Assembly: GCA_035533095.1 (NCBI GenBank) | Contig: DATLUM010000069.1 | Location: 1-53,319, forward strand | Reading direction: 5' to 3' | DNA length: 53,319 nt | DNA from: Acidimicrobiales bacterium | Lineage (GTDB): Bacteria; Actinomycetota; Acidimicrobiia; Acidimicrobiales; Palsa-688 | Part shown: positions 1-53,319 of the stretch, one piece after another | How positions within the stretch are numbered: the stretch's first letter is position 1 | How the letters are laid out: every line of letters starts with the position of its first letter | Made by a program: the position numbers and the translations under genes | Notes under the pieces: generated by a model | Told to the model about the DNA's origin: nothing | Seen by the model: only the letters and a program-made list of their open reading frames with translations | The model's database searches: none

Positions 1-441
1 GTTCGCCTGGATGTGGTCAGGGTGACCGTAGAAGCCGTTCTCGTCGTAGGTGACCACGACATGTGGGCGGTACTTCTCCAAGAGAGCTGCGAGGCGGTCA
101 GCGGCAGCGTCGACGGGCGTGGTCCAAAAAGAACCCGGGGCGTCGTTTTGCAACCAACCCATCATCCCGCTGTCCCTGTAGCCGAGGCTCTCGAAGTGGG
201 AGATGCCGAGCGCCTTGCAGCTCTGCTCCAGTTCGGCCCGCCGGACCTCGACCACCTCGTCGGGGACGTGGCCCGGATCACCCGGCTTGGCGCCCTCCGA
301 GCCGTCACCGCACGAGCCGTCGGTGCAGGTGACGAGCACGGTGGTGACCCCCTCGGCCGCGTAGCGCGCCAGCACTCCCCCGGTGCTGATCGATTCGTCA
401 TCGGGGTGGGCGTGGACGGTCATCAAGGTGAGGCCGGGCAC
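1..441 (-). CDS. PIG-L family deacetylase, mycothiol S-conjugate amidase-like (3' end beyond the window)
   Basis: Translating the complement from GTG at 441 gives 147 residues that run off the window edge. Residues 10-16 read HAHPDDE, the zinc-binding motif of PIG-L/LmbE N-acetylglucosamine amidases, and residues 139-143 read GHPDH, the second metal/catalytic motif. In actinobacteria this family includes MshB and Mca, which cleave amide bonds on mycothiol or its conjugates in the cytoplasm. The sequence around HPDDES and GSCGDGSEG resembles Mca more than MshB, but the C-terminus is missing. GTG 441 was chosen because a TAATGT -10 box lies 7 nt upstream; GTG 450 and ATG 423 are in-frame alternatives. 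The stop of the SDR gene lies 21 nt upstream on the same strand. Confidence 0.85.
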   Translation of the reverse strand, partial: MPGLTLMTVHAHPDDESISTGGVLARYAAEGVTTVLVTCTDGSCGDGSEGAKPGDPGHVPDEVVEVRRAELEQSCKALGISHFESLGYRDSGMMGWLQNDAPGSFWTTPVDAAADRLAALLEKYRPHVVVTYDENGFYGHPDHIQAN

Positions 442-448
442 CGATGTC

Positions 449-454
449 ACATTA
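449..454 (-). promoter_or_regulatory. Putative -10 box (TAATGT) of the PIG-L gene, leaderless type
   Basis: On the minus strand TAATGT fits the actinobacterial TANNNT -10 consensus and ends 7 nt before the GTG at 441. This suggests a leaderless or near-leaderless transcript. No good -35 hexamer is visible. Confidence 0.4.
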
Positions 455-462
455 CGGGAAGC

Positions 463-1317
463 TCAAGCGGTACCGACCGGTGCACGCCTGGCCAAGCGGA
501 CCACGAGCCCCTGGTAGCGCGCCCCGAGGAGGTTCGCCATACCGTCGATGAGATAGGCATCCGGCCCGACGAGGATGCGCGCCTTGCGGCGATCAACACC
601 GCGAAGGATCGTCCGCGCGGCGCGCTCTGGGCTGGTTCTGGCGATCCGGTCGAAGTCCGCTGCCATGCGTTCCTTCTCTACCTGGCTGGTGTCCGGGACG
701 CGGGCGCTGCGGGCGATGTTGGTCCTGATGCCGCCCGGGTGCACGCAGCAGACGGTCACCGGCTTACCGTCCATCAGCATCTCCTGGCGCAGGGCCTCGG
801 TGAAGCCGCGGACCGCGAACTTGGCGGAGTTGTAGGCGCTCTGACTGGGCACTCCGATGAAGCCGAAGACACTGGAGAGGTTGACCAACGTTCCGTCGCC
901 CGACGCGATCAGGTGTGGCAGGAAGGCCTTCGTGCCGTGGACGACGCCCCAGAAGTTGATGCCCATCAACCAGTCGAGGTCCTCCCACGACGTCTCCTCC
1001 ACGGTGGCGGCTACCGCGACGCCGGCGTTGTTGAACACGAGGTCGACGTGGCTGAATTCGGAGGCGACGTCGTCAGCATGGGCGAGCACCGCGGCGCGCT
1101 CCGCGACGTCGAGGTGGTAGGTGCGGACCTTGATGCCCGCGCCGGCGGACTGGGCGAGGGAAGCCGTTTCGGAGAGGGCGGAGTCGTTGACGTCGGAGAT
1201 GGCGAGGTTCGCTCCTCTTTTCGCCAGCTCTATCGCTAGTGCCCTTCCGATCCCCGACGCGGCGCCGGTGACCACTGCAGTGGCGCCCGAATAGCGCGAC
1301 GCGTTGTCTTTGTCCAT
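463..1317 (-). CDS. SDR family NAD(P)-dependent oxidoreductase
   Basis: A 284-residue classical short-chain dehydrogenase/reductase. The Rossmann nucleotide-binding motif TGAASGIG is at residues 17-24, NNAG at 96-99, the catalytic Ser near 148-149, and YNSAK (Tyr162, Lys166) completes the active site. PGGIRTNI follows, as usual in classical SDRs. It should oxidise or reduce a hydroxyl/keto group with NAD(P); the substrate cannot be told from sequence. ATG 1317 (MDKDN) was chosen because the open frame upstream does not look like SDR sequence and a TAGCAT -10-like box sits 8 nt before it. It lies downstream of the acyl-CoA dehydrogenase at 1518-2711 on the same strand. Confidence 0.93.
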   Translation of the reverse strand: MDKDNASRYSGATAVVTGAASGIGRALAIELAKRGANLAISDVNDSALSETASLAQSAGAGIKVRTYHLDVAERAAVLAHADDVASEFSHVDLVFNNAGVAVAATVEETSWEDLDWLMGINFWGVVHGTKAFLPHLIASGDGTLVNLSSVFGFIGVPSQSAYNSAKFAVRGFTEALRQEMLMDGKPVTVCCVHPGGIRTNIARSARVPDTSQVEKERMAADFDRIARTSPERAARTILRGVDRRKARILVGPDAYLIDGMANLLGARYQGLVVRLARRAPVGTA

Positions 1318-1328
1318 GACATCGGATG

Positions 1329-1517
1329 CTACGGCGCGACCACTCTGAGGGCGAAACCGCCGTAGGTGTCTGCCAGGTCCTCGACAGACACGCCGACCTC
1401 GGGGTGCCACCAGTCGGCCACCCGCATGTCCATCGCGCCGATTGCCGCCACCGCCAGCACCGGGTCGGCGTCGCTCAACGACCCCGGCTCCCGATCGCTC
1501 GTTAGCGGTGAGGGGAG
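1329..1517 (-). pseudogene. Possible C-terminal remnant of a TetR-type regulator
   Basis: Immediately after the stop of the acyl-CoA dehydrogenase, in the same frame, 62 more codons stay open to a TAG at 1329-1331. The peptide contains the segment AIGAMDMRVADWWHPEVGV and then VEDLADTYGGFALR. This looks to me like the ligand-domain tail of TetR regulators common near fatty-acid genes in actinobacteria. No helix-turn-helix or credible start precedes it, although GTG 1460 could start a 44-codon peptide. I read it as a truncated gene, from pattern memory only. Confidence 0.35.
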
Positions 1518-2711
1518 CTAGCGGGGCACCTTCGACCAGGGCAGGTCTTTGTCCACCCTGATGTCCCCGGGCAGACCGAGCACCCGCTCGCCCAGGATGT
1601 TGCGCTGGATCTCCGACGTGCCACCCTCGATCGAGTTGGCACGGGAGCGCAGGAACATCTTCCTCGACCAACCGGCCGGACCGACGAGTCCCAGGTTCTC
1701 CGTCCGCCTCATCGTGTAGTCGAAGCCGACCGTCGCAGACGGGCCGAGCAGCTCCATGCACAGCTCGTAGATGCGCTTGTTGACCTCGGCGAACATCAGC
1801 TTGGCGATGGAACCCTCGGGGCCGGGGTTGCCCGCCTTGCGGTTGCGAGACGCGCGGATGTTGGTGAGCCGCAGTGCCTCCGCTTCAACCCACAGCTTCA
1901 TGAGCCGGTCCTTGGTGGCGGCCTCGTGGGTGGCGGCCTCCTCCTTCCAGATGCGGACGGCCTCGGCGATTGCGCCGCTACCTCGTTCGGGAGCACCGGA
2001 GCCTCCGCCGATGGTGGTGCGCTCGTTCATGAGGGTGGTCATCGCGACGCGCCAGCCCTCCCCCACCTCGCCTATCCGATCTGCGTCGGGGACGCGAACC
2101 TCGGTGATGTAGACCTCGTTGAACTCCGCTTCGCCGGTGATCTGCCTGAGCGGCCTGACCTCGACGCCGGGCGCGTGCATGTCGAGCGCGAAGTAGGTGA
2201 GCCCCTTGTGCTTAGGAGCCTCGAGGTCGGTCCGTGTCACCAGCATTCCCCGGTCGGCGACGTGGGCAAGCGTGTTCCACACCTTCTGGCCCGTGACGAC
2301 CCACTCGTCTCCATCTTTCACCGCACGGCACGCCAGACCCGCCAGGTCCGAGCCGGCGCCGGGCTCGCTGAACAGCTGGCACCAGGCGTCCTCCCCGGTG
2401 AACATGCGGCGGAGCATGCGGTCCTTGATCTCGTCGGTGCCGTGGGTGGCGATCACCGGTCCCGCCATTGCGAGCCCGAAGAAATGCCGCGACCCCGGCG
2501 GCTTGGCGCCCACCTCCCTCAGGCGGTCGTCGACGCGGCGCTGCAAGCCGGGAGCCACGTTCAGCCCGCCGAGTCCTTCGGGGAAGTGCACCCACGCCAG
2601 GCCGAGGTCGTACTGCACGCCCCGGAACTCCTCCTGGGAGACCTTGTCCGGGTCAGCCTTCGACAGGAGCTGTTCGAGGCGCTCGTCGATCAGGGCGGTG
2701 GGGTCAGTCAT
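1518..2711 (-). CDS. Acyl-CoA dehydrogenase family protein
   Basis: 397 residues, the normal length for an acyl-CoA dehydrogenase (ACAD). These flavoenzymes put a trans double bond at C2-C3 of acyl-CoA and pass electrons to ETF. Family hallmarks are QLFSEPGAGSDLAG (FAD/substrate loop), GQKVWNTLAHVADRG in the middle beta domain, and a C-terminal GGTSEIQRNILGERVLGLP. The start MTDPTALID at 2711 is the only one that leaves a sensible N-terminus; the longer open frame upstream has unrelated composition. It is divergent from another ACAD gene (2821) with 109 bp between them, so both may share a control region. The specific acyl chain is unknown. Confidence 0.93.
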   Translation of the reverse strand: MTDPTALIDERLEQLLSKADPDKVSQEEFRGVQYDLGLAWVHFPEGLGGLNVAPGLQRRVDDRLREVGAKPPGSRHFFGLAMAGPVIATHGTDEIKDRMLRRMFTGEDAWCQLFSEPGAGSDLAGLACRAVKDGDEWVVTGQKVWNTLAHVADRGMLVTRTDLEAPKHKGLTYFALDMHAPGVEVRPLRQITGEAEFNEVYITEVRVPDADRIGEVGEGWRVAMTTLMNERTTIGGGSGAPERGSGAIAEAVRIWKEEAATHEAATKDRLMKLWVEAEALRLTNIRASRNRKAGNPGPEGSIAKLMFAEVNKRIYELCMELLGPSATVGFDYTMRRTENLGLVGPAGWSRKMFLRSRANSIEGGTSEIQRNILGERVLGLPGDIRVDKDLPWSKVPR

Positions 2712-2820
2712 GATCGCATTCTGCCGTCTCGGGCCAGGGTGTGCGTCGTGCCGGGTGGCGGCAATAAGGTCGGCGGCAGGCGCTCTCGGTCGGAGCTGAG
2801 CGCGCAGGGAGGGAGCCCGG

Positions 2821-4092
<1,272 letters not shown>

Positions 4093-4120
4093 GCGGCCAC
4101 CCGGGGCGCCCGCTGCCGGC

Positions 4121-4130
4121 CCGGCGCCGG
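4121..4130. terminator. GC-rich palindrome after the acyl-CoA dehydrogenase
   Basis: CCGGCGCCGG is a perfect 10-bp palindrome within a very GC-rich stretch (4101-4150), 28 nt after the ACAD stop. It could form a hairpin acting in termination, but there is no T-run, so this call is weak. Confidence 0.25.
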
Positions 4131-4161
4131 CCCGCGCGCCGGCCGCTGCGTCGTGCCGGAT

Positions 4162-4209
4162 GGGACAGAGAATGCGAGCCTCGGCGCTCCCTGGCCCCAT
4201 CTCTGTCCC
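4162..4209. repeat. Inverted repeat 1 of a tandem hairpin pair
   Basis: GGGACAGAGA (4162-4171) and TCTCTGTCCC (4200-4209) are perfect 10-bp complementary arms around a 28-nt loop. The right end CTGTCCCCTTCGG is almost identical to the right end of the next inverted repeat (CTGTCCACTTCGG, 4279-4291), so the two look like diverged copies of one intergenic element. Confidence 0.55.
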
Positions 4210-4233
4210 CTTCGGACCCGAATCGAGCGGGGA

Positions 4234-4288
4234 AAGTGGACGGAGTTCGGACTGAGAGGGCGAACGCGGGCACGAACCCTGTCCACTT
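4234..4288. repeat. Inverted repeat 2 of a tandem hairpin pair
   Basis: AAGTGGAC plus GTTCG (4234-4249) pairs with CGAAC plus GTCCACTT (4273-4288), 13 of 16 positions complementary, with a 23-nt loop. Together with 4162-4209 it fills the gap between the ACAD and the lipoprotein gene. Role unknown: transcription attenuation, RNA stability or a REP-like element are possible. Confidence 0.55.
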
Positions 4289-4338
4289 CGGCACCACCGC
4301 GCTCCACGCTGACCGGACGGCGCGGGCACAATCGGCGC

Positions 4339-5154
4339 ATGTCGCCGGCGATTCGAGCGAGAACCGGGCTCCCCGCCGCTTCGGCGGCCGTCGCGCCGTT
4401 CGTGGCGCTCGTGGCGTTCGTGGCGCTCGTGACCGGCTGCGGGTCGGGCGCGCTCCGGTCGAATCCGCCGGCGCAGACCCCGACGTCGGGACCCGCCTCC
4501 AGCACCACGCCGGCGACAACCACGCCGGCGACAACCACGCCGGCGACAACCAGCCCGGCGGCCACCCCAGCGACCACTGTGGCGCCCTTCGCGTACACAA
4601 TCAGCACCGTGACGGCGGCCGACCTGCCGCACAGCTGGCACCCTGGCTGCCCGGTGGCCCCATCCGAGCTTCGGATGATCCGCCTGGCGTACTGGGGCTT
4701 CGACTCCCAGGCGCATACCGGGTCGATCGTCGTGGCTGCGGCGGTCACCGGGGATGTCGTCACCGTGTTCCGGAAGCTGTTCCAGGCTCGATTCCCCATC
4801 CACGAAATGGTCCCGGTCGACGTCTATGGAGGTGATGACAACGCGGCGGCCGCCGCCGACGACACATCGGGCTTCAACTGCCGCTACGCCGTGACCAATC
4901 CGCCGAGCAACAGCTGGTCGGTTCACGCCTTCGGCGAGGCGATCGATGTCAACGACGTGGAGAACCCATACGTAGACGGGTCCACGATCATCCCGCCGTC
5001 GGGAGCTGCCTACCTGAACCGCGCCGACGTCCGGCCGGGAATGGCGGAGCCCGGCGGCGTGCTCGTCGACGCGTTCGCGTCCGTGGGGTGGCCGTGGGGC
5101 GGCCGGTGGGACCCCGGAACCGACTACCAGCATTTCTCCAAGACGGGCGGCTGA
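4339..5154 (+). CDS. Secreted lipoprotein with M15-type (D-Ala-D-Ala carboxypeptidase-like) domain
   Basis: 271 residues. The N-terminus is a lipoprotein signal ending FVALVTGCGSG, so Cys near residue 34 would be lipidated and the protein anchored outside the membrane. A Thr/Pro linker (repeated TPATT) follows. The C-terminal domain has SVHAFGEAIDVN (His196, Asp203) and DYQHF (His265), the zinc-ligand pattern of M15 peptidases of the VanY/M15_4 type that trim peptidoglycan stems or cross-bridges. ATG 4339 gives a clean signal peptide and is preceded 6 nt upstream by CACAAT, a -10-like box; the upstream open frame does not look coding. It starts a group of envelope genes. Confidence 0.85.
   Translation: MSPAIRARTGLPAASAAVAPFVALVAFVALVTGCGSGALRSNPPAQTPTSGPASSTTPATTTPATTTPATTSPAATPATTVAPFAYTISTVTAADLPHSWHPGCPVAPSELRMIRLAYWGFDSQAHTGSIVVAAAVTGDVVTVFRKLFQARFPIHEMVPVDVYGGDDNAAAAADDTSGFNCRYAVTNPPSNSWSVHAFGEAIDVNDVENPYVDGSTIIPPSGAAYLNRADVRPGMAEPGGVLVDAFASVGWPWGGRWDPGTDYQHFSKTGG
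4505..4552 (+). repeat. 15-bp tandem repeat, about 3 copies, in the lipoprotein linker
   Basis: The unit CGCCGGCGACAACCA is repeated head to tail about three times and encodes the TPATT repeats of the linker. Copy number may vary by slippage. Confidence 0.75.
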
Positions 5155-5236
5155 CCGGCTGTCGAGCCTCGACGGGCCGCCGGCGTCGGGGGCCTGTCGC
5201 CCGCCCGGCGGCGCCTGGTCTGTAACGTGTTCGACG

Positions 5237-6202
5237 ATGGCGGCGAGCTACCGACGAGGCCCGCTGGAAGTGGCGGACGGCATCTGGGCGTACCTCCAGC
5301 CCGACGGCGGCTGGGGCTGGTCCAACGCGGGCCTGATAAGCGGCGGGGAGACTTCGCTACTGGTCGACACGTTGTTCGATTTGAAGCTAACCGCCCAGAT
5401 GCTCGACGACCTGCGGCGGGCGACCAAGTCAGCCGAGGCGATCGAGACGGTGGTGAACACCCACGCGAACGGCGACCACTGTTTCGGGAACGCCCTGGTG
5501 GCAGGGGCGGAGGTCGTTGCGTCGAGGGCGTGCGCGCAGGAAATGGTCGAAACGCCTCCATCGCGGCTCGCCGAGCTGGTGAAAGCCGCGCCGCAGCTCG
5601 GCGAGCTGGGGGCGTTCGTGCAGCGCATCTTCGGGTCTTTTTCCTTCGAGGGGATCGAGGTAGTGCCGCCGACGCGCACGTTCGAGGGCGGGCTGCAGTT
5701 GACAGTCGGCGACCGGCGGGTGGATCTCGTCGAGGTCGGCCCGGCGCACACTCGGGGCGACACACTCGTGCACCTGCCCGACGACGGTGTCGTGTTCACC
5801 GGGGACATCCTGTTCCACGGGGGGCATCCGATCGTGTGGGCGGGCCCGGTGTCGCGCTGGATCGACGCGTGCGACACGATCCTCCACTGGGATGCACAGA
5901 CGATCGTGCCGGGGCACGGCCCGATGGCGACGCCGGCAGCGCTGGAGGCATTCAAGGGTTACTTCGAGTGGCTTACCCGTGAGTCGACGGCCCGATTCGA
6001 AGCGGGCATGCCGGCCAGCGAGGCGGCGCTCGACATCGACCTCGGCCCGTACCGAGAGTGGTCGGACCCGGAGCGCATGGCGGTGAACGTTCGATCGATA
6101 TACCGGGAGCTCGGAAGTGACGAGCGCGGGGACGCCGTCGGGTTGTTGGGGGCGATGGCGGCCTGGGAGACGGCCAATAGAGGTCGGGCTCGGGCAACGT
6201 GA
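5237..6202 (+). CDS. MBL fold metallo-hydrolase
   Basis: 321 residues of the metallo-beta-lactamase fold. Metal motif 1 reads THANGDHCFGN (His76, Asn78, Asp80, His81), where the usual HxHxDH has Asn in place of the second His. The other ligand regions are present: GPAHTRGDTLVHLP, FTGDILF and VPGHGP. Such proteins hydrolyse esters, thioesters or lactones in the cytoplasm; the substrate here is unknown. No signal peptide. ATG 5237 follows a TAACGT -10-like box by 8 nt. The stop TGA overlaps the GTG start of the next gene by 4 nt, which implies translational coupling. Confidence 0.9.
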   Translation: MAASYRRGPLEVADGIWAYLQPDGGWGWSNAGLISGGETSLLVDTLFDLKLTAQMLDDLRRATKSAEAIETVVNTHANGDHCFGNALVAGAEVVASRACAQEMVETPPSRLAELVKAAPQLGELGAFVQRIFGSFSFEGIEVVPPTRTFEGGLQLTVGDRRVDLVEVGPAHTRGDTLVHLPDDGVVFTGDILFHGGHPIVWAGPVSRWIDACDTILHWDAQTIVPGHGPMATPAALEAFKGYFEWLTRESTARFEAGMPASEAALDIDLGPYREWSDPERMAVNVRSIYRELGSDERGDAVGLLGAMAAWETANRGRARAT

Positions 6203-7050
6203 GGCGGTGGTGGGCGGCGGCAGCCCTGTTGTTGCTGGCGGGTTGCGGGTCAGGCGGGGCCCGCTTCGCGAGAATTGCATCGACGACGACGAGCTCCTCG
6301 ACGACCTCGACGACGGTCGAGCCGCCGACGACTGCGGCGAGCACTACGACGACCACGATCGCTCGACCGGCGGCGACCACCACGACCCGGCCGACTGTGG
6401 CGGCGGCTGCCTCCGCGGGTTCTTGCCCGGCGAACCTCGCTTCGAGCATCGCCAACACGTATTCGGCGCGGCAGTTGGTCACGGTCGAATCGTCGAGCTA
6501 CGACACCGACGTGGCGACGGTGACGCTGTGGCAGAGGGCAGGGACGTGCTGGCAGTTGGCGGCCGGGCCGTGGAGCGGGTTCATCGGCTACAACGGCTTC
6601 TCGGACCGCAAGCACGAGGGTGACGGCACGACGCCGACGGGAATCTACGGGTTCGGCCCAGTCGTGTACGGCAACGACGCGGACCCAGGGGTTCACGAGA
6701 CATACCACCTGCTCGTGTGTGGCGACTGGTGGGACGAGGACCCGTCGTCTGCGCAGTACAACACGTTCCAGCACGTGCAATGCGGGACAACGCCCAATTG
6801 GTCCACCGGAAGCGAGGCCTTGTGGACGGAGAAGGCGCCGTATCCCAGCTTCGCCGTGATCGACTACAACACCGATCCGGTCGTCAACGGCGCTGGGTCG
6901 GCCATCTTCCTCCACGCCTCCACGGGTGGCAGCACCGCCGGGTGCGTCAGTGTGCCGCTGTCGGACCTCGATTGGTTCTTGCGCTGGATGGAGCCGTCCC
7001 AGGACCCGCTCATCGTGATGGGGCCGGCGAGCGAAATTGCTCGCTTCTGA
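6199..7050 (+). CDS. Lipoprotein with L,D-transpeptidase-like (YkuD-type) domain
   Basis: 283 residues from GTG 6199. The lipobox is LLLLAGCGSG, followed by a Ser/Thr-rich linker of about 45 residues. The catalytic region reads IFLHASTGGSTAGCVSVP (His239, Cys249), the His...Gly-Cys pattern of YkuD L,D-transpeptidases, which cross-link peptidoglycan or anchor proteins to it through a Cys nucleophile. HEGDGTTPTGIYGFG also fits this fold. The GTG overlaps the TGA of the MBL hydrolase, so the two are probably one transcript. Located outside the membrane. Exact substrate unknown; the sequence is remote from the classic YkuD domain but keeps the catalytic pair. Confidence 0.82.
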   Translation: MRRWWAAAALLLLAGCGSGGARFARIASTTTSSSTTSTTVEPPTTAASTTTTTIARPAATTTTRPTVAAAASAGSCPANLASSIANTYSARQLVTVESSSYDTDVATVTLWQRAGTCWQLAAGPWSGFIGYNGFSDRKHEGDGTTPTGIYGFGPVVYGNDADPGVHETYHLLVCGDWWDEDPSSAQYNTFQHVQCGTTPNWSTGSEALWTEKAPYPSFAVIDYNTDPVVNGAGSAIFLHASTGGSTAGCVSVPLSDLDWFLRWMEPSQDPLIVMGPASEIARF

Positions 7051-7088
7051 GCGATGAATCCCGGGCTCGGCGACCGTCATATGTGCTA

Positions 7089-7100
7089 GATGGATCCATC
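7089..7100. promoter_or_regulatory. 12-bp palindrome upstream of the BNR propeller gene
   Basis: GATGGATCCATC is a perfect palindrome flanked by GTGC and GCAC, centred about 35 nt before ATG 7130. It could be an operator or an mRNA hairpin. The Shine-Dalgarno GGAGG at 7116-7120 lies after it. Confidence 0.35.
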
Positions 7101-7129
7101 GCACAGGAAGAGACGACGGAGGTTGGCCA

Positions 7130-8245
7130 ATGAGCAAGGTTCGGGTTCTGGTCGGCACGCGCAAGGGGGCGTTCGTCATGACCTCGGACGGTGCGCGCCG
7201 GGACTGGAGGGTCGAAGGCCCGTTCTTCGGCGGTTGGGAGGTGTACCACGTTTCCGGCTCCCCGGTTGACCCTGACCGGCTGTACGCGTCTCAGTCGACG
7301 GGGTGGTTCGGGCAGCTGGTCCAGCGGTCGGACGACGGGGGCAAGTCGTGGAACCCGGTAGACAACGATCTCTCCTACGACGGCGACACCGGCATGCACC
7401 AGTGGTACGACGGCTCGCTGCGTCCCTGGGAGTTCACGAGGGTCTGGCATCTCGAACCTTCCCCGCTCGACAGGGACACGGTGTTCGCCGGGGTGCAGGA
7501 CGCGGCGATCTTTCGTTCAGATGATGGGGGTGGTAGCTGGAGCGAACTGCCGGGCTTGCGCAAGCACGGAACAGCTCCCGACTGGGCTCCCGGTGCCGGC
7601 GGCATGTGCTTGCACACGATCGTGATCGACCGTGGCGACCCATCGCGGATGTTCGCTGCGATCTCGGCCGCGGGTGTGTTCCGGACCCTCGACGCAGGCA
7701 AGAGCTGGGAGCCGATCAACCGCGGGCTTCGGTCGGCTCACATGCCCGACGAGGACGCCGAGGTGGGACACTGCGTGCACCGGATCGCGATGCATCCTTC
7801 ACGGCCGAACGTGCTGTTCATGCAGAAGCACTGGGACGTGATGCGCTCCGACGACGGCGGGGACCACTGGCACGAGATAAGCGGCGACCTGCCGACCGAT
7901 TTCGGCTTCCCGGTCGCGATCAACTCGAACCAGCCGGACACGGTGTACGTAGTACCGATCACGAGCGATTCGGAGCACTACGTGCCCGAGGGCAAGCTGC
8001 GCGTGTATCGAAGCAAGGTGGGTGGCAACGAGTGGGAACCCCTCACACGCGGCCTGCCGCAGTCGAACTGCTACGTCAACATCCTGCGCGACGCCATGGC
8101 GGTCGACGAGCTCGATTCGTGCGGCGTGTACTTCGGGACCACAGGAGGGCAGGTGTACGCGTCGGCCGACGACGGCGACACGTGGGAGGCGATCGTGAGG
8201 GATCTGCCGGCGGTGCTGTCGGTCGAGGTCCAGACCCTGCCGTGA
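7130..8245 (+). CDS. BNR/sialidase-like beta-propeller protein
   Basis: 371 residues. Several Asp-box (BNR) repeats of the form SxDxGxxW occur: [36 protein letters not shown] and SADDGDTW. They define a six- or seven-bladed propeller like those of exo-alpha-sialidases and glycosyl-hydrolase-type sortilin domains. No signal peptide is seen, so it is probably cytoplasmic and not a secreted sialidase; I see no reliable sialidase Arg triad. A GGAGG Shine-Dalgarno precedes ATG 7130. The stop overlaps the GTG of the MoaD/ThiS-like gene by 3 nt, implying that the two products are made together and may interact. Confidence 0.85.
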
Positions 8246-8625
8246 GCGAAGTCGGCCACGAGAGTGGCGGGCGTCTCCCCTCTCTGGAGGAGGCCGGGGT
8301 TGGGGCCCCGGCCGGGCAAGGCAGGCCATGGATCAGGGTCGTGTTGCCTGCGCACCTGCGGACCCTTGCCGGGGTCCGCGGCGAAGTCTCGCTGGACCTG
8401 GCCGGCGAGGTGACGCAACGGGCGGTGCTGGACGCGCTCGAACAGCGTTACCCGATGCTGAAGGGGACCATCCGGGACCGGGAGACGGCCAAGCGGCGCG
8501 CGTTCGTGCGGTTCTTCGCTTGCGAGGAGGACCTTTCCCACGACCCGCCCGATGCACCGCTGCCGGCGAGGGTGGTGGCCGGCGAGGAACCGTTCTGCGT
8601 GGTGGGTGCGATCGCCGGCGGGTAG
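8242..8625 (+). CDS. MoaD/ThiS family ubiquitin-like sulfur-carrier-type protein
   Basis: 127 residues from GTG 8242. The core begins at [15 protein letters not shown] and contains [14 protein letters not shown] and [11 protein letters not shown]. It ends exactly in a C-terminal diglycine (GAIAGG), the hallmark by which MoaD, ThiS and related ubiquitin-like proteins are adenylated and thiocarboxylated. An N-terminal extension of about 30 residues precedes the core. No E1-like MoeB/ThiF or MoaE partner is in the window, so molybdopterin synthesis is not shown; a carrier role linked to the upstream propeller gene is more likely. The GTG overlaps the preceding TGA. Confidence 0.83.
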
Positions 8626-8674
8626 CGGTCGCCGCGGGCAGCGGTCGCCCGCGGGCAGCGGTTGCCCCGCAGGT

Positions 8675-9817
8675 TCAGGACAGGCCGAGCGCGGCGGAGC
8701 AAGCCGGCCACTGGCCCCAGCCGTACTCCGACTGCAGCTTCATGGCCGCCTGGTCCTGCATCGAGGGGGGCTCGAGGTCCGGGCGCCCCGGGAGCCCCAG
8801 ATCGGTCCAGGTCTGCTGCGAGAACTGGTACGCGCCGAAGTAACCGTTGCCGGTGTTGGCCTGGTAGTTGTCGCCGGACTCGCACTCGCGAAGCTGCAGC
8901 CAGACACCCCCGGCTCCCCCATCTCCGGAGGTGGGTGCGGGCGCAGCAGTCGGGGTTGACGGTGCCGGCTGGGAGACGACTGACTGGACCACAGCGACCA
9001 GGCCGTTGTCGACAGGGGGGCCCGCCGGGGGCGCGGCAGCACGCGCCTTCGCTGCTGCGGCGGCCTGCGCGGCTTGGGCAGCTGCGGCGGCTTGGGCCGC
9101 CCGGGTTGCTGCGGCGGCCTGCGCGGCCTGGGCTGCCTGGGCTGCTTGCGCTGCCTCGAGGTTGGTGAGCTGCGCTTGAAGCGAGTTGAGCCGCGTCTGG
9201 TCGGAGGTGGCCTCCGCCATAGCCGCGTCACGAGCGCGCTGAAGAACGGTGGCTGCCGCGAGGCTCTGTCTTTCCCTGGCAGCAAGCAAGGTCTGTGCCT
9301 GAACGAGCTGGCGCTGGCTAGCCACGTAGCTGTCGAGGGAGTCGCGCAGGTCACCCGAGGCGATCGATATGTAGCCGGCTCGCACCGCCGGGTCGGCAAG
9401 CGGGGAGTTCTGCGGAGAAGCAACGACGGACGGGACTCCGGTGTACGCGCCCGTGTAGCTGTCGATCGCCTCCTGCCGCAAGCGTGCGGATGCCTGAGCG
9501 GTCGCAGCCTCGAGCCGGGTTACCTGGGCCTGACCGGACGCCACCAATGCCTGCAGGGACGATGCCTGAAGGTTCGCCTGCGCGTACTCGAGGGTGAGCT
9601 GGTGGACCCGCCGCGCGCCGGCGATCACCTGGGCCTGCGCGGCTGCGACCTGCTGACGGGTCGAGCCGATCTGGTCAGCAGACGCGCTGGGAGCGTCCAC
9701 CAACGACGGCAGCCAGGACGCGCCCGTGACTGCGGCGAGGATCAGGGCCGCCGCAGCCTTCGGGAGGCCAGTCCGCCGGCGGCGGCCTCGACGGTGGAGC
9801 TGCACAAGGAGCTTCAC
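8675..9817 (-). CDS. Rpf-type transglycosylase with long coiled-coil region
   Basis: 380 residues from GTG 9817. A Sec signal (KAAAALILAAVTGASWLP) is followed by a long coiled coil (about residues 50-250) resembling the N-terminal part of secreted NlpC/P60 hydrolases, then an Ala/Gln-rich low-complexity stretch. The last 75 residues are a resuscitation-promoting-factor/lysozyme-like domain: CESGDNYQANTGNGYFGAYQF, with Glu313 as probable catalytic acid and Cys312/Cys373 as likely disulfide. Rpf proteins cut peptidoglycan glycan strands and help growth restart. ATG 9862 is an in-frame alternative, but the added 15 codons look non-coding and TAGGGT (9828-9833) precedes GTG 9817. It is divergent from the TIM-barrel gene at 9939. 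Confidence 0.88.
   Translation of the reverse strand: MKLLVQLHRRGRRRRTGLPKAAAALILAAVTGASWLPSLVDAPSASADQIGSTRQQVAAAQAQVIAGARRVHQLTLEYAQANLQASSLQALVASGQAQVTRLEAATAQASARLRQEAIDSYTGAYTGVPSVVASPQNSPLADPAVRAGYISIASGDLRDSLDSYVASQRQLVQAQTLLAARERQSLAAATVLQRARDAAMAEATSDQTRLNSLQAQLTNLEAAQAAQAAQAAQAAAATRAAQAAAAAQAAQAAAAAKARAAAPPAGPPVDNGLVAVVQSVVSQPAPSTPTAAPAPTSGDGGAGGVWLQLRECESGDNYQANTGNGYFGAYQFSQQTWTDLGLPGRPDLEPPSMQDQAAMKLQSEYGWGQWPACSAALGLS
9050..9170 (-). repeat. Ala/Gln-rich low-complexity tract inside the Rpf-type gene
   Basis: Degenerate short repeats encode runs of AQA, AAQ and AAA between the coiled coil and the linker. Composition is strongly biased (GCC, GCA, GCG, CAG codons), and length variation between strains would be expected. 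Confidence 0.6.
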
Positions 9818-9938
9818 GACCCGATCGACCCTAGCGGCATGAGGCGGATTCGTCCATAGCATCCCGAAAGGGAATGCTGCCCGGGCTCGATCGTGCGCCC
9901 GCGGCCGATCGTCAGCCTCCGTCCGCGACAATGAAGGC

Positions 9939-11078
9939 GTGGGGCTGAAGGTACTGGGGGCGCTGAAGGCTTCTGTCGCTGTTCTCGCAGCGGGCAGCGT
10001 CGCTGCTGCAGCTGCAATGGTGACGACCACGAGCCATCCGCAGCGCACGACACGAACCGGTGTAGTCGCGGCGCTGGCACCCCAGGCACCGCGTGATGTG
10101 ACCACCTCCCTGCCGCCGACGACGCCTCCGCCCCCGACGACGACCACGACCTCCACGACGACGTTGCCGCCGGCGCCGCAAACGGCGACGCTCGCGGGTT
10201 GCCCGGTACCGCCGAAACCGCCGGGGCCACCCTCGCCGCCACCGTGGCACCCAGCGACGCTCGTGCCGGACTCGGCATTACCGCCCGAGCAGCCGCCGGA
10301 ACCGTGGCATTCCTCGCTCGCTGCGATAGAGGGCAAGGGAATGTGGGTCTGGTTGTGGTCCCAGACCGACGGCGGCGACGCGGCCGCCGTAGTGAAGCAG
10401 GCCCAGGGCGCGGGGCTGCACCAGCTCTGGGTCCGGGTCGGAGACTCCAAGAACGGGTTCTACGGTGCGAACGAGCTCGCTGCGCTCGTGCCCGCGGCGC
10501 ACGCCGCGGGAATCCGCGTGATCGCGTGGGGATTCCCGTACCTGTACGACCCTGTGGGCGACGCCGCGTGGACGGCGCAGATACTCGCGTGGCGCGCGCC
10601 CGGCGGCGACGCCGTCGACGCGTACAGCGCCGATATCGAACGACCGTCCGAAGGGGTCGACCTGACGGCCCAACGCGTCGGCGTCTATCTCGAAGCCGTG
10701 CGCAAGGCTGCGGGCGACACGCCGATCATCGCCACGGTGTACCCGCCGCTCGACCGGTACTGGTTGGGTGACTACCCGTACAAGTCGATGGCGACCTACG
10801 TCGACGCGTTCGCGCCGATGGTCTACTGGGAGTGCGTCGACCCTGCGAGTGCCGCGGCGCAGGCGATCAGCCGCCTGTCCACCCTCCGACCCGTCCATGT
10901 GATCGGGCAGGCGTTCAACATGGCCGACGTGGGCGGGCGGGTCGACGCTCCGAGCGGCGCCGAGATAGACGAGTTCCTCGCGGAGGCGAGGCGCGGTGGC
11001 GCTGTGGGGGCGTCGTTTTGGGTGTGGCAGACCGCCACAACCGAAGAGTGGAATTCCTTGTCCGTTTACCCTTGGTGA
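9939..11078 (+). CDS. Secreted TIM-barrel, glycoside-hydrolase-like protein
   Basis: 379 residues from GTG 9939. An N-terminal signal (LKASVAVLAAGSVAAAAA) is followed by a Pro/Thr-rich linker of about 70 residues. A globular domain begins at GKGMWVWLW. Within it LHQLWVRVGD, GIRVIAWGFPYLYD, DAYSADIERPS, IIATVYPP, FAPMVYWE and GASFWVWQTA read as successive strands of a TIM barrel. The acidic pair in SADIE is placed like the catalytic residues of related putative glycosidases. It may act on cell-wall or extracellular glycans; substrate unknown. A GACAAT -10-like box lies 6 nt before the GTG. Divergent from the Rpf gene. Confidence 0.72.
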   Translation: MGLKVLGALKASVAVLAAGSVAAAAAMVTTTSHPQRTTRTGVVAALAPQAPRDVTTSLPPTTPPPPTTTTTSTTTLPPAPQTATLAGCPVPPKPPGPPSPPPWHPATLVPDSALPPEQPPEPWHSSLAAIEGKGMWVWLWSQTDGGDAAAVVKQAQGAGLHQLWVRVGDSKNGFYGANELAALVPAAHAAGIRVIAWGFPYLYDPVGDAAWTAQILAWRAPGGDAVDAYSADIERPSEGVDLTAQRVGVYLEAVRKAAGDTPIIATVYPPLDRYWLGDYPYKSMATYVDAFAPMVYWECVDPASAAAQAISRLSTLRPVHVIGQAFNMADVGGRVDAPSGAEIDEFLAEARRGGAVGASFWVWQTATTEEWNSLSVYPW

Positions 11079-11138
11079 TACCGCGACCGCGCTAAGTTCC
11101 TTTCGAGGGCAGCAGAGCGTGGTGCGAAGGGGCAAAAT

Positions 11139-12386
11139 TTGGGCGAAAGCGATTACTTTGACGTCGTCGTAGTCGGAGGCGGAATCGCGGGTGGATCTGT
11201 AGCCACAGCGCTCGCACGCGGTGGTCTGTCCGTGCTCGTGATCGAACGATCCACTGAGTACAAGGACCGCGTACGCGGCGAGTTCATCGCCCCCTGGGGC
11301 GTGCTCGAAGCGCAAAGGCTGGGTCTCCTCCGCGCGCTGATGGACGCAGGCGCCAATCCCATCGAGCGTATGTACGGCTACGACGAAGTGCGCCCGGCGG
11401 ATGAGACCGAAAACGGGGCGATCCCTCTCAGAGAACTGATTCCGGGCGTTCCGGGCGCCCTCGGGATAGGACACCCGAGAGCCTGCGCGTCGCTGGAGGC
11501 AGCAGCGATTAGGGCTGGCGCGAGGGTGGTGCGCGGCGTCTCCGAAGTCGTGATCCGCGCAGGGGCGAAACCCGCCGTTGAATATGCCGAGGGCGAAGCG
11601 ACCCGCCGCGTCGGCTGCCGGATCGTCATCGGTGCGGACGGCCGCGACTCAACCGTCCGGCGCCAACTCGGCATGGACATCCACTCCACAGAGGCACGCG
11701 TCTTCCTCGCCGGCATGCTCGTCGATGGAGTGCGCGGTTGGGACCCGGCAGACGCTCTGATCGGTACCGAAGGGGACCGCATGTTCTACGTCTTCCCCCA
11801 AACGCCGTCGAGGGCGCGCCTGTACCTCGGCGTCCGGGTGGAGGAGCGGCAGCGGCTGTCGGGCGCAGACAGGGTCGCCAGTACGCTCGAAGGCTTCCAG
11901 CTGAGATGCATTCCCGACACCGTCGACATCGCCGGAGCGACGCCGATCGGACCGTGCGCCGCCTACCCCATGCAGGACACGTGGGTCGAGACAGTGTGCG
12001 TCGAGGGTGCCGTCCTCGTAGGTGATGCTGGCGGTTACAGCGATCCGGTGATCGGGCAGGGGCTTTCGATCGCGCTGCGCGACGCGAGGTCCGCCGCTGA
12101 GGCTCTCCTTGCCGAGGACGACTGGTCTCCAGCGACGTTCGGTGCCTACAACTCGGAGAGGGCCCAGCGGATGCGCAGGCTTCGTTTTGCAGCCCAGCTG
12201 TTCACCGATGGACATCTTCCGGTGCGCCCTGGAGATAATGTCTCCCGTCACGCCCGCATGGCGATGCTGAGCGGCGGCGACGAGCAGGCGTTTCTCACAC
12301 AGGCGTCTACGCTGACCGGACCCGAGACGGCGCCGGAAGAGTGCTTCAGCGTGAGTGTGCGAACCAGGTTGCTCGCAGCGCGCTAG
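11139..12386 (+). CDS. FAD-dependent oxidoreductase (monooxygenase/geranylgeranyl-reductase-like)
   Basis: 415 residues. The FAD-binding Rossmann motif VVVGGGIAGGSVATALA is near residue 10, IGADGRDSTVRRQLG (the DG motif) is mid-protein, and VLVGDAGGYSDPVIGQGLSIALRDA is the GD motif of class A flavin monooxygenases such as p-hydroxybenzoate hydroxylase and of geranylgeranyl reductases. It would use NAD(P)H and FAD to hydroxylate or reduce a substrate that cannot be named. The TTG start at 11139 is supported by a strong AAGGGG Shine-Dalgarno 6 nt upstream. It converges on the hydrolase at 12383, and the two stop codons share the same CTAG. Confidence 0.88.
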   Translation: MGESDYFDVVVVGGGIAGGSVATALARGGLSVLVIERSTEYKDRVRGEFIAPWGVLEAQRLGLLRALMDAGANPIERMYGYDEVRPADETENGAIPLRELIPGVPGALGIGHPRACASLEAAAIRAGARVVRGVSEVVIRAGAKPAVEYAEGEATRRVGCRIVIGADGRDSTVRRQLGMDIHSTEARVFLAGMLVDGVRGWDPADALIGTEGDRMFYVFPQTPSRARLYLGVRVEERQRLSGADRVASTLEGFQLRCIPDTVDIAGATPIGPCAAYPMQDTWVETVCVEGAVLVGDAGGYSDPVIGQGLSIALRDARSAAEALLAEDDWSPATFGAYNSERAQRMRRLRFAAQLFTDGHLPVRPGDNVSRHARMAMLSGGDEQAFLTQASTLTGPETAPEECFSVSVRTRLLAAR

Positions 12387-13126
12387 AGAGGCGTGTGCTG
12401 TAAGAGGAAGGCCCGGATCTTCTGAGCGGTGGTCGCGTGGTTGCCGGCCCAATCATCCAGTAGCTCGGCGCGGGGTGCGAGGTCCACGATTTCCTCGGCT
12501 ACAGCCCGCGGGTGGAACTCGTCGTTGCCCGGCAGCACGAGCAACGGCACGGGGCACGACCGCACGAACTCCCGGCTGGCGCCGAAGACGAACTCACCCC
12601 CGAACATGTTCTCCCTGAACGATTCGAGCACTCCCGGATCGATCCCGCGGCGGGAACGCAACTCCGACGCCCACGAGTCGAACATGCCGACGAAGTTTTG
12701 GAGGTTGTCCGAGCTGAGGCCGATCGGGTTCTGCAAGACGGCGGCAGCGACGCGCTCCGGGGCTGCCGCGCACAACGCGAGCGCATAGGTGGAACCGATG
12801 CAGCCTCCCATCGCGTGCACCCTGTCGAAGCCGAGGTGGTCCATCAGCGCAAGGTGGTCACTCGTGTAGGTGTGCCACCCGTCGGATGCTGATACGTCCC
12901 CGGCGGACCCTCCCGCGTTGCGTTGGTCCATGCTCACTACGCAGAAGGCGTCCGCCAGAGCGGTGGTCGGGTCGATCCACGGGAGGCGCTCACCCGATGC
13001 TCCGGGCCGCTCCCTCCACAGCATCGCGATCGAATGCATGCCGCCTGGTGCGAACAGCAACAGGGGAAACCCGCTGCCGTACTCGTCAAAACGGATGGAA
13101 GCGCCGGGTCGCTCGAAGGTGGGCAC
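12383..13126 (-). CDS. Alpha/beta hydrolase with a Cys nucleophile
   Basis: 247 residues from GTG 13126. The fold is shown by LLLFAPGGMHS (oxyanion region), MDQRNAGGSAG, the nucleophile elbow GGCIGSTYAL, VLPGNDEFHP (acid) and GNHATTAQKI (His). The elbow has Cys109 where most hydrolases have Ser, as in dienelactone hydrolases. It probably cleaves a small ester, lactone or C-C bond in the cytoplasm. GTG 13126 was chosen because the hydrolase fold starts right after it and TATCGT (13135-13140, minus strand) lies 8 nt upstream; the open frame extends further but into the divergent gene's promoter. Confidence 0.88.
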   Translation of the reverse strand: MPTFERPGASIRFDEYGSGFPLLLFAPGGMHSIAMLWRERPGASGERLPWIDPTTALADAFCVVSMDQRNAGGSAGDVSASDGWHTYTSDHLALMDHLGFDRVHAMGGCIGSTYALALCAAAPERVAAAVLQNPIGLSSDNLQNFVGMFDSWASELRSRRGIDPGVLESFRENMFGGEFVFGASREFVRSCPVPLLVLPGNDEFHPRAVAEEIVDLAPRAELLDDWAGNHATTAQKIRAFLLQHTPL

Positions 13127-13151
13127 GGGCCAGGACGATACAACCGGCCGG

Positions 13152-13157
13152 TACGCT
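13152..13157 (+). promoter_or_regulatory. -10 box (TACGCT) 6 nt before GTG 13164
   Basis: TACGCT fits TANNNT and is spaced exactly 6 nt from the GTG, the geometry of leaderless actinobacterial genes. It supports GTG 13164 over ATG 13176 as the start. Confidence 0.45.
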
Positions 13158-13163
13158 TCGGGT

Positions 13164-13736
13164 GTGGAGCGAGCAATGACCGGCTTCCACCGGGACGACG
13201 CCGGCGATTGGGTGGCGGAGCTCGAATGCGGCCACAACCAGCACGTCAGACATCGCCCGCCGTTCCAGCTGCGCGAATGGGTGGTCGACGACGACTCGCG
13301 CAGGGCGCGTGTCGGAGCACCTCTGGACTGCCCTCTGTGCGATCAGGGCGAGCTACCGGTCCATGTGCGCCACGTGCGCAACTCACCGGTATGGGACGCT
13401 TCGTCGATGCCCGACGCCTTGCGCCACCGGCACAAGTTGGGGCGCGCCACCTGGGGGGTGCTCCACGTCGAGTGCGGCAGGCTGCGCTTCGACGAATCGC
13501 AGCTGCGCGCCGGCGAGGTGCGGGTGATCCCCCCGGGCGTCGAACACGAAGTCGAGCCGCTCGGTGAGGTCGAACTCTGGATCGAGTTCCTTGCTGTCGA
13601 CAGGGAGCCGGCCGCAGGGATGGCCGGTCGGGACGAGGGCGGAGATCCCGCATGCTGGGCGGGACTTCTGTGCCCTGAGTGCGGGGCGGTCATGGATGGT
13701 GGCGCGCACAAGCCGGGGTGCCCCGACGGCGGCTGA
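13164..13736 (+). CDS. DUF3565-DUF1971 fusion protein (TehB-N-like cupin)
   Basis: 190 residues in two parts. Residues about 5-70 (MTGFHRDDAGDWVAELECGH, HVRHRPPF, LDCPLCDQGELP) match the small DUF3565 family, including a CxxC. Residues about 75-155 (NSPVWDASSMPDALRHRHK, WGVLHVECGRLRF, VIPPGVEHEVEPLGEVELWIEF) are a DUF1971-type cupin, the domain found at the N-terminus of some tellurite-resistance proteins. The tail carries another Cys pair (LCPECGA). The cupin His residues could bind a metal. Function is unknown; a role in redox or toxic-anion response is only a suggestion from the domain family. Confidence 0.75.
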   Translation: MERAMTGFHRDDAGDWVAELECGHNQHVRHRPPFQLREWVVDDDSRRARVGAPLDCPLCDQGELPVHVRHVRNSPVWDASSMPDALRHRHKLGRATWGVLHVECGRLRFDESQLRAGEVRVIPPGVEHEVEPLGEVELWIEFLAVDREPAAGMAGRDEGGDPACWAGLLCPECGAVMDGGAHKPGCPDGG

Positions 13737-13783
13737 CCGCAGCGGGCCGGTTCACCCGGGCGACCACGAAATCCTGCGGGGCC

Positions 13784-13789
13784 TACGAT
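13784..13789 (+). promoter_or_regulatory. -10 box (TACGAT) 6 nt before the VOC gene start
   Basis: TACGAT is separated by 6 nt from GTG 13796. It fits the leaderless pattern seen elsewhere in the window and fixes the start of the VOC gene. Confidence 0.45.
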
Positions 13790-13795
13790 GCGCGC

Positions 13796-14527
13796 GTGAC
13801 ATCACTCCCCCGCTTGCGTCAGGTAGCACTGGCAGCCCACGACCTTCACATCACGGCCGAGGCCCTGCAGGAGGCGTTCGGCTGGCCAGACCCGTTCCAC
13901 GATCCCGGGGTCGCGGAGTTCGGACTCGAGAATTCGGTGTTCGCCGCGAGAGACACCTTCGTCGAGGTTGTGTCGCCCGTTCGTGCCGACACGGCCGCCG
14001 GGCGCTACCTGGAGCGCCGCGGGGGTGACAGCGGGTACATGGCGATATTCCAGGTGGACAACCTCGAGGCGGCTCGCGCCCGCGTGGCCGACGCCGGCAT
14101 GAAGGTGGTCTGGAAGGTCGACTTCGACGACATCGCCGGCACGCACCTGCACCCGAAGGACACGCCGGGGGCGATCGTCTCGCTCGATTGGGCCGAGCCA
14201 CCGGAGACGTGGCGGTGGGCCGGGCCGGACTGGACGGGGCGGAGTTCCCCCAACGGGTGCAGCGCGCTCAGAGGTCTGGTCATCGAGGTCAAAGACCCGG
14301 CCGTCGCGGCGCAACGATGGGCTACGGCTCTGGGACTGGGTGTGGACGAGGGCCGGAACGGCGAGGCGCGGGTGGAGCTTGTATCGGCCGGGCAGACGCT
14401 GCGTTTCGCACCCGCAGCGAACGGGCACGCAGAGGGCATCACCGAAGTCTGGCTTGGCGCGGCGAGCGCTTCGCAGCACGTCCATGAGATCGCGGGAGTC
14501 CGGTTCGTGGTAGGAGGCGGGGAATGA
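13796..14527 (+). CDS. VOC family (glyoxalase-like) protein, two-domain
   Basis: 243 residues with two tandem vicinal-oxygen-chelate modules. Module 1 spans about residues 1-125 (LPRLRQVALAAHDL..., DTFVEVVSPV, YMAIFQVDNLEAARARVADAG). Module 2 begins near residue 155 (ALRGLVIEVKDPAVAAQRWATALG, VELVSAGQTLRFAP). VOC proteins include glyoxalases, epimerases and extradiol dioxygenases that use a metal; the ligands are not certain here. Its stop overlaps the enoyl-CoA hydratase start by 4 nt (ATGA), so a role on a CoA ester in the same pathway is likely. Start chosen from the TACGAT box. Confidence 0.85.
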   Translation: MTSLPRLRQVALAAHDLHITAEALQEAFGWPDPFHDPGVAEFGLENSVFAARDTFVEVVSPVRADTAAGRYLERRGGDSGYMAIFQVDNLEAARARVADAGMKVVWKVDFDDIAGTHLHPKDTPGAIVSLDWAEPPETWRWAGPDWTGRSSPNGCSALRGLVIEVKDPAVAAQRWATALGLGVDEGRNGEARVELVSAGQTLRFAPAANGHAEGITEVWLGAASASQHVHEIAGVRFVVGGGE

Positions 14528-15348
14528 CGCGGGTCGATACAGGCACGGACCATCTGCTGGCAGAGATCGACGACGGCGTGGGCGTCGTGACGTTCAACCG
14601 GACCGAGCGCCGTAACGCCCTGTCCGACGAGATGCTCGGAGCGTTCGCGCGCGTGCTCGCCGAGTTCGAGGGCGACGCCGCGGTCCGCTGCGTGGTGGTG
14701 ACCGGGGCAGGTGGCGCGTTCTGCGCCGGCGGGGACGTGAAGGGCATGGCCGAGCGGAATGCCGGCTCGGGAGCGCGGTCTTCGGTCGACGAGGTGATTG
14801 CGAAACAGAGACTCAGCCAGCGAGCCACCTCCGGGAAGCTGTGGTCCATGCCGAAGCCGACGATCGCCTGCATCCCGGGACCGGCGGCCGGCGCCGGCCT
14901 GTCCATCGCGCTCGCCTGCGACCTTCGCTACGCCTCCTCGGGCGCCGTACTGACGACAGCGTTCGCCCGGGTGGGGTTCGCCGGTGACTACGGCGGGACC
15001 TGGTTCCTACCGCACCTGGTCGGTGCGGCCAAGGCGAAGGAGCTCTACTTCCTCTCCGAACGGCTCACCGCCGAGGAGGCGGAAGCGCTCGGTCTGGTGA
15101 ACGCGGTGTTCGCAGCCGATGCGCTGACGGACGAGGTCATGCGCCGGGCGCACATTCTCGCCACAGGTCCTGCGGTGGCTTACAGGTACATGAAGGAGAA
15201 CCTGAACCGGGCGATTGCCGGCGGTGACGTCATGGACTGCCTCGACCTCGAAGTCACCCACCACGTGCACACGGGCTTCACGGAGGATCATCGCGAGGCG
15301 GCCCGGGCGTTCGTCGAGAAGAGAGAACCGCGCTTCCAGGGTCGCTGA
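14524..15348 (+). CDS. Enoyl-CoA hydratase/isomerase family protein
   Basis: 274 residues of the crotonase fold. Signature parts are FNRTERRNALSDEM, VVVTGAGGAFCAGGDVKGM (oxyanion-hole loop), KPTIACIPGPAAGAGLSIALACDLRYAS and VGFAGDYGGTWFLPHLVG. Canonical hydratases have two catalytic Glu; the second position here falls in GDYGGTW, where Asp/Gly replace Glu, so reaction specificity (hydratase, isomerase or other) is open. Cytoplasmic, acting on acyl-CoA. Translationally coupled to the VOC protein upstream through ATGA. Confidence 0.92.
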   Translation: MTRVDTGTDHLLAEIDDGVGVVTFNRTERRNALSDEMLGAFARVLAEFEGDAAVRCVVVTGAGGAFCAGGDVKGMAERNAGSGARSSVDEVIAKQRLSQRATSGKLWSMPKPTIACIPGPAAGAGLSIALACDLRYASSGAVLTTAFARVGFAGDYGGTWFLPHLVGAAKAKELYFLSERLTAEEAEALGLVNAVFAADALTDEVMRRAHILATGPAVAYRYMKENLNRAIAGGDVMDCLDLEVTHHVHTGFTEDHREAARAFVEKREPRFQGR

Positions 15349-15399
15349 ACAGCTCCTGTCCTGCAGGAAAACGGGGTTCTCGCGGCGAACCACGCCTGG

Positions 15400-18222
15400 A
15401 TGAGCTGGGGACGCGGGAAGTCACGGTGTCGCGCCCGGTCGCTTTTCTGTGTGGCACTACTCGCCGCCGGTGGAGCAGCGATGCCGGCGGTGGCGCTCGG
15501 GACGGGAGGGGCGCTGCCCTCGCCGAGCGAGCCTCTGCCCGGGTCGGGCAGGATGCCCAACGGCTGGAAGCTCGACCCGGCAGGGACCCAGGTGCTCACC
15601 AACCGCGCAACGACGGGAGTGTGGATGTCCCCCACGGGCAGCGACATCTACGCCACGACTTCGGGGATCTTCGAGGAGGCCGTCGTCCACGTCGACGGCA
15701 CGACACTGCTCCCGACGCCGACACTCGTATCGGACACGTTCCAAGGCGTCGCCGGGGACGCAGCCGGCAATATCTGGGTGTCGGGCGGCTCCGCCGATCG
15801 TGTGTGGCAGTTCAAGGCGGTAGGTCCCGCTCTCGTGGATGCCCGGCTGGCGGGCCCCGCACCGGACGCACCCAACAAGGGGATCCCGGTCACCGGCTAC
15901 CCGGGCAACATGCTGCTCGAGGGCTCGAAGCTCTTCGTCGCGGGCAACGTCAGCGTCCCCTCCAAGGTGGCGGCCGCCGAGTCAGGTGGGACGCCCTGCC
16001 CGACGTCGTCGAAGATCTGCTCGGTCGTCAATGTCGTCGACGTCTCCAATCCCGACGCTTCCTCCCCGGCTGTCAAAGCCATCCCCGTCGGCCGGGACGC
16101 CTACGGCATGGCCTACCGGCCCGGCGCATCCGCTTCGGACCCGTCGACCCTTTACGTGACCAACTGGGCGGACCAAACCGACCCCGCCCGCAGCGGCGGA
16201 GTGGGGACAGGAACGGTTTCGGTGGTCCGAGTCAACCCTGACGGATCCGGCAACGAGGTCCAGGTGGTGCCTGTCGGCCTGGAGCCGACCGGAATCGCCC
16301 TCTCCCCAGACGGCAGCACCGCGGTGGTCACCGACGCGGGTTCCGACACGATCAGCGTGTTGAAGGTAGATCCCGACACGGGTGACCTCGCGGTGACTGA
16401 GACGCTCCCTGTTCTGGGCAACGGAGTGCCGCTGGGAGCGTCACCCGTGTCGGCCGCGTTCTCGTCGGACGGGTCTCTGCTGTTCGCCGCCCTGTCGGGA
16501 ATGAACGCGGTCGAGGTCTTCTCTGCGGCGAACGGTCACGTCTCCGCCATGCACCAGAAGCTGCGGGACACGACGTTCGACGGGCGGCCGGTCCCGGATC
16601 TCACCGTCGGTGGAACGTTCATCCCGACGGGTTGGTATCCCGACGCCATGGCCTACGGCAAGGCACCGGGAGGCGGCCCGCGTCTAGTGGTGGCGAACTT
16701 GCGCGGTGAGGGAGCAGGGCCCGGGTACTACGGCCAGACCGAGCCGCTGGTCGGCTCCTCGACCGAAGGCAGCCTGTCGGTCATAGACCTGCCCGGATCG
16801 TCAGCGTCCGGCGAGTGGAACGCCTGGACGAAGCGCTTCGTCGAGGACGATCAGCTCGCGCCACTGTGGGCCCACGACGTCGCCGACCCGGCGTCCAACC
16901 CATGTCTGCCGGCACCATTGCCCGACGGCTCCAGCATCACGAGCGGGGTGATCTGCGGGGTCGCGAAAGGCAGTGTCGACCCGAAGTCGATCCACGTGGT
17001 GATCATCGAGGCGGAGAACAAGACCTTCGACTCGTACTTCGGGGACACGGGAGCGGTTCTCCGCAATGCCGACGCCGACCCGCAGTGGACGGAGTACGGC
17101 GACGCCGTCACGACCAACCAGCACAATCTCGCCGAGACCTACAACGTCGACGACAACTTCTGGAACGAAGGAGCCGAGGCGTCGACGCTCGGCCACAGCT
17201 GGCTGTCCGGCGCGTACACCACTCTCGACCGTGAACTGACGTGGGGTCCCGACTATTCGCAGAACCTGCGCGGGCAGCGATCCAACGGGCAGTACGCGGC
17301 GGGTTCGCCCGGAAGCCTCTCAGGGCCCACCGATCCGGATGTGAACGCCCAGGAGTCGGTCATGCTGAACCCGAGGCAACTGTTGATCGACCAGGCTTAC
17401 GGAGCCGGCATGACCGTACGGTTGTTCGGGACCGACACCCGGCCAGGGTCGCCGGCTGTCGCCGCGGGCAACCAGGTGCCCCAGGACCTGTGGGGAGAGT
17501 CGGGCTCCGACGTCAGCACCGATCTGGCGTGGCCGGACGTCGATCGCGCCGCCATGTTCCTGCACGGTTCGACCGTCTCGCACGCATGGGATGTTCTCGA
17601 GGGGCAGACACCTCCGAAGTGGTACGGCCAGACGATCCAGTTCAAGCCGGCGGACAAGCAGAAGTTCACCCTCGACGGGTGGGACTCGGCGTACGCGTCG
17701 TGCACGGCCGGCGGCAGGTCCGACGACCAGTGCCAGCAGAGCATGCCCAACCTCGTGTACATGCAGCTGCCCGAGAACCACACCTACGACGTGTCCAACG
17801 TATTCAACCCCCAGGACCCGACGCCCCAATCGATGGTCGCCGACAACGACTACGCGATCGGCGAGATAGTCCAAGGCCTGTCGAAGAGCCCCTTCTGGTC
17901 GCACACTCTCGTGATGATCACCGAGGACGACAACCAGTTCACGGGCGATCACGCGGACATCCACCGCACCTTCCTGCTCACCGCCGGCGGCATCGCCCGG
18001 CCGCTCGGGAGCGAGGGGCTGGCAGCCACCCAGGTGGGTTCGTTTGCGTCGGTGGACAAGACCACCGAGGCGCTTCTCGGCCTGCCACCCATGACCCTTT
18101 TCGACGCTAGGGCGGTACCCCTCCAACAGATCGTCTCCGATCAGGTTGGGACCAACAAGGCCGCCTACACGGCGGTGTACCCACCCACTCCCTTCCTCTC
18201 CGGTCGGGTTCCCGGCCAGTAG
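15400..18222 (+). CDS. Secreted YVTN beta-propeller fused to a phosphoesterase (alkaline-phosphatase-like) domain
   Basis: 940 residues. The signal peptide is about residues 10-33 (FCVALLAAGGAAMPAVALG). Residues about 40-490 carry YVTN/NHL-type propeller blades (GVWMSPTGSDIYATT, GIALSPDGSTAVVTDAGSD, VSAAFSSDGSLLFAAL). From about residue 530 the phosphoesterase domain begins with HVVIIEAENKTFDSYFGD and continues to TEDDNQFTGDHADIHRTFLL, as in the PF04185-type acid phosphatase/phospholipase C superfamily. Exported, possibly a phosphate-scavenging or cell-surface enzyme. No Shine-Dalgarno is evident before ATG 15400, but it is the start that gives a good signal peptide. A 10-bp palindrome TCCTGCAGGA (15359-15368) lies in the gap before it. 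Confidence 0.88.
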   Translation: MSWGRGKSRCRARSLFCVALLAAGGAAMPAVALGTGGALPSPSEPLPGSGRMPNGWKLDPAGTQVLTNRATTGVWMSPTGSDIYATTSGIFEEAVVHVDGTTLLPTPTLVSDTFQGVAGDAAGNIWVSGGSADRVWQFKAVGPALVDARLAGPAPDAPNKGIPVTGYPGNMLLEGSKLFVAGNVSVPSKVAAAESGGTPCPTSSKICSVVNVVDVSNPDASSPAVKAIPVGRDAYGMAYRPGASASDPSTLYVTNWADQTDPARSGGVGTGTVSVVRVNPDGSGNEVQVVPVGLEPTGIALSPDGSTAVVTDAGSDTISVLKVDPDTGDLAVTETLPVLGNGVPLGASPVSAAFSSDGSLLFAALSGMNAVEVFSAANGHVSAMHQKLRDTTFDGRPVPDLTVGGTFIPTGWYPDAMAYGKAPGGGPRLVVANLRGEGAGPGYYGQTEPLVGSSTEGSLSVIDLPGSSASGEWNAWTKRFVEDDQLAPLWAHDVADPASNPCLPAPLPDGSSITSGVICGVAKGSVDPKSIHVVIIEAENKTFDSYFGDTGAVLRNADADPQWTEYGDAVTTNQHNLAETYNVDDNFWNEGAEASTLGHSWLSGAYTTLDRELTWGPDYSQNLRGQRSNGQYAAGSPGSLSGPTDPDVNAQESVMLNPRQLLIDQAYGAGMTVRLFGTDTRPGSPAVAAGNQVPQDLWGESGSDVSTDLAWPDVDRAAMFLHGSTVSHAWDVLEGQTPPKWYGQTIQFKPADKQKFTLDGWDSAYASCTAGGRSDDQCQQSMPNLVYMQLPENHTYDVSNVFNPQDPTPQSMVADNDYAIGEIVQGLSKSPFWSHTLVMITEDDNQFTGDHADIHRTFLLTAGGIARPLGSEGLAATQVGSFASVDKTTEALLGLPPMTLFDARAVPLQQIVSDQVGTNKAAYTAVYPPTPFLSGRVPGQ

Positions 18223-18240
18223 CTCTGCTCGTCACCGACA

Positions 18241-18253
18241 CCCGGTATCCGGG
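18241..18253 (+). terminator. Short hairpin CCCGG-TAT-CCGGG
   Basis: A perfect 5-bp stem with a 3-nt loop, 18 nt after the phosphoesterase stop and 33 nt before the next start. It could be a weak terminator; there is no T-run. Confidence 0.3.
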
Positions 18254-18285
18254 GTTGGTGTGGCATGGGGCGCGAGGATGCCCCC

Positions 18286-18747
18286 ATGGCAGAGATCTAT
18301 CAGCACGTCCCCCACCCACACGTGGCCCTCCGCTCGACGAAGGGCCCCGCGAAGACCGTCGACCAGAGGCGACTCAACCACCCGAATCCGGTCATCCGTC
18401 TCAACGCGCGGGTTGGGCTGCGGATCACGATCGTGGTCGGCACCATGTGGTGTGCGTACATGTTCACGCTCATCGCGCTGATCAGCGCCCCGTCAGCGTT
18501 CAAGTCCGGCAATACCACGATCATCATCGCCTGGGTTTCCTCGAACTTCCTGCAGCTGATCCTGCTGCCGATCATCATCGTCGGGCAGAACATCCAGGCG
18601 AAGGCGGCCGACCAGAGGTCGGAGGACACCTACAACGACGCCGATGCCATCCTCCACGAGGCTCTGCAGATCCAGCAGCACCTGCAGGCCCAGGATGCAG
18701 AGCTCGAGAAGATCCTGGGGATGGTCCGGGGCGCCGCCTCCAGCTGA
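18286..18747 (+). CDS. DUF1003-like membrane protein
   Basis: 153 residues. Two transmembrane helices are plain: ITIVVGTMWCAYMFTLIALI (about 45-65) and TTIIIAWVSSNFLQLILLPI (about 75-97). The segment after helix 2, IIVGQNIQAKAADQRSEDTYNDAD, and an amphipathic C-terminal helix (LQIQQHLQAQDAELEKIL) match the layout of DUF1003 proteins. No enzymatic motif. ATG 18286 is preceded by GAGG with 8-nt spacing; ATG 18265 is an alternative seven codons upstream. It begins a four-gene island of small non-enzymatic proteins. Confidence 0.68.
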   Translation: MAEIYQHVPHPHVALRSTKGPAKTVDQRRLNHPNPVIRLNARVGLRITIVVGTMWCAYMFTLIALISAPSAFKSGNTTIIIAWVSSNFLQLILLPIIIVGQNIQAKAADQRSEDTYNDADAILHEALQIQQHLQAQDAELEKILGMVRGAASS

Positions 18748-18845
18748 GTACGTGTGTTGAGCGCAGCGTGACGCAAGACCGAGTGCTACCGGTTACCACT
18801 GGGTAGAACAACGGTTCAGGCGGAAATCGAGCATTGGAGGACTGC

Positions 18846-19349
18846 ATGACGAGCCAGACCGGCGCGGCCCAGCGGATCACCGATCGAATCGTGGGAAAGG
18901 CCAAGAAGATCGCAGGGTCCATTATCTCGGACCGGGCACTTCAGCGCGAGGGCGAACTGCACGAGCAGAAGGCCGACGCCGCTATCCAGGCGGAAAGGGA
19001 GGCGGCCGAAGCAGAGCGGAATGCGGCCCGGGCGGAGATACGCGAGCGGGAACGGGAGCTCACGATCGAGGAGCAGCAACTCCGCAAGGACCAGCTAATC
19101 GACGCACGAGAGACGGTTCACGAGCGTGAAATCGCTCAACAGGAGGCCCAGATAGAGTCGGACCTGGAGCGGTCGACGCGCCAGGCCGAATCCCGGGAGC
19201 ATGCCGGTGAGGCTGCTCTCGCGCACAACCAGGCTGCCGCCGCCGCCGAGCGGGCACAGGAGTTACGCGAGGCCGCGAAGGCAGAAGGCGAAGCAGATCG
19301 GGCGGAGCGTCGGGCTGAGGCCTACGACGACGTGGCGGACCGCAAGTAA
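18846..19349 (+). CDS. CsbD-like protein with long charged coiled coil
   Basis: 167 residues. Residues 10-45 (RIVGKAKKIAGSIISDRAL followed by QREGELHEQKADA) have the small CsbD-like core found in general-stress proteins. The rest is one long, highly charged Glu/Arg/Ala-rich helix predicted as coiled coil. No membrane segment or signal. GGAGG at 18836-18840 supports ATG 18846. Upstream (18748-18845) there is a GGGTA element reminiscent of SigB/SigF-type -10 boxes but without a good -35. The next gene (19389) encodes a paralogue, so duplication is likely. Role in stress or surface aggregation is inferred only from the family. Confidence 0.7.
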   Translation: MTSQTGAAQRITDRIVGKAKKIAGSIISDRALQREGELHEQKADAAIQAEREAAEAERNAARAEIRERERELTIEEQQLRKDQLIDARETVHEREIAQQEAQIESDLERSTRQAESREHAGEAALAHNQAAAAAERAQELREAAKAEGEADRAERRAEAYDDVADRK

Positions 19350-19388
19350 TCGCTGGTTCGCAACCGACACAACAAGGAGTGCTGACAA

Positions 19389-20012
19389 GTGCAGATCCAG
19401 GACATCCCTCGGGCCTACGTGCGGACGACACTTCGTGCCATCCGCATGCCGATCGATCTCAGCGAGTCCATCGCGAGGCGAAACGGAGACGATCGACGGC
19501 CCTGGCCTCCAGCGGTCGTATTCGACGCCGTCCAGGGGGGGATCAAGAAGGCGATCGGTTCGCTCCTACGTGACGAGCGGCTGGTCGAAGAAGGCAAGTT
19601 GAACCAGGCGGCCGCCAAGGAACAGCGCCAGGCTCTATTGCTCGGGGCGGTCGCGGACTCCAGACGCGAGCGCGCAGAGGAGCGTTTCGAGGAGCGCTCT
19701 GAACAGGTCGCCAAGGCGCGCAACGCGACGCACGCCAGGGCGGGCACCGAGAAGAAGACCGCCGAACGCGTGGCCGGCGCCAAGCGGCGGAGCCTCGAGT
19801 CAAAGGCGGAGAAGCTGGCCGAGGACGACGCACGGCTGGACGCGGTGGCCCAGGAATCGCTGGCGCGCAAGGAACGAGCGTCCCGGGCGCGCCAGATCGA
19901 GACCGAGCGGCGTGCCATAGCGAAGGAGCGGCGCGCCGTGGCCAGCGAAGCGGCGGTGGCTGATCTCGACGCAGAGATCGAGGCGAGCAAGCAGGCGCGC
20001 CAGTCGGATTGA
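19389..20012 (+). CDS. CsbD-like coiled-coil protein, paralogue of the upstream gene
   Basis: 207 residues from GTG 19389, with AAGGAG at 19374-19379. Residues 45-80 (GGIKKAIGSLLRDERLVEEG followed by KLNQAAAKEQ) align with the CsbD-like core of the protein at 18846. The N-terminus adds about 40 residues beginning MQIQDIPRAYVRTTLRAIRM, which could be an amphipathic targeting helix. The remainder is a charged coiled coil rich in ERR, AKA and KAE patterns. Only 39 nt separate it from the preceding gene, so they are one operon. A strong hairpin follows at 20030-20049. Molecular role unknown. Confidence 0.7.
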   Translation: MQIQDIPRAYVRTTLRAIRMPIDLSESIARRNGDDRRPWPPAVVFDAVQGGIKKAIGSLLRDERLVEEGKLNQAAAKEQRQALLLGAVADSRRERAEERFEERSEQVAKARNATHARAGTEKKTAERVAGAKRRSLESKAEKLAEDDARLDAVAQESLARKERASRARQIETERRAIAKERRAVASEAAVADLDAEIEASKQARQSD

Positions 20013-20029
20013 CAGCCGCGCCGGGTCAG

Positions 20030-20049
20030 GAGGCCGGTTTCCCGGCCTC
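20030..20049 (+). terminator. Strong 8-bp stem hairpin after the CsbD-like operon
   Basis: GAGGCCGG-TTTC-CCGGCCTC forms a perfect 8-bp stem with a tetraloop, 18 nt after the stop at 20012. A second small stem CTGAC-TTC-GTCAG lies at 20059-20071. A likely intrinsic terminator of the high-GC type lacking a T-tract. Confidence 0.6.
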
Positions 20050-20088
20050 GTGCTGGGACTGACTTCGTCAGCGAGCCCTTCCGGTCCC

Positions 20089-20094
20089 TAACCT
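20089..20094 (+). promoter_or_regulatory. -10 box (TAACCT) 6 nt before ATG 20101
   Basis: TAACCT fits TANNNT and stands exactly 6 nt before the ATG, again the leaderless geometry. There is no Shine-Dalgarno for this gene. Confidence 0.45.
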
Positions 20095-20100
20095 GGTGCC

Positions 20101-20493
20101 ATGGGCCGGCGAGACGACGCTAAGAATCCAGACCAGGACGGCAAGAAGAAGGCGCGTATTCGGGGCGCCGTCGGCCGGGGGCTGATGAAGATCCCGTTAC
20201 TCCGGCACTGGTACATCAGGCGAACCCTGAAGTTCATCGAGAAGTCCAAAGCCAAGGGGCGCCGCCTGCCTGAGGGGATGTCCGAAATGGCGCGGCAGCT
20301 GTCCCTGGTCCCCAAGGACAAGCGGGAGCAACTCCTCGAGGACGCGCTTCTGGCCGAACAGGAGATGCCGAACATGTCGCGGGAGTTCCGCCGCGCGGCG
20401 GCCCGGAAGCGCCTGAGCACGAGCAACGACACCCGCTACAGGGCCGGCCGGCCGCCTGGTGCCAGCAAGCAGCGCCGCCCCCGCCCCCGCTGA
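20101..20493 (+). CDS. Small basic protein of unknown function
   Basis: 130 residues. The ends are very basic (MGRRDDAKNPDQDGKKKARI at the start, KQRRPRPR at the end), and the middle (LLRHWYIRRTLKFIEKSKAKG, then LSLVPKDKREQLLEDALLAE) looks alpha-helical. I recognise no domain. The charge suggests binding to nucleic acid or an anionic surface, but that is inference. It has its own -10 box and no Shine-Dalgarno, and is separated from the CsbD-like operon by a terminator-like hairpin. It converges on the SDR gene at 20521. Confidence 0.65.
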   Translation: MGRRDDAKNPDQDGKKKARIRGAVGRGLMKIPLLRHWYIRRTLKFIEKSKAKGRRLPEGMSEMARQLSLVPKDKREQLLEDALLAEQEMPNMSREFRRAAARKRLSTSNDTRYRAGRPPGASKQRRPRPR

Positions 20494-20520
20494 GGGGGTT
20501 CGCTGAACTGCCTGAGTGGT

Positions 20521-21522
20521 TCAGGCGGCGAGGCGTCGCCTCTTCTCCGCGACCGTGCGCGCGACGGCCTTTCCGAACAGCTTGGCCGTGTGCGGGAGGG
20601 TCTTGAGGAAGCTCGGGTCGAGGAACCCGCCGGCCTGATCGTCGAAAATCCCGTGCGCGCCGGCGTCGCGGTCGGAGTCCACGGGCTCCCACAGGTTGGC
20701 CGGACGGTCGCCCGACGCCGGCTCGGACGTGAGCTGTGAGCTCCACGCGCCGAGGGCCGCGTACTGGTTGCCGAGGCCGGGGAACACCGAGCCGGCGGCG
20801 ACGAGCATCTTGTTCCACGAGCCGACGATCTTGGAGCGCCGGCCGTCGAATGCGGCCTCGAGGATGAACTTTGCAGGTATCTCGGGCTGGTAGATGGGCG
20901 GGACGGGCTGGGGGTGCTTGTCCATGGCGTTCTCGCACCACTCGAACTGCGGCGTGTTGACGGCGGGCAGGTGGACCATGCTCATGCGGACGTTGCTGCC
21001 CTCATGGAGGAGCTCGGCCCGGGTGGACTCGAAGAAACCGCGGCACGCGAACTTCGACGAGCAGTAGGCGGACTGCAGCGGGATGCCTATGAACGCGAGA
21101 GCCGACCCGACGTTCACGATCGACCCGCGGTCGCGGGGTCGCATGCGCGCCAGAGCGGCCTTAGTGCCCCAGACCTGCCCGAGGAACGTCACCTCGACCG
21201 CGCGCTTGAAATCGTCGGGGTCGATCTCCCAAGCGGGGGCGAAGGCGGTGGTCATGGCGTCGTTGACCCAGACGTCGATGGGGCCGAGCTCCGATTCCGT
21301 GCGTTCGGCTGCGGCCTCCACCTCTTCGTACTTGCTCACGTCGGTCGGTATCGCGAGCGCCCGGACCCCCGCGGCGGTCACGTCTTTCTCCGCAGCCTCG
21401 AGACCAGCCGAGCCGCGCGCCAGAAGTGCCAGGTCGAACCCTTCGTTGGCGAATGCCTGGGCAGTGGCTCGTCCGACCCCGGCCGACGCGCCTGTGATGA
21501 CGGCGATGCGGCGTTCTGGCAT
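20521..21522 (-). CDS. SDR family oxidoreductase
   Basis: 333 residues, longer than the usual 250. TGASAGVGRATA is the NAD(P) motif near residue 10, SAYCSSKFACRG carries the catalytic Tyr/Lys near residue 155, and NVGSALAFIG precedes it. The extra 80 C-terminal residues (NLWEPVDSDRDAGAHGIFDD, FLDPSFLKTLP) match a subgroup of SDRs whose tail mentions DPSFL/AKLFGK; its role is unknown. AGGAGG stands 9 nt before ATG 21522. The gene is 22 nt downstream of the enolase-superfamily gene on the same strand, so the two are probably co-transcribed. Confidence 0.93.
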   Translation of the reverse strand: MPERRIAVITGASAGVGRATAQAFANEGFDLALLARGSAGLEAAEKDVTAAGVRALAIPTDVSKYEEVEAAAERTESELGPIDVWVNDAMTTAFAPAWEIDPDDFKRAVEVTFLGQVWGTKAALARMRPRDRGSIVNVGSALAFIGIPLQSAYCSSKFACRGFFESTRAELLHEGSNVRMSMVHLPAVNTPQFEWCENAMDKHPQPVPPIYQPEIPAKFILEAAFDGRRSKIVGSWNKMLVAAGSVFPGLGNQYAALGAWSSQLTSEPASGDRPANLWEPVDSDRDAGAHGIFDDQAGGFLDPSFLKTLPHTAKLFGKAVARTVAEKRRRLAA

Positions 21523-21544
21523 GTTCTGGTTCCTCCTGTCGTAG

Positions 21545-22666
21545 TTAGGCGATGCGGTAATGCTCGGCGTCGGCCTCTTTGAAGGTGAGGCCGTGGCCGG
21601 GCGCGTCCGGGGCGGGCTGCAACGCGCCGCGCCGGGGCGAGAGCGTGCCGTCGAAGAGCATGTCCTCGATGCGCACGTGGTCGTGGAAGTACTCGAGGTG
21701 CCGAAGGTTCGGCGCCGCTATCGCGACGTGCGCGTGCAGGTTGGGCGCACAGTGACCTGATATCTGCAGGTTGTTGGCCGCAGCGAGATGCGCCACGGCC
21801 ATCCACCCGGTGATCCCGCCGCAGCGGGTGACGTCCGCCTGCACGCAGTCGACCGCGCCAGCCGTGATCATCGGCGCGAAGTACCACGGCGAATAGCCGT
21901 ACTCGCCGGCCGCGACGTCGATGCGGCACTGGTCGCGAACCTCGCGCAGTCCCGCGAGATCGTCGGACGAGACAGGCTCCTCGAACCAGGTGACCGCCCA
22001 GGCGTCGCTCATCACCTGCGCCACCCGGATGGCCTGCTTGGGGGTGTACCCGCCGTTGGCGTCGACGTAGAGCTCGACGTCGTCACCGATCACCTTGCGA
22101 GCGAGCCCGACCCGATGCAGGTCCCTCTTCTCGTCGCGGCCCCAGGACTCGCCGATCTTGATCTTGACGCGGGGAAGCTTCCACTCCCCCACCCAGTGCT
22201 CCAACTGCGCCCGCGTCGTGTCGTCGTCGTAGGTCGTGAACCCGCCGCTGCCGTAGATGGGCACGTCGTCGGCGGCCCTGCCCAGTAGGCTCGACAGCGG
22301 CACGCCGAGCAGGCGCGCCTTGAGGTCCCAAAGGGCCGTGTCGACTGCCGAGATCGCGCACGCCGCCACTCCGGGCTGGCCCAGGTTGCGGCACGCCTTG
22401 AGCATCTCCCGCGTCGCGTACGGGACGTCGAGAGCGTCGACACCCTTCACGACGCCGGCGAGTTTCTCGTCAACGATGATCTTTGCGGCCTTGGCGCAGT
22501 AGGTCCAGGCGAGCCCATGCTCTGCGCCGGCCGACACCTTCACGACGACCATGACAGTCGAGTCCCAGGTGAGTGTCCCGTCACCCTCGGGCCTGTCGGT
22601 CGGTATCTCGTAGGCCGCCGCAGTCACCTCGGTAACGGGCGTCCCGCCACGGGCGCGTTCAATCAC
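21545..22666 (-). CDS. Mandelate racemase/enolase superfamily enzyme
   Basis: 373 residues from GTG 22666. The barrel domain shows PRVKIKIGES (Lys pair), DANGGYTPKQA and WFEEPVSSDD (metal ligands Asp and Glu), AGEYGYSPWYF (third acidic ligand) and ISGHCAPNLHAHV. These are the mandelate-racemase-subgroup residues that abstract an alpha proton next to a carboxylate with Mg2+. It could be an acid-sugar dehydratase, racemase or muconate-type cycloisomerase. GTG 22666 has GGAGG 8 nt upstream; the in-frame GTG at 22681 is an alternative with no usable ribosome site. It precedes the SDR gene, so dehydration followed by reduction or oxidation is a possible sequence. Confidence 0.9.
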   Translation of the reverse strand: MIERARGGTPVTEVTAAAYEIPTDRPEGDGTLTWDSTVMVVVKVSAGAEHGLAWTYCAKAAKIIVDEKLAGVVKGVDALDVPYATREMLKACRNLGQPGVAACAISAVDTALWDLKARLLGVPLSSLLGRAADDVPIYGSGGFTTYDDDTTRAQLEHWVGEWKLPRVKIKIGESWGRDEKRDLHRVGLARKVIGDDVELYVDANGGYTPKQAIRVAQVMSDAWAVTWFEEPVSSDDLAGLREVRDQCRIDVAAGEYGYSPWYFAPMITAGAVDCVQADVTRCGGITGWMAVAHLAAANNLQISGHCAPNLHAHVAIAAPNLRHLEYFHDHVRIEDMLFDGTLSPRRGALQPAPDAPGHGLTFKEADAEHYRIA

Positions 22667-22806
22667 CGCTGAGTCCTCCACACTCCATAGAGACTCAGTA
22701 CTTACCCTTTTCGGGCCACTGATCGCCGGCGCTCGCGGCTTGCGGGATTATCCGGCCTTACAGTCGGGTAGCGCCGGGTCCTACCCGCCGGAGCGCCCTC
22801 TAAAGA

Positions 22807-24456
22807 TCAGGCGGTGTGAGCGCCGGCTACCTGCTCGAGACCAAGCTCGGCAATGCTGATGTCGCGCATCTCGACCTTGCGGATCTTGCCGGTGACCGTC
22901 ATGGGCAACGACTCGGACACCCGCACGTACCTGGGGATCTTGTGATGCGCGATCCTGCCCTCGCAGAACTTCCGGAGAGCCGCCGCATCCATGACGGGAG
23001 CGCCCGGCTTCAGCCGCACCCAGGCCATGATCTCCTCTCCGTAGCGCTCGTCGGGCACCCCGATCACCGCCACATCCTCGATGTCCGGGTGGCTGTAGAG
23101 GAATTCTTCGACCTCGCGCGGATAGATGTTCTCCCCGCCGCGAATGACCATGTCCTTGATCCGGCCGACGATGTTTACGTACCCGTCGTCGCGCATGACA
23201 GCCAGGTCTCCCGTGTGCATCCAGCGGCCCTCGTCGATGGCCTCAGCCGTCTTGGCAGGCTCGTCCCAGTAGCCGAGCATGACCGAGTACCCGCGGATGC
23301 AGAACTCGCCGGGCTCCCCCCGCGCGACGACGAGGCCGGTGGCCGGGTCGACCACCTTGATCTCGACATGCGGCATGGCACGCCCGACGGTCGCCGTCCG
23401 CCTGTCGAGGTCGTCGTCGGCCCGGGTCTGCGTGGACACCGGGGAGGTCTCGGTCATGCCGTACGCGATGGCGACATCGGTCATGTGCATCTCGTTGATG
23501 ACGCGCTTCATGACCTCGACGGGACAAGGCGACCCGGCCATGATCCCGGTCCGCAGCGAAGCCAGGTCGTATCCGGAGAACCCCTCGAGACCGAGCTCGG
23601 CGATGAACATGGTCGGCACGCCGTACAGCGAGGTGCAGCGCTCCTGCTCGACGGCTTCGAGGGTCGCGACCGGGTCGAACGACGGGGCCGGAATCACGAT
23701 CGTCGACCCGTGAGTCGTGCTTCCGAGGTTGCCCATCACCATGCCGAAGCAGTGGTAGAAGGGCACCGGCAGGCACACCCGGTCCTCTTCGGTGTAACCG
23801 AGCATCTCGGCTACGAAGAACGCGTTGTTGAGAATGTTGTGGTGCGACAGGGTTGCACCCTTGGGGAAGCCTGTCGTACCGGATGTGTACTGGATGTTGA
23901 TCGGCTCGTCAAACTCCAGCCTGCTCGAAACGCCATCGAGGTCATCGTCGCTCACCCGCGTGCCGGACGACTCGAGAGCGTCCCACGTCGCATCACCGAT
24001 GTAGATCACGTCGCGCAGGGTCTCGATCCCAGGGGCGATCTCCTCGACCATCGTGCGGTAGTCGCTCGTCTTGTGTTGCGTAGCGCTGACGAGAGTGCCC
24101 ACACCTGACTGGCGAAGCACGTACTCCAGTTCCGAGACCCGGTAGGCCGGATTGATGTTGACGAGGATCGCACCCACGAGCGCAGTCGCGTACTGCAGCG
24201 CAACCCATTCCGGGCAGTTGGGAGACCAGATGCCGACCCGGTCACCTTTCTCCACACCTGAAGCAAGCAAGCCCTTCGCCACCGCCCGCGTCCATCCGAG
24301 CAGCTCGGCGTAGGACCACCGGCGCCCCGACGGGCAGTCGACCAGAGCCTCCCGATCGGGAAACCGGGTCGCCGTCCGGGTCAGGTTTTCACCGATCGTC
24401 TCGCCGAGCAGCGGAACATCGGAGGTGCCGTGCTCGTAGGAGGGCTTCGACGTCAC
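22807..24456 (-). CDS. AMP-binding acyl-CoA synthetase, FadD-type
   Basis: 549 residues. The ANL superfamily motifs are clear: [18 protein letters not shown] (P-loop-like A3 motif), [29 protein letters not shown] (A7-A8), [16 protein letters not shown], and the C-terminal [12 protein letters not shown] with the catalytic Lys. It activates a carboxylate with ATP to acyl-AMP and then acyl-CoA; length and motifs fit medium/long-chain fatty-acyl-CoA synthetases. Cytoplasmic. The GTG start has a TAGCTT -10 box 6 nt upstream. It lies downstream of a P450 gene and upstream of the enolase-superfamily/SDR pair, all on the minus strand, but with its own promoter. Confidence 0.95.
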
Positions 24457-24462
24457 GCGCCA

Positions 24463-24468
24463 AAGCTA
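24463..24468 (-). promoter_or_regulatory. -10 box (TAGCTT) 6 nt before the FadD-type start
   Basis: On the minus strand TAGCTT ends 6 nt before GTG 24456. The 154 nt between this gene and the P450 stop hold no other gene; GC-rich inverted sequences near 24531-24585 could end the P450 transcript. Confidence 0.45.
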
Positions 24469-24610
24469 GCGCCGCATTATTCGAACTTCAGCCGCAAGAA
24501 ACCATCGGCGGCTGCGTTAAGGAGTTGCTCGGCCGATAAGGCCGGGCCACCCTTTCGGAGGCGCCGGCGCTTCCGTAGGGGGCGGCCCCAGACAGGTGCG
24601 GCCGTCGAGG

Positions 24611-25849
24611 CTACGGATGGGTTGCCTCGGCGGCCGTGCCTCCGCCCGGTGTGGGCGTGAACGACAACCGGAGGCGAAGCGGGCCGGCGATCCCGCCGAG
24701 CGGCGACCGCCACTCTGGAGGCTCCGCGACCGTCACGGCGGGCATCGCCGCGGCGAGCAGCGGCAGCGCCTCCTGCATCTCCGCTCTGGCGAGGTTGGCG
24801 CCGAGGCAGTGGTGCGCCCCGCCCCCGAAGCTGACATGAGACTCGTGTTCGGCCGTGGGATCGAACCCGTCGGGATCGTCGTAAACCGCAGGATCGTGGT
24901 TGGCCGCCACCAGCGACAGTGACACGAGTGTGCCGGCCGGTATCAGCCACTCTCCCACCTCCAGGTCGGTGGTCGTGACCCTCGGGACGACGGACACGAC
25001 GCCGGCGAAGCGCATGATCTCGTCGACGGCCTTCGGGGCTAGGCCCGGGTCGTGGGCGAGGGCCTCCCAGTGGTCGTGATGCTCGGCGAAGATCGTCATG
25101 GCGACGGCCAGCTGGTTGCGGGTGGTGTCGTAGCCGGCGAACAAGAGACCGCCGAGGAGGGACAGGAGCTCGGAGTCGTTGAGCCGGTCGGAGCCGTCGC
25201 GGGCGGTGATGAGCTCGGTTACGAGATCGTCGCGGGGGTTCTTCCGCCGGTCCGCAACGAGCCCTGTCAGGTATTCGCTCATCTGGCTCTGGGCCGCCTC
25301 GACCTCGGCGCGGTACTGAAACAACTCCAAGGACAGCAGGTGGGTCAAAGCGTCCCCCCACTTCGCGAACAGGCCGTGGTCCTTGCGGGGAACGCCCATG
25401 AGGTGGGCGATGACCTGCACCGGGTAATGGTCGGCAAACTCCGACATGAACTCGCACTCGCCTCGGCCCGAGAAGGCGGCTGTCAGCTCGCGTACGAGCT
25501 GGCGCATGAACTCCCTGTGGCCGTCGGCGGCCCTGGGGGTGAACGACCTCGAGACGAGACGGCGGAGCCTCGTGTGATCGTCACCCTCGAGCCCGAGGAG
25601 GGAGGCGGCGGCGAGATCGTAGAGAGGCCCGTCGTTGACTCCCTGAAGGCGCAGGAGGTGAAGGAGCGAGCTGTGCAACGACCGCTCCCGGAGAAGCTCG
25701 TGAACCCCCGCCTTGTCTATGACCGACGCGCCGATCGGCGTCCGCAGAACGCTCGACTCCTTGCGTAGGGCAGCGACGTAGGGGTCGGGGTTCGTCTGGA
25801 AGTCCGGGTCGAACAGATCCAGGTATGGCGCTTCGGACAGCGGACGCAT
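24611..25849 (-). CDS. Cytochrome P450
   Basis: 412 residues, the usual size of a soluble bacterial P450. The haem-binding loop is FGGGAHHCLG with proximal Cys348, the I-helix has GGLLFAGYDTTRNQL (oxygen-activation Thr), and the ExxR motif is EIMR in KAVDEIMRFAG. It hydroxylates or otherwise oxidises a hydrophobic substrate using electrons from a ferredoxin; no ferredoxin gene is adjacent. No membrane anchor. It is divergent, with only 48 nt between, from a membrane-anchored orphan at 25898. A CAAAAT -10-like box stands 6 nt before ATG 25849. Confidence 0.95.
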   Translation of the reverse strand: MRPLSEAPYLDLFDPDFQTNPDPYVAALRKESSVLRTPIGASVIDKAGVHELLRERSLHSSLLHLLRLQGVNDGPLYDLAAASLLGLEGDDHTRLRRLVSRSFTPRAADGHREFMRQLVRELTAAFSGRGECEFMSEFADHYPVQVIAHLMGVPRKDHGLFAKWGDALTHLLSLELFQYRAEVEAAQSQMSEYLTGLVADRRKNPRDDLVTELITARDGSDRLNDSELLSLLGGLLFAGYDTTRNQLAVAMTIFAEHHDHWEALAHDPGLAPKAVDEIMRFAGVVSVVPRVTTTDLEVGEWLIPAGTLVSLSLVAANHDPAVYDDPDGFDPTAEHESHVSFGGGAHHCLGANLARAEMQEALPLLAAAMPAVTVAEPPEWRSPLGGIAGPLRLRLSFTPTPGGGTAAEATHP

Positions 25850-25897
25850 ATGTCGATTTTGTCATAGTCTCGCGAGTCGTCTTCGGAAAGGCGGTCG

Positions 25898-26560
25898 ATG
25901 ACCTCACTCGAACCGGGCCCGTCGCGAACATTCGGTGGATGGGGTCCTCCGCCCCGGACACGGAGGCGCCTCCGGCCGAACCGACCGCGCCGGCTCGCCG
26001 CGCTGGTCGCCTCCGTCGCTTGCGTCGGGATCGCAGCGGGGATCGCGCTGGCGGCCCTGGACCAGGGTTCTTCCGGCTCCCGGCATGCCGGCGCTCCTCC
26101 GCCCGACCTGACCCGCAGGACAGTCGACTCGATGTCCGCGATCGTCGCGGCCAGTGCTGCTGACCGCTCAAGGGTCATAGCCGCGATCAACGAGGTGCAG
26201 TCATGCGCTCTCGCTGCAGCCCAGGGGCAGGCGGCCGTCGAGTCGGTGATCAATGACCGCCGGGGAGCGGTAGCGCAACTCGAACGCTCCGCAGCCGCCG
26301 GGCCGGCGGCTGCGGTGGTCAACGATCTGACGACGACGTTGAACGCGTCCATAAGCGACGACGTGAGCTACATGAGCTGGATGAGTGACATCGCCGGAGG
26401 GCACGCCACGTGCGGCGGAAACCCAATGACCGACCCGAACTTCGCGGCAGCGGAGGCCCAGTCCGACCGGACCAACTTCGACAAGGAGGTTTTCGTCGAG
26501 GCCTGGAATCCGTTGGCGGCGAAGTACGGCAAGCCGACATACCACGCCGAGGACTTCTGA
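25898..26560 (+). CDS. Membrane-anchored protein of unknown function
   Basis: 220 residues. A Pro/Arg-rich cytoplasmic N-terminus of about 30 residues is followed by one transmembrane helix (LAALVASVACVGIAAGIALA, residues about 34-53) and an extracytoplasmic domain. That domain is helical (DSMSAIVAASAADRSRVIAA, AVVNDLTTTLNASISDDVSY), with two Cys (VQSCALAA and ATCGGNP) that may form a disulfide. I do not recognise a family. ATG 25898 has AAGG upstream. It is divergent from the P450 and converges with the carboxymuconolactone decarboxylase gene. Confidence 0.68.
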   Translation: MTSLEPGPSRTFGGWGPPPRTRRRLRPNRPRRLAALVASVACVGIAAGIALAALDQGSSGSRHAGAPPPDLTRRTVDSMSAIVAASAADRSRVIAAINEVQSCALAAAQGQAAVESVINDRRGAVAQLERSAAAGPAAAVVNDLTTTLNASISDDVSYMSWMSDIAGGHATCGGNPMTDPNFAAAEAQSDRTNFDKEVFVEAWNPLAAKYGKPTYHAEDF

Positions 26561-26569
26561 AAGGTCTGC

Positions 26570-27217
26570 TCAGCCCCGAGATCTCGGTCCGTAGCGACCG
26601 ACCTGCAACGGGTCGGACCCCTCGGGGGCGGCAACTTCAACTATCCGCTCGGGCACGTCGTCGAACTCGGTGCGCAGGGCCCTCGACATGACCGCGTGCT
26701 GGAAGTACAGGGCGTTGATGTAGGTGAGCTCGAGGATCTCCTCGTCGGACAGATGCGACCGGAGGGCTTCGAACAAGCCGTCCGGCACCCGCCCGTGGTC
26801 GTAGACGAGGCAGTCCGTGTACGCAAGAACCAGGCGCTCGACCTCGTCGAAGCAACTGGCCGCCGGCCAGTGAGGCACGGCCTCGATCTTCTCCTCGAGG
26901 ACGCCGAGAGCCCTCAACGATTTGCAGTGCTGCGAGAAGACGAACTGGCTTTGCGAAGCCCACCCGACCCGCGTCTGGCCGAGCTCCCGGAGCACTGGGT
27001 CGAGCTTGCGTTCGGGGTTCCGGTAGACGCCGAAACCCTGGACCGAGTGCTCGAGGATGTCGGGGACCGCTGCGAAGACCGTCCACCAGTCGCCCGGTGA
27101 CCCCGACTCGGTGCCGGGTTGCCCGACGGGGTCGTCATCACCGAAGAGGTACTGGTACATCGCTCTGACGATCGGAGCCTTGGCTTCCGACCGCGGTACC
27201 TGGCGTAGTCGTGGCAT
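26570..27217 (-). CDS. Carboxymuconolactone decarboxylase (CMD/AhpD-like) family protein
   Basis: 215 residues. The helical CMD core appears in LGQTRVGWASQSQFVFSQHC and VERLVLAYTDCLV, then LSDEEILELTYINALYFQHA. AhpD enzymes carry a CxxC at the position where this one has SQHCK, so a single Cys is left and peroxidase activity as in AhpD is doubtful. The length exceeds single-domain CMD proteins (about 120). It is followed 18 nt downstream on the same strand by nothing and preceded by the VOC gene at 27236, so VOC and CMD genes are probably co-transcribed. Confidence 0.83.
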   Translation of the reverse strand: MPRLRQVPRSEAKAPIVRAMYQYLFGDDDPVGQPGTESGSPGDWWTVFAAVPDILEHSVQGFGVYRNPERKLDPVLRELGQTRVGWASQSQFVFSQHCKSLRALGVLEEKIEAVPHWPAASCFDEVERLVLAYTDCLVYDHGRVPDGLFEALRSHLSDEEILELTYINALYFQHAVMSRALRTEFDDVPERIVEVAAPEGSDPLQVGRYGPRSRG

Positions 27218-27235
27218 GACCTTGGTCGGGCGGGC

Positions 27236-27778
27236 TCAGCTGAGCGCGCTGGCGCCAGCGGGGTCGTGGGCGACGTCGGATTCCGACAGGGTGCGTGTCC
27301 AGGCTGCGAACTCGAGCAGGATGCCGTCGGGGTCCTGGAAGTAGACCGACCTGACGAAAACTCCCGGATGCATGTCCTTGCTGACGCCCCACTCGCTGTC
27401 GTCGTGGTTGACGACCTCGCTGCACTCGATACCGGCCTCGCGCAGGCGTTCGGCGTAACCGTCGATCGCTTCCAGCGGCACGTTGAACGCGACATGGTTC
27501 ATGGAGCCGACAGCGGAGAGGATCTCGCCGGTGTCAGGACGTGCCGAAGGGGCGGTCACGCCCGGGACCGCCTCCGGGGCGTTGGGGAACCAGAAGAACG
27601 CGAGGCAGTCCCCGTTTCCGCAGTCGAAGAAGAAGTGCTGGCCCATGCCCGTCGGCAGCTCGATCGTCTTGACGAGTTTCATGCCAAGGACGTCCCGGTA
27701 GAAATGGACGGTCCGGTTCATGTCGCTGCAAACCAGTGCCAGGTGATTCACGCCGCGGAATTCAAAGGGCCGGGACAT
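27236..27778 (-). CDS. VOC family protein (glyoxalase/dioxygenase-like)
   Basis: 180 residues. GVNHLALVCSDMNRTVHFYR is the classic start of a VOC module with a metal-ligand His, MGQHFFFDCGNGDCLAFFWF follows, and the second half has MNHVAFNVPLEAIDGYAERL and YFQDPDGILLEFAAW with the C-terminal Glu ligand. This is a complete pair of beta-alpha-beta-beta-beta units, so a metal-dependent lyase, isomerase or dioxygenase is likely. GAGGAGG stands 6 nt before ATG 27778. It is 18 nt upstream of the CMD gene on the same strand. Confidence 0.9.
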   Translation of the reverse strand: MSRPFEFRGVNHLALVCSDMNRTVHFYRDVLGMKLVKTIELPTGMGQHFFFDCGNGDCLAFFWFPNAPEAVPGVTAPSARPDTGEILSAVGSMNHVAFNVPLEAIDGYAERLREAGIECSEVVNHDDSEWGVSKDMHPGVFVRSVYFQDPDGILLEFAAWTRTLSESDVAHDPAGASALS

Positions 27779-27857
27779 GTGGACCTCCTCGTGTCTTTGA
27801 CTGCAATGTATTAGCCGATCGTGGACGAGGGGATCGACAAGCAGAACGACGCCGGCC

Positions 27858-28721
27858 CTACTGCAGGTATTCGGGATAGTCGTTCGCGAAGCGTTCCATT
27901 GCGCCGATGGCTTCCCGGCTGGACTGCCAGGGCTTCACGAGGACGCGGGTGACGCCGGCGCCGGCGTAACCCTCGAGGTCTGCACGGCTCGAGACCGGCA
28001 GGCCCAGCGTGATCTCGACGTGCGGGTCGCGGCCGGCGGCTTCGCGCTGCGCCCGGATGCGGGCGAGGGACGCCGGGATCTCGTCGAGGGTGTGGTTCAT
28101 CGGTATCCAGCCGTCGCCGAGGAGGGCGGCCCGTCGGATCGCGGCGGGCCCGTCACCGCCGATGTGCATTGGAAGGGGCGACTGGACGGGCTTCGGCTCG
28201 AACATCACCGGGTCGAAATCGAAATGGCGCCCATGGTGCTCGACCTCGGATTCGATCCAGAGGCGCCGGCAGATCTCGATGGCCTCGTCGACGCGGCTTC
28301 CTCTCGACGAGAAGTCGAGGCCGGCGGCGCGCCACTCCGCTTGCAGCCAGCTCGCCCCGATTCCAAGCTCGACACGGCCTTGCGAGACGACGTCGAGTGT
28401 GGCGACGGCCCTCGCCGTGGTGAAGGGGTGGCGTAGCCCGATGTTGAACACCTGGGTCCCGAACCGGACCCGCTCGGTACAGCCGGCGAGCATCGCCATG
28501 TAGACGAAGGGATCGAACACCGGGGTGTCGGGACGGATGGGCGGGTGATCGGATCCGTGCATCGGGCTGCCGCTCATGGAAACGGGGAGGACGAGATGTT
28601 CGGGGAGCCACACGGACTCGAACCCGAGCCGGTCGGCGGTCTGGGTGGCTTCCTTCCAGACACGCGGGTTGAGCGTCCCGAGCGAGATTCCGATCTTCAG
28701 GAGTCCCGCGGCGCGAGGCAT
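27858..28721 (-). CDS. LLM class F420-dependent oxidoreductase
   Basis: 287 residues from ATG 28721. The luciferase-like TIM barrel is shown by LKIGISLGTLNPRVWKEATQ, LGFESVWLPEHLVLP, TERVRFGTQVFNIGLRHP, VELGIGASWLQAEWRAAGL and PLPMHIGGDGPAAIRRAA. These features are typical of actinobacterial F420-dependent oxidoreductases rather than FMN luciferases. It would reduce or oxidise an unknown substrate with coenzyme F420. ATG 28721 is fixed by a -10 box exactly 6 nt upstream; longer frames read into the divergent gene. It shares a 22-nt symmetric promoter region with the SRPBCC gene at 28744. Confidence 0.9.
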   Translation of the reverse strand: MPRAAGLLKIGISLGTLNPRVWKEATQTADRLGFESVWLPEHLVLPVSMSGSPMHGSDHPPIRPDTPVFDPFVYMAMLAGCTERVRFGTQVFNIGLRHPFTTARAVATLDVVSQGRVELGIGASWLQAEWRAAGLDFSSRGSRVDEAIEICRRLWIESEVEHHGRHFDFDPVMFEPKPVQSPLPMHIGGDGPAAIRRAALLGDGWIPMNHTLDEIPASLARIRAQREAAGRDPHVEITLGLPVSSRADLEGYAGAGVTRVLVKPWQSSREAIGAMERFANDYPEYLQ

Positions 28722-28726
28722 CGCCG

Positions 28727-28738
28727 GAGGGTACCCTC
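28727..28738. promoter_or_regulatory. Symmetric bidirectional promoter palindrome (GAGGGTACCCTC)
   Basis: A perfect 12-bp palindrome in the 22-nt gap between two divergent genes. Reading right, TACCCT (28732-28737) ends 6 nt before ATG 28744. Reading left, TACCCT (28733-28728, minus strand) ends 6 nt before ATG 28721. Each strand therefore has a TANNNT -10 box at leaderless spacing, and the two boxes overlap by their TA bases. Confidence 0.6.
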
Positions 28739-28743
28739 GCCCC

Positions 28744-29157
28744 ATGGCAAGCATCCAAGTAGAAGGCGAGATCCCCGCTCCGCTCGACGATGTCTGGAAG
28801 ATCGTCTCCGACTTCGGCGGTTTTCTCGAGGCGCGGGGTATCCCCGTTGAGGTCGAGGGCCAGGGAATCGGCGCGCTGCGCAAGCTGATGCTCGGCTCGA
28901 GCGTGCTCATCGAGCGCTTGGAGAGCATCGACGAGGACTCGCACTCGACGTCGTACTCGGTCGTGGAAGGACCACTGCCCGCAAAGGACTACCTCGGGAT
29001 CATTCGAGTGGAGGCCGCCGGCGACTCGACCACCCGTATCGTTTGGTCCTCGACGTTCGAGGCGGCCGGCGAGATGAGCGAGGCGGACCTCGCCGAGATC
29101 ATCACCGGGGCCTACCGCAGAGGCATCAAGGGCCTGCAGCGGCACTTCGGGGGCTGA
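28744..29157 (+). CDS. SRPBCC family protein (polyketide cyclase/MxaD-like)
   Basis: 137 residues. The START-like fold is seen in IQVEGEIPAPLDDVWKIVSD, LIERLESIDEDSHSTSYSVV, DYLGIIRVEAAGDSTTRIVW and the long C-terminal helix IITGAYRRGIKGLQRHF. These proteins hold a hydrophobic ligand in a helix-grip cavity; ligand unknown. No signal or membrane segment. The ATG lies 6 nt after the -10 box of the shared symmetric promoter. A strong hairpin follows the stop by 2 nt. Confidence 0.88.
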   Translation: MASIQVEGEIPAPLDDVWKIVSDFGGFLEARGIPVEVEGQGIGALRKLMLGSSVLIERLESIDEDSHSTSYSVVEGPLPAKDYLGIIRVEAAGDSTTRIVWSSTFEAAGEMSEADLAEIITGAYRRGIKGLQRHFGG

Positions 29158-29159
29158 CG

Positions 29160-29226
29160 TTTTTGCGAGACGATTCCGTTTTGCGGGGCGAGGACGTCGT
29201 CATATGACGCCTGTGTCCCGCAAAAA
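29160..29226 (+). terminator. Large hairpin with internal 12-bp palindrome
   Basis: TTTTTGCGAGAC (29160-29171) pairs with GTCCCGCAAAAA (29215-29226), 11 of 12 complementary, and encloses a perfect palindrome CGTCATATGACG (29198-29209). It begins 2 nt after the SRPBCC stop, so a terminator or a mobile-looking intergenic element is likely. Confidence 0.55.
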
Positions 29227-29274
29227 GGGCACTGTCCGTCCGCGGTGACGAGGATATAGGGGCGACCGTCCGTT

Positions 29275-29540
29275 TCAGGCATCGGGCTGCTTTGCCTTTG
29301 CGGCGGTCCGGCCGCGGAGCATGGACAGGCCGGCGTTGACACCACGACCCCCCGAGAGGAGCCACTTGGGGACGGGGAAGGCACAGTGGCGCACCAGACC
29401 ATCCCCTTCGGCGTCACCGGGGTGGAGGATCTCGATCGTCACGTCCCGTGGGTGCGGCTCCCCGAGCGGTGCGACCAGAACAGCGACCACACCTCCTCCC
29501 GGGTGCCCTCGACGTCCACGGAGTAGGTGTGCTCCTGCAC
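29275..29540 (-). pseudogene. Broken SRPBCC-family gene: frameshifted and truncated
   Basis: From GTG 29540 the complement reads VQEHTYSVDVEGTREEVWSL then FWSHR, which looks like the start of an SRPBCC protein. It then hits a stop after shifting frame. In the neighbouring frame it continues as GEPHPRDVTIEILHPGDAEG, then LVRHCAFPVPKWLLSGGRGV, which is again SRPBCC-like. The frames join with a one-base deletion near 29466-29476. The second frame ends at 29275 after about 20 unrelated residues, well short of a full domain. The rest of 29158-29572 holds only the hairpin at 29160-29226. Confidence 0.55.
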
Positions 29541-29572
29541 GGCGGGAGACTATCTCCGGCGGTTAGTGGACA

Positions 29573-30565
29573 TCACGGCCGGCGGCCGATCTCGGCGTGA
29601 GCTCGGCCCGTGAGCTCCCACCTCCGGTCCTGCCCTCGGTGGTGCAGGACGACCGTCGCGTCCGCGACCTCGCTGTTGGTGCACGTGGCGGTGGAGCCGT
29701 CGGGGTCTGTGTAGGAAAGCGCCACGCCGCGGTCCGCCGGGATACCGACCTCTACATGAAGCCGGCGGGTCCCGACCCGACCCGCAATGGTGAAGCCGGA
29801 CTGGCCGATCCGTGTCCGCAACATCGGAGCGACAAGCAGCGGGACGCGAGGCCAGTCCGCCTCGCCGGGGAGGCGCAGCGCCACCATCGCGAGAGGCGGA
29901 ACGCCGCGCAGCGCGGGTCGGCGCGCGGTCGCTGATACGAGCTCCAGCACGGCCCCGTCGTCGAGGTCGGCGTGCAGCCAGCACCAGCGGTGGGCGTTGG
30001 AGTGCCCGTATATGCGGGCGACCGCTCCCCTGCCTTCGACTCGGGTGTGGAGACCGTCGACGCTCGAGTCGACGGCGAACGTTCCCCTGAAGGTCGCCGA
30101 TGGCCAGGGAACACACTGCGCTCCTGGCAACAGGTGCCGTTGCCAGACCGTCCGACCGAACGTGAACAGCGGCGCGGACAGATCGTCGAAAGCGAGATCC
30201 CACGCGAGGCCGCCGGCTGAACCTGCGAGCCGGCCGGGACCGATCGTCGAGCTGCCAACCGCGAGCCAGGTCGCGGCGTCTGTCTCGGCGATTGGATCGG
30301 GACCGAACCGCTCGGTGCGCGGCGCGCCGCCGGCGGGGAACACGGAGGCCCATCCGTGCGCGTACGGGGCGGTGTCGGGGCGTTCAGCGTTTGGCGCGAC
30401 CGTCTCGTAATGCAGCCAGTAGCCGGCGCCGGTGGTCGTGTCGGTGAACGTCGCGTACCAGACCTCGACGCGGCCGGGCCGCCCGTCCCAAAGCGGTGCC
30501 CCGAGCAGCCGGGTATCAGCCGACGGGGTCTCCCTCGACGAGATGGTCCATGCTTCGCACGGCAT
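29573..30565 (-). CDS. Lipocalin-like/tocopherol-cyclase-like protein of unknown function
   Basis: 330 residues. The sequence is beta-rich with repeated Trp/His motifs: GAGYWLHYETVAP, GWASVFPAGGAP, IYGHSNAHRWCWLHADLDDG, and short strands through to the C-terminus. The central phrase GHSNAHRWCWLHADL recalls the two-barrel proteins related to tocopherol cyclase and CrtC/AttH, in which a hydrophobic ligand is held; this is a weak resemblance. No signal peptide. ATG 30565 overlaps the nitronate monooxygenase gene by 50 nt; no later in-frame ATG or GTG fits before the conserved part. It is probably co-transcribed with that gene. Confidence 0.6.
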   Translation of the reverse strand: MPCEAWTISSRETPSADTRLLGAPLWDGRPGRVEVWYATFTDTTTGAGYWLHYETVAPNAERPDTAPYAHGWASVFPAGGAPRTERFGPDPIAETDAATWLAVGSSTIGPGRLAGSAGGLAWDLAFDDLSAPLFTFGRTVWQRHLLPGAQCVPWPSATFRGTFAVDSSVDGLHTRVEGRGAVARIYGHSNAHRWCWLHADLDDGAVLELVSATARRPALRGVPPLAMVALRLPGEADWPRVPLLVAPMLRTRIGQSGFTIAGRVGTRRLHVEVGIPADRGVALSYTDPDGSTATCTNSEVADATVVLHHRGQDRRWELTGRAHAEIGRRP

Positions 30566-31655
30566 CGATGAACTCGTCGACCATCTCGAGCACCACCGCC
30601 CTGGCCGGGCGGACCTTGTCGAGGGATCCGACCACTTGGCCGACGAAGTACGTCGCCAACTCGCGTGCCTCGGAGTCCGGACGGTTCGAGGCCTGGTGGA
30701 TCCGGTACTGCGGGTCGCCGATCAGCGCTGTCTGTAGAGGCATCCCGAGCGGATCGGGCGTGTCGGGGCGATCCCACTCGTCGGTCCATGCCGTGCGCAG
30801 CATCCGAGCCGGTTTCCCGGTGAGCGACCGCGAACGGACGGTGTCGGAGGACCCCGCCTTCAGGAACTTCTCCTTCACCACAGGCGGGGTCTCGGCTTCC
30901 TCAGTAGTGAGCCACACCGACCCGCACCACACACCCTCGGCACCGAGCGCGAAGGCCGCGGCCATCTGGCGGCCGCGGGCGATGCCGCCGGCGGCCAGCA
31001 CCGGTACCGGCGCGACAGCGTCCACCACCTCGGGAACGAGCACCATCGTGGCGACCTCGCCCGTGTGCCCTCCGGCCTCGGTGCCCTGGGCGACGATGAG
31101 GTCCACGCCGGCTTCCGCGTGACGCAGAGCGTGCTTCTTGGAGCCGGCAAGAGCGGCAACGACCACGCCGTGCGAATGAGCGCGCTCCACGAGGTCCGCC
31201 GGCGGCGGGCCGAGGGCGCTTGCGACGAGCCGGATGCGGTGGTCGAAGGCGACGTCCAGGAGCGGTCCGTAGCCCTTCGGGGAGACGTTGAGACCCGCCC
31301 CGGGGGAAAGGCGTTCCTCGTCGGTCGGCACGGGGATGCCGTACCGGGCGAGCATGTCGTCGAGGAACGCCTTGTGCTCCGCCGGAAGGAGGGCCCGCAC
31401 CTGCTTGGCGTCGATGCCCCCCTCTTCCGCACCGACGTACTTGGGTGGCAGCAGAAGGTCCACCCCGTAGGGCTTGCCGTCGGTGTTGTCCTCGATCCAG
31501 GAAAGCTCGGTTTCGAGAAGCTCCGGGCTGTGCCCCACCGCCCCGAGTACGCCGAAGCCGCCCGCCTTCGAAACGGCCGCAACGACGTCGCGGCAGTGGC
31601 TGAAGGCGCATATCGGGAACTCCACGCCGAGCATCTCGGCCACGCGCGTCCTCAT
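30516..31655 (-). CDS. Nitronate monooxygenase / 2-nitropropane dioxygenase family protein
   Basis: 379 residues from ATG 31655. The FMN TIM-barrel family is shown by FPICAFSHCRDVVAAVSKAG, the loop AQGTEAGGHTGEVA with the catalytic-type His, and AAGGIARGRQMAAAFALGAE for phosphate binding. Nitronate monooxygenases oxidise alkyl nitronates such as propionate-3-nitronate; related proteins act as enoyl reductases or trans-enoyl-type enzymes, so the exact reaction is open. ATG 31655 was preferred over the longer frame because TTGACA-N18-TACCGT ends 6 nt before it. It is divergent from the thioesterase gene and shares its promoter region. Confidence 0.9.
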   Translation of the reverse strand: MRTRVAEMLGVEFPICAFSHCRDVVAAVSKAGGFGVLGAVGHSPELLETELSWIEDNTDGKPYGVDLLLPPKYVGAEEGGIDAKQVRALLPAEHKAFLDDMLARYGIPVPTDEERLSPGAGLNVSPKGYGPLLDVAFDHRIRLVASALGPPPADLVERAHSHGVVVAALAGSKKHALRHAEAGVDLIVAQGTEAGGHTGEVATMVLVPEVVDAVAPVPVLAAGGIARGRQMAAAFALGAEGVWCGSVWLTTEEAETPPVVKEKFLKAGSSDTVRSRSLTGKPARMLRTAWTDEWDRPDTPDPLGMPLQTALIGDPQYRIHQASNRPDSEARELATYFVGQVVGSLDKVRPARAVVLEMVDEFIDAVRSMDHLVEGDPVG

Positions 31656-31661
31656 GGGCCG

Positions 31662-31706
31662 ACGGTACGTCGTTATTGACTGATATGTCAATCGAGACGT
31701 TAGAGT
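31662..31706. promoter_or_regulatory. Divergent promoter pair sharing a -35 palindrome
   Basis: ATTGAC-TGATAT-GTCAAT (31675-31692) is a perfect inverted repeat with a 6-nt spacer. Its left arm gives the rightward -35 TTGACT, 19 nt before TAGAGT (31701-31706), which stands 6 nt before GTG 31713. Its right arm gives the leftward -35 TTGACA (31691-31686, minus), 18 nt before TACCGT (31667-31662, minus), which stands 6 nt before ATG 31655. The palindrome could also be the operator of a TetR protein, perhaps the one at 32182. Confidence 0.65.
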
Positions 31707-31712
31707 CGGACC

Positions 31713-32147
31713 GTGCCCGAGCCACTGTCACAAGAGCAGCAACAGGAGCGACGCCTGGCGGTTCGCGAGATCATGCCGAAGACCCCTTTCCTGGCCGGGC
31801 TCGGCATCGTGTTCGAGAGATACGAGCCCGACGAGGTGACCATCAGGCTGCCTTTCCGGGAGGACCTCACCAACGACGGCACCTACTTCCATGGCGGCGT
31901 CATCGCATCGGTCATCGACACGACGGGAGCGGCCGCAGCGTGGTCCAACCACGACTTCGACAAGGGAAGCCGCGCCTCGACGGTGTCCATGACCATCCAG
32001 TATGTGGGGGCCGCCAAGAAGTCCGACCTGATATGCCACGCGCGGACCGTGCGCCGGGGCAAGGAGCTCACGTTCACCGAGATCACCGCGACCGATGCCG
32101 ACGGTCGCACCGTCGCCCACGGCGTGCAGACCTACCGGATCGTGTGA
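31713..32147 (+). CDS. PaaI family hotdog thioesterase
   Basis: 144 residues. The hotdog fold is shown by LGIVFERYEPDEVTIRLPF, then DGTYFHGGVIASVIDTTGA, where the HGG plus Asp pattern is the active site of PaaI-type acyl-CoA thioesterases, and SMTIQYVGAAKKSDLICHAR. It hydrolyses acyl- or aryl-CoA in the cytoplasm. The GTG start is fixed by TAGAGT 6 nt upstream. It is followed after 34 nt by a TetR gene and then by a thiolase-like gene, so an acyl-CoA degradation operon under local repression is likely. Confidence 0.9.
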   Translation: MPEPLSQEQQQERRLAVREIMPKTPFLAGLGIVFERYEPDEVTIRLPFREDLTNDGTYFHGGVIASVIDTTGAAAAWSNHDFDKGSRASTVSMTIQYVGAAKKSDLICHARTVRRGKELTFTEITATDADGRTVAHGVQTYRIV

Positions 32148-32181
32148 ACGGCCGGATCGTGATGCGGGGCCGGAGGAGACC

Positions 32182-32841
32182 ATGAGTCCCAAGACTGGCG
32201 TGGCGGCTGTCGCGCGCCGGCCGAGGCGGGCATCGAGCGAGGACGACAAGGCTCGCCGGCGCGAATCGCTGCTGGCCGCGGCCAAGAAGGTGTTCGCGGA
32301 GAAGGGGTTCCACGGGACGACGATGGGCGATGTCGCGAAGGCGGGTCGTTCGTCGTACGGAACGGTGTACTGGTACTTCCCCTCCAAGGACGCTCTCTTC
32401 CACGAGCTCATGGACAACCAAAAGGAGTCTCTCCGCCGCCACATCCTCTCCGCCGTCGTCGACTCAGCCGGGGCGAACCCGGGGCTGCCCGACCTGACGG
32501 CGACCCTGGAGGCAGCGATCCGGGCCACGTTCGAGTTCTTCGAAGCGGACAAAGCGACGGTGAAACTTCTCTTCCGGGATTCGTACGCGATGGGCAACCG
32601 CTTCGAGAAGCACCTGTTCGCGATATACGAGGGGTTCATATCGGATCTGTCCGACCTGATCACAGAGGCGCAGAAGCGCGGCGAGATCGTCGAGGCGCCG
32701 GCGCACGTCGTGGCATTCTCCATAGCGGCTCTCGTGGGCCAGCTCGCCTACCGCAGGCTGACAACCGACGACGGCCTCGACGCCGGTGTGATCGCACAGT
32801 TCGTCGTGAACCTTCTCCTGGATGGGCTGAGACCGAGGTGA
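32182..32841 (+). CDS. TetR/AcrR family transcriptional regulator
   Basis: 219 residues. The N-terminal helix-turn-helix domain reads RESLLAAAKKVFAEKGFHGT, then TMGDVAKAGRSSYGTVYWYF and SKDALF, a standard TetR pattern. The remaining 150 residues form the variable ligand-binding domain. GGAGGAG stands 5 nt before ATG 32182. Lying between the thioesterase and thiolase-like genes, it probably senses an acyl-CoA or related molecule. Its operator could be the palindrome at 31675-31692 or that at 34317-34336. Confidence 0.94.
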   Translation: MSPKTGVAAVARRPRRASSEDDKARRRESLLAAAKKVFAEKGFHGTTMGDVAKAGRSSYGTVYWYFPSKDALFHELMDNQKESLRRHILSAVVDSAGANPGLPDLTATLEAAIRATFEFFEADKATVKLLFRDSYAMGNRFEKHLFAIYEGFISDLSDLITEAQKRGEIVEAPAHVVAFSIAALVGQLAYRRLTTDDGLDAGVIAQFVVNLLLDGLRPR

Positions 32842-32847
32842 CTCGCG

Positions 32848-34338
32848 GTGGTTGACCCCGAACGTATTCCGGTGGTCGTCGCGGTAGGCGAGGCGAGCGA
32901 GCGCGAGGCGCTCGTCAGCCCGCTGGACCTGGCGGAACGAGCGTCGGCGGCAGCACTCGCCGGTACCCGCGCCCTGGGTTCCGCGATCGACAGGGTGGAG
33001 GTCGTGAGGATTCTCGCCGGTGGCGGACAGGCGCCGGCGTCGGAGCTGGCCGTTCGTCTCGGCATCAAGCCGAAGGCGAAGGCCACGACGACCGTCGGGG
33101 GCAACACACCCCAGTGGCTCGTCGGGAGGGCGGCCGACGACATCGCGGCAGGCCGGGTACGCGCGGTTCTGATCGCCGGCGCCGAGGCTTTGCGCAGCCA
33201 CCAGGCTCGAAGGAGCGCAGGGGCGGCACCGTCGAGCGCCGAGGATCCGCCGGATCCGGTCATCGGGGATGACCGGCCCGGGCTGTCCGACGTGGAGGTG
33301 GCGTCGGGTCTGTTCCTTCCGGCACACGTCTATCCGCTCTTCGAGAGCGCCATCGCAACACAGCTCGGGCGCAGTGTCGAAGAGCACAGGGCGGCGCTCG
33401 GGAGGTTGATGGCGCCGTTCAGCGCCGTTGCGGCAATGCGCCCGCACGCATGGTTCCCCGAGGCGCTGACGCCCCAGGCGATCTCGACTCCCTCACCTGA
33501 CAACCGCGTGACTGCGGAGCCGTACACGAAGCGCATGAACGCGGTGATCATGGTCGACCAGGGCGCCGCGGTCGTCGTCACCTCCCTCGCCGTCGCGCAG
33601 GAGCTCGGCGTGGCGGACAGTGCCGTGTTCGTGTGGTCGGCCGCCGACTGCTCGGACGTCTGGTTCCCGTCCCAGCGGCCCGACCTGGGAGCCTCGCCGG
33701 CGATCGCCGCGGCTTCGGCTGCCGCGCTGGCGGCAGCCGGAGCCGGGATGGACGACATCGCGCGACTGGACCTCTACTCGTGCTTCCCCTCCGCCGTGCA
33801 GATGGCCGCCGCGGCGCTCGGCATCGCTCCTGACGACACGCGCGGGCTCACCGTCACGGGCGGGCTGCCCTACTTCGGCGGACCCGGCAACAACTACTGC
33901 ACCCATTCGATCGCGGCGTTGACCGAATCGCTGCAGGGAGCGCAGGACGGCACTCTCGGGCTCATCACAGGGCTCGGCTGGTACATGACCAAGCATTCGG
34001 TCGGGATCTATGGGTCCACTCCCCCGCCAGGCGGTTACCGGCGGGGAGACACTTCGCGCGAGCAGCAACGGATCGACGCCACAGCGCTGGCCGCCGCCGC
34101 GGATGCGGGGGACGGGTCCAGAGCGATCGTCGAAGCGACGACTGTCATTTACGACAGGGAGGGCAATCCGACCTCCGCTCCGGTGATCGCCTCCCTGCCC
34201 GACGGCCGCCGGATCGTGGCTCGAGCGGCCGAATCCGACCTAGCCGGGCTCGCTGGATGCAACATCGCCGGCAGCGAGGTCCAGGTGTCCGGGTCCCCGC
34301 CGACCTACCACTTGGAAACTGACTCGTCAGTCAGTTAG
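32848..34338 (+). CDS. Thiolase-like protein (acetyl-CoA acetyltransferase family)
   Basis: 496 residues from GTG 32848, 6 nt after the TetR stop. The C-terminal half has LDLYSCFPSAVQMAAAALGI and GGLPYFGGPGNNYCTHSIAA, typical of thiolase-superfamily proteins. In the N-terminal half the place of the nucleophilic Cys loop reads TVGGNTPQWLVGRAADDIAA, with no Cys, as I recall for a family of about 500 residues common in actinobacteria. Classical thiolysis is therefore doubtful; another acyl transfer or a carrier role is possible. GAGG precedes the GTG. The stop lies just past the palindrome that controls the next operon. Confidence 0.85.
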   Translation: MVDPERIPVVVAVGEASEREALVSPLDLAERASAAALAGTRALGSAIDRVEVVRILAGGGQAPASELAVRLGIKPKAKATTTVGGNTPQWLVGRAADDIAAGRVRAVLIAGAEALRSHQARRSAGAAPSSAEDPPDPVIGDDRPGLSDVEVASGLFLPAHVYPLFESAIATQLGRSVEEHRAALGRLMAPFSAVAAMRPHAWFPEALTPQAISTPSPDNRVTAEPYTKRMNAVIMVDQGAAVVVTSLAVAQELGVADSAVFVWSAADCSDVWFPSQRPDLGASPAIAAASAAALAAAGAGMDDIARLDLYSCFPSAVQMAAAALGIAPDDTRGLTVTGGLPYFGGPGNNYCTHSIAALTESLQGAQDGTLGLITGLGWYMTKHSVGIYGSTPPPGGYRRGDTSREQQRIDATALAAAADAGDGSRAIVEATTVIYDREGNPTSAPVIASLPDGRRIVARAAESDLAGLAGCNIAGSEVQVSGSPPTYHLETDSSVS

Positions 34339-34341
34339 GTT
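34312..34341 (+). promoter_or_regulatory. Promoter with internal operator-like palindrome upstream of the GMC cassette
   Basis: TTGGAA (34312-34317) and TAGGTT (34336-34341) are an 18-nt-spaced -35/-10 pair. AACTGACT-CGTC-AGTCAGTT (34317-34336) is a perfect 8+8 bp inverted repeat filling the spacer, the position expected for a TetR- or GntR-type repressor operator. It overlaps the last codons of the thiolase-like gene. A second small palindrome AGGTTGAACCT follows at 34337-34347. Confidence 0.6.
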
Positions 34342-34370
34342 GAACCTGAGCTTCGCTGGGGAGGTGGAGG

Positions 34371-35126
34371 TTGGCTCAGTGGTCACGGCGGCGTTTCTTG
34401 CAGATGGCGGGCGCGGCGACGGGCTCCGGCCTGCTCGGCTGGCGGCTGCCGGCCCTGGCTGACGGAGGGCCTGGGCCCGGCGGGTTCTTGACGGCGGCGG
34501 AGATCACCACGCTGAACGCCGCCCTCGCACGGATGATCCCGGCGAGCGGCCCGGGTGACTGGTCGGCCGCGGACCTCGGCGTGGCGACCTACATCGACAA
34601 CATCCTGTCGGTGTCCTGGTCGGGCGGTTCTCCTCCCCCGGTGTTCGCGGGCGGACCGTACCGCGCCGCCAGCGCAGCCGGCCCAGGGTTCGGTGCCTTC
34701 CAGCAACTCAGCCGGGTGAAGGCGAAAGGCTGGCAAGCCCAGATCTCGCGGTGGCAGGGGCTGTACAGGTCCGGGCTCGCCGCCCTTGACAAGGCAGCAG
34801 GAGGCAACTTCGCTGCGGTGCCGTCCCCGGTTCAGGACGCGATCCTCGAGAAGTTCGACCTGTCGAACGACAAGTTCTTTGCGGTGCTTTACGACCACAC
34901 GATGGAAGGCGCCTACAGCCACCCCGTCTACGGAGGCAACACGGGGTACCGGTCATGGCAGGCCGTCGGCTTCGCGGGCGATGTGCACGGCGTGAGGTTC
35001 CCGACGGTCGGGTCGCAGGGAGCGTGGAACGTCTACGGCGGCTACGCGCCGGAGGAGATCATCGCCGTGGGGTCATCCGCGACCGAACAGCCCGTTACGG
35101 CCTCGTCTTCCCGGAGGCTGCCATGA
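34371..35126 (+). CDS. Tat-exported gluconate 2-dehydrogenase subunit 3-like protein
   Basis: 251 residues from TTG 34371, with GGAGG/GGAGGT upstream. The N-terminus carries a twin-arginine signal (SRRRFLQMAGAATGSGLLG), so it is exported folded. The mature part, beginning GGFLTAAEITTLNAALARMI, and the segment IPASGPGDWSAADLGVATYI match the small gamma subunit (subunit 3) of membrane-bound gluconate and related GMC dehydrogenases, which helps export and stabilise the large flavin subunit. HPVYGGNTGYRSWQAVGFAG is also typical. Its ATGA overlap with the next gene and the GMC gene downstream define a three-gene operon. Confidence 0.87.
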   Translation: MAQWSRRRFLQMAGAATGSGLLGWRLPALADGGPGPGGFLTAAEITTLNAALARMIPASGPGDWSAADLGVATYIDNILSVSWSGGSPPPVFAGGPYRAASAAGPGFGAFQQLSRVKAKGWQAQISRWQGLYRSGLAALDKAAGGNFAAVPSPVQDAILEKFDLSNDKFFAVLYDHTMEGAYSHPVYGGNTGYRSWQAVGFAGDVHGVRFPTVGSQGAWNVYGGYAPEEIIAVGSSATEQPVTASSSRRLP

Positions 35127-36013
35127 ACCGCCGCGCCGTGAACCGGGAGCGACGTCTCCCCCGCGCCAGGATCGTCCTCGCGATCGTCGCGACCGCGGCC
35201 GCCATAGCGTGGGCTGCCGTACCCGCCCGTGCGGCCGGTACCGACCCCACCTCGAGCGACCCGCTCGGCCCGCTGGTCGACGTCACCGCCAACTGGCAGG
35301 CGTATCAGCCGAGCTCCGACTTCTGCGTGCACCCGACGGTCTTCGAGGTTCCGGCGACGACCGAGACGGCGACCGGCAGCTCGCCCGCGTGCGCCGCCTC
35401 AGGTTTCGCGCCATCGGCCACCGGTCTCTACGAGGTGAAGATCGATACGCCGCCGCTGTGCACTGGATGCCGGCGGCTGTTCATCGACTACTCCGAGATC
35501 GCACCGAGCACCTCGACGGCTCCGACATCCCACGGGCACGCCTACTTCCGGCTGATGTCCTTGAACCCGACCTACACGGTCCCGCCGCTCGCGCACAGCC
35601 CCAACATCAAGAACCTCACCAACGACCGCCTCGTCGCGCCCCCAGGCTCTCCGGTTTCGGCCTTGACCTCGCAGGTCGACCCCTACGACATGGCATACGC
35701 GGCAGACACCGCCAACTTCGCGCACACCGCGGCACAGGGCCCCTACTACGTCGGCCCCGGTTACCTGAACACCGCCGGCCAGTGGGTCCAAGGTGCATAC
35801 CTCGACGTCGATATGTCGAAAGCGACGGAGTTGCCACAGGCGGAGGCAAACCTCATCCGCTACGCGGCCGGGTTCGACTCCTCACCGTCGACATGCCCCG
35901 ACTCGGCCGTGTTCGGCCCGACCTACACCGACGGGAACTACTTCTACGGCGGGTGCGTCAACGCGTTCGGTGCGAGCACCCAACCGGGTGTAGACCCGTG
36001 GGCGAGTAGCTGA
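35123..36013 (+). CDS. Secreted cysteine-containing protein of unknown function in the GMC cassette
   Basis: 296 residues from ATG 35123, with GGAGG at 35113-35117 and a 4-nt overlap with the gene before. The signal peptide is ARIVLAIVATAAAIAWAAVP followed by ARAAG. The mature protein has no motif I recognise. It contains Cys in SDFCVHP, PACAAS, PLCTGCRRLF, STCPDS and YGGCVNA; the CxxC is not followed by His, so it is not a c-type cytochrome site, and disulfides seem more likely. It sits where cytochrome subunits usually occur in dehydrogenase operons, so it may be an electron-transfer partner, stabiliser or substrate-binding subunit. That is inference. Confidence 0.72.
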   Translation: MNRRAVNRERRLPRARIVLAIVATAAAIAWAAVPARAAGTDPTSSDPLGPLVDVTANWQAYQPSSDFCVHPTVFEVPATTETATGSSPACAASGFAPSATGLYEVKIDTPPLCTGCRRLFIDYSEIAPSTSTAPTSHGHAYFRLMSLNPTYTVPPLAHSPNIKNLTNDRLVAPPGSPVSALTSQVDPYDMAYAADTANFAHTAAQGPYYVGPGYLNTAGQWVQGAYLDVDMSKATELPQAEANLIRYAAGFDSSPSTCPDSAVFGPTYTDGNYFYGGCVNAFGASTQPGVDPWASS

Positions 36014-36014
36014 C

Positions 36015-37820
36015 ATGGGCGGCACAGCCGACATAGTCGTCGTCGGTTCCGGCGCCGGCGGGGGCATAGCCGCCTACGTGCTGGCCCAGGCGGGGTTCTC
36101 GGTAACCGTCATCGAGAAGGGCCCCTGGGCCACCCCTGCCAACTTCGGCGATGACGAGCTTCGCTTCGGGGACCGCAACTTCATCGACCAGGACCCGCTG
36201 ATAGAGCCTCGCACCTTCAGGGACAACGCCGATCAGGGTGACCACGTGTACGTCGGCGACGTGCTCGACGTGAGCAGGTGCGTCGGCGGCGGGTCGGTGC
36301 ACTACGGGGCCGTGTGCTTCCGCTTCCGGCCCGAGGACTTCCGCGCTTACAACACATGGGGCAACCTTCCCGGGGCCGCCGTCGTCAACTGGCCCTTGAG
36401 CGATGGCGAGCTGGCATTCGGCGCCCCCGGTTCGATCTGGGACTACTACCGGCGCGTGGAGGCGCTGATCGGGGTGGCGGGTGGCCAGACGGCGGGCTCC
36501 GCGAGCCCCGGCGCCCAGATCCCGGGAAGCCTCCAGGAGCGCACCGACACGTACCCGATGCCAGGGCACCCGCCCAATTACCCGTGCTCGCTGTTCGAGA
36601 AGGCTGCGCTCGCCGCCGGGCTGCACCCGTTCCCCACACCGGTTGCGATCAACAACGGCGGTTACAAGGGGCGGCCGGGATGCACCTACTGCGGGTTCTG
36701 CTCGGGTTACGCCTGCCCGATCGAGGCCAAAGGCGACACGAGGGTAACGGCGCTGAGGCTCGCCCAGGCGACGGGGAACCTGACCATCGTCGCGGACACG
36801 TTCGTCCGCAACGTCGCAGTCGTGGGTGGCCGCGCCGTCGGCGTGAACGTCATCGACGGCGCCGGCAACGACGACTACTGGTCCGCCACCAAGGCGGTGG
36901 TCCTTGCCGCGTCGACGGTCGAGACCCCGCGGCTCGTCCTCAACTCCATCAGGGAGTCGACCCTTCCGGCCGGACTCGTGAACACGGACGCCCTTGGCCG
37001 CTACCTGATGGTGCACCACTACCCCGCCGGCGTGGGTGTGTTCGAGGAGCGGGTGGACTACTGGCGGGGCTTCTGGAGCATGCGCTGCCTGGACGACTGG
37101 TACTTCGGCCCGGGCGGGGTTTCTGACCCGCAGTTCGGCTGGGGAAACCTGCAGACGATCGGACCGTCGGGCGGGGCTCGCTCGGCCTTCGGAACCGGTG
37201 GGCTGATCTCGATGGCCAAGACTGTCGGCTGGGGCCAGACGCACAAAGAGGCGATGCGGTACCTGTTCGGCCACCTTCAGTTCCTGGGCATCATCGGCCA
37301 GGACCCACCCGTGGCGACCAATACGGTGGACCTGGACCCGACCGTGCAGGATGTGTACGGCGTTCCCGTCGCGCGGATCACGTACTCGCACCACCCGAAC
37401 AACGCCGTGGTACAGGCAGCCGCCGCGCCGCTGATCGCCGGACTCCTCGGTGAGATGGGGGCGGTGTCGACTCAGATGGTCATGCCGATCGGGGTGGGGA
37501 CGGCCATACCGCAGTTCGGGAACCAGGACACCTTCCACATGGGAGCCCTGCGCGGGTTTCCCGACACCGTGGGCGGGCTCGTGAACCACCAGATGGGCAC
37601 CATGCGCATGGGCGACGACGACTCCACGTCGGTCGTCGACCCGCACGGGCGGGTCTGGGGGGTCCCGAACATGTACGTCGCCGACGGGTCGGTGTTCCCG
37701 ACCGCCGGCGGATACAACCCGACGTTGACGATCCAGGCGATGGCCTGGCGCACGGCGGACCGCATCGTGGCAGCGCTACGCGGGGCTGGACCGCATGGCG
37801 TTCTTTCGCGTCGCCGATGA
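36015..37820 (+). CDS. GMC family oxidoreductase with Cys cluster
   Basis: 601 residues. The FAD Rossmann motif GSGAGG is at residues 11-16, HYGAV with Gly-rich GGGSVHYG near 95, and the C-terminal GMC signature VNHQMGTMRMG...YVADGSVFPTAGGYNPT supplies the active-site His and Asn. Four Cys at 223, 226, 229 and 234 (CTYCGFCSGYAC) match the position where large subunits of gluconate/sorbitol/FAD-glucose dehydrogenases have a cysteine-rich loop that can bind an iron-sulfur cluster. It has no signal of its own and is probably exported with the Tat subunit. It should oxidise an alcohol or sugar; no cytochrome c subunit is present. ATG 36015 follows the previous stop by 1 nt. Confidence 0.92.
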   Translation: MGGTADIVVVGSGAGGGIAAYVLAQAGFSVTVIEKGPWATPANFGDDELRFGDRNFIDQDPLIEPRTFRDNADQGDHVYVGDVLDVSRCVGGGSVHYGAVCFRFRPEDFRAYNTWGNLPGAAVVNWPLSDGELAFGAPGSIWDYYRRVEALIGVAGGQTAGSASPGAQIPGSLQERTDTYPMPGHPPNYPCSLFEKAALAAGLHPFPTPVAINNGGYKGRPGCTYCGFCSGYACPIEAKGDTRVTALRLAQATGNLTIVADTFVRNVAVVGGRAVGVNVIDGAGNDDYWSATKAVVLAASTVETPRLVLNSIRESTLPAGLVNTDALGRYLMVHHYPAGVGVFEERVDYWRGFWSMRCLDDWYFGPGGVSDPQFGWGNLQTIGPSGGARSAFGTGGLISMAKTVGWGQTHKEAMRYLFGHLQFLGIIGQDPPVATNTVDLDPTVQDVYGVPVARITYSHHPNNAVVQAAAAPLIAGLLGEMGAVSTQMVMPIGVGTAIPQFGNQDTFHMGALRGFPDTVGGLVNHQMGTMRMGDDDSTSVVDPHGRVWGVPNMYVADGSVFPTAGGYNPTLTIQAMAWRTADRIVAALRGAGPHGVLSRRR

Positions 37821-37871
37821 CAAGGCGGGCGTCCAGCTGCAGCCAGCGACTTGACGGGCCGGAGAAACTCA

Positions 37872-37894
37872 TTGCATCAGGAGTGCAACTAGTT
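37872..37894. promoter_or_regulatory. Candidate operator and -10 region before the TetR/dehalogenase operon
   Basis: TTGCA (37872-37876) and TGCAA (37884-37888) form an inverted repeat with a 7-nt spacer, and AACTAGTT (37887-37894) is a perfect 8-bp palindrome beside it. TACGAT (37895-37900) stands 8 nt before GTG 37909. Autoregulation by the TetR encoded just downstream would fit. Confidence 0.4.
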
Positions 37895-37908
37895 TACGAT
37901 CGCCATCG

Positions 37909-38505
37909 GTGCCCGATACCGCCGTCGACCGCCGTGTAGCCCGGGGGGAGGAAACCCGCCGGCGGCTCGCGGAGGCGATGATCGCTCTGCTCGAGGAAGG
38001 CTCGCCCCAGCCATCCGCGCGGGATATCGCAGAGCGCGCCGGGGTGTCGCTGCGCCTGGTCTTCCACCACTTCGACGACATGGAACAGGTTCTCCGCGCC
38101 GCTGTCTCGGTGCAGGTCGACCGGCACTGGAACCGGCTGCAGGCGGTCGACCCATTGCTGCCGCTCGATGAGCGGACAAGCAAAGTGGTCCGCCAACGCG
38201 AGACGCTGTACGAGGCGATCGCCCCTGTCAGGCGCGCCGCTGCTCGGGCGGAGCAGTCTTCGCCGACGGTTGCCGCCGAGCTGACCCGGGCGAGATTGCA
38301 GCTGCGGCACGGGATCGAGTCGGCATTCGACGCCGAGCTGCGGGGTTCCGGTGCCAAGGAGTTGCTGGACGCCCTGGAGGCCGCAGCCAGCTGGGAGACC
38401 TGGGAGCTGCTCCGCGGGCGGATGGGTCTGAGCCGCTCAGCCGCGCGGCGCGTCGTGGTTCGGATGATGAAGTCGCTGCTCGCAGACCAAGGAGGGTCAC
38501 GTTGA
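37909..38505 (+). CDS. TetR/AcrR family transcriptional regulator
   Basis: 198 residues from GTG 37909. The helix-turn-helix reads TRRRLAEAMIALLEEGSPQP, then SARDIAERAGVSLRLVFHHF and DDMEQVLRAAV, a TetR DNA-binding domain. The C-terminal domain is variable. Its stop overlaps the dehalogenase start (TTGA), so the two are translationally coupled, and it likely controls its own operon. Ligand unknown; a haloalkane or its product is a natural guess. Confidence 0.92.
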   Translation: MPDTAVDRRVARGEETRRRLAEAMIALLEEGSPQPSARDIAERAGVSLRLVFHHFDDMEQVLRAAVSVQVDRHWNRLQAVDPLLPLDERTSKVVRQRETLYEAIAPVRRAAARAEQSSPTVAAELTRARLQLRHGIESAFDAELRGSGAKELLDALEAAASWETWELLRGRMGLSRSAARRVVVRMMKSLLADQGGSR

Positions 38506-39428
38506 AAGTCCTGCGCACACCGGACGAGCGGTTCTCGCGCCTACCCGGCTTCGAGTTCGAGCCGCACTACGTCGACGTACCGGCCGGAGACGGTGCCGCC
38601 GGCACGATCAGAGTCCACTACCTCGACGAGGGTGATCCCGGTGCCACCGAGACGGTCCTGCTGATGCACGGGGAGCCGTCGTGGAGCTACCTGTACCGGA
38701 AGATGATCCCGCCGCTCGCCGCGGACGGCATCCGGGTCGTGGCCCCTGATCTCGTCGGTTTCGGGCGTTCGGACAAACCGGCTGACCGCAACGACTACAC
38801 CTACGAGCGCCATGTCGAATGGATGCGTTCGGCCCTCTTCGACGGTCTCGGCTTGTCCGGCCTCACCGTGGTCGGTCAGGACTGGGGCGGCCTCATCGGG
38901 CTCCGTCTGGTAGCTGAGAACCCCGACCGGTTCCGCCGGGTGGTGGCGGCGAACACCGGACTGCCGACGGGCGACATGGACATGGGCGATGCGTTTCTCG
39001 CCTGGCAGCGGTTCTCCCAGGAGACACCCGAGTTGCCGGTCGGGGGGATCATCGCCGGAGGCTGCACGACCCAGCTGCCCGAAGAGGTGGTCGCCGCCTA
39101 TGACGCCCCCTTCCCGGACGAGACCTACAAGGAAGGTGCAAGGCAGTTCCCGCTTCTTGTCCCGACCCGGCCGGACGACCCGGCTGCCGGCGCGAACCGC
39201 AAGGCGTGGGAGGTGCTGGCCGGATTCGCCAAACCGTTCCTGTGCGCGTACAGCGACGGCGACCCGATCACTCGCGGTGCGGACCAGCTGTTCCTGGCGC
39301 GAGTGCCGGGCGCCAAGGGGCAGGCCCACACGACAATCTCAGGCGGAGGCCATTTCCTGCAGGAAGACCGCGGGCCGGAACTCGCCGCGGCCGTCGCCGA
39401 CTTCATTCGAACCAACCGGGAGGGCTGA
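38502..39428 (+). CDS. Haloalkane dehalogenase
   Basis: 308 residues from TTG 38502, with AAGGAGGG upstream. HGEPSWSYLYRKM at 56-68 is the oxyanion/halide-stabilising segment of haloalkane dehalogenases, GQDWGG at 125-130 gives the nucleophile Asp127 and halide-binding Trp128, and GGGHFLQEDRG supplies the catalytic His. The Asp of YSDGDPITRGA is the probable acid. Asp as nucleophile with Trp next to it separates it from ordinary alpha/beta hydrolases and epoxide hydrolases. It hydrolyses carbon-halogen bonds to alcohol and halide in the cytoplasm. It is coupled to a TetR regulator and followed after 3 nt by a sulfatase gene. Confidence 0.92.
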   Translation: MKVLRTPDERFSRLPGFEFEPHYVDVPAGDGAAGTIRVHYLDEGDPGATETVLLMHGEPSWSYLYRKMIPPLAADGIRVVAPDLVGFGRSDKPADRNDYTYERHVEWMRSALFDGLGLSGLTVVGQDWGGLIGLRLVAENPDRFRRVVAANTGLPTGDMDMGDAFLAWQRFSQETPELPVGGIIAGGCTTQLPEEVVAAYDAPFPDETYKEGARQFPLLVPTRPDDPAAGANRKAWEVLAGFAKPFLCAYSDGDPITRGADQLFLARVPGAKGQAHTTISGGGHFLQEDRGPELAAAVADFIRTNREG

Positions 39429-39431
39429 ACC

Positions 39432-40952
39432 ATGGGCCGCAAGATCTTGTTCATCACCACCGATCAGCAGCGCTACGACAGCCTCGGCTGCAACGGGGGG
39501 ACCGTCGCGCGCACGCCGGTACTCGACCGGCTTGCCGCGGAAGGCATCAACTACCGCAGGGCCATGAACCAGAACGTCGTGTGCATGCCGGCACGCTCCA
39601 CGATGATCACCGGGCAGTACGTCCGGACCCACGGGGTGTTCGCCAATGGGGTGCCTCTGCCGGCCGACGCTCCGAGCATCGCCGCGTACCTGAACGGCAA
39701 CGGATACAAGACCGCCCTGCTGGGCAAGGCGCACTTTGAACCGGGGATGGACCTCGAAGGCCGCTGGCCCGAGAACCGCATGGCCCGTGATGGCACCTTC
39801 GGCCCCCACCGCGGTTTCGACCACATGGAACTGGCCATGCACGGGCCGCTACCGCTCTGGCACTACGGCAAGTGGCTCATGGAGCAGCCGGGGCACTTGG
39901 AGCAAGGCTTCTACCAGCTGTTCAAAGGAGGCCAGCTGAACGGCGAGCCCGGCGGGGAGACCGGCGCCCCGCAGGTGGCCATCAACCCGGTTCCGCGCGA
40001 CATGTACCACACCGACTGGACAGCCGACCGGGCTATGGCGTGGCTCCAGACCCTCGAAGCGGGCGACGACTGGTTCTGCTGGGTCAGCTTCCCCGACCCT
40101 CACCACCCGTGGGACCCGCCGTCGTCGGAGCTCGGGCGAGTGAACTGGCGCGATCTCGATCTGCCTGATGCGCACCCGGGAAGCGCGGACGAGTGCCGGC
40201 GCATCCTCGAGGAGAAGCCGCACCACTGGCTGGCGTACTACGACGGGTCGCACTCCAACCTCGAGGGCGGCCCTCCGACGTTCGTCCCGGCCGAGATGAC
40301 TCCCGACCAGGTGCGTGAGGTCAACGCGCTGACCCACATCGAAAACGAGCTGATCGACGAGGCGATCGGGCGCATCCTCGCTTACGTAGACCAGCGCGGC
40401 TGGGCCGAAGACACCGACGTGATCTTCACGACGGACCACGGCGAGCTTCAAGGCGACTTCGGGCTGCTCTTCAAGGGGCCCTATCACTGCGAGGCGCTGA
40501 TGCACCTGCCGATGATCTGGCGGCCGGCGCCGTCCGCCGCCGTTGCGCCGGCGGTCGTCGACGAACCGGTGGGCCAGCTCGATCTCGCGCCCACGTTCGC
40601 CGCCATCGCCGGCCTGCCCGCACCCGGATGGGTGCAGGGGACGCCGCTTCCGATCGGTCCCGCACCCGAGAGGGAGCGCGTCATCACCGAGTGGGACAGC
40701 CAGTTCCCGACCGAGGACCTGCATCTTCGTTCGATGTACCGCGACGGTTGGCTGGTCACCGCTTACGAGCCGGGCGGGGGCTATGACGGAAGCGAGGGAG
40801 AGCTGTACTCGCTCACCGAGGACCCGCGGCAGTGGAAGAATCTCTGGAACGACCCCGGTTACAAGGCGATCCGCGAGGATCTCGTCGCAGACCTCTACGA
40901 CAACCTTCCACCGGAGCGCGCAGACAAGTTGGAGGTCGAAGCGCCGGTCTGA
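39432..40952 (+). CDS. Sulfatase family hydrolase
   Basis: 506 residues. FITTDQQRYDSLGCNG starts the alkaline-phosphatase-like fold. CMPAR at 51-55 is the CxPxR motif in which Cys51 is converted to formylglycine, and STMITGQY follows. LLGKAHFEP and FTTDHGELQGDFG supply Lys, His and metal-binding Asp/His. It should cleave sulfate (or phosphonate) esters with Ca2+. No signal peptide is visible, so a cytoplasmic role is likely and maturation by a formylglycine-generating enzyme encoded elsewhere is needed. GGGAGGG stands 7 nt before ATG 39432, 3 nt after the dehalogenase. Confidence 0.92.
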   Translation: MGRKILFITTDQQRYDSLGCNGGTVARTPVLDRLAAEGINYRRAMNQNVVCMPARSTMITGQYVRTHGVFANGVPLPADAPSIAAYLNGNGYKTALLGKAHFEPGMDLEGRWPENRMARDGTFGPHRGFDHMELAMHGPLPLWHYGKWLMEQPGHLEQGFYQLFKGGQLNGEPGGETGAPQVAINPVPRDMYHTDWTADRAMAWLQTLEAGDDWFCWVSFPDPHHPWDPPSSELGRVNWRDLDLPDAHPGSADECRRILEEKPHHWLAYYDGSHSNLEGGPPTFVPAEMTPDQVREVNALTHIENELIDEAIGRILAYVDQRGWAEDTDVIFTTDHGELQGDFGLLFKGPYHCEALMHLPMIWRPAPSAAVAPAVVDEPVGQLDLAPTFAAIAGLPAPGWVQGTPLPIGPAPERERVITEWDSQFPTEDLHLRSMYRDGWLVTAYEPGGGYDGSEGELYSLTEDPRQWKNLWNDPGYKAIREDLVADLYDNLPPERADKLEVEAPV

Positions 40953-40981
40953 CCGGCCCTGCGGGCTAGCATCGCCGCCCC

Positions 40982-41815
40982 GTGGATGCCCGCACGTTCC
41001 TCGGACTGAACGCGACGCACAACCCTTTCCGGTGGATTCTCCCGGTGACGCAGGGCATCTGCACACCTGGAGGGTTCCTCTTCGGCGGGTGCGGGCTGGG
41101 AGCGGCGATCACCGCGCTGGAGGCGACGACCGGCCGCCCCCTGGTGTGGGCGACAGCCCAGTACCTCTCGTACGCGCGCCCTCCCGAAGTTCTCGACCTC
41201 GATGTGATCGTGAGCGTGGCCGGCCATCAGGTCACCCAAGCGCGGGTGGTCGGACACGTTGCGGACCGCGAGGTCATCACGGTGAACGCGGCTCTCGGTC
41301 GGCGCCACGTCGAGCACGACGGGACATGGGCCGTGATGCCGGAGGTTCCCTCGCCCGAGGAGTGCTCCCGACGGCAGTTGCGCCTGCCTACCGACGGGAA
41401 CTCGCTCCCCGACCGTCTCGACATCCGCATGGCGCTCGGGCGGAACATGGCCGAGCTTTCGAAGAGCGCCCGACCGGGAGAGGGAATGCCCGACGGCCGC
41501 TCGGCTCTGTGGGCGAAGATGCCGGATGTGCTGGACATGTCTTCGGCCTCGCTGGGGATCCTCGGGGATTACGTCCCGTTCGGCATCGGCCAGGCGTTGG
41601 GCCTCCCCGCCGGCGGCAACAGCCTGGACAACACGCTGCGCATGGGCCAGCAGGTACCGACCGAGTGGGTGCTCCTCGACGTTCGCGTGCACCAGGTCCG
41701 AAACGGGTTCGGGCATGGAGACGTCCATCTCTGGTCGCAGAGCGGCGCGCTGCTCGCGACGGCCAGCCAGTCGGCGATCGTGAGAATGTGGCCGGACATG
41801 GCGGGGAGTCGCTGA
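40982..41815 (+). CDS. Acyl-CoA thioesterase-like (double hotdog) protein
   Basis: 277 residues from GTG 40982. The layout is a double hotdog of the TesB type: GGFLFGGCGLGAAITALEAT at residue 30, VWATAQYLSYARPPEVLDLD, and a second half with SLDNTLRMGQQVPTEWVLLD and GFGHGDVHLWSQSGALLATA. In TesB the last segment carries the catalytic Asp/Gln/Thr-type residues. It hydrolyses acyl-CoA to free acid and CoA. It is 30 nt after the sulfatase and 1 nt before the alpha/beta hydrolase, so probably in the same operon. Substrate unknown. Confidence 0.83.
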   Translation: MDARTFLGLNATHNPFRWILPVTQGICTPGGFLFGGCGLGAAITALEATTGRPLVWATAQYLSYARPPEVLDLDVIVSVAGHQVTQARVVGHVADREVITVNAALGRRHVEHDGTWAVMPEVPSPEECSRRQLRLPTDGNSLPDRLDIRMALGRNMAELSKSARPGEGMPDGRSALWAKMPDVLDMSSASLGILGDYVPFGIGQALGLPAGGNSLDNTLRMGQQVPTEWVLLDVRVHQVRNGFGHGDVHLWSQSGALLATASQSAIVRMWPDMAGSR

Positions 41816-41816
41816 C

Positions 41817-42620
41817 ATGGACATCCCGCGCCGCACCGGTTTCGTGGAGCACGACGGCGAGCGCATCTACTACGAGACGGTGGGAGGCGGCGGAGTCCCG
41901 CTGGTGCTGAGCCACGGCGCCGGAGGGAACCACGCCGTATGGTTCCAGCAGGTGACGGCATTCGCTGCCGATCGGCTGGTGGTCACGTGGGACCACCGGG
42001 GTTTCGGCAGGTCCACCGATGCCGCCGATCTGTCGGGGCCGCTGGTCGCGGCCGGAGACCTTCTGGCGGTTCTCGACGTTCTCGGGATCGAGCGGGCGGA
42101 CCTGGTCGGCCAGTCGATGGGGGGCTGGACCGTCGTCGGGGCGGCTCTGGCGCGACCCGGACTGGCCAGGAGCCTGGTGCTCGCGGACACCCTCGGCGGT
42201 TTCACGTCCCCCGCCATCGAAGCCGGGTTGTCGCAGAGACCGCTGGACCCGCTCGGTTCCCCCGACGTGCTGGGTAGACACCCGGCGCTCGGGTCTGGGT
42301 TCTCCGAACGCGAACCCGAGAGAGCCCACCTTTACCAGTGCCTCGGTCAGATGGGCAGCGCCGACTCCGCTGCCGTCATCCCACGGCTTCTCGCTGTCTC
42401 CCACGACACCGCCGAGGCCCAGCGTCTCACCATGCCGGTGCTCTGCATCGCAGGGGACAAGGATCCTCTCTTCCCGCCCGCTTCGATTCGCGCGCTGGCG
42501 GACCTGCTGCCCGAAGCACAGTACGTCGAGATACCCGGCTGCGGTCACTCCCCCTACTTCGAGGATCCTGCCGAGTGGAACTCGGCGGTGAAAGCCTTCT
42601 TGGAATCGATTGTCGGTTAG
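41817..42620 (+). CDS. Alpha/beta fold hydrolase
   Basis: 267 residues. The oxyanion loop is LSHGAGGNHA, WDHRGFGRST follows, the nucleophile elbow is VGQSMGGWT with Ser100, the acid is in IAGDKDPLFPP, and the catalytic His is in PGCGHSPYFEDP. This is a standard Ser-type hydrolase, close in layout to meta-cleavage-product or lactone hydrolases. Unlike the dehalogenase at 38502 it has Ser, not Asp, at the elbow. It starts 1 nt after the thioesterase, with GGGGAG 9 nt upstream, so the two genes are one transcript. Confidence 0.92.
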   Translation: MDIPRRTGFVEHDGERIYYETVGGGGVPLVLSHGAGGNHAVWFQQVTAFAADRLVVTWDHRGFGRSTDAADLSGPLVAAGDLLAVLDVLGIERADLVGQSMGGWTVVGAALARPGLARSLVLADTLGGFTSPAIEAGLSQRPLDPLGSPDVLGRHPALGSGFSEREPERAHLYQCLGQMGSADSAAVIPRLLAVSHDTAEAQRLTMPVLCIAGDKDPLFPPASIRALADLLPEAQYVEIPGCGHSPYFEDPAEWNSAVKAFLESIVG

Positions 42621-42623
42621 CTT
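42618..42623 (+). promoter_or_regulatory. -10 box (TAGCTT) 7 nt before the MDR gene
   Basis: TAGCTT overlaps the stop codon of the upstream hydrolase and ends 7 nt before ATG 42631. It suggests an independent leaderless promoter and supports ATG 42631 over the in-frame TTG upstream. Confidence 0.4.
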
Positions 42624-42630
42624 CGGGGCC

Positions 42631-43770
42631 ATGCCCACCGACGTACCGGAAACCTGCCTGCAGATCCGTTCCCTCGTGACTCCGGAAGCGACGGTGGAGT
42701 TGTCACTCCAGACCGTCGATGTCCCAGAGCCGGGCCCGCGCCAGGTGGTGGTCCGCGTCGAGGCTGCCCCGATCAACCCGTCCGACCTGGGCCTGCTCTT
42801 CGCTGGCGCGGATATGGGTTCGGCGTCGACGGCCGGCTCGCACGACCTGCCGGTGGTGATCGCGCCGATCCCTCCTGCGGCCATGCGGGCAATGGCAGCG
42901 AGGATGAGCCAATCGTTGCCGGTCGGCAACGAGGGAGCCGGCACCGTGGTCGCCGCTGGTTCCTCGCCGGAGGCGCAGGCGCTTGTGGGCAGAACCGTTT
43001 CGCTGGCAGGTGGGGCGATGTACACCCAGTACCGCTGCGTCGACGCCGCCATCTGCCTCGTGTTGCCGGAGGGGACGAGAGCGGCGGAGGGGGCGTCGTC
43101 GTTTGTCAACCCACTGACCGCTCTCGGCATGGTCGAGACAATGCGGATGGAGGGCCACACCGGCCTCGTGCACACGGCAGCCGCCTCGAACCTCGGGCAG
43201 ATGCTCAACCGACTGTGCATCGAGGAGCGGATCCCACTCGTGAACATCGTCCGGAAGAGCGAACAGGAGGAGATCCTGCGATCTGCCGGCGCGACGCACG
43301 TGTGCAACTCGTCGACTCCTGGATTCATGGACGATCTCACTCGTGCCCTGAAGGAGACCGGCGCGACCCTCGCCTTCGACGCCGTAGGCGGGGGGACGCT
43401 GGCGAGCCAGATCCTCGCGTGCATGGAGGCAGCAGCCAGCTCCACCGGCGGCGATTACAGCCGCTACGGCTCATCCGTGCACAAGCAGGTTTACATCTAC
43501 GGCTCGCTCGACCGCGGTCCTACCGAGCTCACTCGCAGCTTCGGGTTCGCGTGGAGCCTCGGCGGTTGGCTGCTCACTCCGTTCCTCCAGAAGATCGGGA
43601 TGGAAGCGATGGCACGGCTGCGCGACAGGGTCGCGAGCGGTCTGCAGACGACTTTCGCCAGCTCCTACACGGCAGAGGTATCTCTCGCCGGCGCACTCAG
43701 CCAGGACGCCATCGCCAACTACGGCCGGCAGGCCACAGGTTCGAAGTACCTGATCAATCCGAACGGCTGA
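42631..43770 (+). CDS. MDR-superfamily zinc-type alcohol dehydrogenase/quinone oxidoreductase
   Basis: 379 residues. The GroES-like N-terminal domain is shown by QVVVRVEAAPINPSDLGLLF and LPVGNEGAGTVVAAG, and the Rossmann domain by GLVHTAAASNLGQMLNRLCI. Zinc-binding Cys/His of classical alcohol dehydrogenases are not evident, so it is closer to quinone oxidoreductase or enoyl reductase members, which use NADPH without zinc. The insert after PSDLG (about 45 residues) is longer than usual. Its last 17 nt overlap the convergent membrane-protein gene at 43754. Confidence 0.9.
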   Translation: MPTDVPETCLQIRSLVTPEATVELSLQTVDVPEPGPRQVVVRVEAAPINPSDLGLLFAGADMGSASTAGSHDLPVVIAPIPPAAMRAMAARMSQSLPVGNEGAGTVVAAGSSPEAQALVGRTVSLAGGAMYTQYRCVDAAICLVLPEGTRAAEGASSFVNPLTALGMVETMRMEGHTGLVHTAAASNLGQMLNRLCIEERIPLVNIVRKSEQEEILRSAGATHVCNSSTPGFMDDLTRALKETGATLAFDAVGGGTLASQILACMEAAASSTGGDYSRYGSSVHKQVYIYGSLDRGPTELTRSFGFAWSLGGWLLTPFLQKIGMEAMARLRDRVASGLQTTFASSYTAEVSLAGALSQDAIANYGRQATGSKYLINPNG

Positions 43771-44365
43771 GCAACCCCCGCCGGGACGCGAGGCGCTGCC
43801 CGAAACGGCCGACGATCAGGGCGGTCTCCACCGACGCGATGACGAGGATGTACAGCGGGAAGGCAGCATTCGCGGTCGTGAACCGGTCGATGGTCAACAC
43901 GGTGATCAGGGCGTTGAGCGCTGCTGTGACGTACGCGGACACCGACTCGCTTTCAGGCGCAACCCAGGATTTTCGCAGTGTCGGTATCGCCGCAATCGCG
44001 TCCGCCGCGATGGACGCGACGACGGCCACTGTCCCGTGGCGGGTTGCGAGCCAGGCGACGAGCCCGGCGGCGGACAGAGCGCCGCACAGCCAGTCGAACG
44101 GACCGATCCGCCACGCCAACTGCCGGTTGCAGAACGACGCGACGAAGATCGCCAAAGGACCGAAACCCACCACGAACGTCATCAGCGAGCGAAGCCCGAC
44201 CCCTGCCTGCACCTCCGCCGCGAAGGCGATCAATGGAGCTACCCCCCACATGAGCCAGGTCACCCGATTCGGCTGGGTGACTCCCCGAACCGTGTCGCGC
44301 AGGTACGACAGCATCCCTGCCATGCCGATGACCGCGCCGAGGATCACGAAGTGGACGTCGAGCAC
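43754..44365 (-). CDS. Polytopic membrane protein, PQ-loop/SemiSWEET-like
   Basis: 203 residues from GTG 44365. Six or seven hydrophobic helices run through the whole length, e.g. FVILGAVIGMAGMLSYLRD, LMTFVVGFGPLAIFVASF and WLCGALSAAGLVAWLATR. Two loops TQPNRVTWLMWG and LRKSWVAPESESVSAY have the spacing of Pro...Trp and Pro-Glu-Ser motifs in PQ-loop (SWEET-like) proteins and sit at equivalent points of the two halves. A transporter role is possible but no family is certain. It overlaps the MDR gene end by 17 nt. Confidence 0.65.
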   Translation of the reverse strand: MLDVHFVILGAVIGMAGMLSYLRDTVRGVTQPNRVTWLMWGVAPLIAFAAEVQAGVGLRSLMTFVVGFGPLAIFVASFCNRQLAWRIGPFDWLCGALSAAGLVAWLATRHGTVAVVASIAADAIAAIPTLRKSWVAPESESVSAYVTAALNALITVLTIDRFTTANAAFPLYILVIASVETALIVGRFGQRLASRRGLLSRSD

Positions 44366-44394
44366 AGCAGGTCATTCTTACGCCCGGGCGTGAA

Positions 44395-45405
44395 TCAGCG
44401 TTGTGCGCCGTCTCCGCGCGCGGCTCTACCAACGGGCTCCCCGCGCTCGACCGGCTCGTCGAGATGGACGTCGACCACCTCGGGCCGCCGTCTTTTCTCC
44501 TCTTCGACGTAGATCTCGTAGGCCTTCTGGTCACCTTCAGTAAGGGGGGGCTGGACCAGGCTGCGAGGCCATAGCCGCCGGGCCCGGACCACGTCGATCT
44601 CCAGCGCGTACATGGTGAACTGTGCCTGCATGTAGATCCACCAGAGGAGGCCGATCACGAAGGCGAAAGTCCCGTAGACCTCGCTCGCGTTCTTCAGTTC
44701 GTGGGCGATCAGGAAGGTGCCGAAACCCTGGAGGATCTGCCACAAAACCGCGGCGATCACGGCCGCGAGCCACATGTCCATGCTCCGGATCGATTTCGCG
44801 GTACCCAACCGGAAGCCGAGCCAGAACGCGCCGAAGTTGATGATCAAAGCGACCGCGTAAGCGGCGATCCGCAAACCGATCGCGGAGTGGCTGCCGGACC
44901 CGAAGCTCGAGAGTGCGGTGCTGAGCACGATCCCGATGCCAACCGCGAAGATCATCCCGAAGCTGCGGAGTGTGTTGAACGGGAACCCGGGCCGTTCGGA
45001 TTTGGGGACGTTCCACGCGTGGTTGAAGGCGTTCTGCGCCGCCGATGCAACTCCCCTTGCACCGTAGAACGTGCCCACCAGCCCGAGGCCGAGGCCGAGG
45101 CCGGTCCGGTCGAGTGAGTGGACGTTATTCCGGAGCTGAGTGCCGATTACCGGGAAGTTCTTGAGAGCGGAATGCAGGACCCGATCCTGGAGGTGCGGGT
45201 CGTGGGCCAGGACAATCCCGAGGACCGTGACCGCCACGAGCATCAGGGGGAACAGGGAGAAGAACCCGTAGTAGGCGATCAACGCGGCCTGGTTGCCGGC
45301 CTGGTCGTCGCCGTACTTCTTGACAACCGCGAACGGGAACGCAGCCCAGGGATGCCGTTGCTGGAAGCCGTCCAGCCCCCTCAGCACGGCTTGCACCTGT
45401 TCCAT
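44395..45405 (-). CDS. YihY/virulence factor BrkB family protein
   Basis: 336 residues. Motifs of the family are AALIAYYGFFSLFPLMLVAV, GVASAAQNAFNHAWNVP and FIGLLWWIYMQAQFTMYALE type helices, together about six transmembrane segments. The cytoplasmic tail of about 50 residues is charged (EEEKRRRPEVVDVHLDEPVE). YihY-like proteins are inner-membrane proteins, formerly taken for RNase BN; their role is not settled. ATG 45405 was used; no Shine-Dalgarno is evident. The gene lies downstream of nothing on its strand and is 29 nt from the PQ-loop-like gene, which it may precede in one transcript. Confidence 0.9.
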   Translation of the reverse strand: MEQVQAVLRGLDGFQQRHPWAAFPFAVVKKYGDDQAGNQAALIAYYGFFSLFPLMLVAVTVLGIVLAHDPHLQDRVLHSALKNFPVIGTQLRNNVHSLDRTGLGLGLGLVGTFYGARGVASAAQNAFNHAWNVPKSERPGFPFNTLRSFGMIFAVGIGIVLSTALSSFGSGSHSAIGLRIAAYAVALIINFGAFWLGFRLGTAKSIRSMDMWLAAVIAAVLWQILQGFGTFLIAHELKNASEVYGTFAFVIGLLWWIYMQAQFTMYALEIDVVRARRLWPRSLVQPPLTEGDQKAYEIYVEEEKRRRPEVVDVHLDEPVERGEPVGRAARGDGAQR

Positions 45406-45523
45406 TCACGCGATGTACCCCGCGCGGCGGCGGATCTACCGGCCCCGGTAGCTCGGTCGGCACGCGCGCGAACTCAGCCAGCTAGTCTCGGATCTGTAGG
45501 AGATTCCTGGAAGGGGGGGGCAA

Positions 45524-46126
45524 ATGGTCGACATCGCCACACCGACGCCTGCGCGGCCGGAAGCTCCGGCGGTGCCGGAGTTCCAGATCGTCCCGCTGGC
45601 CGGCCTGCCCGTCGTCGGGCTCGTGCTCGTCGGGCTCGTCGTCACTATCGCAACGAACAAGCAGTGGGCCATCGACTTCTTCCACGTGGTCGCCGGGGGG
45701 ATATGGACGGCGCTCGACTTGTTTCTAGGGTTCGTTATCGGACCGATCCTCGGACGCTTGTCGATACCAGCCCGTATCGAGTTCACCACACGCCTCATGC
45801 CGAAGATGGTCCTGATCATGCCCACGGTGGTGGTCTGCACGCTGGCAGCCGGATGGCAGCTGGCCCGCCACCTCGGTTACCTGGCGTCCAGCGATCCGCA
45901 CCACGGTTGGATCGTCGCGTCCTTCATCGTCGTAGCGGTCATGGCGGTGATAGCCCTCGGACTGCTGGAGCCGGCGAACGTCGCCGTCCTGTTCGAGTTG
46001 AAGAAGCCTCGCCCCGACGGCGAGATCATCGCCAAGCTGATGAAGCGGTTCATCATGACAGCGGGAATCACCGGCGCCATGCAGGTGGCCACGCTCGTGA
46101 TCATGACCAAGGTGGCCTCGTCGTGA
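45524..46126 (+). CDS. Integral membrane protein, CopD/DUF2269-like
   Basis: 200 residues with about five transmembrane helices (IVPLAGLPVVGLVLVGLVVT, the FFHVVAGGIWTALDLFLGF helix, MVLIMPTVVVCTLAAGWQLA, WIVASFIVVAVMAVIALGLL, MTAGITGAMQVATLVIM). FFHVVAGGIW is the short His-containing phrase seen in CopD and other small membrane proteins that can bind haem or copper. AAGGGGGG precedes ATG 45524. Its stop overlaps the GTG of the next gene by 4 nt, so the pair is translated together. Function not established. Confidence 0.75.
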   Translation: MVDIATPTPARPEAPAVPEFQIVPLAGLPVVGLVLVGLVVTIATNKQWAIDFFHVVAGGIWTALDLFLGFVIGPILGRLSIPARIEFTTRLMPKMVLIMPTVVVCTLAAGWQLARHLGYLASSDPHHGWIVASFIVVAVMAVIALGLLEPANVAVLFELKKPRPDGEIIAKLMKRFIMTAGITGAMQVATLVIMTKVASS

Positions 46127-46584
46127 GCAGCCATCCCGCCGACGTAGGAAGCTCCTCGCCGTTGCTCGATCGCAAGCTGCCGCCGGTCGCGGAGCTCGTC
46201 GTTCTGTCGCTCGCGATGATGCTGTCGGGTGGGGTGTACCTGGCCGCTTCGCTGCCGAAGCCACCGGGACTGGCGCCGGTGGTCGCCCTGCTCGCCGCTG
46301 GAGCGGCCCTCACGATGGTCGCGGTGGTCATGCTGAGCAGAGTCGGCGACTTCGCATGGGACAAATTCTTCCTGGTCGCGAAATGGGCCCTGCTCGCCTA
46401 CGCGATCATCGCCGGCATCCTCGGATTCGTGTTCGTCTACGACCACACCCGCGGCGGCACTCTCGCCGTGCTCCTGTGCACGTTGGCCGTCTTCGCGGTG
46501 GACGTCCCGACCATCATCGGCTTCACCGTGGCCCGCTACCAGGACCCTGGAAGCACGTCCACATTACAAGTATTGCCAGATTGA
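46123..46584 (+). CDS. Small integral membrane protein, partner of the CopD-like protein
   Basis: 153 residues from GTG 46123. Four transmembrane helices follow a short hydrophilic start: ELVVLSLAMMLSGGVYLAAS, LAPVVALLAAGAALTMVAVV, WALLAYAIIAGILGFVFVY and LAVLLCTLAVFAVDVPTIIG. I recognise no motif. The overlap GTGA with the preceding gene and the matched topology suggest that the two form one membrane complex. No clue to the transported or sensed molecule. Confidence 0.7.
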   Translation: MSSHPADVGSSSPLLDRKLPPVAELVVLSLAMMLSGGVYLAASLPKPPGLAPVVALLAAGAALTMVAVVMLSRVGDFAWDKFFLVAKWALLAYAIIAGILGFVFVYDHTRGGTLAVLLCTLAVFAVDVPTIIGFTVARYQDPGSTSTLQVLPD

Positions 46585-46601
46585 TCGTCTTGGCGTAACA
46601 T
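46573..46601 (+). promoter_or_regulatory. Sigma-70-type promoter TTGCCA-N17-TAACAT
   Basis: TTGCCA (46573-46578) and TAACAT (46596-46601) are spaced by 17 nt, and the -10 ends 7 nt before GTG 46609. It overlaps the end of the preceding membrane-protein gene. Confidence 0.6.
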
Positions 46602-46608
46602 CTCGGGT

Positions 46609-48402
46609 GTGGCCGACTACCTGAGCGAACCATTCGACCGACTGCCCTTCGGCAACCCCGACAAGGCACGTCGGTACGCGACCGAGAGGTACAGCGGTGC
46701 CGTCGGGCTGAACTGGTACACGTCTGACCCCACGCTGCAGTTCCTGATGAGGGTCCACCTCGGGGACGCCGGCCTCGCGTGGGCGCAGCCGCATCTCGAG
46801 CGTGTCGGCGCGCTCATGGGCGGCCCGATCGCCGAGCGGGCGGAGATGACCGACCGTGAGCCGCCTCGGCTGGAGAAGTACGACCGCTGGGGCCGGGACG
46901 TGAGCCGGATCGTCCACTCGGCGTCGTTCCGGGAGTCGAAGGCTGATCTAGTTCGCGATTCGTTCACCTCGGAGGCGTTCGAGAAGACGGCAGGTGAAGC
47001 GGGAGTCGACGCCCGTCCGCTCGCCGCGGCATGGAGCTACATGCTCAACCAGGCCGAGATCGGGATGATGTGCGTGCTCGGGACGGGTCTCGACATGGTC
47101 GTTCGCATGGCCGAGCGGTTCGCACCCGACGATGTCAAGGCGCGGGTGGCCGAACTCGCGGCCAGCGGCAGCGAGCTCGCCGGCGAAACGGCGCAGATGT
47201 TCACCGAGCGCACCGGCGGCTCCGACCTGGCCGCTCTCGAGACGACCGCCACGCCCGCCGGTGACGCCTGGCTGCTGAACGGTTTCAAGTGGTTCGTGTC
47301 CAACGCGGACGGTTCCGCGTACGTCGTGCTCGCCAAGCCCGTGGGTGCTCCGGACGGAACCCGCGGGGTCGCCCCGTTCCTGGTCCTTCGCGAGAGACGG
47401 GACGGAACTCGTAACGGCGTGCGGATCCGACGGCTCAAGGACAAGCTCGGCACGAAGGCAGTTGCCTCCGCAGAGGTCGAACTGGACGACGCGGAGGGAT
47501 TCCTGCTGGCTCCCGGGTTCTCCGACTCATCATCTTCGGGGACTTCGCACGACGGTCATGGGCTCAGCCGGATGATGGAGCTCACCAACGGTGCACGGCT
47601 CGGCATCGCCATGATGGGTGTCGGCGTAGCCCGGCGCGCCCTGGTGGAGTCGTTGTGCTACGCCCGGACCCGCGAGGCCTTCGGTGCCGCGCTGATCGAC
47701 CAGCCCCTCATGCAGCGCAAGCTGGCGGAGATGATCGTCGAGTTGGAGGCGGCCCAGGCGCTCGCATTCGACGGATACCTGGGGCCCCGCTTGCGCATCG
47801 GTGCACCGCTCATCAAGCTGCGCTCTGCTCGCCTCGGCATCACGGCAGCGAGCGACGCGATCGAGATCCACGGTGGCAACGGCTACATCGAGCAGTGGCC
47901 GGTGGCTCGTCTGCTCAGAGATGCCCAGGTGAACACCGTCTGGGAAGGCGCCGACAACATTCTCTGTCTCGATGTCCGCCGGGCGATCGAGAAGAGCGCA
48001 GCGCACGAACAGCTTTTCGAGCGGATCGAATCCGCGCTCTCGGGGGCGGGGTCCGAGTGCGGCGAAGCCGCCGAGCTGGTATCTCTTCGCGCTGCACAGA
48101 TGCGAGAGGCCGTCGGCGCGTGGAAGAAACTGGAGCGGACGGTGGCCGAGGCGCGGCTCTTCCCTCTGGCCCAGTTCATGGTCGACGTCTACGCCGGCGC
48201 GCTTCTGATCGAGCAGGCGGGACGCGAGGCCCGCCTGGCGGGCAGCGCCGGCGGCTCCGGGGCGCGGAAGTCGCTCGTCGCCCGCCTGTACGCGCAGTCG
48301 CACCTGGCGGACCAAGGCCCGCTTCGCGGCGTGGACGCGCCGGCAGAAGACCTCGAAAGGTTCAAGGAGCTCTGCGACGGCGCGCTCGTCGACCCGCGAT
48401 GA
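46609..48402 (+). CDS. AidB-like acyl-CoA dehydrogenase family protein
   Basis: 597 residues, longer than standard ACADs (about 400), matching the AidB/long acyl-CoA dehydrogenase group. Motifs are MFTERTGGSDLAALETTATP (FAD loop), GDAWLLNGFKWFVSNADG, RLKDKLGTKAVASAEVELDD, LTNGARLGIAMMGVGVARRA, and IEIHGGNGYIEQWPVARLLR followed by VWEGADNILCLDV. The extra length is an N-terminal domain of about 150 residues and a C-terminal helical domain, as in AidB. E. coli AidB also binds DNA in the methylation response; whether this one does is unknown. Promoter TTGCCA-N17-TAACAT lies just upstream. Confidence 0.9.
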   Translation: MADYLSEPFDRLPFGNPDKARRYATERYSGAVGLNWYTSDPTLQFLMRVHLGDAGLAWAQPHLERVGALMGGPIAERAEMTDREPPRLEKYDRWGRDVSRIVHSASFRESKADLVRDSFTSEAFEKTAGEAGVDARPLAAAWSYMLNQAEIGMMCVLGTGLDMVVRMAERFAPDDVKARVAELAASGSELAGETAQMFTERTGGSDLAALETTATPAGDAWLLNGFKWFVSNADGSAYVVLAKPVGAPDGTRGVAPFLVLRERRDGTRNGVRIRRLKDKLGTKAVASAEVELDDAEGFLLAPGFSDSSSSGTSHDGHGLSRMMELTNGARLGIAMMGVGVARRALVESLCYARTREAFGAALIDQPLMQRKLAEMIVELEAAQALAFDGYLGPRLRIGAPLIKLRSARLGITAASDAIEIHGGNGYIEQWPVARLLRDAQVNTVWEGADNILCLDVRRAIEKSAAHEQLFERIESALSGAGSECGEAAELVSLRAAQMREAVGAWKKLERTVAEARLFPLAQFMVDVYAGALLIEQAGREARLAGSAGGSGARKSLVARLYAQSHLADQGPLRGVDAPAEDLERFKELCDGALVDPR

Positions 48403-48426
48403 TCAACCGGTGAGCCTCTGATCTGC

Positions 48427-48474
48427 GGACTAGTCCCTGCATCACTGGTAAGGGACTTCTGCCCCTATCCGGGG
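48427..48474 (+). promoter_or_regulatory. DosR-type box and nested palindromes before the ACAD at 48502
   Basis: TAAGGGACTTCTGCCCCTAT (48449-48468) keeps the core GGGACT...G.CCC of the mycobacterial DosR/DevR operator. Its centre is about 43 nt before ATG 48502, a usual place for an activator overlapping the -35. Upstream GGACTAGTCC (48427-48436) is a perfect palindrome with similar half-sites. AGTCCCT/AGGGACT (48432-48438/48451-48457) and CCCC/GGGG (48462-48474) can also pair as hairpins. TACACA (48490-48495) could be the -10. Confidence 0.4.
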
Positions 48475-48501
48475 CGAGTCGTTGGCCACTACACATGCCC
48501 C

Positions 48502-49725
48502 ATGCCCTACGCGTTCAGCGAAGCGGGACTCGCCGTCCAGCAGCAGGTCCGCAGGTTCATGGAGTCCACGATCTACCCCAACGAGGACCGCTACTACGAG
48601 GAACTCGAGAGCGCGCCCGACGGCTACCCGCTTGTGATGGACAAACTGAAGGCGGCGGCCATGGAGCGCGGCCTTTGGAACCTGTTCATGCCCGATCTGC
48701 AGCCGAACGGCCCGGGGACCCGCCTGTCCAACGTGGACTACGCGCCCGTCTCCGAGATGCTCGGCGGGGTCGGGTTCGCCTCCGAAGCGCTCAACTGCTC
48801 CGCCCCCGACACCGGCAACATGGAGATCCTCCACCACTACGGGACGGAGATCGTGAAGGAGCGGTGGCTGGCCCCGCTGCTCGCCGGGGAGATTCGAAGC
48901 GCGTTCTCCATGACCGAGCCGGACAGCGCTTCATCGGACGCCACGAACATCGGATTGCGGATCGACCGGATGCCGGGCGGTTACCGGCTCAACGGTCGCA
49001 AGTGGTTCAGCTCGGGCGCAGGGTCGCAGCGCTGCAAGGTGCTCGTGGTCATGGGCAAGACCGACCCCGGCGCGCCGGCGCACCTGCAGCAATCGATGGT
49101 CGTGGTCCCCAAGGACACCCCCGGCGTGACCGTAGGCATGCGCCCGACCGTCTTCGGGTACGCCGAGCACGGCGGTCACCCGGAGGTGATCTACCGTGAC
49201 GTCGAGATCCCCGACGACCATCTGCTTGGCCAGGAAGGTGGCGGTTTCGCCATTGCGCAGGCCAGGTTGGGCCCGGGCCGGATCCACCACTGCATGCGCT
49301 CCATCGGCGTGGCCGAACGAGCGCTCGAGCTGATGGTCACACGCTCGCTCGAAAGGCACGCTTTCGGATCGAGCATCGCCCACAAGGGGCTCATCCAGGA
49401 CTGGATCGCCGAGTCGCGCATAGAGATCGACATGGCTCGCGAGTACGTCTTGAAGACGGCGCATCTCATGGACACCGTCGGCAACAAGTCAGCCGCCACG
49501 GAAATCTCCGGCATCAAGGTCGCCGTTCCCAACATGGCGCTGAAGGTGATCGACCGGGCCATCCAGGTGCACGGAGCCGCGGGGCTCACGCAGTTCACCC
49601 CGCTCGCGCAGATGTACGCGCACATGCGCTCACTGCGGATCGCGGACGGGCCGGACGAGGTACACAAGATGACCATCGCCCGACGGGAGATCCGCAAGCA
49701 CCAGCCGGCGTTCCGGATGCACTGA
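48502..49725 (+). CDS. Acyl-CoA dehydrogenase family protein, ACAD10/11-like
   Basis: 407 residues. It shares with the protein at 2821 the motifs LNCSAPDTGNMEIL, FSMTEPDSASSDATN, LGPGRIHHCMRSIG and IQVHGAAGLTQFTPLAQMYA. This is the clade that includes the dehydrogenase domains of vertebrate ACAD10 and ACAD11. It faces, stop to stop with no gap, an APH-type kinase gene (49726-50835); ACAD10/11 are fusions of exactly such a kinase and dehydrogenase. An acyl-CoA substrate with a 4-hydroxy group is therefore a concrete hypothesis. No Shine-Dalgarno; TACACA stands 6 nt upstream. Confidence 0.93.
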   Translation: MPYAFSEAGLAVQQQVRRFMESTIYPNEDRYYEELESAPDGYPLVMDKLKAAAMERGLWNLFMPDLQPNGPGTRLSNVDYAPVSEMLGGVGFASEALNCSAPDTGNMEILHHYGTEIVKERWLAPLLAGEIRSAFSMTEPDSASSDATNIGLRIDRMPGGYRLNGRKWFSSGAGSQRCKVLVVMGKTDPGAPAHLQQSMVVVPKDTPGVTVGMRPTVFGYAEHGGHPEVIYRDVEIPDDHLLGQEGGGFAIAQARLGPGRIHHCMRSIGVAERALELMVTRSLERHAFGSSIAHKGLIQDWIAESRIEIDMAREYVLKTAHLMDTVGNKSAATEISGIKVAVPNMALKVIDRAIQVHGAAGLTQFTPLAQMYAHMRSLRIADGPDEVHKMTIARREIRKHQPAFRMH

Positions 49726-50835
49726 TCAGATAGCGGTCGCCGCGTCCAGGTCGAGCGCGTGCCTGGCATGGCGGTGGGCCATGACCATGAACATCTCGTC
49801 GCCGCGCTCGGTCCGCTCGACGAGCATCGAAGCCGCGATCGCCATGATCAGCCCGGACCAGGTGCCGCGCCTGTAGTCGTGCCAGCAGCGATCCCATCCG
49901 TAACCTTGCACGCCCGCGGCAACCAGGCGGTCGTGGTACAGCCGCACCAGCCCCCCTTCGTGGGCCCGCCGGTCATCGAGCAGGAGCCCCGCCCCGATGA
50001 AGTAGGCGACGTCCGCCAGCGCGGGCCCGTGGGTGACTGTCTGCCAGTCGAGGACGGTCACCGACGCGCCCGTCCCCTCACCCGGCTTGCTGCCCGAAAC
50101 GGCGGGTGATCCGGCGAAGAGGAGGTTGTCGAGACGGTAGTCGCCGTGCACGACGGTCCACGGCTCGGTGTCGCCGAGGATGAAGTCCGACAGCTTGGCG
50201 AACAGCTGGTCGCCCGCCTCGTGCACCTCCGGACCGAGCGACTCCGCATAACGCTCGCGGAATCCGTCCCACAACTGAGGTAGCAGACCCAGGTAGAACA
50301 GCTGCTGGCCCGAACGGTCGCGGTGGAGCCACGGCAGCTCCTTGAGCGACGGGTCGTCCCACAGTGGCGCGTGCAGGCCGACCAGCTCGTCGATGGCGGT
50401 GACGGCGTCGGCGTGCGAGCAACCGGCCAGCTGGTCCCCGGGTTGGGCCGGGCTCAGGTCCTCGAGCAGCAGGACGAAGCTGGCTGTCTCGACTTCGATG
50501 TCCGCGTAATAGACGCGCGGCGTGCGAACGTCGAGGCGGGGGGCGAGCTGCTGATAGAAGCGGACCTCGTTTTCGTAGCTGCCGAGGGACAGGGCGGTCG
50601 CGCGGCTGATGGGGTCGGCCGAGGGGAGCTTGGCGATGATCGATCGGGGTGGATCGGTCCGGATGTCCGGGCCCGGGGCGTACGTCAGGATGAGACGGAA
50701 GGTGTCGCACATCTGTCCTGTGCCGACCGGGGCGGTGTCGACCGACTCGACTTTCACGTCCCCGAGCGTCTCGGCGAGGGCTGCAGACAGCCAGGCGGGC
50801 GTCAGGGAATCTGGGGTGTCAGCGATGCTCGGCAC
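49726..50835 (-). CDS. APH-type phosphotransferase (ACAD10/11-type kinase domain)
   Basis: 369 residues from GTG 50835. The aminoglycoside-phosphotransferase/choline-kinase fold has the ATP-binding SIIAKLPSADP, the hinge FVLLLEDLSPAQPGDQLAG, the catalytic loop VVHGDYRLDNLLF (Asp and Asn) and VLDWQTVTHGP (metal Asp). In ACAD10/11 the same fold phosphorylates the 4-hydroxyl of 4-hydroxyacyl-CoA. Its end touches the end of the ACAD gene at 48502. The start is fixed by a TAATGT box 6 nt upstream. Substrate is inferred, not shown. Confidence 0.9.
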   Translation of the reverse strand: MPSIADTPDSLTPAWLSAALAETLGDVKVESVDTAPVGTGQMCDTFRLILTYAPGPDIRTDPPRSIIAKLPSADPISRATALSLGSYENEVRFYQQLAPRLDVRTPRVYYADIEVETASFVLLLEDLSPAQPGDQLAGCSHADAVTAIDELVGLHAPLWDDPSLKELPWLHRDRSGQQLFYLGLLPQLWDGFRERYAESLGPEVHEAGDQLFAKLSDFILGDTEPWTVVHGDYRLDNLLFAGSPAVSGSKPGEGTGASVTVLDWQTVTHGPALADVAYFIGAGLLLDDRRAHEGGLVRLYHDRLVAAGVQGYGWDRCWHDYRRGTWSGLIMAIAASMLVERTERGDEMFMVMAHRHARHALDLDAATAI

Positions 50836-50841
50836 GCCGAG

Positions 50842-50847
50842 ACATTA
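50842..50847 (-). promoter_or_regulatory. -10 box (TAATGT) 6 nt before the kinase start
   Basis: On the minus strand TAATGT ends 6 nt before GTG 50835. TGTCGT lies 17 nt further upstream as a possible poor -35. The promoter lies in the 27 nt between the MFS stop and this gene. Confidence 0.45.
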
Positions 50848-50862
50848 CGTATTCCGCGCGGG

Positions 50863-52131
50863 CTACGACAGGGCAACCGCCGGGACGCCGGCGCCGGCTG
50901 TCTCGTCGACGTCACGCCCGCTCGTCTCGGGGAGGAGCAAGGCCACGACGGGGATCGCCACCAGCGGGCCCAACGCCAGGATCCCGACCGCATCAGAAAG
51001 GCCCTTGGTCCCCGCGATCAGAACGCCGCCGGCGACGAAGCCGACGCATTGCCCCATCACCTTCGCGGCTCCGGCCGTCGAGTTGCCAAGCGCCCGAAGG
51101 CTCGTCGGGAACAGCTCGGTCCCGTACGCGCCGAGCGCGGGCCAGGCGCCGAACCCACCGACGTACGTGAGCGCGAGCGCGCCGAACAGCTCAGGCGCGC
51201 CGTGGGCGATGAAGAAGAGCAGGTAGGTTCCGGTGACGCCGGCGGCGAGGAAGCCGCAACCCACGGCCTTGCGCCCCAGGCGGTCGCTCAGGGAACCGGC
51301 GATGCCGAGTACGGGTATCGCCAGCGCTCCCGCGGCCACGAGGATGAGGTTCGCGGCAGACGTCGAGAGGTGGCGCTGAGACTCGAAGAAATCGATGACG
51401 AAGACCTGCGCCTGGGTCGTGAGGTTGATCAGAAAGGCGATCGCGCACACGAGGAGGAGACTGCGCAGGTGCGGAGGACGCGCGATTTCGGCCCACCTCG
51501 ACCACGCCTTGGTCTCGGCGATGCGCAGGTATCGACTGCTCTCGGGAAGCCGCCGGCGCAGCCACACGGCGACGAGAAGGACTGGAACGGCGGCGCCGTA
51601 CAGCCACCGCCAGGAGATGCCGAGCGGTGCGAGCACGACCCCGTACAGCAACGACCCGAAGCCGGCGCCCAGGATGTCCAGCGTGGCAAGGAAGCCGAAC
51701 CCGAACCCACGTGCCCCCGCCGGCAGTTCTTCCGCGATAACGGTCCAGGTGAGCGAGATCTCCGTGGCAAGGAAGAGCCGCGCCGCGAACTGGAACCCCG
51801 CGAACGCGCCGATGGTCGGTGCAACGGCCGTCGCCGCGGTCGCGATGGTGTAGCCGGTGATCGACACCAGCAGCACCCGCCGGCGACCGTGCCGGTCCGC
51901 CCTTCTTGCGACGAAGATCGCGGGCAGGGCCCCGAGATACAGAAGGCTCAGCCACAGCGAAGCCGAGGACTGGGAGAGCCCGAAGCTGTGGCGGATGTGC
52001 GGAAGGGCGAAGATGACGACGTTGAGGTCGTAGCCCTCGAAGAAGCTCGCCCATCCGAGCAGCGCCAGGAGCTGCCAGTGCGACGGTTCGAGCAGACGGG
52101 CGGGCTCGAGCAGTTTCCCCAGCCGGCTCAC
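50863..52131 (-). CDS. MFS transporter
   Basis: 422 residues with about 12 transmembrane helices. The first cytoplasmic loop has ARRADRHGRRRVLLVS, the MFS signature D-R-x-G-R-R, and the sixth-seventh loop is long and charged (LRRRLPESSRYLRIAETKAW). PETSGRDVDE near the end matches sugar/metabolite-type MFS proteins. It probably moves an organic solute by proton coupling. GTG 52131 was chosen because the transporter pattern starts there; it lies 1 nt after the AurF-like stop, so the two genes are one operon. The longer open frame upstream is the reading of that neighbour in another frame. Confidence 0.9.
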   Translation of the reverse strand: MSRLGKLLEPARLLEPSHWQLLALLGWASFFEGYDLNVVIFALPHIRHSFGLSQSSASLWLSLLYLGALPAIFVARRADRHGRRRVLLVSITGYTIATAATAVAPTIGAFAGFQFAARLFLATEISLTWTVIAEELPAGARGFGFGFLATLDILGAGFGSLLYGVVLAPLGISWRWLYGAAVPVLLVAVWLRRRLPESSRYLRIAETKAWSRWAEIARPPHLRSLLLVCAIAFLINLTTQAQVFVIDFFESQRHLSTSAANLILVAAGALAIPVLGIAGSLSDRLGRKAVGCGFLAAGVTGTYLLFFIAHGAPELFGALALTYVGGFGAWPALGAYGTELFPTSLRALGNSTAGAAKVMGQCVGFVAGGVLIAGTKGLSDAVGILALGPLVAIPVVALLLPETSGRDVDETAGAGVPAVALS

Positions 52132-52132
52132 C

Positions 52133-53068
52133 TCAGGTACCTGAGCCGAGGCCCAACACCCGCCAGAGTCGCCGGTACGCCGGCGTGAGAAGCCCGACCT
52201 CCTCGCACAGGCGCCGCACCTTCTGCAACGACTCCACCGTCGCGGCCCGATGCTCGGGGTTGTAGGTGTAGGCCAGATCGAGGACCGACGCCGGGATCGC
52301 ATAGTCCGCGACGATCTGGCGCGACGGGCGGAGCATCATCTGCGCCATGGCGGCGAGGATCAGCGGCGCTCCGACGGCGAGCTCGGCGCGGCGGAACCGG
52401 CTGAGCTGCGGTACCCGGCGCTTGAGATAGTGGCGGGCGAAGGACAGGTGCCGGGCCTCCTCGGTCACGTGGATGCGCACGATCCGTTCCACCAGGGGAT
52501 GGGCGATGCCGGCGCGCAGCCGCTGTCGCTGGACGTAGTCGATGGGGTCCTCGCCCCCGAGGACGAACATGAAGAACAGCGGGGGGAAGATGCGGGCGAA
52601 CGGCGCGACGAGCAGCTCGGCGGTCACCTTCATCCGGGCGGGCAGGCCGTCGACCGGTAGGCCGCAGCGGTCGACGAACTCCTGGAACATCATGGTGTGG
52701 TGGGACTCCTCGGCCACCTCGTGGTGCAGGTACCGGAACTCCGGCCGGTGGTTGGGAAGCCAGAAGGCGTAGGCGAGGAGGCCTCGTTGGAGCACGTTCT
52801 CGAACTCCCAGCCGGTGCGCATGGCCGTGGCGATCCGGTGCAGGCCGATCCTCGCCTGGATCTCCGGCGGCTGCCGGCGGTACCAGCCGGTGTCGGTGAG
52901 GGGATCGAGGGTCACCGCCGCCCATCGGGCCCCGCCGGGGTCGATCTGCAGCGCCTCGGCATCCCAGTCCACGTCGGCGAAGGCGTCGAAGTGCCGCTCG
53001 ACGGACTGGCGGCTGAGCCGCCGCACCAGCGCGTCGAAGGCCGTGTCGGTTTCGATGGTGGCGGCCAT
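52133..53068 (-). CDS. AurF-like diiron oxygenase
   Basis: 311 residues from ATG 53068. Carboxylate/His motifs of the ferritin-like diiron fold are present: LHHEVAEESHHTMMF, FENVLQRGLLAYAFWL, and VTEEARHLSFARHYL (Glu-x2-His pairs). AurF oxidises p-aminobenzoate to p-nitrobenzoate; relatives oxidise other amines or add oxygen, so substrate is open. GGAGG stands 5 nt before ATG 53068; ATG 53098 is an alternative. It leads the MFS gene and may supply the compound that the transporter exports. Promoter TTGACG-N17-TACATT lies upstream. Confidence 0.88.
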   Translation of the reverse strand: MAATIETDTAFDALVRRLSRQSVERHFDAFADVDWDAEALQIDPGGARWAAVTLDPLTDTGWYRRQPPEIQARIGLHRIATAMRTGWEFENVLQRGLLAYAFWLPNHRPEFRYLHHEVAEESHHTMMFQEFVDRCGLPVDGLPARMKVTAELLVAPFARIFPPLFFMFVLGGEDPIDYVQRQRLRAGIAHPLVERIVRIHVTEEARHLSFARHYLKRRVPQLSRFRRAELAVGAPLILAAMAQMMLRPSRQIVADYAIPASVLDLAYTYNPEHRAATVESLQKVRRLCEEVGLLTPAYRRLWRVLGLGSGT

Positions 53069-53114
53069 GGGGTCCTCCGTGGTGGGGTCCTCGGGCATGA
53101 TTATGTCATCAAGC

Positions 53115-53143
53115 AATGTAACAGTAGATAATGGTAACGTCAA
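53115..53143 (-). promoter_or_regulatory. Sigma-70-type promoter TTGACG-N17-TACATT for the AurF/MFS operon
   Basis: On the minus strand TTGACG (53143-53138) and TACATT (53120-53115) are 17 nt apart. The gap is also AT-rich compared with the rest of the window. Transcription would begin about 40 nt before ATG 53068. The -35 lies 5 nt from the start of the divergent MerR gene, so that regulator could control it. Confidence 0.65.
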
Positions 53144-53148
53144 GGCCC

Positions 53149-53319
53149 ATGGAGTACCGCGTCGACGAGCTGGCCAGGGAAGCGGGGACGACCGTGCGCA
53201 ACGTCCGCGCCTACCAGGACCGCGGCCTCCTGCCACCACCCCGGCGGGAGGGGCGGATCGTCCTGTACTCCGAGGCCCACCTGGCCCGCCTGCGCCTGGT
53301 GAGCGCGCTTCTCGAGCGG
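53149..53319 (+). CDS. MerR family transcriptional regulator (3' end beyond the window)
   Basis: 57 codons are visible before the window ends. YRVDELAREAGTTVRNVRAY, then QDRGLLPPPRREGRIVLYSE, is the winged-helix-turn-helix of MerR proteins, with the R-Y-Q-x-x-G-L-L/P segment that contacts the minor groove. AHLARLRLVSALLER continues the dimerisation helix. It is divergent from the AurF-like gene with 80 nt between the ATGs. The effector-binding domain is missing, so the inducer is unknown. The GATAAT at 53127-53132 may serve as its -10. Confidence 0.88.
   Translation, partial: MEYRVDELAREAGTTVRNVRAYQDRGLLPPPRREGRIVLYSEAHLARLRLVSALLER

What the first reader, a model, noticed from the sequence alone, without database searches (positions are those of the whole stretch)
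28722..28743. Mirror-symmetric bidirectional leaderless promoter in a 22-bp gap
GAGGGTACCCTC is a perfect palindrome exactly centred between two divergent ATGs. Each strand reads TACCCT ending 6 nt before its own ATG, so both the LLM oxidoreductase and the SRPBCC gene appear to be driven leaderless from overlapping -10 boxes. Divergent transcription from symmetric -10 sequences is known in bacteria; this is an unusually compact case in which the symmetry extends to both start codons.
Basis: partly seen in the sequence, partly recalled or inferred. Interest (0 to 1): 0.72.

Follow-up and report, generated by a model that had tools for sequence, protein, structure and literature searches.

The report
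Compact two-way promoter between divergent genes
A 22-base gap between two genes that point away from each other appears to hold one shared promoter that starts both messages right at their first codons; this is of a known kind, and it recurs in related bacteria.

Summary
Each strand reads TACCCT ending 6 nt before its ATG; the two hexamers share the central TA. The genome has a strong leaderless signal: TANNNT ends 6-8 nt before the start at 112 of 674 called genes, and TACCCT is the second commonest such hexamer. Three of five SRPBCC homologues in the family also carry TANNNT 6-7 nt before the same ATG. Most likely this is a bidirectional leaderless promoter with start sites 23 bp apart, one of three spacings already reported as common. 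The perfect palindrome is incidental: in 44 sites of this architecture, bases outside the searched A-NNN-TA-NNN-T core are not mirrored beyond chance. No relative keeps this gene pair, so conservation could not be tested here, but the architecture recurs: 44 sites in 127 low-background genomes of the order against 11 for a one-sided control, with coding ORFs on both sides in about half of the sites inspected. No transcription data exist. A likely real, new member of a known kind; modest interest.

The parts
28722..28743 (.). 22-bp gap between the two divergent start codons; the proposed bidirectional promoter
   Evidence: read directly
28727..28738 (.). perfect palindrome GAGGGTACCCTC, exactly centred in the gap
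   Evidence: full mirroring judged incidental
28732..28737 (+). -10 box TACCCT for the SRPBCC gene, ending 6 nt before its ATG
   Evidence: genome-wide TANNNT signal at 6-8 nt
28728..28733 (-). -10 box TACCCT for the LLM gene, ending 6 nt before its ATG; shares the TA at 28732-28733 with the other box
28744..29157 (+). SRPBCC gene (Polyketide_cyc2, PF10604), 137 aa; predicted transcription start at 28744
   Evidence: start supported by homologues
27858..28721 (-). LLM-class F420-dependent oxidoreductase gene (TIGR03619, PF00296), 287 aa; predicted transcription start at 28721
28698..28700 (-). CTG codon (residue 8 of LLM) at the place where orthologues have their start codon

Best explanation
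The 22-bp gap is a compact bidirectional promoter. RNA polymerase with the housekeeping sigma factor can recognise a TANNNT -10 box (TACCCT) in either orientation. The boxes overlap by the shared TA, so T-12/A-11 of one is A-11/T-12 of the other. Transcription is predicted to start at the A of each ATG, 23 bp apart on opposite strands, giving leaderless mRNAs for SRPBCC (+) and LLM (-), the latter perhaps continuing into the glyoxalase-family and CMD genes behind it. Only one polymerase should fit at a time, so the two directions compete. Shown: sequence anatomy, genome-wide leaderless spacing signal, recurrence of the architecture. Inferred: transcription in both directions, exact starts, competition.
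For: TANNNT ends 6/7/8 nt before candidate ATG starts 22/25/17 times in 822 kb of this genome, against about 0.3 or less expected at each. TACCCT is the second commonest hexamer there, 8 of 112. Three of five family homologues of SRPBCC have TATGCT 6-7 nt before the same ATG. The architecture is enriched in the order: 152 sites against 62 reversed controls; 44 against 11 one-sided controls in 127 low-background genomes. 17 of 35 inspected sites have coding ORFs starting at both ATGs by a strict rule. SD-like arms are 12 nt from the starts, off this genome's 5-8 nt peak. A distance of 23 bp is a reported common spacing of bidirectional promoters (PMC12825309).
Against: No transcription data. 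Once the SRPBCC promoter and the 22-bp gap are given, the LLM-side box needs only one more base (T at -7), a chance of roughly 1 in 6. LLM orthologues start 7 codons further in. Both frames are open across the gap. No -35-like element was seen by eye. The gene pair is not kept in any relative found.
Confidence: 0.72

Rival explanations
1. One-directional leaderless promoter: only SRPBCC is driven from TACCCT. LLM is transcribed from elsewhere, for example from inside the SRPBCC gene, and the match on its side comes from the shared TA plus one chance base.
For: The SRPBCC half is leaderless in three homologues that lack the mirrored A. LLM orthologues use a start 7 codons downstream. The one-sided control shows that such half-chance sites exist: 11 against 44.
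Against: LLM needs a promoter, no SD lies at a working distance, its only canonical start codon after the gap is the ATG at exactly the leaderless distance, and about three quarters of such sites in the order are expected to be genuine on both sides.
Confidence: 0.17
2. Leadered genes: the GGAGG/GAGGG arms of the palindrome are ribosome-binding sites of mRNAs that start further upstream, inside the opposite gene, or LLM starts at another codon (CTG 28700, or in-frame ATG 28745 or 28754).
For: GGAGG is a Shine-Dalgarno core. LLM orthologues start at or next to residue 8. Both frames are open across the gap. Two SRPBCC homologues (G001, G011) have SD-like GAGGGG stretches.
Against: The arms are 12 nt from the ATGs, while SD-like 5-mers peak at 5-8 nt in this genome. 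CTG is a poor start codon. The SRPBCC start is fixed by homologues.
Confidence: 0.08
3. Operator: the palindrome binds a dimeric regulator that represses both genes, and its overlap with the -10 boxes is secondary.
For: Perfect 12-bp palindrome at the centre of a divergent gap.
Against: The 12-mer is unique in the genome and near-copies are not clearly above control, 13 against 7. Mirrored bases outside the core are at chance level across 44 sites of the class. No regulator gene was seen next to the pair.
Confidence: 0.03

Closest known systems
Bacterial bidirectional promoters with a shared -10 element (Warman, Grainger and colleagues; PMC12825309, PMC10268837)
   Same: Overlapping, near-symmetric -10 boxes on opposite strands; predicted starts 23 bp apart, a spacing reported as common after 18 bp.
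   Different: Here both predicted starts are also the first bases of the start codons. Transcription is not shown. The 18-bp form, commonest in most bacteria, is not the one found here.
Leaderless TANNNT promoters of actinobacteria (PMC3160421, PMC3898074)
   Same: TANNNT ending 6-8 nt before ATG or GTG, no Shine-Dalgarno at a working distance.
   Different: Usually read in one direction. Here two are fused through one TA. A divergent pair with both mRNAs leaderless (prpD / Rv1129c) is described in M. tuberculosis; its spacing was not examined here.

Membership tests
Bacterial bidirectional promoter (shared -10 element) | -10 boxes on opposite strands overlap in one of the known registers (starts 10, 18 or 23 bp apart) | tested here: met
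   TACCCT on both strands sharing TA; predicted starts 28721 and 28744, 23 bp apart (spacing classes)
Bacterial bidirectional promoter (shared -10 element) | Transcription in both directions from the site | not testable with these tools
   no RNA data for this organism
Leaderless promoter | TANNNT ending 6-8 nt before the start codon in a genome that uses this signal | tested here: met
Leaderless promoter | No Shine-Dalgarno at a working distance | tested here: met
   arms 12 nt from the starts; genome peak at 5-8 nt
Leaderless promoter | mRNA 5' end at the first base of the start codon | not testable with these tools
   needs 5'-end mapping
Operator palindrome of a regulator | Repeated copies in the genome, or mirrored bases kept beyond the -10 core | tested here: not met

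The most novel reading that the evidence does not exclude
Leaderless divergent gene pairs in this bacterial order (Acidimicrobiales-like) repeatedly use a 22-24 bp module in which one TA step serves two promoters and both start codons, and favour the 23-bp register over the 18-bp register reported as commonest in most bacteria.
Probability: 0.4. Interest if true: 0.45.

Novelty: new member of a known kind. Interest (0 to 1): 0.3.

Why it matters
If confirmed by 5'-end mapping, such sites are extremely compact: 28 bp hold two promoters, two transcription starts and two start codons. In leaderless genomes the start codons mark the transcription starts, so bidirectional promoters could be recognised from sequence alone, and these sites would be simple natural objects for studying how polymerases compete for one site.

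Tried and rejected
Conservation of the palindrome in orthologous pairs: no relative found keeps the pair. Operator hypothesis: no clear copies elsewhere and mirrored bases at chance level. Shine-Dalgarno reading of the arms: wrong distance. The 18-bp register as a leaderless arrangement in the order: 66 sites against 58 reversed controls; 15 in low-background genomes, near the one-sided control of 11. The preference for 23 over 18 bp was not seen at phylum level: 126 against 79 controls for gap 22 and 116 against 84 for gap 17, and 45 and 40 sites in genomes without control hits; no one-sided control was run there. A seemingly cross-family conserved site (G035 with G006/G027) was dropped because the flanking ORFs differ. 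My gene caller missed the SRPBCC gene and extended LLM to an upstream in-frame ATG, so this pair is not in its list of divergent pairs. The original 2021 bidirectional-promoter paper is not held; the spacing classes are taken from later papers of the same group.

Full report
OBSERVATION. Between CAT (28719-28721, start of the LLM oxidoreductase gene on the - strand) and ATG (28744-28746, start of the SRPBCC gene on the + strand) lie 22 bp, CGCCGGAGGGTACCCTCGCCCC, with the perfect palindrome GAGGGTACCCTC at the exact centre. TACCCT ends 6 nt before ATG on both strands, and the two hexamers overlap in the central TA. The composite pattern is found once in the window and in none of 100 shuffles, and once in the whole genome with no hit of the reversed control. 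The palindrome alone is not remarkable: 34 perfect 12-bp palindromes occur in the window.

THE GENES. LLM: TIGR03619 at 5.8e-71 (239 bits, cut-off 166.9) and PF00296. SRPBCC: PF10604 at 1.9e-20. Behind LLM on the same strand follow a glyoxalase-family gene (27236-27778) and a CMD-family gene (26570-27217), with a P450 gene further on (24611-25849). Ten of the twelve LLM relatives fetched from genome contigs are from Acidimicrobiaceae, Acidimicrobiales or unnamed actinomycetote MAGs, so the window is probably from Acidimicrobiia, Actinomycetota (inference).

LEADERLESS SIGNAL IN THIS GENOME. In 822 kb of the same assembly I called 674 genes with a codon model. TANNNT ends 6, 7 or 8 nt before candidate ATG starts 22, 25 and 17 times, against about 0.3 or less expected at each distance from in-frame ATGs inside genes; for GTG 22, 16 and 10 times. 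112 genes carry the signature; the commonest hexamers are TAGCCT (10) and TACCCT (8). That share, 17%, is close to the published actinobacterial average of 19.2% (PMC3160421). SD-like 5-mers peak 5-8 nt from starts in this genome, while the GGAGG/GAGGG arms here are 12 nt away. Each half is therefore a normal leaderless promoter for this organism.

START CODONS. SRPBCC homologues in the family (44-53% identity) align from residue 1. In G006, G020 and G027, all of one genus, TATGCT ends 6-7 nt before that ATG, so the + half looks leaderless there too; in G001 and G011 SD-like GAGGGG stretches precede the ATG instead. By eye, none of the three leaderless homologues has the mirrored A that would make a second box. 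For LLM, the orthologues start (GTG or ATG) at or next to the residue that is L8 here, where the window has CTG; the window's ATG adds 7 residues. A plausible history (inference) is that LLM came to lie next to a leaderless SRPBCC promoter and took a new start codon at the distance that the reverse reading required.

CONSERVATION. None of the LLM orthologues (3 in the family, 12 in genome contigs) has the SRPBCC gene upstream, and the SRPBCC homologues lie elsewhere.

IS THE ARCHITECTURE A CLASS? I searched 198 genomes of the order with CAT-N6-A-N3-TA-N3-T-N6-ATG and with other patterns. All genomes: 152 sites against 62 for the reversed pattern. In 127 genomes without a control hit in any of five searches: 44 sites; 7/7 spacing 35; 18-bp register 15; two separate boxes at gap 30, 5; one-sided control (spacing 3 on one side) 11 (tallied). 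The gap-30 pattern has two more fixed bases, so it is not strictly comparable. About three quarters of the 44 are thus expected to be genuine on both sides. Of 35 sites read in their loci, 17 have ORFs with clear coding composition starting at both ATGs by a strict rule; several more, in G083, G182 and G206, have long ORFs on both sides but a lower third-position GC that fails the rule. One pair is kept in G113 and G176 and another in G006 and G027. The class looks real and the present site is not exceptional.

WHAT THE SYMMETRY MEANS. In 44 distinct sites, chosen by me mostly from GC-rich genomes, no mirrored position outside the searched A, TA and T exceeds chance (all P above 0.1). The full palindrome here (3 of 3 inner pairs, as in 3 of 44 sites) is therefore incidental; the working core is ANNNTANNNT, which is also what the search pattern fixed. 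An operator role is not supported.

RELATION TO KNOWN SYSTEMS. Bidirectional promoters with a shared -10 element are known, and the reported common distances between divergent starts are 18, 10 and 23 bp (PMC12825309). Leaderless starts here would be 23 bp apart, so the site fits the third class by anatomy. Leaderless TANNNT promoters are usual in actinobacteria, and a divergent pair with both mRNAs leaderless is described in M. tuberculosis (prpD and Rv1129c, PMC3898074). Literature searches joining leaderless and bidirectional promoters found no paper on this combination, within an open-access library only. In the order the 23-bp form is enriched and the 18-bp form is not; at phylum level the two are similar, so the preference is at most local.

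VERDICT. Probably a functioning bidirectional leaderless promoter (0.72); the + half is better supported than the - half. New member of a known kind, interest 0.3.

Noticed in passing
window 27858-28721 (-), codons 1-8: LLM has a 7-residue N-terminal extension over its orthologues; the ancestral start position carries CTG instead of GTG or ATG.
   Followed up: partly
window 13126-13164 and 31655-31713: Two more divergent gaps in the window (37 and 57 bp) with leaderless-type TANNNT on both sides but separate boxes.
   Followed up: no
L067 19038-19094: A 55-bp divergent gap in the same genome contains ACCGTACCCT, the same shared-TA core, with further TANNNT boxes towards the + gene.
   Followed up: no
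G162:C1:4469321-4469350 and G035:C44:16336-16365: 7/7-spacing sites that are almost or fully palindromic over 30 bp, start codons included (CATCATCGTCACGCTAGCGTGACGATGATG is perfect).
   Followed up: no
window 18001-20000 and 50001-52000: Two stretches with strong AT skew (0.23 and 0.16) compared with most of the window.
   Followed up: no

Follow-up and report, generated by a model that had tools for sequence, protein, structure and literature searches.

A predicted secreted protein of an unclassified family encoded between the subunit 3 and GMC dehydrogenase genes of an Acidimicrobiales bacterium

Results

Organization of the cassette

The window, the whole stretch of 53,319 nucleotides that was analysed (Acidimicrobiales bacterium, contig DATLUM010000069.1), contains three adjacent genes on the forward strand, as read from the sequence and its open reading frames (Table 1). 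They encode a gluconate 2-dehydrogenase subunit 3-type protein, an uncharacterised protein (hereafter the middle protein), and a GMC flavoprotein. The subunit 3 protein matches PF13618 in a Pfam search (E 1.2e-15) and the Tat signal model TIGR01409 with 21.4 bits (cut-off 16.7), and has the motif SRRRFL close to its N-terminus. The middle gene start and the subunit 3 stop codon share ATGA, an overlap of 4 bp, and the GMC gene begins one base past the middle gene stop.

The GMC protein has no signal peptide of its own (first residues MGGTADIVVVGSGAGGG). Its cysteine loop is composed of C223-x2-C226-x2-C229-x4-C234, and the GMC-type residues His525 and Asn568 are kept, according to an alignment of nine GMC proteins. 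An earlier note on this DNA had described a Tat-signal subunit 3, an unknown Sec-exported protein, and a GMC protein with a CxxCxxCx4C loop in this order; coordinates, strand, and domain matches agree with that description.

Table 1 Positions of the cassette genes and of other features discussed in the text.
Feature	Sequence	Position	Strand	Remarks
TetR-type regulator gene	Window	32095-32841		Near the cassette
Thiolase-like protein	Window	32848-34338		Directly upstream; type 1 additional C-terminal domain
Perfect inverted repeat	Window	34317..34336		AACTGACT-CGTC-AGTCAGTT, 20 bp, read from sequence; candidate TetR-type operator
Tat-signal gluconate 2-dehydrogenase subunit 3-type protein	Window	34371..35126	+	251 aa, TTG start, no Cys
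Uncharacterised exported middle protein	Window	35123..36013	+	296 aa, six Cys, no family match
GMC flavoprotein	Window	36015..37820	+	601 aa; PF00732, PF05199
TetR-type regulator gene	Window	37909-38505		Near the cassette
Downstream gene group	Window	37909-40952	+	See text
Subunit 3 + GMC pair	L014, contig C40, same genome	5048-8049		CxxCxxCx4C loop
Subunit 3 + GMC pair	L015, contig C103, same genome	4112-6582		CxxCxxCx4C loop
Seryl-tRNA synthetase-cassette context	L005	1387-3411
Cupredoxin-domain small protein	L004	about 14413-14775		Signal-like N-terminus
Cupredoxin-domain small protein	L006	6052-6813		Signal-like N-terminus

Comparison with known dehydrogenases

The closest solved structures to the window GMC protein are the large subunits of FAD glucose and fructose dehydrogenases. 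The nearest is the FAD glucose dehydrogenase of Burkholderia cepacia (gamma-alpha-beta; PDB 6a2u, 8grj; E 2.6e-49), which shares with the window a Tat-signal small subunit, a signal-less GMC protein, and a four-cysteine loop ending in CPI. In the Burkholderia enzyme, the catalytic subunit depends for its folding and secretion on the Tat-signal gamma subunit, a hitchhiker protein; Cys212, Cys218, and Cys222 of the catalytic subunit bind a 3Fe-4S cluster, and its Cys213 makes a disulfide with gamma Cys152 (PMC6719666). The hitchhiker-type features recur in the window, where a PF13618 small subunit with a Tat signal and a signal-less GMC protein are encoded in one cluster. The cysteine loops occupy equivalent places but differ in spacing (CC-x4-C-x3-C in Burkholderia, CxxCxxCx4C in the window), and the window subunit 3 lacks a cysteine for the Burkholderia-type inter-subunit disulfide. 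The third component differs as well. In Burkholderia it is a three-haem cytochrome c, whereas the window has an unrelated, haem-free, predicted exported protein, the gene of which lies between the other two. No CxxCH motif is found among the window's predicted genes, and a multihaem cytochrome c subunit is absent from the cassette.

Fructose dehydrogenase includes a cytochrome c subunit. Its large subunit is homologous to the GMC protein and has a similar cysteine loop (PDB 7w2j and others).

The middle protein

The middle protein has a Sec-like N-terminus by eye, with a charged n-region, a hydrophobic stretch, and an AxA-type end. It contains six cysteines (68, 90, 113, 116, 258, and 278); the count of seven given previously corresponds to a 352-aa extended frame that starts upstream. 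The CxxC site without histidine noted before is present as CTGCR, and the sites across the middle protein and its three homologues described below read CTGCR, CSGCR, CPGCR, and CNGCR, never CxxCH. A c-type cytochrome is thus ruled out, as the haem motif is absent from all four.

Scanned singly, the four proteins match no Pfam, NCBIfam, or PHROGs family, permissive limits included, and neither the middle protein nor its profile finds anything beyond chance among the sequences of solved structures (PDB). HMM searches accordingly agree with the earlier description of the protein as unknown, with no match to a cytochrome or any other family. A cupredoxin was considered and rejected (no Pfam match; hhalign probability 3% against two cupredoxins encoded near related cassettes), and a comparison with subunit 3 revealed no homology. 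Judged by its sequence, the middle protein is an unclassified secreted protein that matches no known family. A structure model built from a three-sequence alignment has a pLDDT of 31 and no usable fold.

The four known sequences are conserved in a characteristic manner. Each has six cysteines in its mature part, and 79 of 258 mature residues are invariant in the alignment, including five of the six cysteines and four of the five histidines (H137, H139, H158, and H201). The sixth cysteine is present in the L006 homologue at a shifted position.

In related complexes the third subunit is bound to the membrane (PMC6719666), and the earlier note had raised an anchoring role for the middle protein, which could hold the exported enzyme in the membrane or the wall. 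By eye, however, none of the four sequences has a lipobox, a hydrophobic segment after the signal, or a sorting signal, and we regard an anchoring role as highly improbable.

Recurrence of the cassette

When 396 genomes sampled from the phylum are searched at the protein level, two relatives of the middle protein appear besides that of the window. Scanning genome contigs with a pattern derived from the alignment yields two loci, JAIVGO010000006.1 (G040, already found) and the new VAXR01000189.1; the same kind of scan with the single middle protein gives no match. In all four genomes the gene order is subunit 3, middle protein, GMC, and each time the last four bases of the subunit 3 gene are also the first four of the middle gene. 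The neighbourhood survey thus upholds the expectation that the middle protein adjoins a GMC gene, which it does wherever it is found (4/4). The recurrence of the same arrangement in three other actinobacterial genomes is more than chance.

The middle protein is 46-49% identical to its three homologues, and the subunit 3 proteins of two of the other cassettes are 51-52% identical to that of the window. The surroundings vary. The window cassette is preceded by a TetR-type regulator gene and the thiolase-like gene, L004 has DUF1800/DUF1501 genes as neighbours, the L005 cassette lies directly after a seryl-tRNA synthetase gene, and the downstream neighbour in L006 is a PepX_C-type hydrolase. Since the flanking genes differ among the four genomes, the three genes form the conserved unit. 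The TetR-thiolase context was dropped as a part of the system because the other cassettes have different neighbours.

Samples of the window's order (198 genomes) and class (395 genomes) contain the cassette in the window's own genome only, and the family occurs in two of five genomes of the class of G025. Repeating the phylum search with a four-sequence profile adds nothing credible; a weak match in G362, interrupted by an internal stop (E 0.007), is taken as chance. No match to the middle protein is found among the plasmids and viral contigs searched. The genome samples overlap, so that their counts are not additive, and distant relatives may escape a sequence search; within these searches, the middle-protein family is rare. 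A literature search retrieved no paper on the subunit 3-middle-GMC arrangement.

Two-gene relatives

The window's genome encodes two more subunit 3 + GMC pairs, with overlapping genes and no gene between them (L014 and L015; Table 1). The other actinobacterial loci inspected after a search with a subunit 3 profile are likewise adjacent pairs with no gene between, one of them with its two genes about 100 bp apart in the sequence. Some of these loci were read with translations, some from ORF positions only, and one from the sequence; L044, L045, L047, and one locus at a contig end were set aside. The pairs have the same gene order and the same CxxCxxCx4C loop as the window and lack the middle gene. 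The earlier idea that the middle protein stands in for the cytochrome subunit fares poorly here, since the inspected actinobacterial pairs have no third gene in that place. The association is one-way: subunit 3 beside GMC usually occurs without the middle gene.

The loop is found in 9 of 9 aligned GMC proteins, whether the middle gene is present or absent, indicating that it belongs to the enzyme class and is not tied to the middle gene. The GMC proteins of the other cassettes are 60-64% identical to that of the window, those of the two-gene pairs 36-40%. Subunit 3 profile scores are 391-448 bits for the cassettes, from which the profile was built, and at most 117 bits for the others. By these measures, the middle gene marks a distinct three-gene subgroup.

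Cassette-specific residues make up 76 of the 278 invariant residues of the GMC protein and are scattered over several stretches. Many lie in residues 331-420, probably the substrate domain, and only one lies in residues 211-240 around the Fe-S loop. In the alignment, their spread points to no single docking patch and favours neither a docking nor a substrate role over the other.

Enzymes of one pathway are commonly co-expressed, and the middle protein could be an independent secreted enzyme or binding protein that shares the dehydrogenase's substrate or product and is linked to it by co-expression alone. The many cassette-specific residues in 331-420, a domain assignment that we infer, would fit such a protein. 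However, the middle gene lies between two genes that in known relatives encode parts of a single complex, and it overlaps the first of them in every one of the four genomes. We consider co-expression by itself a rather unlikely explanation.

An electron-transfer subunit, the other role raised in the earlier note, would be a non-haem redox protein, for example one with histidine-bound copper, and would take electrons from the predicted Fe-S cluster of the GMC protein like the proteobacterial cytochrome c subunit. The four invariant histidines and six cysteines would allow a metal site, the window's predicted genes include no CxxCH protein, and the middle protein is linked to GMC in four genomes. 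Yet it has no likeness to the neighbouring cupredoxins or to any redox family, the two-gene relatives do without such a gene, and the stretch around the Fe-S loop holds a single cassette-specific residue. As a special case of a partner subunit, this role seems doubtful overall.

Upstream region

The palindrome before the cassette overlaps the stop codon of the thiolase-like gene, which is on the same strand and ends 32 bp before the cassette. Its core, CTGACTNNNNAGTCAG, occurs once in the 3.44-Mb genome, and this is also its one mismatch-free occurrence within the window. We take the palindrome to resemble TetR-type operators, and it is a plausible candidate operator from its sequence. Of the repressor-type promoter proposed earlier for the cassette, the operator is made plausible by the unique palindrome, but a consensus scan finds no sigma-70-like promoter before the cassette. 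With a gap of only 32 bp to the preceding gene on the same strand, the cassette may be co-transcribed with the thiolase-like gene.

The cassette is followed, on the same strand, by genes for a second TetR-type regulator, a haloalkane-dehalogenase-like hydrolase (above the NCBIfam cut-off), and a sulfatase. Genes for a P450, an acyl-CoA dehydrogenase, and a thioesterase are also present in the window and, together with the thiolase-like gene, suggest a context of lipid- or steroid-type catabolism.

Discussion

Our preferred reading, which we hold to be somewhat probable, is that the middle protein is a dedicated partner subunit of a three-component exported GMC dehydrogenase. It is favoured by the linkage in four of four genomes, the conserved 4-bp overlap, and the differing flanks; by the retention of six mature cysteines and the invariance of most cysteine and histidine columns; and by the distinct cassette subgroup, as seen in the GMC identities and the drop in subunit 3 score. 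Counted against it are that linkage is not binding, that the family has only four known sequences, that the structure model carries no information, and that the GMC protein has no single docking patch. Since two-gene relatives exist, the middle protein is unnecessary for this type of enzyme in general.

As such a partner, the middle protein would be exported separately by Sec, would fold outside the membrane, and could form up to three disulfides. Subunit 3 would use its Tat signal to ferry the folded, signal-less GMC protein across the membrane, as in the Burkholderia enzyme, and the GMC protein would by homology carry an iron-sulfur cluster on its cysteine loop. The middle protein may then dock on the exported subunit 3-GMC pair, a physical partnership to which the gene linkage points. 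Granted this partnership, an electron-outlet role through a metal bound by H137, H139, H158, and H201 is a serious, if tentative, possibility; the remaining weight lies on substrate handling or stabilisation of the exported enzyme. The broader proposal, that the middle protein founds a haem-free electron-transfer family linking exported Fe-S/FAD GMC dehydrogenases to extracytoplasmic acceptors in actinobacteria, is more speculative still, and we think it unlikely.

The known electron outlet of direct-electron-transfer FAD dehydrogenases is a multihaem cytochrome. These enzymes attract interest for glucose sensors (PMC9727119). An exported partner that is small and haem-free, if real, would be a new type of subunit and a lead for practical use. 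Should it prove redox-inactive, the family would remain an unclassified secreted one with ties to a single enzyme subgroup, and would offer a narrow, testable hypothesis.

A cupredoxin was also considered as a constant fourth gene and was rejected, as cupredoxins accompany the L004 and L006 cassettes and were not noticed near the other two. In L004 and L006, small proteins with a cupredoxin domain and a signal-like N-terminus are encoded downstream of the cassette, at a distance of a few kb (Table 1); they are possible diffusible electron acceptors.
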